From assembly GCA_027364635.1 (NCBI GenBank), contig DAHXOZ010000010.1, positions 1-36,656 of the forward strand: a stretch of DNA of 36,656 nucleotides. Direction: 5' to 3'. A model generated the notes under the pieces. That model had not been told where the DNA came from, did no database searches, and saw nothing but the letters and a program-made list of their open reading frames with translations. A program made the position numbers and the translations under genes. Below are positions 1-36,656 of the stretch, in pieces. Numbering within the stretch: position 1 is the stretch's first letter; each line of letters starts with the position of its first letter. Source of the DNA: a bacterium (GTDB lineage: Bacteria; Bacteroidota; Bacteroidia; Chitinophagales; Chitinophagaceae).

Positions 1-1333
1 ATCTTGAAACCGGGCTGGCAATGTCTTTGGGTGCATTGTGTGTAAGCATAAGTGATGGGCCCGGGCCGGTGGTGCATTGTATATAGATATTCTGGTCTTC
101 TTCCAATTGTGCAATTTGAGCTACATCTGCCATTTCAGCCAAAGGCAAATTAATTGCACCTTTTACATGGCCTTCGGCATATTCAGTGAATTTTCGTACA
201 TCCAATACAGTTAAATGATCATCGAATGGAATATCCATTGCCAGTTCATCTGCTACTACATTGATGATAAGATCAATTTTTTCTCCTGCTTTTTTCCACG
301 TATCAAATCCACCTCTTAAATATCCTTCAACGTTTTCAAAGCCAACACGCGCAAGCCTAACCACAGCTTCTTCTTCTTTCCCTTTATCGCAGATAAGTAG
401 GATGGGTTTGTCAAATGGCAATAAACTTCCAGCCCATTCTGCAAATCTACCGTCCAGTCCAATAAACACCGAGCCGGGAATAAAACCATTTGAAAAATCC
501 TCCGGTTCTCTTGTATCAAGAATTAAAGTATCGGTTTCAAGTTGGTTTTTAAATTCTTTTAAGGAAAGGGCGTGCAAACCTTTTGATTTTACTTCGTTCA
601 GATTAGAATATCCTTCCTTGTTGATCTTTGCATTAATAGGAAAATAGGGTGGAGGATCAGAAAGATCTTTCGTTACTGCTTTTATAAATTCCTCTCTTGT
701 TTGAGGAAGCATCGCGTAGTTGGATTGTTTTTCAGTTCCTATTGTGCTCTGTGTTTCAGGACCAAGATTTTTTCCGCAACTACTTCCTGGCCCGTGAGCA
801 GGATATACGATAAGGTCATCAGGCAAAGGCATTAATTTATTCTGAATAGAATCATACATAATAGAAGCCAATTCTTCTTTGGAAAGATTGCCGCTGCTCA
901 GATCCGGCCTTCCCACGTCTCCTACAAATAAAGTGTCTCCTGTAAAAATGGAATGTGATTTTCCTTTTTCATCTTTTAAAAGATAGCAGGTAGATTCTAA
1001 AGTGTGGCCGGGCGTATGAATCACCTGTAGCGTGAGATCGCCAATTTTAAATTCTTCTCCATCTTTTGCAAGATGAAATTTAAAGTTAGCTTTTGTATCG
1101 GGCCCATAAACAATCGTGGCTCCGGTTTGTTTTGCCAGATCTAAATGTCCGCTTACAAAATCAGCGTGAAAATGCGTTTCAAAAATATACTTTATTGTAG
1201 CATTATGTTCTTTCGCTATTTGCAAATAAGAGTCGGTATCTCTTATCGGGTCAATTACTGCAGCTTCGCCATTGCTCTCTATAAAATAAGAGGCTTCACT
1301 TAAGCAGCCGGTATAAATTTGTTGTAGGTACAT
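1..1333 (-). CDS. MBL-fold hydrolase / rhodanese fusion protein (3' end cut by window edge)
   Basis: At least 444 residues, starting at ATG 1333-1331. The N-terminal half is a metallo-beta-lactamase fold: THFHADF supplies the metal-binding H-x-H-x-D, followed by a GH in TPGH, GDTLFVGDVGRPDL and YPAHGPG. This is the signature of the ETHE1/persulfide-dioxygenase-like group, which oxidises glutathione persulfide or a related sulfane-sulfur carrier. Two rhodanese-like domains follow: one with LLICDKG, one beginning LTVLDVRKFTEYAEGHVKGA. The second reaches its expected catalytic cysteine at IYIQC, but the next 25 residues (CTTGPGPS...) do not resemble the usual C-x-x-G-x-R-S loop. It lies 102 nt downstream of an arsR gene on the same strand, so the two may be co-transcribed. 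A paralogue with the same architecture is at 20526-21872. Role in sulfide/persulfide detoxification is inferred from the family. Confidence 0.88.
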   Translation of the reverse strand, partial: MYLQQIYTGCLSEASYFIESNGEAAVIDPIRDTDSYLQIAKEHNATIKYIFETHFHADFVSGHLDLAKQTGATIVYGPDTKANFKFHLAKDGEEFKIGDLTLQVIHTPGHTLESTCYLLKDEKGKSHSIFTGDTLFVGDVGRPDLSSGNLSKEELASIMYDSIQNKLMPLPDDLIVYPAHGPGSSCGKNLGPETQSTIGTEKQSNYAMLPQTREEFIKAVTKDLSDPPPYFPINAKINKEGYSNLNEVKSKGLHALSLKEFKNQLETDTLILDTREPEDFSNGFIPGSVFIGLDGRFAEWAGSLLPFDKPILLICDKGKEEEAVVRLARVGFENVEGYLRGGFDTWKKAGEKIDLIINVVADELAMDIPFDDHLTVLDVRKFTEYAEGHVKGAINLPLAEMADVAQIAQLEEDQNIYIQCTTGPGPSLMLTHNAPKDIASPVSR

Positions 1334-1355
1334 AGATCACATTTAAAAATAAAAT

Positions 1356-1388
1356 AGCCATATTTATTCAAAGTTCATAAATATGGCT
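1356..1388. promoter_or_regulatory. 12-bp inverted repeat between arsR and the MBL-rhodanese gene
   Basis: Perfect arms AGCCATATTTAT (1356-1367) and ATAAATATGGCT (1377-1388) with a 9-nt spacer. It lies 23 nt upstream of the MBL-rhodanese start and 47 nt after the arsR stop. Its size and symmetry suit an ArsR/SmtB-type dimer operator. It could instead act as a weak terminator, because T-rich sequence follows on the minus strand. The sequence alone does not decide between these. Confidence 0.45.
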
Positions 1389-1435
1389 TAAATTTTTTTA
1401 AAAACTCTAAGTATTAACAGGGAAATTATCGAAAA

Positions 1436-1789
1436 TTATCCAACAAGTTCTTTCACAAACTTATTGATATCTGCAATACGTTCTTCGTTGATAGTATAAA
1501 AAATGAATTTTCCTTCGCGCACTGTATTTACAATATCAGCTTTACGTAAAATAGCGAGATGTTGAGAAGCCACAGATTGTTCGAGGCGTAATTTTACATA
1601 AAGTTCAGTAACAGTAATTCTTTTATGTTCGTCAATTGTTTTAAGAATTAGTTGTCTGAGTTTATGATTAAGAGCTCTCAGAACAAGAGCAGCTTTTTTA
1701 ATTTTCAGATAATCCATGTTTTTGAGAGCATCACTTTCGTTAGTGTGTTCCAGCCGGTTTGTTTCGTGACTTTGAGCTGTGAGTGTCAT
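1436..1789 (-). CDS. ArsR/SmtB-family winged-helix transcriptional regulator
   Basis: 117 residues. The core from about residue 30 is a standard ArsR winged helix: a helix around LRQLILKTI, the recognition region ITVTELYVKLRLEQSVASQHLAILRKADIV, and the wing VREGKFIFYTI. ArsR proteins are usually repressors released by a metal or, in BigR/SqrR-type members, by persulfides acting on a cysteine pair. This protein has no cysteine at all, so neither thiol sensing nor a cysteine metal site is available; another ligand or a partner would be needed. It precedes the MBL-rhodanese gene in the same direction, which suggests control of sulfur metabolism. The first about 25 residues are polar and probably disordered, and a start at the internal Met (MDYLKIKK) is also possible. 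A TACCTTTG -7-like box lies on the minus strand at 1847-1854. Confidence 0.88.
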   Translation of the reverse strand: MTLTAQSHETNRLEHTNESDALKNMDYLKIKKAALVLRALNHKLRQLILKTIDEHKRITVTELYVKLRLEQSVASQHLAILRKADIVNTVREGKFIFYTINEERIADINKFVKELVG

Positions 1790-1905
1790 TCTAATTAGAT
1801 TTTAAATGATAATAAATGTTTTTCAGGAGAATTCAAATTTCTACAGCAAAGGTACGTATTGTAAATAGATATAGTTTGTAATGAAATATTAAAATAATTA
1901 TTCTT

Positions 1906-2595
1906 TTAGCCAATTTTTGCAGGTGTGTAAAATTCTTTAACATATAAAGGCCGGGAATTTACCAGGTTTTCAAAATCATTTTTTTGAAAATTGTTCCACC
2001 CAAATTTTGCCAGTGAGGTAGAAGAAATATCAGATAAAATATATTTCAAATTTGGTGAAGGGTTTTTTACAAAATTCTTAAATTTTTCTGCCCCGCTTCC
2101 GAAGTAACAGAAAGGGTATTTTTTAATTAAATCTTCATAACTGTTTTCGTTTAGAACCATTGCTAATGGCGGGTTTATTTCATTTAACCGGCTGTCATAT
2201 ACGGCAGTAAAAACTTCCATCCTTCGTGCGTCGATCATAGGACAAAAGAGGGTTTCTTTACTTAAATCCGGAGAATTTTCAATTGCTGAAAAAGCCATCA
2301 GTTCAAGGGAATTGTACATCATCATAGGGATTTGTAAAGCAAAACATAATCCTTTTGCAGTAGCCAATCCCACTCTTATGCCGGTATAAGAACCGGGTCC
2401 ACCGGTTACCCCAATAGCTTTTAATGCGCGGATACTAATGTCATTTTTACGTAAAATTTTATTAATTGCTATATGTAAAAAAGAAGCATGTTGTTTCTGT
2501 TCAGTATTGATTAAAGTGTCTAAAACTTTCTCTTCGTTACAAATATTTACCATTGCGATTTCTGCTGTGGTATGAATATTTAAGATGTAATTCAT
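1906..2595 (-). CDS. tsaB: tRNA threonylcarbamoyladenosine biosynthesis protein TsaB
   Basis: 229 residues. TsaB (YeaZ) partners TsaD and TsaE in adding threonylcarbamoyl to A37 of ANN-decoding tRNAs. The defining signature is GVTGGPGSYTGIRVGLATAKG at about residues 62-82, which includes the P-G-S-Y-T-G-I-R block of the family, followed by FALQIPMM. The N-terminal strand MNYILNIHTTAE corresponds to the ASKHA-fold first strand (usually L-x-I-D-T-S). Length matches the family. The start codon overlaps the stop of the upstream dehydrogenase-like gene by 4 nt, so the two are translationally coupled and transcribed together. Confidence 0.95.
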   Translation of the reverse strand: MNYILNIHTTAEIAMVNICNEEKVLDTLINTEQKQHASFLHIAINKILRKNDISIRALKAIGVTGGPGSYTGIRVGLATAKGLCFALQIPMMMYNSLELMAFSAIENSPDLSKETLFCPMIDARRMEVFTAVYDSRLNEINPPLAMVLNENSYEDLIKKYPFCYFGSGAEKFKNFVKNPSPNLKYILSDISSTSLAKFGWNNFQKNDFENLVNSRPLYVKEFYTPAKIG

Positions 2596-3230
2596 TGATC
2601 AATTTTTTCTGATATGTCTGAGTATAATTTTTTTAAAGCTGGCGCCGGCAAATAACGTTCTTCTTTTTCAGATAATTTTTCCAATAAATTATAGATGTTT
2701 TCTATACCTATTTTCTCTGCCCATTCAAATGGCCCGTTCGGATAATTGGTTCCGAGTTTCATGGCCTCGTCAATTTCTTCAATCGAACTTATTTTTTCGC
2801 CAAAAGCAAAAAAAGCTTCATTTACGATCATGCTGATCACCCTTGCTGATACAAACCCAGGCTCATCTTTTACAAAAATTATTTTTCGGTTAAGCGATTT
2901 AAAAACTTCTTCATGGTTTTCCTTTTGATTTGAAACTACCTCCCAGAGCGGCCTTTGCAAAAATCCATTCCACGCATTCACTTTGCTGATATTATCAGGA
3001 AATCCGGATTCTGACAAGGTCTTAATTACCTGGTTTACATAAACGGGCTTTCTTCCAAATCTTTCAAAATTGATGTCCTTATGATCTGACAGAATGAAGA
3101 AAGCATCATATATTTCTATATCATTTGCTTCGCTGATTTTTGTTGCAAAAGTTACAGAAGTTTGTTCTGCTATTGGTGTTTTCAATATTTCATTCTTCTG
3201 CAGTTCATCGGCAAGAATAAAAATATTCAT
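2592..3230 (-). CDS. 3-hydroxyacyl-CoA dehydrogenase C-terminal-domain protein lacking a NAD-binding motif
   Basis: 212 residues. The C-terminal half (about residues 115-205) is a 3HCDH C-terminal domain: DEPGFVSARVISMIVNEAFF, then EEIDEAMKLGTNYPNGPFEWA, the usual substrate-site block of 3-hydroxybutyryl-CoA dehydrogenases. The N-terminal half (MNIFILADELQKN...) is short and lacks the G-x-G-x-x-G of the Rossmann domain. The protein is therefore unlikely to use NAD in the ordinary way, and may be a reduced or regulatory form. It overlaps tsaB by 4 nt. Family assignment of the C-terminal half is firm; the reaction is not known. Confidence 0.8.
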   Translation of the reverse strand: MNIFILADELQKNEILKTPIAEQTSVTFATKISEANDIEIYDAFFILSDHKDINFERFGRKPVYVNQVIKTLSESGFPDNISKVNAWNGFLQRPLWEVVSNQKENHEEVFKSLNRKIIFVKDEPGFVSARVISMIVNEAFFAFGEKISSIEEIDEAMKLGTNYPNGPFEWAEKIGIENIYNLLEKLSEKEERYLPAPALKKLYSDISEKIDQ

Positions 3231-3308
3231 ACTGTATTTTTTGCAAAAATAGGTTTGTTAGTTGAAGGAAAGTTTTGCAACTTTAAACTCTTTTCCAAAA
3301 AATAAAAT

Positions 3309-3695
3309 ATGAACAAAAAGATCATTACGACTACAAAAGCACCGGAGCCTATCGGACCTTACAGCCAGGCAGTAAAAGCCGGAGGGTTTTTATTTTTATC
3401 CGGACAGGTTGCTTTGATACCGGAGTCTTCAGAATTAAACATCGGGAATATTACTGTTGAAACCCGGCAGGTAATGGAGAATTTAAAAGCCGTGTTGGCC
3501 GAAGCCGGATTAGATTTTAGCCACGTGATAAAGACAACCATTTTTTTAAAAGAAATGAGTTCTTTTGGAGAAGTGAATACAGAATATGGTAAATATTTTG
3601 ATAAAGATTTTCCGGCAAGGGAAACTGTTGCAGTAAAAACTTTACCTAAAGATGTAAATGTGGAAATTAGCATGATTGCAATTGCAGTTGAATAG
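3309..3695 (+). CDS. ridA: RidA-family reactive imine/enamine deaminase
   Basis: 128 residues, the normal RidA (YjgF/YER057c/UK114) length. The family hydrolyses reactive 2-aminoacrylate and related enamines/imines made by PLP enzymes, in the cytosol, as a trimer. Seen: APEPIGPYSQAVKAGGFLFLSGQ at the N-terminus, TTIFLKEMSSFGEVN in the middle, and the substrate-binding arginine in FPARETVAV followed by VNVEISMIAIA. It diverges from the dehydrogenase-like/tsaB pair, with a 78-nt shared upstream region. Confidence 0.95.
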   Translation: MNKKIITTTKAPEPIGPYSQAVKAGGFLFLSGQVALIPESSELNIGNITVETRQVMENLKAVLAEAGLDFSHVIKTTIFLKEMSSFGEVNTEYGKYFDKDFPARETVAVKTLPKDVNVEISMIAIAVE

Positions 3696-3792
3696 TAAAT
3701 GAACAAATTTTTAATAAAGTGATTTTAAGTGCGTGAGGATGAAACTGGGATATAAAAGGTAAAAATTCAAAAGGAATTTAAAACAATAAAAT

Positions 3793-4722
3793 TTGAACAG
3801 GCAGGTAATTATAACGTCAAAGGCGCATAAGTTTTTAACAGAAACACTACAAAAAAAAGGATATTCAGTCCTTATTTCAGAAAAAATTACTTATGAAGAG
3901 TTGATTTCAATAATCAGCCAGGCAGAGGGACTTGTAGTTACTACGCGAATGCCGATAGATAAGCCTTTATTGGATAAAGCCAACCGTTTGAAGTGGATAG
4001 GGAGGCTGGGAAGCGGCATGGAATTGATAGACGTGGAATATGCAGAATCAAAAGGGATTAAATGCGTAAGCAGCCCCGAAGGCAACCGTAATGCAGTAGC
4101 TGAACATGCGCTAGGGTTATTACTAAATCTTACCAATAAAATTTGTTCAAGTTTTGAAGAAATAAAGGACAGGAAATGGATCAGGGATGCTAACCGTGGT
4201 ACAGAACTGGAAGGTAAAACGATTGGGATCATTGGCTATGGCAACACAGGATCAGCATTTGCAAAGTTGTTGGGTTCTTTTGATGTAACGGTTCTTGCTT
4301 ATGATAAATACAAGTTTGGGTTCAGCAAAGACTATGTAAAAGAAGCCAATTTTGAGCAGGTGTGCCGTTATGCAGATGTGATAAGTATTCATGTTCCGCT
4401 TACAGCAGAAACGCAGCATATGGCGAACGAAAAGTTTTTTAATTCGCTTGAAAGGTCTCCGTTTTTTATTTCAACCTGTCGCGGAAAAGCGACTGATACA
4501 GTAGCCTTGATCAATGCATTAAAAACTAAAAAAATTGCAGGAGCTGCACTTGATGTATTGGAAAATGAAAAGTTTGACACTTATACAAAAGAGGAAAATC
4601 AACGGCTTAATTGGTTATTAGCACAGCCTAATGTAATTTTAACGCCACACATAGCCGGATATTCGCATGAAGCATTTTATAAAATGGCAAAAGTGCTTTT
4701 GGAAAAATTAGGCTTGAAATAA
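3793..4722 (+). CDS. D-2-hydroxyacid dehydrogenase (phosphoglycerate dehydrogenase-like), NAD(P)-binding
   Basis: 309 residues from a TTG start. An in-frame TAA at 3787-3789 excludes anything further upstream, and the first in-frame ATG is about 50 codons later, inside the fold, so TTG 3793 is the best start. The family oxidises D-2-hydroxyacids such as 3-phosphoglycerate. The nucleotide fold shows [18 protein letters not shown] (G-x-G-x-x-G). The catalytic triad is visible as R in [11 protein letters not shown] in [11 protein letters not shown] and H in [12 protein letters not shown]. It lacks the C-terminal ACT/ASB domains of long SerA enzymes. The substrate is not determinable from sequence. 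Confidence 0.9.
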
Positions 4723-4744
4723 AATTTAATCTTTCTTATATTTG
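4714..4744 (+). promoter_or_regulatory. Bacteroidota sigma-ABfr-type promoter of greA
   Basis: TTG at 4714-4716, 20-nt spacer, then TATATTTG at 4737-4744, a full match to the Bacteroidota -7 consensus TAnnTTTG. Predicted transcription start is near 4750. The -33 element lies inside the last codons of the upstream dehydrogenase gene. Confidence 0.7.
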
Positions 4745-4749
4745 TATTC

Positions 4750-4790
4750 ATACAACGTCTTAGTAAATACTGGGACGTTGTATTTTTTTT
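4750..4790 (+). terminator. Terminator-like hairpin with T-run in the greA leader
   Basis: Stem ATACAACGTC (4750-4759) with GACGTTGTAT (4774-4783), ten perfect pairs, a 14-nt loop, then eight T (4783-4790). It lies 28 nt after the dehydrogenase stop, so it can terminate that gene. It also begins exactly at the predicted start of the greA transcript and ends 38 nt before the greA ATG, so it may also attenuate greA. Confidence 0.75.
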
Positions 4791-4828
4791 CAACATTACA
4801 TAAAGTTTTGACAATTAAATCAGATGTT

Positions 4829-5302
4829 ATGAGCCAGGTTAATTATGTAACTAAAGATACTTTTGAACAAATGCAGGCCGAACTGCAGCACATGAAAGGT
4901 GTGGAAAGGCCCGCTGCTTCAAAGGCAATAGGCGAAGCCCGTGAAAAAGGGGACCTTAAAGAAAATGCGGAATATGATGCCGCCAAAGAAGCGCAGGGAT
5001 TACTGGAAGCCAGAATAAAGCAACTGGAAACCATTATTGCAACTGCAAGAATTGTAGATGAAAGTACGATTGACACCAGTAAAGTTTCAGTTCTTACCAA
5101 AGTTACGCTCACTAATATTGCTACCAAAAAACAGGTAACTTACAAGATCGTTTCAGAAAAAGAAGCCAACCTGAAAGAACAAAAAATATCTGCCAATTCG
5201 CCGATAGGAAACGGCTTGCTCGGAAAAGCCGTGGGCGATGTAGCTGAAATAAAAGTTCCTGCGGGAATTATAAAATTCAGGATTGATAAAATTACGGCTT
5301 GA
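4829..5302 (+). CDS. greA: Transcription elongation factor GreA
   Basis: 157 residues from ATG 4829; the family is about 158. A frame open from 4742 would add 29 residues spanning the terminator hairpin, with no similarity to GreA, so the ATG at 4829 (MSQVNYVTKDTFEQM) is chosen. GreA enters the RNA polymerase secondary channel and stimulates cleavage of backtracked RNA. The N-terminal coiled coil carries the acidic tip EAREKGDLKENAEYDAAKEAQ, with the catalytic D and E pair at GDLKENAEY. The C-terminal FKBP-like domain ends SPIGNGLLGKAVGDVAEIKVP. A strong promoter and a terminator-like hairpin precede it. Confidence 0.96.
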   Translation: MSQVNYVTKDTFEQMQAELQHMKGVERPAASKAIGEAREKGDLKENAEYDAAKEAQGLLEARIKQLETIIATARIVDESTIDTSKVSVLTKVTLTNIATKKQVTYKIVSEKEANLKEQKISANSPIGNGLLGKAVGDVAEIKVPAGIIKFRIDKITA

Positions 5303-5314
5303 TCTGAGAGATAG

Positions 5315-5380
5315 GAAGAGGCAAAAGGCAAAAAGCAAGAGGCAAGAGGCAAGAGGCAAGAGGTAAGAGGTAAGAGGTAA
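5315..5380. repeat. Tandem heptamer repeat (GCAAGAG/GTAAGAG)
   Basis: Six perfect-length heptamers at 5335-5376, four GCAAGAG then two GTAAGAG, continuing into a partial GTAA. They are flanked on the left by degenerate units (GGCAAAA). The tract lies between greA and the HIT gene, 24-90 nt upstream of the latter's ATG. It is a purine-rich slippage-prone array of the minisatellite kind; no coding role is seen. Confidence 0.85.
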
Positions 5381-5403
5381 TTCAACAACATAACAACCTA
5401 ATT

Positions 5404-5799
5404 ATGACTATATTCAGTAAAATAATCAAAGGCGAAATTCCTTCTTATAAAATAGCAGAAAACGAAAAATTTTTTGCTTTCCTGGATATCAATCCATTAG
5501 TGGAAGGGCACACACTGGTAATTCCCAAAGTGGAAGTAGATAAATTCCTTGATATGCCTGACGATTATCTTTCGGAAATATTGGTTTTTGCAAAACCGAT
5601 CGCTGCTGCCATCGAGAAAGCAATTCCCTGTAAGCGTTGTGGGTTGAGTGTGATTGGGCTTGAAGTGCCACATGCCCACTTGCATTTGATCCCCATCAAC
5701 AATATGGATGACATCAATTTTACCAGGAAAAAGCTTTCGCCTACAAAAGAAGAGTTGAAAAATACGCAGGAGAAAATTTTGAGTGCAATGGATAATTAA
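5404..5799 (+). CDS. HIT-family (histidine triad) nucleotide-binding protein
   Basis: 131 residues. HIT proteins of the HINT type hydrolyse adenosine phosphoramidates and related nucleotide conjugates as dimers. The N-terminal FSKIIKGEIPSYKIAENEKFFAFLDI and the triad HAHLHLIPI (H-x-H-x-H, C-terminal third) are both present, as is GHTLVIPK. The length is typical for bacterial HINT. A heptamer repeat tract lies directly upstream. Confidence 0.94.
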   Translation: MTIFSKIIKGEIPSYKIAENEKFFAFLDINPLVEGHTLVIPKVEVDKFLDMPDDYLSEILVFAKPIAAAIEKAIPCKRCGLSVIGLEVPHAHLHLIPINNMDDINFTRKKLSPTKEELKNTQEKILSAMDN

Positions 5800-5809
5800 A
5801 CGCAACTGA

Positions 5810-6048
5810 ATGCCAACATTGTTATTTATAAATGGGTTTAGATTTTTTATTTATAGTAATGAGAATAATGAGCCGGCCATGTTCATGTATTAAAAGGAAA
5901 CGGTTATGGGAAAATATGGCTGGAGCCCAAGATAGAAATCGTATATTTAGAAGGTTCTATCAATAATGAAGTCAAGAAAATCCGGGAAGCGGTTGCTACT
6001 CACTCAGAAATTTTAAAAAAGAAATGGTATGAACACTTTACTAAATAA
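5810..6048 (+). pseudogene. DUF4160 protein gene broken by a one-base deletion
   Basis: ATG 5810 opens a frame reading MPTLLFINGFRFFIYSNE and NNEPA, then meets a stop at 5891-5893. From CAT 5878 the -1 frame continues the same family without interruption (HVHVLKGNGYGKIWLEP, then KIEIVYLEGS, ending KKKWYEHFTK, stop 6046-6048). Joined, they make a normal DUF4160 protein of about 80 residues (M-P-T..., E-P-x-H-V-H-V, K-I-W-L-E). One base appears missing at about 5874-5877. The 3' end overlaps the following DUF2442 gene by 20 nt, the usual layout of this pair. It could be a true pseudogene, a sequencing error or, less likely, a programmed frameshift. Confidence 0.82.
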
Positions 6049-6349
6049 TTATGATGCGATCGAAAAATTGATTCTTCAGGAAAATTTGAAAATAGTCACT
6101 GTTGATTTTCATACAGAATTGGATGTTATGCTCATTCTTTTAAACACCAAAGCGGTTCTGCATCAGCGTTTATCGGCTTATCCGGTATTAGCAAATGCGG
6201 ATAAAAAATCTCTGTCCGATTTTCAAATAATAGCTAATGGAACCGGAATTCATTGGCCTTTACTGGATGCAGATTTAAGTCTGAAAGGATTTTTGCAGGA
6301 TGAATTAAGAAGCGTAATAAGCCCTAAAGACAGAAGTGAGGTTTTGTAG
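6029..6349 (+). CDS. DUF2442-like protein, partner of DUF4160
   Basis: 106 residues. The C-terminal half has the DUF2442 signature: a YPVLANADKKSLSDFQI strand-helix followed by GTGIHWPLLDADLSLKGFL (the W-P-x-L-D-x-D-L-S block). The N-terminal 25 residues (MNTLLNNYDAIEKLILQEN) are an extra helix. DUF4160 and DUF2442 genes often occur as overlapping pairs, and they have the size and layout of a toxin-antitoxin module. That role is an inference, not established here. With its partner apparently frameshifted, this gene may be an orphan. Confidence 0.75.
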   Translation: MNTLLNNYDAIEKLILQENLKIVTVDFHTELDVMLILLNTKAVLHQRLSAYPVLANADKKSLSDFQIIANGTGIHWPLLDADLSLKGFLQDELRSVISPKDRSEVL

Positions 6350-6415
6350 TTTTGTTATTTTTCGTCGTTAGTGTTTTTTAATAAACAAACAAATTCGGCG
6401 GATATTAGTTTTGTT

Positions 6416-6976
6416 CTATTTTATCCTTTGAGGATTTTGTACCAAAAAATCTTTCCAGCCATTTAATTTTTTGGTTGAATTTATGGGGATTGAATTTCCC
6501 TGGAAATGATGACACACAGCCACTGCGAGCGCATCTGTTGCATCAAAATATTTTGGGTCTTCCTCAAAGGCTATCAGCCGCTGCAGCATTTTTAATACTT
6601 GTTGCTTATCAGCATTTCCATTACCGGTGATAGATTGTTTTACTTTTCGTGGTGAATATTCTGTAACCGGAATGCCGGCCTGCATGGCGGCCGCAATGGC
6701 TACTCCCTGTGCCCGCCCGAGTTTTAGCATGCTTTGTACGTTCTTTCCGAAGAAAGGTGCTTCAATAGCAAACTCGTGAGGACAAAATTCGGTAAGTAGA
6801 TCGCAAACTTTTTGATGAATGATGCGTAATCTTTCATAAGCATCTTTTTTGGGGGAAAGTTTTAAAACATCCATAATGATCAATGTCATTCCTGATGAAG
6901 AAATTTCAATAATTCCAAAACCCATGAACAACGTTCCGGGATCAATACCTAAAATGATTTTAGAGTTTGTATTCAA
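6416..6976 (-). CDS. ruvC: Crossover junction endodeoxyribonuclease RuvC
   Basis: 186 residues. RuvC is the dimeric Holliday junction resolvase that works with RuvAB. The acidic active site is visible: D in LGIDPGTLFMGFG at the N-terminus, E in FAIEAPFFGKN, and the C-terminal D pair in DATDALAVAVCHHF. The conserved central block LGRAQGVAIAAAMQAGIPV and the helix with KQSITGNGNADKQQV are also present. Length fits the family with a short C-terminal tail. Confidence 0.96.
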   Translation of the reverse strand: MNTNSKIILGIDPGTLFMGFGIIEISSSGMTLIIMDVLKLSPKKDAYERLRIIHQKVCDLLTEFCPHEFAIEAPFFGKNVQSMLKLGRAQGVAIAAAMQAGIPVTEYSPRKVKQSITGNGNADKQQVLKMLQRLIAFEEDPKYFDATDALAVAVCHHFQGNSIPINSTKKLNGWKDFLVQNPQRIK

Positions 6977-7047
6977 TTGAAGTTTATTTTTACCACTATT
7001 TCACCAGATGGTTGTAAAATAAGGTAAAATTTCTGTATAAAAACTTC

Positions 7048-8043
7048 ATGATTCGTAATAAAAAAATCAAAATATTTCTAAAGTACGTAGTGGGGCCGCT
7101 TTTGGGCGCGTGGTTATTTTATTCTTTGTATCAACAAATAAAGCACCAGCCTCATCTTCATGAATCTTTATTACTTATTAAAGAAGCGCCTTTTGGTGAC
7201 AATGCATGGAAATTCTGGTTGGTGATTTTGCTTGCTTTTTTAAACTGGGGCATTGAAGCGCGTAAGTGGCAGGTGTTGCTGAAACCTATACAAAAAATTC
7301 GTTACTTACGGGCCTACCGCTCTGTGCTCAGTGGGTTGGCTTTATCTTTGAACACACCCAACCGAATGGGTGAATATGGAGGAAGGATTTTGTATGTAAA
7401 AGACGGAAGCCGTTTAAAAGCGATCTCTTTATCAATCGCAGGAAGCATAAGCCAGCTTATCATTACATTAGTGCTGGGATGCGGAGGATTGATCTATATT
7501 TTGTTTTTTCAAACACTACCTTCCGGTTCCCTAATGGGCCTTTCTATTTATTGGATAAAAGTTTTGCTTTTCATTTCATCAATAGTAACGGCCCTTCTAA
7601 TTTTATTTTTCTTCAGACTTTCATGGCTCATCAAGTTGCTGGAAAAGATTCCAGGATCAATAAAATTTATAGAGTACTTTAACGTTTTGGAAGATTTTAC
7701 TGCTAAATTATTGTTAAGGCTACTTTCCCTTTCGTTCTTTCGTTATTTTGTTTTCGTCCTACAATATATCTTGCTGCTACAGGTTTTGCATGTAGAAATA
7801 TTTTGGTTCGATTGTTTATGGATTATAAGTATTCTTTTTTTGGTACTGGCAATCGTTCCATCATTTGCAATAGCAGATTTAGGAATTCGCGGGAAATTTA
7901 GTACCGGATTATTAAGTATGTATAGCATGAATACGATTGGGATATTAGGAACTACCTTTGGGATATGGTTCATCAATTTATTTGTTCCTGCACTTGCCGG
8001 AAGCATTTTAGTATTAGGCATAAGATTTTTTAAAGAAAAATAG
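7048..8043 (+). CDS. UPF0104 / lysylphosphatidylglycerol synthase transmembrane-region family protein
   Basis: 331 residues, about seven to eight membrane spans (for example LLGAWLFYSLYQQI, NAWKFWLVILLAFLNWGIEA, YFVFVLQYILLLQVL). The conserved loop LNTPNRMGEYGGRILY corresponds to the family's P-x-R-x-G-E block, and PSFAIADLGIRGKFS is also characteristic. The family resembles the flippase part of MprF, but this protein lacks the synthase domain, so lipid movement is only inferred. The next gene begins 9 nt after its stop, suggesting one operon. Confidence 0.82.
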   Translation: MIRNKKIKIFLKYVVGPLLGAWLFYSLYQQIKHQPHLHESLLLIKEAPFGDNAWKFWLVILLAFLNWGIEARKWQVLLKPIQKIRYLRAYRSVLSGLALSLNTPNRMGEYGGRILYVKDGSRLKAISLSIAGSISQLIITLVLGCGGLIYILFFQTLPSGSLMGLSIYWIKVLLFISSIVTALLILFFFRLSWLIKLLEKIPGSIKFIEYFNVLEDFTAKLLLRLLSLSFFRYFVFVLQYILLLQVLHVEIFWFDCLWIISILFLVLAIVPSFAIADLGIRGKFSTGLLSMYSMNTIGILGTTFGIWFINLFVPALAGSILVLGIRFFKEK

Positions 8044-8052
8044 TTACGGGTT

Positions 8053-8835
8053 TTGAAAGCAATTATATCACTTTTACTTTTACTTATTACTTCAACACAG
8101 CAGGAGCAGCCGTTCTGTGGCATTCATAATAAAGCGTTTAAAGATGGCGAAGAAGTAACGATGAGGGTCTATTACACAACCCTTGGCTTATATGTAGGCG
8201 CAGGAGAAGCAAAATTTACAACAACTCTTGAAAAATATAATGGTGTTCCTGTTTATCATTGTGTTGGCGTAGGAAATACCTATTCTTTCTTTGATAACTT
8301 TTATAAAGTACGTGATCGGTATGAAACTTATATAGATACAGCAACCATGCTTCCTGTAAAATTTATCCGGAATGTTTATGAAGGAGGTTCCAAAATTTAC
8401 AATAATGTAACTTTTAATCATGAAGCAGGAACTGCAGTGAGCACCCACGGACTTTTTAAGGTAACTTCCTGTATACAGGATGTGATCAGTTCTGTGTACT
8501 ATGCGCGTAATATAGATTTCAATAGATATAAGCCGGGAGATAAAATTCCTTTCGATATGTTCCTGGATGATGAAATTTATCATCTTTATTTGCGCTATGA
8601 GGGAAAGGAAAATGTAAAAACAAAATATGGGAAATTTCGCGCGATAAAGTTTAAACCTTTGTTGATTAAAGGAACTATTTTCCAGGGAGGCGAAAACATG
8701 AATGTGTGGGTGAGTGATGATGCCAATCACTTATTATTGCGCGCTGAAAGCCCGATTTCAGTAGGTTCTATAAAAGTTGATATGATGGGATACAAAAATC
8801 TTCGCTATCCGCTTACTTCATTAATTAAAAGATAA
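8053..8835 (+). CDS. DUF3108-type exported protein
   Basis: 260 residues from a TTG start, 9 nt after the preceding stop. MKAIISLLLLLITSTQQEQ is a signal peptide. The body matches the DUF3108 pattern: FKDGEEVTMRVYYTTLGLYVGAGEA near the N-terminus, then YHCVGVGNTYSFFDNFYKVRDRYETYID, a central LPVKFIRNVYEGG, and a final NVWVSDDANHLLLRAESPISVGSIKVDM. DUF3108 proteins are periplasmic or outer-envelope beta-rich proteins of unknown function. Co-directional with the membrane protein upstream. Confidence 0.8.
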   Translation: MKAIISLLLLLITSTQQEQPFCGIHNKAFKDGEEVTMRVYYTTLGLYVGAGEAKFTTTLEKYNGVPVYHCVGVGNTYSFFDNFYKVRDRYETYIDTATMLPVKFIRNVYEGGSKIYNNVTFNHEAGTAVSTHGLFKVTSCIQDVISSVYYARNIDFNRYKPGDKIPFDMFLDDEIYHLYLRYEGKENVKTKYGKFRAIKFKPLLIKGTIFQGGENMNVWVSDDANHLLLRAESPISVGSIKVDMMGYKNLRYPLTSLIKR

Positions 8836-8841
8836 AGCCGC

Positions 8842-9048
8842 TTATTTTTTAATATTATCCTGTTTTTTGTTCTCAATATTTTTTAACCTAAAAAGGATGA
8901 TAAGCGAAATGCCGACAAGAAGATAACAGATGGATAAAACCATATTCTCTGTATGCGATAAAACCACACCATTGAATTGTTCCCGGATAAAAAAGTAAAT
9001 GATGGTAATGATACTGAGCAATAGAAAAATAAAAGCGGCCTTTTTCAC
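8842..9048 (-). CDS. Small two-span membrane protein, unknown function
   Basis: 68 residues with two hydrophobic segments (AAFIFLLLSIITIIYFFI and MVLSICYLLVGISLIILF) separated by a short polar loop and ending in a basic tail. Not recognised as a named family. It lies 11 nt upstream of the MBL hydrolase gene on the same strand and is convergent with the DUF3108 gene, whose stop is 6 nt away. Its start at ATG 9048 is preceded by no other gene on that strand within 900 nt apart from the MBL gene itself. Confidence 0.6.
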   Translation of the reverse strand: MKKAAFIFLLLSIITIIYFFIREQFNGVVLSHTENMVLSICYLLVGISLIILFRLKNIENKKQDNIKK

Positions 9049-9059
9049 TTTGATGATTT

Positions 9060-9902
9060 TTATAAAATACTTTCCAGCTTAAGAGTTTCTTTACTGCGTA
9101 TGCCCTTTTCCGTTAGATGAAGAGTGCAACATTCAATTTCACGATCGTGTTCAAAAAATAAAATAAAATCTTTTTCCAACGCTTCATTGAGAAAAGATTT
9201 TTTTTCAACCAAGGTTTCAAGAGGACGAGTATCGTAAGCCATTACATAAGGAACAGGAATATGTGCCACAGAAGGTAAAAGGTCGGCCATGTAAACAATG
9301 GTTTTGTCTTTGTATTTTATTTCCGGCAGCATCATCGATTCTGTATGCCCTTTTACAAAACGAAGTTTTATATTTTTAGTGAATTCGATTCCTTCTTTTG
9401 TTTCAATAAATTTTAATTTTCCACTTTCCTGTATCGGCAAAATGTTTTCCTTTAAAAAACTGGCTTTTTCTCTGTCGTTCGGCTCTGTGGCCCATTTCCA
9501 GTGGCTTTCGTTGCTCCAGTATGTAGCATTTTTGAATGCGGGTACCAACTTGTCATTCACTTTTTCAATAGAACCACCACAGTGATCAAAATGAAGATGT
9601 GTTAAAAAAACATCGGTAATATCTTCTTTGGCAAACCCATATTTAGCTAAAGATTTTTCCAAAGTGTCGCCGCCATTTAAATAATAATAACCAAAAAATT
9701 TCTCACTTTGTTTATTCCCCATGCCGTTGTCAATAAGAATTAACCTGCCTTCATCTTCAACAAGCAGGCACCTCATAGCCCAGTTGCACATATTATTTTC
9801 ATCAGCAGGATTCAATTTATTCCACATACTTTTAGGAACTACGCCAAACATAGCGCCGCCATCAAGTTTAAAATGTCCCGCATTAATAGCATACAATTTC
9901 AT
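9060..9902 (-). CDS. MBL-fold metallo-hydrolase (YtnP/lactonase-like)
   Basis: 280 residues. Metal site: FLTHLHFDHCGG (H-x-H-x-D-H) in the first third, then KGHTESMM, YMADLLPS with the bridging aspartate, and FFEHDREIE near the C-terminus. The N-terminal MYAINAGHF-like start with GAMFGVVPKSMW and the segment NMCNWAMRCLLVEDEGRLILIDNGMG match the YtnP/AHL-lactonase-like group, which hydrolyses lactones or related esters. The natural substrate is unknown. There is no rhodanese domain, so it is separate from the sulfur-linked MBL proteins in this window. Confidence 0.86.
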   Translation of the reverse strand: MKLYAINAGHFKLDGGAMFGVVPKSMWNKLNPADENNMCNWAMRCLLVEDEGRLILIDNGMGNKQSEKFFGYYYLNGGDTLEKSLAKYGFAKEDITDVFLTHLHFDHCGGSIEKVNDKLVPAFKNATYWSNESHWKWATEPNDREKASFLKENILPIQESGKLKFIETKEGIEFTKNIKLRFVKGHTESMMLPEIKYKDKTIVYMADLLPSVAHIPVPYVMAYDTRPLETLVEKKSFLNEALEKDFILFFEHDREIECCTLHLTEKGIRSKETLKLESIL

Positions 9903-9959
9903 TCACTGTTTATTTTTAAAGAGAAAAACTAAAATTACGAAATAATTAAAGGAGACTTT

Positions 9960-11303
9960 TTAAGCATTCAGAAAATCATTGCTTTTTTTGAGATGCCGCT
10001 CTTTTTGCAGGGTAAAAAATAAAACAATAAATCCTATAATAAAAAAACACATTACTACTAATACTGAATTTTTCATGCTGCCGGTTAATTCTTCAATCAG
10101 CCCGAAACTAAACATACCGATTACGATGCCGATCTTTTCGGTAACATCATAAAAACTAAAGAAGGAAGTGGTGTCTTTTGTAACGGGCATCAGTTTGGAA
10201 TAAGTTGAACGGCTTAAAGATTGAATGCCGCCCATTACCAAACCGACAACGGCTGCCAGGATGTAAAAATAAAATTCCGCATTTTTTCCTTGTTCACTGA
10301 GAACAGAAATTTGATAAGCACCGATACATACAAAAATCCAGATGATTACCACACTTAATAAGGTTTGAAAATTTCCGAATTTTTCGGAGAGTTTTGCCAT
10401 AAGATAAGCACCAAAAATAGCAACTACCTGTATAATTAAAATCGTAAGAATTAAATTTTCAGTTGGCAACTTTAATTCTTTACTTCCAAAAAGTGCGGCA
10501 ACCAACATGATGGTTTGCACGCCCATATTGTAAAAGAAATAGGCCAGCAAAAACCTTTTTAAAACCGGGAGGAATTTTAATTGTCCAAAAACTTTTTTCA
10601 ATTCTATAAATCCATTAACCAAAATATTTTTTTCCGGGCGATTGGCTGCTGGTGTGCCTTTGGGCATTCTTGTAAGCGTAAATTGAGCAAATCCAAACCA
10701 CCAGATTCCAACCAATAAAAAAGAAAAGCGTGCGGGAAGTGTTGCATCATTTTGCATACCAAACCATTCTGGCTTGAAAACAAAAATGAAACACACCAAC
10801 TGCAAAATTACGCTGCCTATATAACCCATTGCAAATCCTTTGGCACTCACTTTATCCCTGTCTTGTGGGGCTGCTATTTCAGGCAAATAAGAATTATAAA
10901 AAACCACGCTACTCCAGAAACCAATGCAGGCAAGGATAGAACATAAAATGGCGATCCAGATCGTATCGGTGCCTTTGAAAAAGAAAAGAAGGCTACAGGA
11001 TAAACTTCCCAGGAAGCAAAAAAAACGCAGAAAACTTTTTTTATTGCCTTTGTAATCTGCAATAGAAGATAACATTGGCGACATGATGGCTACAATCAAA
11101 AAAGCAATCCCCAATGCATAATTATACAACGCCGAATTCACAAATTTTCTGCCCATGAAAATTATTTCGCTGTGGGCATTGTTTTTTGTTACATTTTCAT
11201 AATAAGCCGGAAAAATAGTAGAAGTAATTACTAAACTGTAAACAGAATTGGCCCAATCATACATGGCCCAACCGTTAATTACTTTTTTAGAAGCAGTTTG
11301 CAT
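9960..11303 (-). CDS. MFS transporter, UMF1/Atg22-like
   Basis: 447 residues with about 11-12 membrane spans. The N-terminal INGWAMYDWANSVYSLVITSTIFPAYY is the hallmark of the UMF1/Atg22-like branch of the major facilitator superfamily. A second landmark is MGGIQSLSRSTYSKLMPVTKDTTSFFSFYDVTEKIG, strongly conserved in that group. Members are presumed amino-acid or nutrient effluxers by analogy with Atg22; no substrate can be given. It is a monocistronic unit with 147 nt to uppP upstream on the same strand and 57 nt to the lactonase-like gene downstream. Confidence 0.9.
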   Translation of the reverse strand: MQTASKKVINGWAMYDWANSVYSLVITSTIFPAYYENVTKNNAHSEIIFMGRKFVNSALYNYALGIAFLIVAIMSPMLSSIADYKGNKKSFLRFFCFLGSLSCSLLFFFKGTDTIWIAILCSILACIGFWSSVVFYNSYLPEIAAPQDRDKVSAKGFAMGYIGSVILQLVCFIFVFKPEWFGMQNDATLPARFSFLLVGIWWFGFAQFTLTRMPKGTPAANRPEKNILVNGFIELKKVFGQLKFLPVLKRFLLAYFFYNMGVQTIMLVAALFGSKELKLPTENLILTILIIQVVAIFGAYLMAKLSEKFGNFQTLLSVVIIWIFVCIGAYQISVLSEQGKNAEFYFYILAAVVGLVMGGIQSLSRSTYSKLMPVTKDTTSFFSFYDVTEKIGIVIGMFSFGLIEELTGSMKNSVLVVMCFFIIGFIVLFFTLQKERHLKKSNDFLNA

Positions 11304-11450
11304 TTAAAATAAATAGAGGTTCAAAATAATAAAAATATTTTGATGCGAAACTTATTCTTTTTTGCGACTCAGACTTTTAAGCTCAAAAAATAAAATAAGA
11401 ATCCTGATTTATTGTTCGTTTACTGTGTAATTTTTTAAATAAACACCTCT

Positions 11451-12245
11451 TTACTTCTGAATATATCCTGTATAAATAAGGATCAATAAAATTATTCCAA
11501 CGATCGTTCTGTAAATTCCCCAAACACGAAATCCATGTTTCTTTAAAAATTCAATAAAAAATTTTATCGCCAGTAAGGCAACTACAAATGCAACTACGTT
11601 TCCTATTAAAAGGAGTTTTATTTCAGGCGCGGTAAAACCACCGGTTGTTTGATAATGTTTAAACAATTTATAACCTGTAGCAGCGATCATAGTAGGAACT
11701 GCAAGAAAAAAAGAAAATTCTGCAGCAGCGCTGCGTGTAAGTTTTTGTTGCATTCCGCCGATAATAGAAGAGGCGCTGCGGCTCATTCCCGGGATCATTG
11801 CCAAACATTGCCAGATGCCAATGGCGAAAGAATTTTTAAAAGAAACCTGCTTTTCAGAGTCTATTTGCGGATGTTTAAAAAGCTTATCAATGAAAATAAG
11901 TACGATACCTCCAAGAAGGATTGCCATTGCAACAACGGTGGTACTTTGCATCATTTCATCAATTTTTTTCGAAAACAATAATCCTAAAATGATGGCAGGA
12001 ACAACACCTATAATTAATTTAAAATAGAAACGAAGGTTCTTGAAATCGAAGAACTTTTTCCAATACAACACAACCACAGCAAGGATCGCACCGAGTTGAA
12101 TGGCTACGGTAAACATTTCAATAAATTCATTTTCAGGGATGCCTAATAGCTTTTCAGCAATGATCATGTGGCCGGTTGAGGAAATAGGAATGAATTCGGT
12201 TATTCCTTCAACAATGCCTATTATTATTGATTGTACGACGTTCAT
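11451..12245 (-). CDS. uppP: Undecaprenyl-diphosphate phosphatase UppP (BacA)
   Basis: 264 residues. UppP is an integral membrane enzyme that dephosphorylates undecaprenyl pyrophosphate, recycling the lipid carrier for peptidoglycan and other polymers and giving bacitracin tolerance. Both signature regions are present: GIVEGITEFIPISSTGHMII (E-rich plus P-x-S-S-T-G-H) and MIPGMSRSASSI (P-G-x-S-R-S). Eight hydrophobic spans are visible. It follows DUF3098 and ftsX on the same strand but is separated from them by a terminator. Confidence 0.96.
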   Translation of the reverse strand: MNVVQSIIIGIVEGITEFIPISSTGHMIIAEKLLGIPENEFIEMFTVAIQLGAILAVVVLYWKKFFDFKNLRFYFKLIIGVVPAIILGLLFSKKIDEMMQSTTVVAMAILLGGIVLIFIDKLFKHPQIDSEKQVSFKNSFAIGIWQCLAMIPGMSRSASSIIGGMQQKLTRSAAAEFSFFLAVPTMIAATGYKLFKHYQTTGGFTAPEIKLLLIGNVVAFVVALLAIKFFIEFLKKHGFRVWGIYRTIVGIILLILIYTGYIQK

Positions 12246-12280
12246 TTTATAGCGTTATAGTATTGAGAAAAGCTTTTCAT

Positions 12281-12308
12281 AAAAAAAGCGATGAAACATT
12301 CATCGCTT
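12281..12308 (-). terminator. Rho-independent terminator after DUF3098
   Basis: Arms AAGCGATGAA (12286-12295) and TTCATCGCTT (12299-12308) with a 3-nt centre. Read on the minus strand, the hairpin is followed by a run of seven T (complement of 12281-12287). It ends the ftsX-DUF3098 transcript 20 nt after the DUF3098 stop. Confidence 0.85.
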
Positions 12309-12327
12309 ATATAGGTTGTTTTTAAAA

Positions 12328-12612
12328 TTATTTTGATTTTTTTATGATGGCAAATATTTCAACGACCAGGCCACCAACAATTAAAATCGGTGCCAGTGTT
12401 ATTCTTCTGAAACTATAGATTTGGCTGTCGTTAAATACATTTGGGTCGGGGCTTTTGCCACCGGCCATTAAAAAAAATCCAATGGTCATAATTATCAAAC
12501 CGATCACCATCCATTTATAATTTTCTTTTGAAAACAATACATTTTCTTCAGGAGAATGATGAGCAATTTCTTTTTTAGAAGCAGACGGAGCCACTTTTTT
12601 AGCAGTACTCAT
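12328..12612 (-). CDS. DUF3098 two-span membrane protein
   Basis: 94 residues. The segment ENYKWMVIGLIIMTIGFFLMAGGKSPDPNVFND, with two hydrophobic helices around it (second: ITLAPILIVGGLVVEIFAII), matches the DUF3098 family, which is essentially confined to Bacteroidota and usually sits between ftsX and uppP, as here. The first 25 residues are basic and Ser/Ala-rich. A role in envelope or division is suggested only by the neighbours. It lies 52 nt downstream of ftsX and is followed by a terminator. Confidence 0.85.
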   Translation of the reverse strand: MSTAKKVAPSASKKEIAHHSPEENVLFSKENYKWMVIGLIIMTIGFFLMAGGKSPDPNVFNDSQIYSFRRITLAPILIVGGLVVEIFAIIKKSK

Positions 12613-12664
12613 ATTTTAAATTTTATTTGCAATGTTAAGTAATTAAAAGATAGATTTTTCAAAA

Positions 12665-13543
12665 TCAATACAACTCATCCAGTTTCATCCGCAGGTATTT
12701 TAAAGCCGATCTGTGGGTGCTTAAAAGTGTGATACAAATTCCAAGAATGATTATACCTGCAAATATCATCAGCATGTTCCCGGTGTCGTGCAATACTTTT
12801 AAATAAGGAATAAAATTTTCTGAAATAGTTATGAATCCGAACATCAGGCCTATGGCGATTGCAGAAGCAATGATGCCATTTACAATGGCACGGCCGTCAA
12901 GCGGGCGGGTTATAAACCATCGCGTAGCGCCAACCATTTGCATCGTTTTTATCAGGAAACGGTTGCTGTACATTGCTAATCTTATTGTATTATCAATTGA
13001 TACGATTACCAAAAGTGATAAAATGATGGCGACCACTAGCAAAACGATAGTGGTGGTTTTTACAAACTGGCTTACACTTGCAACCGTTGCTTTAGGCGTT
13101 TGAAATTCAGAAAGTGTGTGAGGGAAATTGGTTACCAGCGAATCTTCTAAATTCGCCAGGCTGTCCTTGTCAACATAATTGGCTTTTACATAAAAATCAA
13201 TACTCTCGGGCAGGGGATTACTGATAGCCAGTTTTTTCCAGAGTGTATCATTATCCTGGTTGTATTTTTCAATGGCTTTTTCGCGGGTGATGTATTCAAC
13301 TTTTACTGCAAAAGGAAGTGCTTCAATATAATTTTTTAAAGAATCAATTTGTTCATCCGTAGCCGTTCTATATATGTAGGCATGAAGCTGAATGTTTTCC
13401 TTAAAATAATCACCGGTTTTTTTGATATTCAAAAAAATCCATGCTACTATTCCAAAAAGAAACAACACTAAAGAAACGCCTATGATTGCATATACATAAG
13501 ATGGTTTTCCGCGTTTGGTAGATGCTTTACCGAATTGAGCCAT
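12665..13543 (-). CDS. ftsX: Cell division protein FtsX (ABC permease-like)
   Basis: 292 residues. FtsX with the FtsE ATPase transmits ATP hydrolysis across the membrane to activate peptidoglycan hydrolases at the septum. The topology fits: first span YAIIGVSLVLFLFGIVAWIF, a periplasmic domain of about 130 residues (YFKENIQLHAYIYRTATDEQ..., VEYITREKAIEKY), then three spans with the permease block NRFLIKTMQMVGATRWFITRP between them. ftsE is not in this window. Upstream, towards leuS, lies a TATTTTTG -7-like box on the minus strand (13584-13591). Confidence 0.92.
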   Translation of the reverse strand: MAQFGKASTKRGKPSYVYAIIGVSLVLFLFGIVAWIFLNIKKTGDYFKENIQLHAYIYRTATDEQIDSLKNYIEALPFAVKVEYITREKAIEKYNQDNDTLWKKLAISNPLPESIDFYVKANYVDKDSLANLEDSLVTNFPHTLSEFQTPKATVASVSQFVKTTTIVLLVVAIILSLLVIVSIDNTIRLAMYSNRFLIKTMQMVGATRWFITRPLDGRAIVNGIIASAIAIGLMFGFITISENFIPYLKVLHDTGNMLMIFAGIIILGICITLLSTHRSALKYLRMKLDELY

Positions 13544-13705
13544 AATGCTAAGGATGAATTTATTTTACCTCTTTTATATTGAGGCAAAAATAAATGATTT
13601 TAAACAGGTTTAGTATTTTTGCCACTTCGCAATTGATAGCTAATGTAATTTACATATGCTATTGAAAACCGTGAAAATAAATCAATAACATTTCTTTCAC
13701 AAAAA

Positions 13706-13765
13706 TTTGCAAATGATTATGCCTGGATCCTGCTTTGGAAAAGGATTTTAGGTTTCATTTGCAAA
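13706..13765 (+). other. Structured leader candidate upstream of leuS
   Basis: Perfect 11-bp arms TTTGCAAATGA (13706-13716) and TCATTTGCAAA (13755-13765) enclose shorter inner pairs (CCT with AGG, ATCC with GGAT), giving a long imperfect hairpin ending 37 nt before the leuS ATG. A TATTTTTG box at 13614-13621 could start a transcript containing it. The outer arms also have the symmetry of a protein-binding site. Confidence 0.4.
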
Positions 13766-13802
13766 GACACCATAAAAATTGATCGGAGTTTAATAAAAAA
13801 GA

Positions 13803-16800
13803 ATGGAATATAATTTTAGAGAAATAGAAAACAAGTGGCAAAAAACCTGGAAGGAAACAGGTGTATATCATGTAAGTAATTCATCTGGTAAAGAGAAATA
13901 TTATGTGCTGGATATGTTTCCTTACCCGAGCGGTGCCGGCCTGCATGTCGGACATCCCTTAGGCTATATTGCCAGTGATATTTATGCCCGGTATAAAAGA
14001 TTGAAAGGATTTAATGTGTTGCACCCGATGGGTTTTGATAGCTTTGGCTTGCCTGCTGAACAGTATGCAATTGAAACCGGGCAACACCCTGTAATTACTA
14101 CTGAAAAAAATATTGCCACTTTTAAAGAGCAGTTAGACAAAATTGGTTTTTGTTTTGACTGGAGTCGTGAAATTAAAACCAGCGATCCGGAATATTATCG
14201 CTGGACCCAATGGATTTTTTTGCAAATTTTTAATAGTTGGTTCAATCGAAAAACCAATAAGGCAGAATCGATTGAAACATTGATAGATATTTTTGAAACA
14301 AAAGGGACAAGCGAAATTGATAGCGCTCATTCTTTTACTTCCGATGATTGGAAAAGTTTTGATGAAAAAAGGAAAGAGGAAATTTTAATGGATTTCAGGC
14401 TTGCATTTTCATCTTTTGGTGAAGTGAACTGGTGTGAAGCATTGGGAACTGTTTTGGCAAATGACGAAGTAGTAAACGGTGTAAGTGAGCGTGGCGGTTA
14501 CCCGGTTGAAAAAAAGAAAATGCGGCAATGGTATTTGCGAATAACCGATTATGCCGATAGGCTGCTGGAAGGGTTGGAAACAGTGGACTTTAGCGATGCG
14601 ATGAAAGAAATGCAGCGCAACTGGATTGGCAGAAGCGAAGGCGCGGAGATGGAATTCAAAGTAAGCCTCACCCCTAACCCCTCTCCAAAAGGAGAGGGGG
14701 ATAAAACCTCCATTCAAACTGCTAATAAGAAAATATGGCCGGAGTTAAAGGATTTATCAAGAGAAAACAGGAAAGAAAAAACTCCTTCTGAAGATAAATT
14801 ATGGCAAAGATTGAGAAACAACCAGTATGGTTCAAAAGTGAGAAGGCAACATGTTATTGATGGATTTATTATCGATTTTGCATTCCTGAATGAAAGGATA
14901 TTAATTGAAGTGGATGGTGAATACCATAACGATCCGGAGCAAAAAAAATATGACGATTCAAGGACTGAATATTTAGAAAGCCTTGGATATAAAATTATCA
15001 GGTTTACGAATGATGAAGTATTAAATCATTTTGAAAAAGTTAGTGGAGTTATTAAAAGTGAGTTGGCTTCTTCTTCCCCCCTCTCCGGGAGGAGAGGGGA
15101 CGGGGGTGAGGCTTCAATTAAAGTCTACACTACCCGTCCTGATACGATCTTCGGAGTTGATTTTTTGGTACTTGCACCCGAGCATGAACTGGTAAATGAA
15201 ATTACTACCGAAGCACAACGGTCATCTGTAAACGAATATTTGGATTATGTAAAAAGCAGGAGCGACAGGGAAAGAATGGCGGAAGTGAAACAAATTACAG
15301 GTTGCTTTACCGGCGCTTATGCAGTCAATCCTTTCAATGGCCAAAAAGTTCCGATCTGGATCGCCGAATATGTTTTGGCCGGATATGGAACCGGTGCGAT
15401 TATGGCCGTGCCTTGCGGAGATCAAAGAGATTTTGATTTTGCCACACATTTTAATATTCCCATTACCAATATTATCGGCGACCATTTTAATGGAAAGGAA
15501 GCGAATCCAACAAAGGAAGCAGTTTTGCAAAATTCAGGTTTCCTTGATGGAATGTTGATGAAAGACGCGATTGGGGTTGCAATTGATAAAATAGAAGAAT
15601 TAAAAATCGGGAAACGAAAAGTAAATTATAGAATGCGCGATGCGGGTTTCAGTCGCCAGCGTTATTGGGGCGAACCATTTCCAATTATCTGGAGCGATGG
15701 AATTGCAATCCCTTTAGAAGAAAAAGAACTTCCGCTGGAATTGCCTTTTGTAGAAAAATATGGACCCGGAAAAAATGGAGAAGGGCCGCTGTCTAATTTA
15801 ACTGATTGGGTCCTCACCCCCGTCCCCTCTCCACGAGTGGAGAGGGGGGCAGCACTGGTTCCGAAATATAAAGTCTCTGCTCCGGTTCAATATGAATTGG
15901 CAAAGAGCATGCGTAAGGATCATACAAAAGCAGAAGATAATCTTTGGCAGAATTTGCGCAATAATAAGTTGGGAACAAAATTCAGAAGGCAGCACCCTAT
16001 TGAATCATACATTGTTGATTTTATTTCTCTTCAGGACAACTTGATTGTAGAAGTAGACGGCGGATATCATCAGAACGAAGAACAAAAAGTTTATGACGAA
16101 GAAAGAACAAAACGATTAAATGAAATAGGTTTTCATGTCATTCGATTTAGCAATGAAGAGGTTCTGGAAAACGTATTTGAAGTACTTAAAAAAATAAAGG
16201 AAGCTCTTGCCGCTCAATCAATAAAACGAACCGCGAAAAATGCAGAGGAGACTGAATTTACTTCGCCCCTCTCCACTCGTGGAGAGGGGATGGGGGTGAG
16301 GGAAACCTCCACCATGCCCGGCTACGCAGGCAGCAGTTGGTATTTTCTACGTTATATGGATCCTCACAACAATCAAACTTTTGCCGACAGAAAAGCAACT
16401 GATTACTGGAACCAGGTAGATGTTTATGTTGGTGGCACCGAACACGCTGTCGGCCATTTATTGTACAGTCGTTTATGGACAAAAATTTTATATGATCTTG
16501 GCTATATCAGTTTTGAGGAGCCTTATAAAAAGTTGGTGAACCAGGGAATGATACAGGGGAGCAGCAGGTTTGTTTATAGACTTAGTATAACAAGTAAATC
16601 TGGCAACTCTAATTTTGATTATCCGATTTACATCTCTAACAAATTTTATCAGGAATATTTAACTCATGGCTTTCTTTCAAAGGAAACGCTTGAGGATTGG
16701 CTAAATGAAAGATTTAATTTAGGATGGAAAGGATTATCTGTTGATCCTTCAGCAGGCATCCTTGCAATAACTCCTATCCATGTTGATGTAAACATTGTGG

Positions 16801-17600
16801 ACGGAGTTGAATTAGATATTGACGCCTTTAAAAAATCAAAACCGGAATATGCAAATGCTGAATTTATTCTTGAAGATGGCAAATACATCTGTGGAGTAGA
16901 AACAGAAAAAATGTCCAAATCAAAATACAATACGGTTAATCCAAATGATTTGGTTGACAAATACGGCGCTGATACTTTCCGGATGTATGAAATGTTTTTG
17001 GGCCCGGTAGAACAAAGCAAACCGTGGGATACCAAGGGTATTGAAGGCGTTCATCGTTTCTTAAAAAAGTTGTGGCGTTTGTTTTATGATGATTCTTCAC
17101 CCCTCTCCCTGGGGAGAGAGGCTGGGGGTGAGGCTTCTCCAGCCGAATTAAAATCCCTTCACAAAACGATCAAAAAAATTGAAGAAGATACCGAACGTTT
17201 TTCTTTCAATACGGCTGTCAGTGCGTTTATGGTTTGTGTAAATGAATTGACGGATCTTAAATGCCATAAAAAAGAAATTCTTGAACCGCTGTTGATTTTA
17301 TTGACGCCTTATGCGCCTCACATTGCTGAAGAGTTGTATCATTCTCTCGGAAATTCTGAATCAATTCTTAATGCTGAATATCCAAAACTGGAAAATAAAT
17401 ATTTGGTTGAATCTGAAAAAGAATACCCGATTTCTATAAATGGAAAATTAAGAACAACGATCACGATTTCATTAGATGCAACCCAACAGGAAGTGGAGAA
17501 AATGGTTTTAGATAATGAAGTAGTTCAGAAATGGATAGACGGAAAAACAATAAAGAAGATCATTTTTGTTAAAAATAAAATGGTGAATGTGGTGATGTAA
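13803..17600 (+). CDS. leuS: Leucyl-tRNA synthetase with two in-frame nuclease-domain insertions
   Basis: 1265 residues; Bacteroidota LeuS is normally about 930-950. LeuS charges tRNA-Leu. Its class I motifs are HVGH at residues 48-51 and KMSKS at 1036-1040; the CP1 editing domain starts near VYTTRPDTIFGVDF (about 441), and the catalytic block GSSWYFLRYMDPHN follows the second insert. Residues about 288-438 and 670-833 are foreign: each holds a DUF559 Vsr-like nuclease domain between Pro/Ser/Gly-rich peptides encoded by palindromic repeats. Residues about 1098-1112 (SSPLSLGREAGGEAS) are a solo repeat. Removing the three leaves about 936 residues of ordinary LeuS. All inserts keep frame and fall at loop positions: before the CP1 domain, between W-V and T-M-P-G, and after the KMSKS domain. 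No intein or intron splice motif is visible, so the product is probably one large protein. Confidence 0.97.
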   Translation: MEYNFREIENKWQKTWKETGVYHVSNSSGKEKYYVLDMFPYPSGAGLHVGHPLGYIASDIYARYKRLKGFNVLHPMGFDSFGLPAEQYAIETGQHPVITTEKNIATFKEQLDKIGFCFDWSREIKTSDPEYYRWTQWIFLQIFNSWFNRKTNKAESIETLIDIFETKGTSEIDSAHSFTSDDWKSFDEKRKEEILMDFRLAFSSFGEVNWCEALGTVLANDEVVNGVSERGGYPVEKKKMRQWYLRITDYADRLLEGLETVDFSDAMKEMQRNWIGRSEGAEMEFKVSLTPNPSPKGEGDKTSIQTANKKIWPELKDLSRENRKEKTPSEDKLWQRLRNNQYGSKVRRQHVIDGFIIDFAFLNERILIEVDGEYHNDPEQKKYDDSRTEYLESLGYKIIRFTNDEVLNHFEKVSGVIKSELASSSPLSGRRGDGGEASIKVYTTRPDTIFGVDFLVLAPEHELVNEITTEAQRSSVNEYLDYVKSRSDRERMAEVKQITGCFTGAYAVNPFNGQKVPIWIAEYVLAGYGTGAIMAVPCGDQRDFDFATHFNIPITNIIGDHFNGKEANPTKEAVLQNSGFLDGMLMKDAIGVAIDKIEELKIGKRKVNYRMRDAGFSRQRYWGEPFPIIWSDGIAIPLEEKELPLELPFVEKYGPGKNGEGPLSNLTDWVLTPVPSPRVERGAALVPKYKVSAPVQYELAKSMRKDHTKAEDNLWQNLRNNKLGTKFRRQHPIESYIVDFISLQDNLIVEVDGGYHQNEEQKVYDEERTKRLNEIGFHVIRFSNEEVLENVFEVLKKIKEALAAQSIKRTAKNAEETEFTSPLSTRGEGMGVRETSTMPGYAGSSWYFLRYMDPHNNQTFADRKATDYWNQVDVYVGGTEHAVGHLLYSRLWTKILYDLGYISFEEPYKKLVNQGMIQGSSRFVYRLSITSKSGNSNFDYPIYISNKFYQEYLTHGFLSKETLEDWLNERFNLGWKGLSVDPSAGILAITPIHVDVNIVDGVELDIDAFKKSKPEYANAEFILEDGKYICGVETEKMSKSKYNTVNPNDLVDKYGADTFRMYEMFLGPVEQSKPWDTKGIEGVHRFLKKLWRLFYDDSSPLSLGREAGGEASPAELKSLHKTIKKIEEDTERFSFNTAVSAFMVCVNELTDLKCHKKEILEPLLILLTPYAPHIAEELYHSLGNSESILNAEYPKLENKYLVESEKEYPISINGKLRTTITISLDATQQEVEKMVLDNEVVQKWIDGKTIKKIIFVKNKMVNVVM
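14663..15114 (+). mobile_element. Palindrome-bounded DUF559 nuclease cassette 1, in frame within leuS
   Basis: About 452 nt. Left unit: AAGCCTCACCCC, then CCCCTCTCC (14678-14686), loop AAAA, GGAGAGGGG (14691-14699). Right unit, inverted: CCCCTCTCC (15078-15086), loop GGGA, GGAGAGGGG (15091-15099), then GGGGGTGAGGCTT to 15114. Between them about 115 codons encode a DUF559 domain: SEDKLWQRLRNN, KVRRQHVIDGFIIDF, ILIEVDGEYH, IIRFTNDEVL. The E, D and E-V-D-G acidic residues expected of this Vsr-like fold are retained. There is no ATG inside the cassette, so it is translated only as part of LeuS unless a GTG/TTG start is used. AATTCAAAGT to the left and AATTAAAGT to the right are similar flanks, possibly by chance. 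Confidence 0.85.
15812..16301 (+). mobile_element. Palindrome-bounded DUF559 nuclease cassette 2, in frame within leuS
   Basis: About 490 nt. Left unit: CCTCACCCCCGT, then CCCCTCTCCAC (15824-15834), GA, GTGGAGAGGGG (15837-15847). Right unit, inverted: CCCCTCTCCAC (16266-16276), TC, GTGGAGAGGGG (16279-16289), ATGGGGGTGAGG to 16301. The interior encodes a second DUF559 domain: AEDNLWQNLRNN, KFRRQHPIESYIVDF, LIVEVDGGYH, VIRFSNEEVL. It matches cassette 1 at about 43 of 85 aligned residues, roughly half, with the acidic core identical. The two are therefore separate or ancient insertions, not a recent duplication. One internal Met (SMRKDHTKAED) could allow separate translation. The palindrome loop differs in length from cassette 1, so the right-end peptide is read in another frame but is still stop-free. 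Confidence 0.85.
17094..17136 (+). repeat. Solo palindromic repeat unit within leuS
   Basis: CCCCTCTCCC (from 17100), a TG centre, GGGAGAGAGG, then GGGGGTGAGGCTT. Ten-base arms with one mismatch. It matches the right-end unit of cassette 1 along its length, including the TTCTTC lead-in and GGTGAGGCTTC tail, but has no nuclease gene. It encodes SSPLSLGREAGGEAS, in frame, in the linker after the LeuS KMSKS domain. Confidence 0.85.
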
Positions 17601-17731
17601 TTGGTAAAATAAGATTCTTTGTTATTTCCTTGTTTACTGTTCAATTATTGATGTGAAGAATCGCTGATCTCCCAAATACAGTTTGGAAACTGTTATTGTG
17701 TTTGTGACAAATAAATAAAATAAAAGACGCA

Positions 17732-18115
17732 ATGGAAGTAAAAAGACCAGGAAACACGACAGATCATTTGGCCAACGAGCGCACCTTTCTGGCTTGGGTG
17801 CGAACCAGCATCGGCATAATGGCTTTCGGCTTTGTTGTGGTAAAGTTTTCTCTGTTCTTAAAGCAGATTTCTCTCATCCTGGGCAAAGGAAATGTTATTC
17901 AAAACGGCGGCTACTCTGCGGTGGTGGGCATTGTTTTAGTAGCCGTGGGTACGCTCACTTCTATCTTATCTTATTTAAGATACCGGCAATCAGAAAGGCA
18001 AATTAATGTAGGAACTTATAAGCATTCAACCTTGCTGATTACCATTATTACCGCGTTTATTTTTATAGTAAGTGTTTCCTTAATTGTTTACTTAATTCAA
18101 AGTACTGGTTTTTAA
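17732..18115 (+). CDS. DUF202 (YidH-family) membrane protein
   Basis: 127 residues. The N-terminal NTTDHLANERTFLAWVRTSIGIMAFGFVVVKF is the conserved DUF202 block, with N-E-R-T-x-L-A-W-x-R-T. Three hydrophobic spans are visible (IMAFGFVVVKFSLFL, SAVVGIVLVAVGTLTSILSYL, LLITIITAFIFIVSVSLIVYLI). The function of this family is unknown. It stands alone between leuS and padR. A perfect 7-2-7 palindrome (ACAGTTT, GG, AAACTGT; 17678-17693) lies 39 nt upstream of its ATG and may be an operator. Confidence 0.88.
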   Translation: MEVKRPGNTTDHLANERTFLAWVRTSIGIMAFGFVVVKFSLFLKQISLILGKGNVIQNGGYSAVVGIVLVAVGTLTSILSYLRYRQSERQINVGTYKHSTLLITIITAFIFIVSVSLIVYLIQSTGF

Positions 18116-18211
18116 AAATTTTGTAAGGAAATCCGGGTAGACAAAAATCTTTAGTTGCTCTTCTACAGTAAACAAATAAATAATTTGGTTTTTTATTTTC
18201 CCCGAAAAAAG

Positions 18212-18241
18212 TTGTATACATAAGAATCTTATGTATATTTG
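18212..18241 (+). promoter_or_regulatory. padR promoter with an operator-like palindrome in the spacer
   Basis: TTG at 18212-18214, 19-nt spacer, TATATTTG at 18234-18241. A perfect inverted repeat, arms TATACATAAG (18215-18224) and CTTATGTATA (18228-18237) around AAT, fills the spacer and overlaps the -7 box. It contains ACAT and ATGT half sites of the kind PadR dimers bind. Binding here would block RNA polymerase, so autorepression is likely. Confidence 0.7.
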
Positions 18242-18577
18242 AGTGTGCAAAAATCATCACTATATAAGGGCTTGTTAGAGCCGATCATTATGCAACTGCT
18301 CAAAGAAAATGGCCGCATGTATGGTTTTGAAATAACACAAAAGGTAAAAGAGATCACCCAAAATCAATTACAAATAACTGAAGGCGCATTATATCCGTTG
18401 CTCCATAGATTAGAAGCAGAAGGTGTTCTGGATGCTAGTATGGAAACCTTTGGCAACCGCGTTAGAAAATATTACTCGCTGACAACAAAAGGAAAAAAGC
18501 AAACTGCCGGCGCTTTAAAAGAAGTTCAAAGTTTTGTAGAAACCTTACAAATTCTTTTTAAACCAAAACTGACATAA
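18239..18577 (+). CDS. PadR-family transcriptional regulator
   Basis: 112 residues. The PadR winged helix is clear: GLLEPIIMQLLKENGRMYGFEITQKVKE (helix 1 and the M-Y-G-F-E motif), TEGALYPLLHRLEAEGVL (recognition helix), and the wing with RVRKYYSLTTKGKK. The start is uncertain. TTG 18239 lies inside the -7 box and cannot be in the transcript; GTG 18245 sits at about the predicted +1 and would give a leaderless message; ATG 18290 would remove conserved helix 1. The GTG is therefore the likeliest real start. Its stop codon touches the ATG of the next gene, so the two form an operon, the usual arrangement of small PadR regulators with a membrane partner. Confidence 0.9.
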   Translation: MSVQKSSLYKGLLEPIIMQLLKENGRMYGFEITQKVKEITQNQLQITEGALYPLLHRLEAEGVLDASMETFGNRVRKYYSLTTKGKKQTAGALKEVQSFVETLQILFKPKLT

Positions 18578-19264
18578 ATGCTAAACGAAACACAAATAGA
18601 TCATTTATTTGAATTTTGCGAAAAACATTTTGTGCGTCATTATGATCTCCAGGTTGAATTGGTAGATCATTTGGCAAATGCAATTGAAGAACAAATGGGC
18701 ATCCAGCCAAATCTTTCCTTCGAAAAAGCTTTAGATAATGTTTACCAAAGTTTTGGTTCTACAGGATTTGGTCGGCTCATTTCTGATAAAAGAATCGCCG
18801 CAGAGAAACAGGGAAGCAAAATGTTTTGGAAATTTTTTAGAGAACATCTGCGTTGGCCTAAAGCTCTATTGTTATTTTTGATAATAGCTTTTGCATATTC
18901 TCTTTTTAGGATCGAAGTGGTGTTTTTTCGCATTTTTTACATTTCCGTTTTGGTGGGCTCTTATTCTATAGAGTTGTTTGCAGTTTTTAATTTCAGTCGC
19001 ACAATTTCTTTAACAGGAAAAAAATTTTTGACAGCTGATTTCTCCAGGGGATCGCGCTTATTCGTATTTCTTTTATTTATGCCTTTTTATTCAGTTTTTT
19101 TTGATAAAGACTTTCCGCCTACTTCACATGGAACATGGTCCATTCTTTTTTTTAGTGTGTTAGCAGGTATCGTAGTAATTATAACCATTGCCGATTTACA
19201 GGTACTTTCATCAGTGAAGAAAAAGTTACAAAACGATTATCCGAAAGCATTTGCAAAGTCATAA
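18578..19264 (+). CDS. PadR-associated membrane protein, unknown function
   Basis: 228 residues; its ATG follows the padR stop directly (TAA at 18575-18577, ATG at 18578). The N-terminal about 85 residues are helical and soluble (EFCEKHFVRHYDLQVELVDHL, then SFEKALDNVYQSFG), resembling the cytosolic prefix domains found on PadR-linked membrane proteins of the DUF1700/permease-prefix kind. Four hydrophobic spans follow (ALLLFLIIAFAYSLF, IFYISVLVGSYSIELFAVF, LFVFLLFMPFYSVFF, SILFFSVLAGIVVIITIADL). No catalytic motif is seen. By position it is either the target of PadR repression or a membrane sensor that works with it. Confidence 0.7.
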   Translation: MLNETQIDHLFEFCEKHFVRHYDLQVELVDHLANAIEEQMGIQPNLSFEKALDNVYQSFGSTGFGRLISDKRIAAEKQGSKMFWKFFREHLRWPKALLLFLIIAFAYSLFRIEVVFFRIFYISVLVGSYSIELFAVFNFSRTISLTGKKFLTADFSRGSRLFVFLLFMPFYSVFFDKDFPPTSHGTWSILFFSVLAGIVVIITIADLQVLSSVKKKLQNDYPKAFAKS

Positions 19265-19268
19265 GTAA

Positions 19269-19306
19269 GGCGATAGAAGATTATTCAAAGAATAACTGCC
19301 ATCGCC
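19269..19306. terminator. Two-tier hairpin between convergent genes
   Basis: Outer pair GGCGAT (19269-19274) with ATCGCC (19301-19306) and inner pair TTATTC (19281-19286) with GAATAA (19290-19295) around AAA. It lies between the convergent ends of the PadR operon and trxA. No T-run follows on either strand, so termination is possible but not assured. Confidence 0.4.
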
Positions 19307-19333
19307 CCGAATCTAACTGACTTAGGCCGGTGT

Positions 19334-19633
19334 TTAATTTGCGTATTGATGAATAATTTGTTCCAACTGATTAGCACGCACTACACCCGATTGTCTCCAA
19401 ACAATTTTTCCTTTTTTAAAAAGGATGAGTGTCGGAACTCCCTGGATGTTATACGCACTGGCAGCGCCCGGGCTTTTGTCTACATCGATCTTAAGTATCT
19501 TAGCTGAATCTCCAACTTTCTTTTTTAGTTCATCCAGAATGGGCTTCATCATTTTACAAGGACCGCACCATTCGGCTGAAAAGTCGACTAACACAGGTTT
19601 TTCTGAATTGATAATTTCTGAAAAGGAGGCCAT
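19334..19633 (-). CDS. trxA: Thioredoxin
   Basis: 99 residues, a single thioredoxin fold. The redox site WCGPC is at about residues 22-26 ([16 protein letters not shown]), and the cis-proline is in [12 protein letters not shown]. It reduces protein disulfides and, in this setting, may reduce persulfides on the neighbouring rhodaneses. It is the last gene of the minus-strand sulfur island, 77 nt after the rhodanese gene at 19711-20025. It is slightly shorter than E. coli TrxA (108-109) at the N-terminus. Confidence 0.94.
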
Positions 19634-19710
19634 CGTTTATAATTTATTTCTTTAAAATAATTAGTGAATTAAAAATTCTTGCTAAAAGTTAGTTTACTGA
19701 ATCGGAAAAT

Positions 19711-20025
19711 TTAATTGATCTTGTTTTGAAGACTGTACCACGAACCGCCATTGTACACTTCAGCATAGCCGCTGGATTTTAATATCATTTTTGCTGATGC
19801 GCTTCGAGCGCCTGAAGCGCAGCAAGTGATAACAGGTTTGTTCTTTTTAATTTTTGATAAATTGTTTCTGAGCGAATCCAAAGGAATATTTACCGATCCT
19901 TTAATGTGGCCGCTTTGAAACTCGCCTTTGGTACGAACATCAACAATAATCGCTCCGTTGGCTACCAGTTCACTATAACTTACTTTTGGACCGATGCCCA
20001 GTAGTTTTTTTATGGTTTCTATCAT
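19711..20025 (-). CDS. Single-domain rhodanese-like sulfurtransferase
   Basis: 104 residues. It has the rhodanese fold with VDVRTKGEFQSGHIKGSVNIPLDSL in the first half and the active cysteine in ITCCASGARSASAKMIL (loop C-A-S-G-A-R-S). A hydrophilic N-terminal extension of about 20 residues (MIETIKKLLGIGPKVSY) precedes the domain. Rhodaneses move sulfane sulfur through a cysteine persulfide. It begins 11 nt after the stop of a similar rhodanese, with which it is probably an old tandem duplicate. Confidence 0.92.
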   Translation of the reverse strand: MIETIKKLLGIGPKVSYSELVANGAIIVDVRTKGEFQSGHIKGSVNIPLDSLRNNLSKIKKNKPVITCCASGARSASAKMILKSSGYAEVYNGGSWYSLQNKIN

Positions 20026-20036
20026 TTGTATCTTTT

Positions 20037-20297
20037 TTATGCAGTTTGATAATCAAAATTTACATCGTACCAGCTTCCGCCATTTTCGCATTGAATGCCG
20101 TTGCTTTGGAGGAACATAGTTGCCTGTCCGCTTCTTGAGCCGCTTGCGCAACAAAAGATGATCGGTTGTGGCATTTCTTTAATTTCATTTATGCGTTGTG
20201 GAATTTCGTTTAATGGGATATTGATGCTTCCTGCAACATTTCCTCCCATAAATTCACCGCGGGTTCTTACGTCAATAATTGTTTTCTTGTTGTTCAT
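20037..20297 (-). CDS. Single-domain rhodanese-like sulfurtransferase (short form)
   Basis: 86 residues, the minimal rhodanese domain. TIIDVRTRGEFMGGNVAGSINIPL and the catalytic loop IFCCASGSRSGQATMFL are present, with C-A-S-G-S-R-S around the active cysteine. It ends in NGGSWYDVNFDY, like its neighbour's YNGGSWYSLQ, supporting common origin. It is 9 nt from DUF6132 upstream and 11 nt from the second rhodanese downstream, inside one operon. Confidence 0.92.
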   Translation of the reverse strand: MNNKKTIIDVRTRGEFMGGNVAGSINIPLNEIPQRINEIKEMPQPIIFCCASGSRSGQATMFLQSNGIQCENGGSWYDVNFDYQTA

Positions 20298-20306
20298 TGT
20301 GTTTTT

Positions 20307-20522
20307 TTAATTTTTATTTTTTTCTGGATTTATTTTTTCTTTTTTAAAAAGGCTGAAGAACAAACCTCCCATAATCGCTCCGTAAATGGTGCTGTTCAAA
20401 GGCTTAGAAGTGATAGGGCAAGTGCCGGAGGTACATCCAACAAAATGATAATACAGGTATCCACCTACGGCTCCTGCTACTATTCCGATAATAGCAAGTA
20501 TGTTTTTACTGATAAAATTCAT
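20307..20522 (-). CDS. DUF6132-like small membrane protein
   Basis: 71 residues with two hydrophobic spans, NILAIIGIVAGAVGGYLYY and IYGAIMGGLFFSLF, joined by a loop holding two cysteines: VGCTSGTCPITSKPLNST. The C-x-S-G-x-C-P-I-T-S loop and size match the DUF6132 family as I remember it. The paired cysteines may carry or relay sulfur or redox equivalents at the membrane; that is inference. It is 3 nt from the MBL-rhodanese stop and 9 nt from the following rhodanese. Confidence 0.7.
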   Translation of the reverse strand: MNFISKNILAIIGIVAGAVGGYLYYHFVGCTSGTCPITSKPLNSTIYGAIMGGLFFSLFKKEKINPEKNKN

Positions 20523-20525
20523 TTA

Positions 20526-21872
20526 CTAAAAACTTTTTACTGCTTCGCTTAAATCAAATACCTGGGCTGTTCCGTTTACTTTAGATTTGATGATGCTGCT
20601 GCCGGCGGCGCTTCTGAAGCCTGCTTCGCAATGCACCACGATTGGCTTATTTAGAGGAATTTCATTGGTACGTTCTCTTAATTCGTACAACGGAATTTCG
20701 ATAGTGTGTTCAAAAATCTTTTTTGTTTTTATTTCTGACGGGTTGCGGATATCAACAATTGTAAACGCATCTTCGTTGTTCTTTAATTCAGTGCTATCAA
20801 AGTTGGCAGTTACCACATTTCCAATGTCACCTGAAATAGCCAATTCAATTTGTCCTTCGTAACCAATTTTCGCGATACGCGCTATCAATTCATTTAAGAC
20901 GATTTCGTTTTCTGCTACCAGGTAAAATTTTTCTCCTGGATTCACAATACTGCCCAGCCATGTTTCGAAACTGTTATCCTTCATCAGGTTGATCGCATTT
21001 TTTAAATGTCCTTTTTTAAATTCTTGTTGTGGACGACTGTCAATTACTGCGATTGAAGAATCAAGAGAAGTTTGAGGATCAAAATTTTCTGCCTTTATTT
21101 TTTCCACTTTTGAAATGCTTTTTAAAAATTTTTCCGCGCCTTTTTTATTCAGCCCTACTTCATACGGAAAATATTTTGGAACAAAAGGTTGATCGGCTAA
21201 AAGTTGCTCAACAAAATCCTCTTCACTCATATCCTGTAAGCTCCAGTTACTCAATTTCTCAGCACCTATGGTACTGGTGTTTTGTTGGCTCAAGCCTTTG
21301 CCACACAAGCTTCCTGCGCCATGTGCAGGGTAAAGCAGCACATCATCTGCCAAAGGCAAAAATTTATCATGAAGTGAGTGATACATGTTTTTTGCCAAAT
21401 CTCTTCTCGTCATGGTGATAGAACCTGCCTGTTCTCTCAAATCCGGGCGTCCGCAATCACCTATAAATAATGTATCTCCTGAAAATACTGCACGTTCTTT
21501 ATCATTTTCATCTATCAAAACAATACTGATACTGTCCGGTGAATGCCCCGGTGTGTCCAATGCTTTTAAGGTAACATGACCCAGGATAATTGCATCATCA
21601 TCATCAAAAGTTTGGTGTGGATATTCGGCACCCAGCAGCTTGCTTACATAAATAGTAGCGCCTGTTGTTTTGTGAATTTCCAGGTGGCTGCTCACAAAAT
21701 CAGCATGAGGGTGAGTTTCAATTATAGTGGTGATTTTAGCATGGTGTTCTTCAGCAAAATCGTAATATGGCTGTGGATTTCTTGAAGGATCAATCACGGC
21801 TACTTCTCCATTGCTTACGATTGCATAAGAATAGTGTGCTAAATTTTTATCCTGAAATTGTTTTATTTCCAT
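20526..21872 (-). CDS. MBL-fold hydrolase / rhodanese fusion (persulfide dioxygenase-like)
   Basis: 448 residues. N-terminal MBL domain (about 1-250): IIETHPHADFVSSH, DTPGHSPDS, FSGDTLFIGDCGRPDL and LLYPAHGAGSLCG, the mononuclear-iron pattern of ETHE1/CstB-like persulfide dioxygenases. Two rhodanese domains follow: the first (IAVIDSRPQQEFKKGHLKNAI) has no cysteine at the active position (VAENEIVL), while the second has VHCEAGFRSA and is probably active. This order resembles CstB, which turns persulfide into thiosulfate. It heads the operon through DUF6132, two rhodaneses and trxA. Its promoter carries a TGTAACAAAA box. The paralogue at the left edge has the same layout. Confidence 0.93.
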   Translation of the reverse strand: MEIKQFQDKNLAHYSYAIVSNGEVAVIDPSRNPQPYYDFAEEHHAKITTIIETHPHADFVSSHLEIHKTTGATIYVSKLLGAEYPHQTFDDDDAIILGHVTLKALDTPGHSPDSISIVLIDENDKERAVFSGDTLFIGDCGRPDLREQAGSITMTRRDLAKNMYHSLHDKFLPLADDVLLYPAHGAGSLCGKGLSQQNTSTIGAEKLSNWSLQDMSEEDFVEQLLADQPFVPKYFPYEVGLNKKGAEKFLKSISKVEKIKAENFDPQTSLDSSIAVIDSRPQQEFKKGHLKNAINLMKDNSFETWLGSIVNPGEKFYLVAENEIVLNELIARIAKIGYEGQIELAISGDIGNVVTANFDSTELKNNEDAFTIVDIRNPSEIKTKKIFEHTIEIPLYELRERTNEIPLNKPIVVHCEAGFRSAAGSSIIKSKVNGTAQVFDLSEAVKSF

Positions 21873-21894
21873 AACGTAATTATTATTTTGAGTA

Positions 21895-21939
21895 CAAAGT
21901 TAAATGGCTGAAATCCGCTACACAGCTACTTTTGTTACA
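21895..21939 (-). promoter_or_regulatory. Promoter of the MBL-rhodanese operon with a TGTAACAAAA activator box
   Basis: Minus strand: -7 box TAACTTTG (complement of 21895-21902) and the box TGTAACAAAA (complement of 21930-21939) 28 nt upstream. No -33 TTG is visible at the right spacing, which suits an activator-dependent promoter. The box would centre near -41 to -45. Confidence 0.5.
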
Positions 21940-21946
21940 CTTTGAT

Positions 21947-22327
21947 TTATTTTAACGCTTTTTCAAAAAATAACATTTTAACGGCAAGAATAAGCAGCAT
22001 TACTGCAAATAATTTTTTTAAAGTTCCCTGTGGAATATGGGTCGCATATTTAGCGCCGATATATCCTCCGATGAAAAAGAAAGCAGCCATAATCAATGCC
22101 GGCTTCATTTCAACAAATCCATCTTTATAGTATTGATAAGCAGCTAAAGCGCCGACAGGCAACACCATCATCACCAATGCCGTTCCCTGTGCTGTTTGTT
22201 GGGAATAGCCTAACAACATGACCAAAGCAGGAATGATAATAATTGCCCCGCCGAGGCCAAGCAATCCGCTTAACATACCTGCCGCTATTCCGATAATGGC
22301 AACGATAACCAGATTTTGTAGTTCCAT
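21947..22327 (-). CDS. Half-size TauE/SafE-family exporter
   Basis: 126 residues, about four hydrophobic spans. Full TauE/SafE proteins are about 250-280 residues made of two similar halves; this is one half: IAAGMLSGLLGLGGAIIIIPALVMLLGY, QGTALVMMVLPVGALAAY, and AFFFIGGYIGAKYATHIP. It would need to dimerise. The family exports sulfite, sulfoacetate or related organosulfur anions. Placed just ahead of the MBL-rhodanese operon (74 nt), it fits disposal of the sulfite made by persulfide oxidation. The start is at ATG 22327. Confidence 0.88.
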   Translation of the reverse strand: MELQNLVIVAIIGIAAGMLSGLLGLGGAIIIIPALVMLLGYSQQTAQGTALVMMVLPVGALAAYQYYKDGFVEMKPALIMAAFFFIGGYIGAKYATHIPQGTLKKLFAVMLLILAVKMLFFEKALK

Positions 22328-22359
22328 AATAATAGTATTTGCGATTAATTTAATTGGTG

Positions 22360-22404
22360 CAAAATTCTATTAATAATTACAGATCTACGGTTATTTTTGT
22401 TACA
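22360..22404 (-). promoter_or_regulatory. Promoter region of the half-size TauE gene with a TGTAACAAAA box
   Basis: Minus strand: a weak -7-like GAATTTTG (complement of 22360-22367) and TGTAACAAAAA (complement of 22394-22404) 27 nt upstream. The same box at almost the same distance precedes the next operon, which supports a shared activator. Confidence 0.45.
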
Positions 22405-22437
22405 TAAGAAAGGGGAGAAAAATTTTTAGAAAATATT

Positions 22438-23031
22438 TTATTTTACCGCAAGGAGCCGTACAACATCTCCTTTGCCTGAATGGTGTTGACCTTCAGATAA
22501 ATCTACGCTCAATTCTTCCAGGTATTTTATATTGAGATTGGCAAAATCCTTTTGCAGGAGATCAGTTGTATAGAGCATATCCATATCTTTTGGGCCGCCA
22601 CTTTGATTGTTTAATTGTGAAGGTGTAAAAGCTTCCAGTAAGAGCAACCCACCGGGTTTAAGTGCTTTGCTGCACTTTTGATGAATTTGTTTTCGTATTG
22701 ATGAAGGAAAATGTGCGAAAATCAAAGCGATCATATCATATTTATCCTCTCCCAATTCTATTTCAACTGCATCTGCTACCGTATAATTAACGGCGACCTT
22801 ATTTTCACTTGCAAGTACTTCACACTTTTTTTTGCCTTTATCACTTTGGTCAAAGGCATCCACTGTCCAGTTTAACTTCGCCGCGTAAACTGCATTTCTT
22901 CCTTCTCCTTCGCAGGGTAACAGCAAATGGCCCGGTGGAAGTTTGTCAATTTCTGATTTGAAAAATTCATTCGGTTTTTTGCCATAAATAAAATCTTCTG
23001 ACGAATAACGGTCATTCCAAAATTCTTTCAT
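22438..23031 (-). CDS. Class I SAM-dependent methyltransferase (TehB-like)
   Basis: 197 residues. Motif I is LLLPCEGEGRNAVYAAKL and the second acidic site is VDAFDQSD. Motif IV is near DMIALIFAHFPSSI, and ALKPGGLLLLEAFTPSQL follows. The opening FWNDRYSSEDFIYGKKPNEFF is typical of the TehB/thiopurine-like small methyltransferases of Bacteroidota. Members methylate small soft nucleophiles such as tellurite, thiols or selenium compounds, so thiol or sulfide methylation would suit the location, but the substrate is not shown by sequence. It is 111 nt downstream of the Crp/Fnr gene. Confidence 0.86.
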   Translation of the reverse strand: MKEFWNDRYSSEDFIYGKKPNEFFKSEIDKLPPGHLLLPCEGEGRNAVYAAKLNWTVDAFDQSDKGKKKCEVLASENKVAVNYTVADAVEIELGEDKYDMIALIFAHFPSSIRKQIHQKCSKALKPGGLLLLEAFTPSQLNNQSGGPKDMDMLYTTDLLQKDFANLNIKYLEELSVDLSEGQHHSGKGDVVRLLAVK

Positions 23032-23142
23032 CTTTAAAAAAATTAAATTGAATAAATATTTTCCTTCAATAAAATTAGAAATGATTTTCCAATTTTATTC
23101 TGCATCAAAAAAGGAATGAAAACCCCGAAACGGAAACCAATG

Positions 23143-23766
23143 TTACTTAAGCGTTATTTTATTGCGGCCTAATTCTACCAGGCCTTCGTCTTCCATTTGT
23201 TTGAGTAAGCGGGAAACCACTACCCGTGCGGTTCCCAATTCATTAGCAAGCTGCTCGTGAGTAACATACAGCGTATGGCTTTTGGTGAGTTCCGATTTTC
23301 TTTTAATAAAATTCAACAGGCGCTCATCCATTTTTTTAAAAGCGACGGCATTTACTACTCCCAGTAATTCTTCAAAACGTTTATGATAAAGGTTGAAGAT
23401 GTAATCGAGCCATTCCGGGAATTCTTTTATAAGTTCAGTTACTTTTTCAACAGGAATAAAAAGTATATCAGTTTTTTCCTCTGCAATTGCTTTTACCTTG
23501 CTGGTGTCTTCATGAATGCCTCCGAGGAAAGACATAATACAACTTTCGCCCGGTTTTATATAATACAATAAAATTTCGCGACCTTCTTCATCAGTGCGCA
23601 TTACCCTTACGCTTCCGTTCATTACTATTGGTATGGCTTTTATGTAAGCATTCTCATTCTGGATAGTGTCTCCTTCAGAAAAAGTTTTGACATTGCCGTA
23701 TTTGAGTAATTTCTCTTTGATCTCCGGTGAGTATCTGAATTCAAATATTTTATCTAATTGTTCCAT
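23143..23766 (-). CDS. Crp/Fnr-family transcriptional regulator
   Basis: 207 residues. Residues about 1-120 form a cyclic-nucleotide-binding-type beta roll (GDTIQNENAYIKAIPIVMNGSVRVMR, EILLYYIKPGESCIMSFLGG). A long dimer helix follows, then the DNA-binding domain with THEQLANELGTARVVVSRLLKQMEDEGLVEL, the canonical Crp helix-turn-helix. There is only one cysteine (GESC), so an Fnr-type iron-sulfur cluster is excluded. A single thiol could still report oxidation. It lies 24 nt after DUF1634 in the TauE-DUF1634-crp operon and is the likely regulator of the sulfur island, a candidate for the TGTAACAAAA boxes. Confidence 0.92.
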   Translation of the reverse strand: MEQLDKIFEFRYSPEIKEKLLKYGNVKTFSEGDTIQNENAYIKAIPIVMNGSVRVMRTDEEGREILLYYIKPGESCIMSFLGGIHEDTSKVKAIAEEKTDILFIPVEKVTELIKEFPEWLDYIFNLYHKRFEELLGVVNAVAFKKMDERLLNFIKRKSELTKSHTLYVTHEQLANELGTARVVVSRLLKQMEDEGLVELGRNKITLK

Positions 23767-23789
23767 ACAATTGAGTTGACATTAATTGA

Positions 23790-24179
23790 TTATCCTGTTG
23801 CTACGCTGAAAATGCTGTAAGCGATTATTCCTAATACAATCAAAGATATTAATACATATAAAAAATCCTTTTCCATGAAGAATCCGATCACTGCAAATAT
23901 TACGCGTGCTATCGGAGTGGCGATTAATAAAAGAAGTCCCAACTGAATGATGGAAAGGCTGTCCAGGTGAATCACTCCTGTAATGATTTTACTTACAGAA
24001 CGAAGATTCGAAGGTTCGCCCCTGAACGTTTTAAAATGAGGAATTGAAAACCCATATTGAATTAAATAATAGATTCCTCCTGATAAAATCATCGCTCCGG
24101 AAATGATTACACCTGTAATGAGAAGTTTTCCCATCACAGCTTCAATATCGTAATCTGACATTTCTATTTCCTTGTTCAT
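23790..24179 (-). CDS. DUF1634 membrane protein
   Basis: 129 residues with three spans: LLITGVIISGAMILSGGIYYLI, IIQLGLLLLIATPIARVIFAVIGFF and LYVLISLIVLGIIAYSIF. The N-terminus MSDYDIEAVMGKLLITGV and the P-I-A-R-V-I block are characteristic of DUF1634, a family usually encoded directly after a TauE/SafE gene. Here the ATG overlaps the TauE stop by 4 nt, indicating translational coupling and probably a shared membrane complex. Confidence 0.88.
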   Translation of the reverse strand: MNKEIEMSDYDIEAVMGKLLITGVIISGAMILSGGIYYLIQYGFSIPHFKTFRGEPSNLRSVSKIITGVIHLDSLSIIQLGLLLLIATPIARVIFAVIGFFMEKDFLYVLISLIVLGIIAYSIFSVATG

Positions 24180-25012
24180 ATTTGTCCGGTTATTCCGTTA
24201 TAAATCATTTGAAAAGCTAAAAAGACAATGATGATGGCGAAAAGAATCCGCAGCCATTTGGTCTCTGATTTGACCAGGATTTTTGAGCCTAAAAATGCAC
24301 CGGCGATCACACCCAAAACCACCGGCATAGAAAGGCCTGGATTGATATAACCTCTATGCATATAAATGCCTGCGCTCGCTGCTGCTGTAACTCCAATCAT
24401 AAAATTACTGGTAGTGGTAGATACCTTAAAAGGCAGTTTCATAAAATGATCCATTGCAATTACTTTTAAAGCGCCGGAGCCGATCCCCAATAATCCTGAA
24501 ATTAAACCGGCAATTACCATCATGAAAAAACCGCCGGGTATATTTTGAGCCGAATATTTTATCTCTCCCTTCGCTGTAGGATAAGAACTGTCTAATTTTA
24601 ATGCAGTTGCAAACTTTCCGGCGTTGGCTTGTACCATTACTTCTTCTTTTTTCTTTAACGAAAGTGCCGCGGAAAAAATTAAAACAAATCCAAAAATAAT
24701 GGCAATAATGTGGGTAGGTGCATAAATGGCAAGCGTGGCGCCACCTACTGCTCCAAGCGTGGTGGCAACTTCCAAAAACATGCCAATGCGAATATTGGAA
24801 ATTCCTTCTTTTACATAAGCCGCGGCAGCGCCGGAGGAAGTGGCAATAACAGAGATGAGCGAAGCGCCTATAGCATAATGAATATCTACACCAAATCCAA
24901 GCGTCAGCAGCGGAATGATTACCACGCCGCCGCCTAATCCTGTTAGTGAACCTACTAATCCGGCCAAAAATGAACCGGCCAATACTATTAGTGAAAAAAG
25001 AAGTACCGTCAT
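24176..25012 (-). CDS. TauE/SafE-family sulfite/organosulfur anion exporter
   Basis: 278 residues, full length, about eight spans in two related halves: LVGSLTGLGGGVVIIPLLTLGFGV in the first and GLISGLLGIGSGALKVIAMDHFMKLP in the second, each with the G-x-G-x-G loop of the family. A soluble loop of about 40 residues joins the halves. It probably exports sulfite or a related anion. It leads the operon with DUF1634 and crp. On the minus strand a TACCTTTG -7 box (complement of 25032-25039) lies 20 nt upstream, with a 6-5-6 palindrome at 25056-25072 (GATATT and AATATC) that could be an operator. Confidence 0.92.
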   Translation of the reverse strand: MTVLLFSLIVLAGSFLAGLVGSLTGLGGGVVIIPLLTLGFGVDIHYAIGASLISVIATSSGAAAAYVKEGISNIRIGMFLEVATTLGAVGGATLAIYAPTHIIAIIFGFVLIFSAALSLKKKEEVMVQANAGKFATALKLDSSYPTAKGEIKYSAQNIPGGFFMMVIAGLISGLLGIGSGALKVIAMDHFMKLPFKVSTTTSNFMIGVTAAASAGIYMHRGYINPGLSMPVVLGVIAGAFLGSKILVKSETKWLRILFAIIIVFLAFQMIYNGITGQI

Positions 25013-25096
25013 ATTTTTTTAAAATTACGGCCAAAGGTACATAATGGAAAAAGGTTGATATTGTTTAAATATCTATAAGATGAGTAGGATAAATGT

Positions 25097-25405
25097 TTAC
25101 GGATCAAACTTTTCGCGCCAGGCCAACATTCCACCTGTTAGGTTTTTTGTATTGGAAAAGCCCATTTGTTCCAATAAAGTTGCCGCTATACCGCTTCTGG
25201 CACCACTGCGGCAATAGAAAATCACTTCATCATTTTTAAGGTCTTCAATGTCTTCAATTTGCATGTTTTGAATGTATCCTAAAGGAAGTGCAATTCCACC
25301 AATGTTATATTCGGCTGTTTCTTCGGGTTGCCTCACATCTATAAGATGAAGTTTTTCGCCTTTGTCCATTCTTTCTTTTACCTCTTCAGGAGAAATGTTC
25401 GTCAT
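25097..25405 (-). CDS. Single-domain rhodanese-like protein
   Basis: 102 residues. HLIDVRQPEETAEYNIGGIALPLG is the first rhodanese block, and the active cysteine is in VIFYCRSGARSGIAATLLEQMGF (C-R-S-G-A-R-S), then LTGGMLAWREKFDP. The C-R-S-G-x-R-S loop is the commonest active form. It follows the PASTA gene by 10 nt and precedes the TauE operon by 84 nt, so it may be read from the cell-wall operon although its function belongs to the sulfur island. Confidence 0.93.
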   Translation of the reverse strand: MTNISPEEVKERMDKGEKLHLIDVRQPEETAEYNIGGIALPLGYIQNMQIEDIEDLKNDEVIFYCRSGARSGIAATLLEQMGFSNTKNLTGGMLAWREKFDP

Positions 25406-25415
25406 ATTTTTTTCT

Positions 25416-26234
25416 TTATTGTTTTATCAGGTGAGAACTATCAGTTTTTAAACTATCAATTGCCGGGCGTTCGGCTTGTATCCAGATGTCCATTGTTTGC
25501 CCGGGTTGAATGAAATTCGGTGTACTGTTATAATCATAAACTCCGGGATTTTGCCTGTAAATATAGGCATTGGCTGTATCTGATATGTTTCCGGTTGAAA
25601 GTATCGCTGCCAGCAAAATGCCTTTACTTGCCAGTAAAGATCTTGCATCCTGAACGGTTAAACCCGTTAAATCCGGAACGGGAATTTTTATGGCCTCAAG
25701 CCCGCCGCCAATAACAAGGTCTATTTTTGAGCCCCATCTTATCTTTGAGCCAAATTTTATTTTCTTGCCCTGGTAATCCTGCTCCAAAATAGAGCCTTTC
25801 ATAAAATTGGGACGGTAGGAAGTGTCGCCTAATTCCAAATGATTTTTAGTGAGCTTATCTACCGCAAAACGATAACTTAATCCTTCGAGGTTAGGCATTT
25901 CAACCATCGGTAAGGTAGTCGGGTTGACGTTTAAAAAAACGGTGCGGTTTACTTTTACAGTTGCCCCCGGATCGGGTAATTGTTTTTTTACCGTATTTAA
26001 AGGCAGACTATCATTGTAAAGTGAATCAGTAATAATTACATCAAAGCCTTTATCTTCTAAAAAATTAGTTGCGCTGTCTACATTTTTTCCGATAACCGAA
26101 GGCACTTTTAAAGATTCTCCATGATGAGTGATCCAGCCGAGTGACTGAAAAAATAAAAGCCCAAGCAAGAATACTAAAGCTATGGCTGCCAGCAGATTCA
26201 CAAAAAAACTTTGTCTTGCAATAAATCTAAACAC
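25416..26234 (-). CDS. PASTA-domain membrane-anchored protein
   Basis: 272 residues from GTG 26234. A longer frame from ATG 26336 exists, but it would run 55 nt into ddl and prepend residues unlike the family. Beginning at VFRFIARQSFFVNLLAAIAL gives the usual basic start and one membrane anchor. Three PASTA domains follow outside the membrane: about SLKVPSVIGKNVDSATNFLED, LPMVEMPNLEGLSYRFAVDKL and IKIPVPDLTGLTVQDARSLLA. PASTA domains bind peptidoglycan stem peptides or muropeptides. There is no kinase domain. The ddl-PASTA order supports a cell-wall role. Confidence 0.85.
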   Translation of the reverse strand: MFRFIARQSFFVNLLAAIALVFLLGLLFFQSLGWITHHGESLKVPSVIGKNVDSATNFLEDKGFDVIITDSLYNDSLPLNTVKKQLPDPGATVKVNRTVFLNVNPTTLPMVEMPNLEGLSYRFAVDKLTKNHLELGDTSYRPNFMKGSILEQDYQGKKIKFGSKIRWGSKIDLVIGGGLEAIKIPVPDLTGLTVQDARSLLASKGILLAAILSTGNISDTANAYIYRQNPGVYDYNSTPNFIQPGQTMDIWIQAERPAIDSLKTDSSHLIKQ

Positions 26235-26281
26235 GGTATATATATAAGTGAAAAAAAATAAAGTGTTGCAATTTAATAAAT

Positions 26282-27268
26282 TTAAGCAGGTAAACATTCC
26301 TCCAGTAATGCTGTATAGAAATCCATTAATGTCCAACCCATTGCTTTCACTTGCTGGGGAACAAGACTGGCTTCGGTTTGGCCGGGTACAGTGTTTATTT
26401 CCAGCATGTAGGGTTGATGGTCTTCCTCGTTATAAATAAAGTCCATCCTCACAATTCCATGGCAATTAAAAATTTGATAAATTTTTATCGCCTGCTCTTT
26501 TATCTGCCGGGCAATATCATCTGTAACTTCCGCAGGTGTTATTTCCTGGCTGGCTCCAAGATATTTTGCTTCATAATCAAAAAACTCTTTTTTGGTTATG
26601 ATCTCTGTAATGGGCAACGCAATGGTTTTTCCTTTTGATTTAAAAACACCAATCGTCAATTCCCTTCCCTTGATAAATTCCTCTACCAGCACCTGGTCGT
26701 CTTCTTTAAAAGCTTTTTCAATGGCTGCGCCTAATTCTTCAGAAGGAGAATTTACCTTGCTCATGCCAATACTTGATCCGCCATTATTCGGCTTGACAAA
26801 CACCGGGAATTTTAAATTTTTAACCAACTCTTCCGGGCTTTGATAAGTGTTTTTGAATAACAGTACGGAATTGGCTACTTTAATTCCCGCAAAAGAAGCC
26901 ACAGCCACTGTATATCTTTTATTAAAGGTAAGTGCTGAAGTAGCACAATCGCACGAGGTATAAGGAAGGTTAAGTATATCGAAATAGCCTTGAAGTTTGC
27001 CATCTTCACCAGGCGTACCATGAATTCCGATCAAAACCGCGTCAAAATGTATTTTTTGCTGGTCAACGATGATTGAAAAATCATTTTTATCTACCTCAGC
27101 TTTTCCATTCTTATTCTCATAAAACCAGCCTTTGGGTGTGATATCAATTTTATAATAATCAAACTTTTCCGGGTCAATATTTTTTTCTATTGTTTTTGCT
27201 GATTGATAAGAAATTTCAGCTTCACCAGAATAGCCGCCGGTAACAAACGCGATCTTTGGTTTATTCAT
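26282..27268 (-). CDS. ddl: D-alanine--D-alanine ligase
   Basis: 328 residues. Ddl joins two D-alanines with ATP for the peptidoglycan stem. ATP-grasp features: the N-terminal FVTGGYSGEAEISYQSA, GIHGTPGEDGKLQGYFDI, the lid region VFVKPNNGGSSIGMSKV, VEEFIKGRELTIGV, and the metal site FIYNEEDHQPYMLEINTVPGQTEASLVPQQ (acidic and Asn ligands). Length matches DdlB. It lies 48 nt from the PASTA gene; the upstream 170 nt up to the L,D-transpeptidase terminator hold its promoter. Confidence 0.96.
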   Translation of the reverse strand: MNKPKIAFVTGGYSGEAEISYQSAKTIEKNIDPEKFDYYKIDITPKGWFYENKNGKAEVDKNDFSIIVDQQKIHFDAVLIGIHGTPGEDGKLQGYFDILNLPYTSCDCATSALTFNKRYTVAVASFAGIKVANSVLLFKNTYQSPEELVKNLKFPVFVKPNNGGSSIGMSKVNSPSEELGAAIEKAFKEDDQVLVEEFIKGRELTIGVFKSKGKTIALPITEIITKKEFFDYEAKYLGASQEITPAEVTDDIARQIKEQAIKIYQIFNCHGIVRMDFIYNEEDHQPYMLEINTVPGQTEASLVPQQVKAMGWTLMDFYTALLEECLPA

Positions 27269-27404
27269 TTATTGGCCAATTTAGCGTCTAAAATAAATTA
27301 AATTTAGAATAATACGAATCCGGGCTAAAATAAAAATCTGGATTATTTATTCTTTTACTATCAAACATATCTTTTTAATTAAAGAAGTTGGTGCAACTTC
27401 AGGC

Positions 27405-27431
27405 AAAAAAAATCCCGCAAAAAAGCGGGAT
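27405..27431 (-). terminator. Rho-independent terminator of the L,D-transpeptidase gene
   Basis: Minus strand: ATCCCGC, a loop of six T, GCGGGAT, then a run of eight T (complement of 27405-27412). The arms are at 27425-27431 and 27412-27418. It begins eight nt after the stop codon. Confidence 0.92.
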
Positions 27432-27438
27432 CAAATAT

Positions 27439-28182
27439 TTAAGAACCTGATTGTAACAATGGTGATCGCGAAAAGTATTTTTGATTATCGCTGTAAACAA
27501 AAAAGCATGACCCGTCTTTTATTGTTTTAATGATTGGTGCTGCAACCTTTTGGGGTATTGCCGGGCAACCATAGCTTCTGCCTAAATAACCCAGAGATTT
27601 TACGGTGTTTTCGCTTACATAAGCAGCAGGATGAATAACAATGGCACGGCTTTCGGCATTGTCATTAATTCCTTTTTCTTCACCTTCAAGCCTTAAAGAA
27701 AGCCCGTTTTCTCCATAATAAGTATCCTGGGTTACATAAAACCCGAGGCTGCTCATGTGGCTTCTGGGTGAGTTGGAAAAACGGTTGGCATATTCTTTTC
27801 CTGAATTGCGGCCATGCGCTACATACGTATTAAAAAGTAATTTATAGTTTTCAAGATCTATTACAAATAAACGTTTTTGGGTAGATGGCAAACTGAAATC
27901 TGCGATGGATAATATATTATCATTATTCAGTTTTCCCTGCGAAAGTAAAATATTATATCCCCTCAAACCCTCAATAAAAGCTTGCTTTGATAACCCAAGT
28001 GAATTCAATTGCAAACTATCGTAAATATGCAATTGGGTATTAATAATATCAGTATTCGCAGGAGTAGGAGTTTTTGCAACCATCGTTTTAAAGGTTGATG
28101 GGGCAGGTTTAAATCTTGCAAAAGTAAAAGTCAAAGAAATTAAAAACAGAGATAGCAGACGTAGCGGTAGTAAGTTCTTCAT
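27439..28182 (-). CDS. Exported murein L,D-transpeptidase (YkuD-like catalytic domain)
   Basis: 247 residues from the ATG at 28182. The frame is open back to 28224, adding 14 polar residues. The chosen start gives MKNLLPLRLLSLFLISLTFTFA, a standard signal peptide. The catalytic pocket is IVIHPAAYVSENTVKSLG (His) and LGRSYGCPAIPQ (Cys), the H...S-x-G-C arrangement of the murein L,D-transpeptidase catalytic domain family. KRLFVIDLENYKLLFNTYVAHG and GKEYANRFSNSPRSHMSSLGFY precede it. It would crosslink or tailor peptidoglycan in the periplasm. A strong terminator closes the unit; no partner gene. Confidence 0.88.
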   Translation of the reverse strand: MKNLLPLRLLSLFLISLTFTFARFKPAPSTFKTMVAKTPTPANTDIINTQLHIYDSLQLNSLGLSKQAFIEGLRGYNILLSQGKLNNDNILSIADFSLPSTQKRLFVIDLENYKLLFNTYVAHGRNSGKEYANRFSNSPRSHMSSLGFYVTQDTYYGENGLSLRLEGEEKGINDNAESRAIVIHPAAYVSENTVKSLGYLGRSYGCPAIPQKVAAPIIKTIKDGSCFFVYSDNQKYFSRSPLLQSGS

Positions 28183-28224
28183 AGAGTTTTCCATGTAGTG
28201 TTTTTGTGATTTCTGAATAAACAA

Positions 28225-28529
28225 AAAAACACTTGATCAAACGGTGTTTCTTTGGGTTAATGTTGCCTGTTAGCCGGGCGATTTGATTTAAAAAATAGGT
28301 TTTAATTTTTTAAATACTCAGCGAATTTACTCCATCTATTTTATTAAAATCTTCTTCTACAGCCATTTTTAGCCAATTTAAAGTTGTTTTAACAAAATAA
28401 GAAAATATTTTTTTGCTGTTTATTTAGAACTGAATTTTTCTCATTTTATTGTGCAATTTCAAGACGGAGATCATTTTTTCCTTTTAAAATTCTCTTGTTA
28501 CATCTTGTTATATTTGTGTAATTCATTTC
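28225..28529. other. Divergent intergenic region, no gene seen
   Basis: About 300 nt of very AT-rich sequence between the divergent L,D-transpeptidase and recG genes. It should hold both promoters. A TATATTTG -7 box for recG is at 28509-28516, without a good -33 TTG. The longest minus-strand frame with an ATG is 18 codons (28310-28366) and is not supported as a gene. Confidence 0.6.
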
Positions 28530-28658
28530 ATTGAAAAGGCAAACATCATCTCAAATTCAGCTTCCATATTAAATAACCCGATAGAATATTTAAAAGGTGT
28601 TGGTCCTTTAAGAGGCGATATTTTAAAAAAAGAAGCGGGCATTTATACGTTCAATGAT
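28530..28658 (+). other. N-terminal extension of recG without a standard start codon
   Basis: In frame with recG and open back to the TAA at 28485-28487. It encodes NNPIEYLKGVGPLRGDILKKE and then AGIYTFNDL, which is the conserved RecG N-terminus (L-x-G-V-G-P). It contains no ATG, GTG or TTG in frame. Candidate starts are ATT 28530 or ATC 28545/28548. The predicted transcript start is near 28522. Confidence 0.75.
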
Positions 28659-30659
28659 TTGCTTCAATATTTTCCGTTTCGTCATATTGACCGGACTCAA
28701 ATAACGCCGATTTCAAAAATAAATTCTGAAACTGACTATGTGCAGGTAAAAGGGAAACTTACATCAGTAGAAACTTTGGGAGAAAGTCGGGGCAGGAGAT
28801 TGGTAGCCACACTGTATGATGGGACCGGAGAACTCGAATTGGTCTGGTTCCAGGGTATAAACTGGATACAAAAAAGTTTGCACATAGGAGCGCCATACCT
28901 TGTTTTTGGTAAAGCCGGATTTTTTATGAATACGCCGCAAATTACGCATCCGGAAATGGAATTGCTTACAGAGGCGAATAAAGAAGCTAAAAATTTCCTG
29001 GAACCAGTTTACCCTGCAACTGAAAAATTAAAAACGAAAGCGATGGGTGGCAGGCAAATGGGAAAGTTGACTTTTACCCTTTTGCAATTGCTTTCTGAAA
29101 AAGATGTTCCTGAAAATATCCCTGCCGATATTTTGGCGAAATTTCATTTGGTAAAAAGATTTGACGCTATAAAAAATATTCATTTTCCGGCCTCAAAAGC
29201 TGACTATGAAAAGGCAGTTAAGAGATTAAAATTTGAAGAACTATTTATCTCTCAGTTGCGAATGGGTTTATTGCGGTTTAAAAGAAATACTTTTTCCAAA
29301 GGTCATGTGTTTTCCAAAGTAGGCTCTCTTTTCAATGATTTTTACACCAATCATCTTCCTTTTGAACTAACGGGTGCGCAAAAAAGAGTATTGAAAGAAA
29401 TCAGGAAAGATTTGGGAAGCGGTAAACAAATGAACCGCCTTTTGCAGGGGGATGTGGGTAGCGGAAAAACAATGGTAGCGCTCATGGCAATGCTTATTGC
29501 AGCAGATAACGGTTATCAAAGTTGTTTCATGGCTCCTACAGAGATATTGGCACGCCAGCATTTTGAGGGATTGAAGAGTATGTTGCAAAATATACCCGTT
29601 AAAATCGGGATACTTACCGGTTCTTCAACGGTAAAAGAAAAAAGAGAGATATTGAAAGCAACCCTCGAAGGGGAAATTAAAATATTGACAGGGACACATG
29701 CCCTGATTGAAGATGTAGTTCAGTTTAAGAACCTGGGCCTTGCCATTGTTGATGAACAACATCGTTTTGGCGTGGCACAAAGGGCAAAACTTTGGGATAA
29801 GAATGAGCTTAATCCTCATATACTGGTAATGACAGCAACACCAATTCCGCGTACGCTGGCCCTGACTGCATACGGCGATCTCGATTATAGCATAATGGAT
29901 GAAATGCCGTCCGGAAGAATCCCAATACAAACTGTTCATCGAATGGAATATGCAAGGCCACAGGTAATGAACTTTGTCAAATCTGAAATAGAACGGGGAA
30001 GGCAGGCGTATATCATATATCCTTTGATTGAAGAGTCGGCCAAACTTGATTTTGAAGACCTTATGCGGGGTTATGAAGAAGTGAAAGCCTACTTTCCTGA
30101 ACCAAAATACTACATAAGCATGGTTCATGGAAAGCAAAAGCCTGCACTAAAGCAAACGAATATGAACCGGTTTGTAAAAGGCGATACTCATATAATGGTT
30201 TCAACCACAGTAATAGAAGTAGGGGTAAATGTGCCGAATGCGAGCGTGATGGTAATTGAAAGTGCCGAAAAATTCGGATTGCCGCAATTGCACCAGTTGC
30301 GTGGAAGGGTGGGAAGGGGCAGTGAAAAAAGCTATTGTATTCTTTCTACAAAAGTAAAATTGTCGGCAGAAGCAAAACAACGTTTGAAAATTATGTGTGA
30401 AACCAATGATGGATTTAAAATCGCGGAAAAAGATTTGGAAATTAGGGGCCCCGGAGATATAGAAGGAACCCGTCAAAGCGGCTTACTTAATTTTAAATTA
30501 GCTAATATTGTGGAAGATAGAAAAATTCTGGAAGCTGCAAGATTGACCGCTGAAAAAATTATCTCTGAAGATCCTACATTATCCTCTAATGAAAACCATT
30601 GCCTGAAAGCCTTTCTGGAAAGCGAAAAGGCTAAAACTGCCTGGAGTAAAATATCGTAA
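28659..30659 (+). CDS. recG: ATP-dependent DNA helicase RecG
   Basis: 666 residues from TTG 28659, the first standard start codon; with the upstream extension about 703, the normal RecG size. RecG remodels stalled replication forks and Holliday junctions. The wedge/OB domain occupies the first about 180 residues (YVQVKGKLTSVETLGESRG). Helicase motifs: LLQGDVGSGKTMVALMAM (Walker A, about 264), IVDEQHRFGVAQRAKL (D-E-Q-H, about 364), MTATPIPRTLALTAYGDLD, the family block MDEMPSGRIPIQT, VIEVGVNVPNASVMVIESAE and QLRGRVGRG. The true start is probably a non-standard codon upstream, because TTG 28659 omits the conserved G-V-G-P segment. Confidence 0.95.
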   Translation: MLQYFPFRHIDRTQITPISKINSETDYVQVKGKLTSVETLGESRGRRLVATLYDGTGELELVWFQGINWIQKSLHIGAPYLVFGKAGFFMNTPQITHPEMELLTEANKEAKNFLEPVYPATEKLKTKAMGGRQMGKLTFTLLQLLSEKDVPENIPADILAKFHLVKRFDAIKNIHFPASKADYEKAVKRLKFEELFISQLRMGLLRFKRNTFSKGHVFSKVGSLFNDFYTNHLPFELTGAQKRVLKEIRKDLGSGKQMNRLLQGDVGSGKTMVALMAMLIAADNGYQSCFMAPTEILARQHFEGLKSMLQNIPVKIGILTGSSTVKEKREILKATLEGEIKILTGTHALIEDVVQFKNLGLAIVDEQHRFGVAQRAKLWDKNELNPHILVMTATPIPRTLALTAYGDLDYSIMDEMPSGRIPIQTVHRMEYARPQVMNFVKSEIERGRQAYIIYPLIEESAKLDFEDLMRGYEEVKAYFPEPKYYISMVHGKQKPALKQTNMNRFVKGDTHIMVSTTVIEVGVNVPNASVMVIESAEKFGLPQLHQLRGRVGRGSEKSYCILSTKVKLSAEAKQRLKIMCETNDGFKIAEKDLEIRGPGDIEGTRQSGLLNFKLANIVEDRKILEAARLTAEKIISEDPTLSSNENHCLKAFLESEKAKTAWSKIS

Positions 30660-30703
30660 CTTATTTAGATAAAATGTGTATGTTAAGAAGCTATTAAATC
30701 GGA

Positions 30704-30762
30704 AAACAGAAAATTAATTTCTTACTCTTCTTCCAATTGTTTCGTAAATTTATTTTCTGTTT
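30704..30762. other. Long AT-rich inverted repeat after recG
   Basis: Arms at 30704-30720 and 30746-30762 pair over 17 bp with one mismatch (one arm starts AAACAGAAAATTAATTT), around a 25-nt spacer. It begins 45 nt after the recG stop. The low GC and long loop make it a poor classical terminator, though it may act as one in both directions. Confidence 0.4.
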
Positions 30763-30832
30763 CTCAATTGCTTTCTGTGACCCTTGATTTTAATATCCGG
30801 TACCTTTAAATTAATTTATCGACAATTAATTC

Positions 30833-33800
30833 ATGATAAAAAACATTTCCTTGAAACTACTAAAACAATATTCTTATATTATTTTTCTTCTTGCATCCAC
30901 TTTTCTTTTTTCAGAAAATTTGATGGCCCAGGTTGAATTCATAGAGAATAAGGGCCAGTGGGATCCCCAGGTTAAATTTATGAGTAGCGCCGGAAGTGGT
31001 TCTTTTTTTTTAACTGATAAGGGATTTACAGTTGCTCAATACAATCCTGATGATCTTGAAAATGTCAAAGTTAGAATGCATGAAGGAAATTCTAAAGCGA
31101 CAGCAAACCGGCAACAAAACGATTCCGTGAGAACAGATTCTTATTCAGTTCAGTTTTTAAATTCGCAAAAGCCGGTAATTGTGCCTGATAAAGTTATTCC
31201 ATCTGTCAATAATTATTTTATCGGAAATGATCCGTCTAAGTGGGCCTCTAATTGTAAAATTTATCTTGGGGTTACTTACAAAAATATTTATCCCAATATC
31301 GATTTGAGGTATTATACAGATGCTTCCGGCAATTTAAAATATGATTTTATAATAAACCCCGGAGCTAAGATTGGAGATATCGCAATGAAATATAGAGGTC
31401 CTAAAAAACTGACGATAAAAAATCGTGAACTGAACATCTCCACTTCACTTGGGGTTAATAAAGAACTTAAACCTTATACTTACCAGGTTATTGATAATCA
31501 AAAAAAAGAATTGGATTGTCAATACATCATCAAAGGAGATGTGGTAAAATTTAAAGTAAAAAATTACTCCCCTGATCAAACGTTAATCATCGATCCTACA
31601 TTGATATTTTTTAGTTATTCCGGAAGTACTGCAGATAACTGGGGCTTTACAGCTACTTACGGAAAGGATGGTTCCTTTTATGGCGGTGGAATTGCTTTTG
31701 GAAATGGATTTCCGGTTTCACCGGGTGCCTACGAAAAATCTTTTAATGGAGATTTTGATATTGCTATTATCAAGCTTTCTCCGGATGGCCGTAACCGCAT
31801 TTATGCAACGTATATCGGAGGCAGCGGAGCAGACCAGCCACATAGTCTTATCGAAGATCCACAGGGAAATTTAGTTATTGCAGGCAGAACCAACTCAAGT
31901 AATTACCCGGTAAAACCTGCAAGCGGAAAAGTGGGCACCGGTGGGGGGTACGACATTGTAGTAACCAAGCTAAACTCAACCGGGAGCGATATTATTGGCT
32001 CTATGAGGATCGGGGGATCCGGTGATGATGGAGTAAATATTGCAGACGATCATAGTAACTATTTACAATCGCTTAAAAGAAATTATGGTGATGATGCACG
32101 CAGCGAGGTGTTATTGGATGGATCAAATAATATTTACGTAGCTTCCTGTAGTTCTTCCGGCGGTAATAGTGTTGCTTCGGGAGCATTTCCGACCACTGCC
32201 GGCGCTTTCCAAACAAAACTGAAAGGAAAACAAGATGCCGTAGTGTTAAAAATAAATCCGGATTGCAATACTCTTTTATTCAGCACTTTTATCGGGGGAA
32301 GTGATAATGATGCTGCTTATGTTTTAACCTTTGGGAGTACTGGAAATATTTATGTAGCTGGTGGTACAGCAAGTGCCGATTTTTTAAAAAATATCCCCAC
32401 TGGTAATGTTATTAAATCGACAAGCCCTTCATTAAACAGTTCAGGAGCAAACGGAACTGATCCATGTGATGGTTTCGTGGTTGAGTTGAATAACACAGGT
32501 ACTGCTGCAATTCGGGGTACTTATATAGGAACTGACAAAGCGGATCAGTTATATGGCATTGAAGCTGATAAATTCGGCTATATATACGTCATGGGAACGT
32601 CCGAAGGAAATATGAAAGTAATTAACGCTGCCTATTCAAATCCTGGAGGAAAACAATTTATATCTAAATTGAAACCAGATTTATCCGCTTTTGTGTATTC
32701 AACTGTTTTTGGATCTCCTAATTCACAAGTCCCGAATATTTCGCCCACAGCTTTTCTGGTTGATCGTTGTCAAAATGTGTATGTTTCCGGCTGGGGAGGA
32801 AAGTCCAACAGTGGTTTTTCTTCCGGAAATACTAAAGGGCTTCCTGTAACACCAGATGCAATCAAACCCCAGACCGATGCTTCGGGCAGTGATTTTTATT
32901 TTTTTGTTTTACAAAAGGATGCAGCCTCTCAATTATATGGTACCTTTTTTGGCCAGGAAGATCCTCCCGGAAGAACCAGCCCTATTACCTTTGGCGATCA
33001 TGTGGATGGCGGAACAAGCAGGTTTGATAAAAATGGTGTTATTTACCAGGCCATTTGTGCCAACTGCTTTAAAAGCGTTGCTTTTCCCGGAACTCCGGGT
33101 GCATGGTCAAGAACCAATCAATCACTTGGGCAAAATGGTGAATGTAACTTGGGAATGCTAAAAATTGAAATGGATTTTGCCGGTGTACGCTCGGGCTTGC
33201 ATACCTCAATTAATGGCGTTTCAAACGATACTTCCGGATGTGTTCCTTTACAGGTTGATTTTTCGGATACGCTGAAAAAAGGAAAGCTTTATTATTGGTA
33301 TTTTGGCGATGGCACAGGAGATACAACTACCATTCCTTCTACTACTCATGTTTACCAAAATGTGGGCAAATATCCTGTAATGCTGGTAACAATTGATAGT
33401 ACAACCTGCAACATTTCGGATACTTCTTACAAAAACATCCGTGCAGGAAATAACAAAGCAAAACTTAATTTTATTTCTCAAAAATTAGATCCCTGTACCA
33501 ATCTAAGTTATAATTTCACCAATACTTCCCAACCCACAAGTGGTAGTTTTCAGCCGGGTATTTTTACCTGGGATTTTGGAGACAATACTCCAATAGTAAC
33601 TCAAACTCAGAACCCGGTTACACATACATATGCCGGACCAGGTACTTACCAGGTAACGCTTTACCTCAATGATAGTACTTATTGTAATTCGCCCGACGAT
33701 ACAATGAAAACAGTACGACTTTCACCAGAAGTGAAAGCATCATTTACAACACCGGCAGCAGGATGTGTTCCTTATAATGCAGTATTTACAAATAACTCGC

Positions 33801-34486
33801 TTGGTGGCATTAGTTTCTTATGGAATTTTGGCGATGGGGCTACTTCCACCGATGAAAATCCAACACATCTTTATACAAAGGTTGGTTCTTATACAGTTAA
33901 GTTAACTGCATACGATTCTTCTTCCTGTAACAAAATTGACGATTCTACTTTTACCATTACTGTAAGCCCGATACCCACAGCTTCATTTACGTATAATCCT
34001 TTGGTGCCTAAGGAAAATACCTTTACCAATTTTATCAATCAATCAATTGGTGCAACACATTATACCTGGAGTTTTGGGGATGGGGATACTTCAAATTTGG
34101 AAAATCCAAAACACCTTTTTAATGCAACAGGTACTTATACTGTTTGTTTGAATGCCGCCAATGACTTTGGTTGCAGCGATGATACCTGTATTGATGTACA
34201 ATCTATTGTTAACCCATTAGTGGATGTTCCGTCTGCATTTACTCCGGGCAAATTTGGAGCAAACAGTATAATCAGGGTAGTGGGCTTTGGTATTAAAGAC
34301 ATGAAATGGACTATTTATAACAGATGGGGGCAGAAAGTATATGAAAGCAATAGTTTGAAAAGTGGTTGGGATGGATATTTCAAAGGCAAATTGCAACCCA
34401 TGGATGTATATACTTATACACTTTCGGTAACTTTTTCGAGTGGACAGAAAGTTACGAAAACCGGTGATATTACTTTATTACGTTAA
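30833..34486 (+). CDS. Large T9SS cargo: DUF7948, SBBP-like and PKD domains, gliding-motility C-terminal domain
   Basis: 1217 residues. Signal peptide through about residue 32 (IIFLLASTFLFSENLMAQ). Next comes a beta-rich domain opening VEFIENKGQWDPQVKFMSSAG, typical of DUF7948 adhesin-like proteins. SBBP-type propeller repeats span about 260-760 (YATYIGGSGADQPHSLIEDP, FSTFIGGSDNDAAYVLTFG and others). Four PKD domains start near 801, 877, 969 and 1050, with WYFGDG, WDFGDN, WNFGDG and WSFGDG cores. The C-terminal about 86 residues (VPSAFTPGKFGANSIIRVVG, YNRWGQKVYESNSLKSGWDG) are a CHU_C-type T9SS sorting domain, cleaved or anchored after export. It is an extracellular adhesin or polymer-binding protein; the ligand is unknown. 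The PorP/SprF gene follows 5 nt later. Confidence 0.93.
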   Translation: MIKNISLKLLKQYSYIIFLLASTFLFSENLMAQVEFIENKGQWDPQVKFMSSAGSGSFFLTDKGFTVAQYNPDDLENVKVRMHEGNSKATANRQQNDSVRTDSYSVQFLNSQKPVIVPDKVIPSVNNYFIGNDPSKWASNCKIYLGVTYKNIYPNIDLRYYTDASGNLKYDFIINPGAKIGDIAMKYRGPKKLTIKNRELNISTSLGVNKELKPYTYQVIDNQKKELDCQYIIKGDVVKFKVKNYSPDQTLIIDPTLIFFSYSGSTADNWGFTATYGKDGSFYGGGIAFGNGFPVSPGAYEKSFNGDFDIAIIKLSPDGRNRIYATYIGGSGADQPHSLIEDPQGNLVIAGRTNSSNYPVKPASGKVGTGGGYDIVVTKLNSTGSDIIGSMRIGGSGDDGVNIADDHSNYLQSLKRNYGDDARSEVLLDGSNNIYVASCSSSGGNSVASGAFPTTAGAFQTKLKGKQDAVVLKINPDCNTLLFSTFIGGSDNDAAYVLTFGSTGNIYVAGGTASADFLKNIPTGNVIKSTSPSLNSSGANGTDPCDGFVVELNNTGTAAIRGTYIGTDKADQLYGIEADKFGYIYVMGTSEGNMKVINAAYSNPGGKQFISKLKPDLSAFVYSTVFGSPNSQVPNISPTAFLVDRCQNVYVSGWGGKSNSGFSSGNTKGLPVTPDAIKPQTDASGSDFYFFVLQKDAASQLYGTFFGQEDPPGRTSPITFGDHVDGGTSRFDKNGVIYQAICANCFKSVAFPGTPGAWSRTNQSLGQNGECNLGMLKIEMDFAGVRSGLHTSINGVSNDTSGCVPLQVDFSDTLKKGKLYYWYFGDGTGDTTTIPSTTHVYQNVGKYPVMLVTIDSTTCNISDTSYKNIRAGNNKAKLNFISQKLDPCTNLSYNFTNTSQPTSGSFQPGIFTWDFGDNTPIVTQTQNPVTHTYAGPGTYQVTLYLNDSTYCNSPDDTMKTVRLSPEVKASFTTPAAGCVPYNAVFTNNSLGGISFLWNFGDGATSTDENPTHLYTKVGSYTVKLTAYDSSSCNKIDDSTFTITVSPIPTASFTYNPLVPKENTFTNFINQSIGATHYTWSFGDGDTSNLENPKHLFNATGTYTVCLNAANDFGCSDDTCIDVQSIVNPLVDVPSAFTPGKFGANSIIRVVGFGIKDMKWTIYNRWGQKVYESNSLKSGWDGYFKGKLQPMDVYTYTLSVTFSSGQKVTKTGDITLLR

Positions 34487-34491
34487 AACGA

Positions 34492-35523
34492 ATGAAAAAG
34501 AATTTTAGGCTGTTTTTTTTATTTTTCTCTTATTTCCTTTTAATTGGATTGAACAAATCCATAGGGCAGGATTTGCATTTTTCGCAGTTCTTCAATAATC
34601 CTTTACTCACCAATCCTGCAAACACCGGTTTTATTCCGGACGCTGATTACAGATTGGGTGCATCATACAGAAATCAATATTCCAACATAATGTCTGTCCC
34701 TTACAAAACGATGAGCATTTATGGTGATGCGCAGGTTTTCAGAGACAGGATTGAAACAGGATGGATGGGATTGGGAGGTGTAATTTTGCGTGATGTTGCA
34801 GGAAGCGGAAGCCTTACTTCAACAAAAATTTACGGATCCATCGCCTATCATCAAATGCTCGGTGAAAGTAGTTTGCTTACAGCGGGTTTTAATGTAGGAT
34901 GGGCCAATAAAAGAATTGATCAAAGTAAACTCACTTTTCCTGACCAATTCGATGGTAAATTTTTTGATGCTTCTTTGCCTACTTCTGTTCAGCTACTTAA
35001 TAATAGTGTAAGCTATTTTGATATGCAGGTAGGAATTAATTATGCTTATTTCCCTACCCGGAATATTTATATCAATGCCGGATATTCAATTCATCATGTG
35101 AACAGGCCCAAAGAAACTTTTTTTGGAGATGGAAGTTCCAGCACCATCGATATGAGACATATCGGTTTCATTAATTCTATTATTAAATTAAATGACCAGG
35201 TTATTGTTAATCCCGCGGCATATTATACCAGGATGGCAAACTCCAGCGAACTTGTAGTAGGAATGAATGCAGCTTATAATCTTTCTGGTCATGGATCCAA
35301 ACAAATTATTGGCGGATTATTTTATCGCTACAACGATGCAGTTATTCCGATGATTGGATTAGAAGTTAATAATATGCGTTTCACTTTTAGTTATGATGTA
35401 ACCAGCTCTTCTTTAAAAAATTACAACAATTCTTTCGGCGCCGACGAATTCAATCTCTTATATAAAGGGTTTTATAATCAGTTCAATGGCAACCGTCAGC
35501 AAACGCTTTGTCCCGTTTTTTAA
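34492..35523 (+). CDS. PorP/SprF-family T9SS outer-membrane protein
   Basis: 343 residues. A signal peptide (FFLFFSYFLLIGLNKSIGQ) is followed by DLHFSQFFNNPLLTNPANTG, the universal PorP/SprF opening, and then RLGASYRNQYSNIM. The rest is an outer-membrane beta-barrel with alternating aromatic strands (MQVGINYAYFPTRNIYINAGY, IIGGLFYRYNDAVIPMIGLE). Family members serve type IX secretion, often attaching one particular cargo to the cell surface. Its placement directly after the large CHU_C cargo gene suggests it is that cargo's anchor. Confidence 0.94.
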   Translation: MKKNFRLFFLFFSYFLLIGLNKSIGQDLHFSQFFNNPLLTNPANTGFIPDADYRLGASYRNQYSNIMSVPYKTMSIYGDAQVFRDRIETGWMGLGGVILRDVAGSGSLTSTKIYGSIAYHQMLGESSLLTAGFNVGWANKRIDQSKLTFPDQFDGKFFDASLPTSVQLLNNSVSYFDMQVGINYAYFPTRNIYINAGYSIHHVNRPKETFFGDGSSSTIDMRHIGFINSIIKLNDQVIVNPAAYYTRMANSSELVVGMNAAYNLSGHGSKQIIGGLFYRYNDAVIPMIGLEVNNMRFTFSYDVTSSSLKNYNNSFGADEFNLLYKGFYNQFNGNRQQTLCPVF

Positions 35524-35530
35524 AACTAAA

Positions 35531-35561
35531 TTTGTTTTTACGGCTTCCCTCTTCATCTTTG
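35531..35561 (+). promoter_or_regulatory. Promoter of proC
   Basis: TTTG at 35531-35534, 19-nt spacer, CATCTTTG at 35554-35561 (seven of eight to TAnnTTTG counting the free positions). The predicted start near 35567 leaves a leader of about 37 nt before the ATG at 35604. Confidence 0.55.
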
Positions 35562-35603
35562 TAAAAAAGTAAGATGAAAAACGCTTCGATAAATAATAAG
35601 ATA

Positions 35604-36398
35604 ATGAACAAAAAAATTGCCATTATTGGCGGAGGTAATCTTGGGACTGCCATTGCAGAAGGATTATTAAAAAGTAAATTCTGTGTTCCTTCAGACATTA
35701 TAATTACTAAAAGAAGAGTTGAAACACTTCAGAAATTAAAAGAAAGAGGCGTAAAAATAATTTCTGATAATGCAGAGGCCGTGCACCATAGTGAATTGGT
35801 AATTCTTGCTGTAAAGCCTTACCAGGTAAATGATGTGTTGCAAAGTTTTAAAATGAAGCTTACCCAAAAACATATTTTAGTATCGGTGGTAACCGGAGTA
35901 TTGATTTCAGAAATTCAGGAAATTATTAAAAAAAATATTCCAATTTTCAGGGCAATGCCGAATACTGCAATCTCAATTGAACAAAGCATGACTTGCATCA
36001 GCTATACTAATGCTACCCAGGAGCATATAAATTTTGTAGAAAAAATATTTTCGCCAGTTGGTAAAGTAGTTGTTATAGACGAAAAACTAATGGAAGCCGC
36101 TACCATCCTTGGCGCATGCGGCACTGCCTACGCGATGCGTTTCATTCGTGCGAGTATACAAGGCGGAATTGAAATTGGGTTTGATGTTGCTACTGCCAGC
36201 CTTATCGTTGCACAAACCGTGAAAGGCGCAGCCGAATTGTTGTTGCAAAAAGGAACACATCCCGAGCAGGAGATCGATAAAGTTACTACTCCAAAAGGCT
36301 GCACTATTGCAGGTTTGAATGAAATGGAACACCAGGGTTTTAGTTCTTCTTTAATAAAGGGAATTGCGGTCAGCTACAAAAAAATTGCGAAAAATTGA
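35604..36398 (+). CDS. proC: Pyrroline-5-carboxylate reductase
   Basis: 264 residues from ATG 35604. An ATG at 35574 would add ten polar residues (MKNASINNKI); the later one is chosen because the Rossmann strand starts at once (MNKKIAIIGGGNLGTAIAEGLL, G-x-G-x-x-G) and because it leaves a normal leader. ProC reduces 1-pyrroline-5-carboxylate to proline with NAD(P)H. Other family blocks: LAVKPYQVNDVL, FRAMPNTAISIEQSMTCISY, GACGTAYAMRFIRASIQGGIEIG, and the C-terminal PKGCTIAGLNEMEHQGFSSSLIKGI, which corresponds to the usual S-P-G-G-T-T-x-x-G-L segment (here P-K-G-C-T-I). Confidence 0.94.
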   Translation: MNKKIAIIGGGNLGTAIAEGLLKSKFCVPSDIIITKRRVETLQKLKERGVKIISDNAEAVHHSELVILAVKPYQVNDVLQSFKMKLTQKHILVSVVTGVLISEIQEIIKKNIPIFRAMPNTAISIEQSMTCISYTNATQEHINFVEKIFSPVGKVVVIDEKLMEAATILGACGTAYAMRFIRASIQGGIEIGFDVATASLIVAQTVKGAAELLLQKGTHPEQEIDKVTTPKGCTIAGLNEMEHQGFSSSLIKGIAVSYKKIAKN

Positions 36399-36483
36399 GT
36401 ATTCACTCTGTTGGCTTAAACTGATTTTATAAAATAAAAAAACAGCTTTAAAGTTTGTTTACTGTTTTGTCTTAAATAAAAAA

Positions 36484-36656
36484 ATGAATCGAAAAGTTTT
36501 TTTCTTAAATAGATTTATAAAGAGTTTTATTTTTTTTATCCTTGCGGTATGTTTGCTTTCCTGGTTTTTAAAACCTGTTGAATTAAAGAATGGAATTTGG
36601 AGAGCGACCATAGAAAGAACTGATGGAAATAAGATCGTTTTTAATTTTCAATCGAA
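36484..36656 (+). CDS. Start of a membrane-anchored protein, probably TlpA-family thiol oxidoreductase (cut by window edge)
   Basis: 57 codons visible. MNRKVFFLNRF is followed by the hydrophobic segment IKSFIFFILAVCLLSWFL, a signal anchor or signal peptide, and then VELKNGIWRATIERTDGNKIVFNF. That last stretch resembles the region just before the thioredoxin domain of Bacteroidota TlpA/DUF4369-type proteins (G-x-W-R-A-x-I-x-R-x-D-G). The C-x-x-C site would lie beyond the window, so the assignment is tentative. Confidence 0.5.
   Translation, partial: MNRKVFFLNRFIKSFIFFILAVCLLSWFLKPVELKNGIWRATIERTDGNKIVFNFQS

Follow-up and report, generated by a model that had tools for sequence, protein, structure and literature searches.

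Within the window, a stretch of 36,656 nucleotides from a member of the Chitinophagaceae that was analysed at its full length, the leuS gene carries two in-frame cassettes, each of which encodes a DUF559 nuclease domain between inverted palindromes. With a probability of roughly 0.6, such cassettes are selfish, homing-like elements that are translated in place in their host enzymes without splicing. The broader proposal that they form a phylum-wide class of mobile elements, which live as an unspliced extra domain, combine homing with occasional retargeting and decay to in-frame scars, is put forward more tentatively, at somewhat short of even odds.

The features of the leuS frame are collected in Table 1. 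A Pfam scan of the frame returned LeuS domains and DUF559 in two stretches (whole-protein E 2.3e-64), which are overlapped by the MTES_1575 nuclease model. An earlier note, made from the sequence alone, had described two in-frame DUF559 cassettes bounded by inverted palindromes in one 1265-codon leuS frame, and this description is borne out by the frame itself, the Pfam scan, the profile search of the genome and the complementarity of the ends. Each end consists of a hairpin CCCCTCTCC..GGAGAGGGG adjoining an outer arm CCTCACCCC/GGGGTGAGG; in both cassettes, one end is the inverted copy of the other. With up to 2 mismatches allowed, the window contains five copies of this tag-plus-hairpin pattern, whereas 100 dinucleotide shuffles contain none; the fifth copy is the nuclease-free palindrome that lies in frame at site C. 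CGTC stands in the spacer of some, not all, of the window palindromes, as judged by eye in a comparison with the CGTC tag of Rickettsia palindromic elements (RPE). Folded as RNA, two of the five palindromes clearly beat their shuffles (z -3.1 and -4.4) and three do not (z -0.3 to -1.2). Subtraction of the inserts leaves a LeuS of normal size, as the same note had calculated: among the 20 family orthologues fetched, those that are empty at all sites measure about 968-1032 aa, leader codons included.

Table 1. Features of the leuS frame and its three inserts (positions in the window)
Feature	Positions	Strand	Size or basis
leuS open frame, cassette host	13803..17600	+	1265 codons / 1265 aa
Cassette A, site A = editing-domain hairpin loop before VYTTRPDT motif	14663..15114	+	inverted ends, 452 nt end to end; G313 empty here
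Cassette A DUF559 nuclease domain	14745..15065	+	profile search of genome, E 5.6e-30
Cassette A left palindrome = outer arm + hairpin	14663..14700	.	sequence, pairing
Cassette A right palindrome = inverted copy of the left one	15077..15114	.	sequence, pairing
Cassette B, site B = loop before RETSTMPGYAGSS motif	15812..16301	+	41-nt ends 93% complementary; G313 empty here
Cassette B DUF559 nuclease domain	15894..16208	+	profile search of genome, E 6.3e-36
Cassette B left palindrome	15812..15847	.	sequence, pairing
Cassette B right palindrome	16266..16301	.	sequence, pairing
Third palindrome, site C, in frame in leuS, without nuclease, scar-like	about 17096..17134	.	motif 17113-17133, minus strand, 1 mismatch; missing in G313

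The nuclease was characterized by a profile built from 20 cassette domains. Against the PDB, this profile matched 3hrl ('Endonuclease-Like Protein', E 4.7e-31) and 3r3p ('Mobile intron protein', E 1.9e-6), the latter of which we take to be I-Bth0305I. In a review, I-Bth0305I figures as the EDxHD homing endonuclease (PMC3943268). The signature [ED]-x-D-G-x-x-H is present in 128 of 129 in-gene domains, the exception being L051, and the cassette DUF559 is accordingly classed, by sequence, as a putative Vsr/EDxHD-like nuclease domain with conserved catalytic residues. Weak matches were obtained with PADLOC, to a homing endonuclease model for domain A (2e-6) and to DpdF as the best match of domain B (6e-6). 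In a structure model of site A (385 residues, 41 sequences), the ten-residue confidence means of DUF559 range from 87 to 95 over residues 71 to 180, bar one block of 69, the linkers at 53-63 and 186-194 fall below pLDDT 50, and the LeuS editing domain around the cassette resembles 4k47 (Z 24.3, 2.1 A over 183 residues). DUF559 is thus modelled as a fold of its own on disordered linkers, with the editing domain predicted to be intact. The model of site B was set aside for the low confidence of its LeuS part (mean pLDDT 70, pTM 0.40).

The sites themselves are of a particular kind. In a comparison of 15 empty orthologues, site A ranks among the least conserved 7% of LeuS positions and site B among the least conserved 4%, whereas their flanks stand at the 83rd percentile; the contrast is weaker at site C (16th percentile, flanks 65th). 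Conserved blocks enclose a variable loop at both site A and site B, in agreement with the insertion into loops that had been suggested before.

Alignment of LeuS with its relatives, proposed in the earlier note, revealed a patchy presence of the cassettes and not the same cassette at the same site in all of them. The closest relative read, the congener G313 (LeuS 87% identical over the C-terminal 431 residues), is without these inserts at sites A, B and C. Other congeners carry cassettes in LeuS site A, IcmF and AroC (G383, its LeuS cut by the locus end) or in LeuS site B and IcmF (G362), and a profile search of three more (G045, G134 and G198) gave no DUF559 match. Sixteen of 20 family orthologues, which were taken from the top of the LeuS list so that the counts give no rate, have no cassette-sized insert at site A or B; the exceptions are a long site A insert in L156, L162 and L163 and a bare palindrome in L159. 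A normal LeuS domain is ruled out by G313 and these 16 orthologues. In the family-wide search, LeuS was matched in 371 of 394 genomes, with at least 23 frames of at least 1,090 aa that were not individually inspected.

A natural series at site A is provided by genus g29: L054 and L156 have the full cassette, L159 has nothing but a palindrome, and in L164 DUF559 is absent from the site. Over 25 nt, the L159 palindrome matches the right end of the L156 cassette exactly in its right half; its left half is identical to the left end of L054 for 14 nt, followed by one mismatch in the next 11. From these letters, L159 looks like a state in which the nuclease was deleted between the two palindromes with the frame kept, and it is this one series that supports a decay to scars; the bare palindrome may also be an independent insertion. 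AT-rich palindromes of another family (AATTGACAATTCACAATTGTCAATT; AATTTGAAATTTCAAATT) are seen in the cassette-free site A loop of L146 and L164. No target-site duplication was evident by eye in the window or in genus g29.

The element recurs in many other genes and species. A search of the source genome for further cassettes, also proposed before, returned three DUF559 matches, two in leuS and one in IcmF, all of them in frame inside enzymes. The IcmF cassette lies in a 1314-aa frame, with DUF559 between the B12-binding and MeaB domains. Solo palindromes of the same genome are intergenic, apart from one in frame in a glycosyltransferase-like gene (named by eye).

By profile search, DUF559 is present in 209 of the 394 genomes of the family and in 170 of the 296 of the phylum, and among the matches listed the frames are often several hundred and up to 1,484 aa long. 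Two samples were read more closely. The family sample comprised 100 loci from the top of a score-ranked list together with the window and its IcmF locus. It holds 108 domains: 77 with more than 60 aa of open frame to either side, 7 with such a frame on a single side, 22 that stand alone and 2 that extend past the end of the stretch. In the sample of named genomes, the best 80 of at least 592 DUF559 stretches, the corresponding counts are 52, 10, 14 and 4. Taken together, the 182 loci contain 188 DUF559 domains, 129 of which are flanked on either side by over 60 residues of open frame; owing to a slight overlap of the samples, these 129 comprise 126 distinct domain sequences. The frame touches the locus edge in 12 of the 77 in-gene cases from the family and in 8 of the 52 from named genomes. 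This count is mechanical; a motif-based assignment placed 92 of the 129 at 11 host sites.

The hosts named by Pfam or NCBIfam, from single examples, include LeuS, MetG, AroC, MetH (several sites), CinA, IcmF, adenine deaminase and tryptophan dioxygenase; an AMP-binding ligase, acetate-CoA ligase, MiaB-like proteins, Lhr-like helicases, HsdR and an M23 peptidase; and RecG, IleS, ValS, UDP-GlcNAc epimerase, CCA transferase and an alpha-xylosidase-like enzyme. DUF559 also lies in frame in the PriA of an alphaproteobacterial MAG (L254:3964-6732, +), so the phenomenon may extend beyond Bacteroidota. Only distant matches, below 60% identity, were found in phages (2 of 50,697 records) and plasmids (37 of 72,556 records). 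Several variants of the arrangement were seen. In one HsdR frame (L046:2806-6945, +), a DUF559 cassette is accompanied by a GIY-YIG nuclease domain, likewise in frame (residues 265-331); a palindrome-like CTGCGTGCGGACACGCACAG stretch precedes this domain, which may belong to a cassette of a parallel kind. DUF559 is fused in frame to the N-terminus of TrpA in L104 and of an amino-acid kinase in L127 (by Pfam), L324 and L325 (by eye), the loci coming from different genomes.

Paired ends are a property of the cassettes beyond leuS. Compared with codon-shuffled partners, the ends of in-frame cassettes reach a mean pairing score of 15.1 against 7.9, and in 58 of 86 cases they score above every one of the 20 shuffles. 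Hairpins that reach 8 bp occur on both sides of 67 of 129 in-gene cassettes but of only 2 of 129 shuffled ones, and on at least one side of 113 against 29. About half of the in-gene cassettes have clear ends on both sides, the rest being degraded or missed. In 10 of 22 stand-alone DUF559 domains, the ends likewise outscore each of 20 shuffles. From cassette to cassette the palindromes vary in their letters, and a cassette's own ends outpair swapped ones at LeuS A (12 of 14), LeuS B (9 of 12) and CinA (7 of 8), without such an advantage at AroC (4 of 10), the C-terminal MetH site (5 of 10) and adenine deaminase (0 of 3); MetG gave 4 of 7. The evidence for co-evolution of the two ends is mixed.

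It is conceivable that the palindromes are the mobile part, REP- or MITE-like and moved in trans by some enzyme, and that DUF559 is cargo with a role in, for example, defence or repair; among the alternatives this one survives best, though it is unlikely. The exact motif TCACCCCNNNCCCTCTCC occurs in 69 of 394 family genomes, and 14 of these 69, with as many as 19 copies, are without DUF559. Of 30 loci read in the two motif-richest genomes (82 and 19 copies), 24 lie in no frame of more than 150 aa, and three of the remaining six are one leuS. A role as cargo would also suit a DUF559 protein of Caulobacter, which according to an excerpt acts on unmethylated DNA (PMC12907096). Against this, motif and nuclease are associated, DUF559 being present in 55 of the 69 motif-bearing genomes and in 154 of the 325 others (odds ratio 4.4, Fisher p 6e-7, relatedness uncorrected), and the kinship of DUF559 with a homing endonuclease gives the nuclease itself a role in mobility. 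A moving enzyme was sought in Y1_Tnp, which is present in all 10 genomes searched: no palindrome of the CCTCTCC type stood beside 10 Y1_Tnp (RAYT/IS200-like) loci, a CCCCCTT-type string was found at 2 of the 10 loci read, and no link to RAYTs was seen at these loci.

The motif-richest genome, G247, has its 82 matches on both strands. At some of its loci (for example L275, L289 and L293) palindromes are nested in a larger repeat with the ends AAAAGTTTTTCG / CGAAAAACTTTTA, and at its LeuS site A (L133) tandem palindrome-coded peptides precede DUF559, as if several neighbouring insertions had taken place.

How the cassettes arrived can be approached through their relationships. A tree of 184 domains requires 56 changes of host-site label, against 118 in shuffles, so that cassettes at one site tend to be kin; the alignment is short, many forks are unresolved and a label change may be an arrival or a departure. 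Well-supported branches still imply four or more changes of label for LeuS site A and two or more each for LeuS B, MetG and IleS. A clearer case is site B in genus g8, where the cassette of G230 is only 0.49-0.54 identical to those of G007, G331 and G107, with hosts at 0.81-0.83; these three cassettes are mutually 0.69-0.76 identical, with hosts at 0.85-0.87. With the window's cassette, that of G230 shares an identity of 0.72. The G230 assembly is a draft of about 680 contigs, and its leuS is cut by a contig end. Two lineages therefore came to occupy the same loop, or one took the place of the other, and arrival or replacement at a LeuS loop does happen.

Between such events, the cassettes are for the most part inherited along with their hosts. 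Fourfold-site divergence was compared in 144 same-site pairs, which are non-independent, often near saturation and include three that are one record read twice; in two pairs the cassette is less diverged than the host (p<0.01), and in none is it more diverged at this level. At six of the seven sites, the distances of host and cassette are correlated, if weakly at LeuS A (0.29) and LeuS B (0.40); RecG shows no correlation (r 0.07, p 0.27, n 7). With 142 of 144 pairs free of a divergence difference at p<0.01, co-conversion or recent horizontal homing is unsupported. No recent within-genome transposition was found in 28 loci of 5 multi-copy genomes, where the best pair with an in-gene member is 70% identical over 281 nt and the best overall, between stand-alone copies, 78%. 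The nuclease is under purifying selection, with a dN/dS of 0.05-0.25 in 15 of 22 chosen pairs, the other seven being saturated. Host-like divergence and the correlation of distances point to long vertical inheritance between jumps, with a nuclease that looks functional throughout. A simple homing cycle predicts that the nuclease decays after fixation; its integrity through long vertical descent therefore counts against pure homing and leaves room for a benefit to the host or a structural constraint.

This purifying selection and vertical co-descent would suit a domesticated DUF559 that benefits the host in repair, defence or regulation and is kept as a normal extra domain. Such a role is nevertheless improbable, as the hosts are unrelated and the sites many, close relatives are without the domain, lineages differ at one loop within genus g8 and palindrome-only remains occur.

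The selfish, homing-like cassette is retained as the best reading. The cassette consists of a Vsr/EDxHD-like DUF559 nuclease between two mutually inverted REP-like palindromes, lies in the host frame and would be translated there without splicing. The nuclease would cut an empty or new target, and repair would copy the cassette in. Such homing by cleavage and copying is the likeliest way for the cassette to move, because its nuclease is kin to a homing endonuclease and is kept intact and because sites recur. Occasional mis-targeting might carry the cassette to a new gene, and only in-frame insertions in tolerant loops would survive. In-frame tolerance would follow from stop-free palindromes and flexible linkers, and an essential gene would shelter the element, since the host would be harmed by many deletions or frameshifts. 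Later loss of the nuclease, by deletion between the palindromes, would leave an in-frame scar. Co-descent with the hosts, an intact nuclease throughout that descent, the lack of a recent within-genome copy in the 28 loci compared and of a target-site duplication visible by eye, palindromes without nuclease and the roughly one half of cassettes that are without clear two-sided hairpins weigh against this reading.

Residence in conserved genes is shared with inteins and introns, and an insert that is spliced out at the RNA or protein level by an unrecognised mechanism might be considered. This is very improbable. No intein (Hint) domain is among the six families listed by the Pfam scan of the 1265-aa leuS frame, and no Rfam match reached the gathering score over 13803-17600, the sole sub-threshold match being the palindrome itself and not an intron. 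Moreover, the insert has just about 150-164 codons, mostly nuclease, and the frame is open through it, which an RNA intron would not need. The earlier note had likened the element to a homing intein without splicing. The absence of splicing agrees with these scans, in which neither splicing domain nor intron was detected; for homing, divergence in step with the hosts and the lack of a recent copy speak the other way, so that behaviour like a homing intein is still something that we infer, with some help from the match of the DUF559 profile to 3r3p.

An assembly error or binning artefact, which the draft state of the source genome (3.73 Mb, 527 contigs, 85% complete) might suggest, has a negligible probability, as named isolates share this architecture (among them Ilyomonas limi, with a cassette in LeuS, Agriterribacter humi, Maribacter luteus, with one in RecG, and Tamlana nanhaiensis) and it is also seen in assemblies of 1-8 contigs (G255, G289 and G068).

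For selfish elements in essential genes, self-splicing is generally thought to be necessary for tolerance. Here, in a widespread case, the insert seems to be tolerated because its sequence has no stops, its nuclease folds on its own and its linkers, placed in variable loops, are flexible. Whether intragenic homing requires splicing thereby becomes directly testable. Such elements would offer a natural route to new enzyme domains and scars, would account for palindrome-coded peptides in proteins and would yield a catalogue of permissive loops in housekeeping enzymes. If the broader, phylum-wide proposal is true, LeuS, RecG, AroC, MetH and other core enzymes are the platform from which the element is expressed; a nuclease cassette that persists unspliced and in frame in core enzymes of a whole phylum would be a surprise for specialists in inteins, homing elements and aminoacyl-tRNA synthetases.

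No description of in-frame DUF559 cassettes was found in the literature searched (mostly without subscription papers and without bioRxiv preprints), and among papers naming DUF559, judged by their titles and the beginnings of their abstracts, none is on intragenic cassettes. Several known systems share part of the arrangement; apart from inteins, they are compared here as the excerpts of the cited papers present them. Inteins have the in-frame, stop-free insertion in a conserved host gene in common with the cassettes, but their splicing domain is not in the leuS frame. The ShiLan insertion in phage methylase genes is likewise stop-free in its host gene, encodes an endonuclease, has no recognisable intein or intron and is predicted to remain in the protein (PMC11855218). 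Its nuclease is of the HNH type and is read out of frame from its own start, whereas the DUF559 cassettes are in the host frame, palindrome-bounded and located in bacterial core genes (PMC11855218). The WHO homing elements of yeast are also tied to an essential metabolic gene without protein splicing, but WHO genes lie downstream of FBA1 and are separately expressed (PMC7282813), and the cassettes lie inside the host frame. EDxHD/Vsr-like homing endonucleases such as I-Bth0305I have a nuclease domain related to the cassette DUF559; I-Bth0305I, however, belongs to a group I intron (PMC3943268), and no intron was detected in leuS.

On the side of the palindromes, REP elements are short, carry an asymmetric outer arm and are in some cases intragenic, as here, but the REP/RAYT system has a GTAG tag (PMC3733652) and the window palindromes, by eye, have outer arms CCTCACCCC instead. 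Rickettsia palindromic elements equally place palindromes in frame inside unrelated genes; they are about 150 bp long and encode a peptide, with no nuclease mentioned in the excerpt (PMC10969869), whereas the full form described here has a nuclease domain. The element lies between RPE-like coding palindromes and homing elements, and would constitute a separate class if its mobility were shown.
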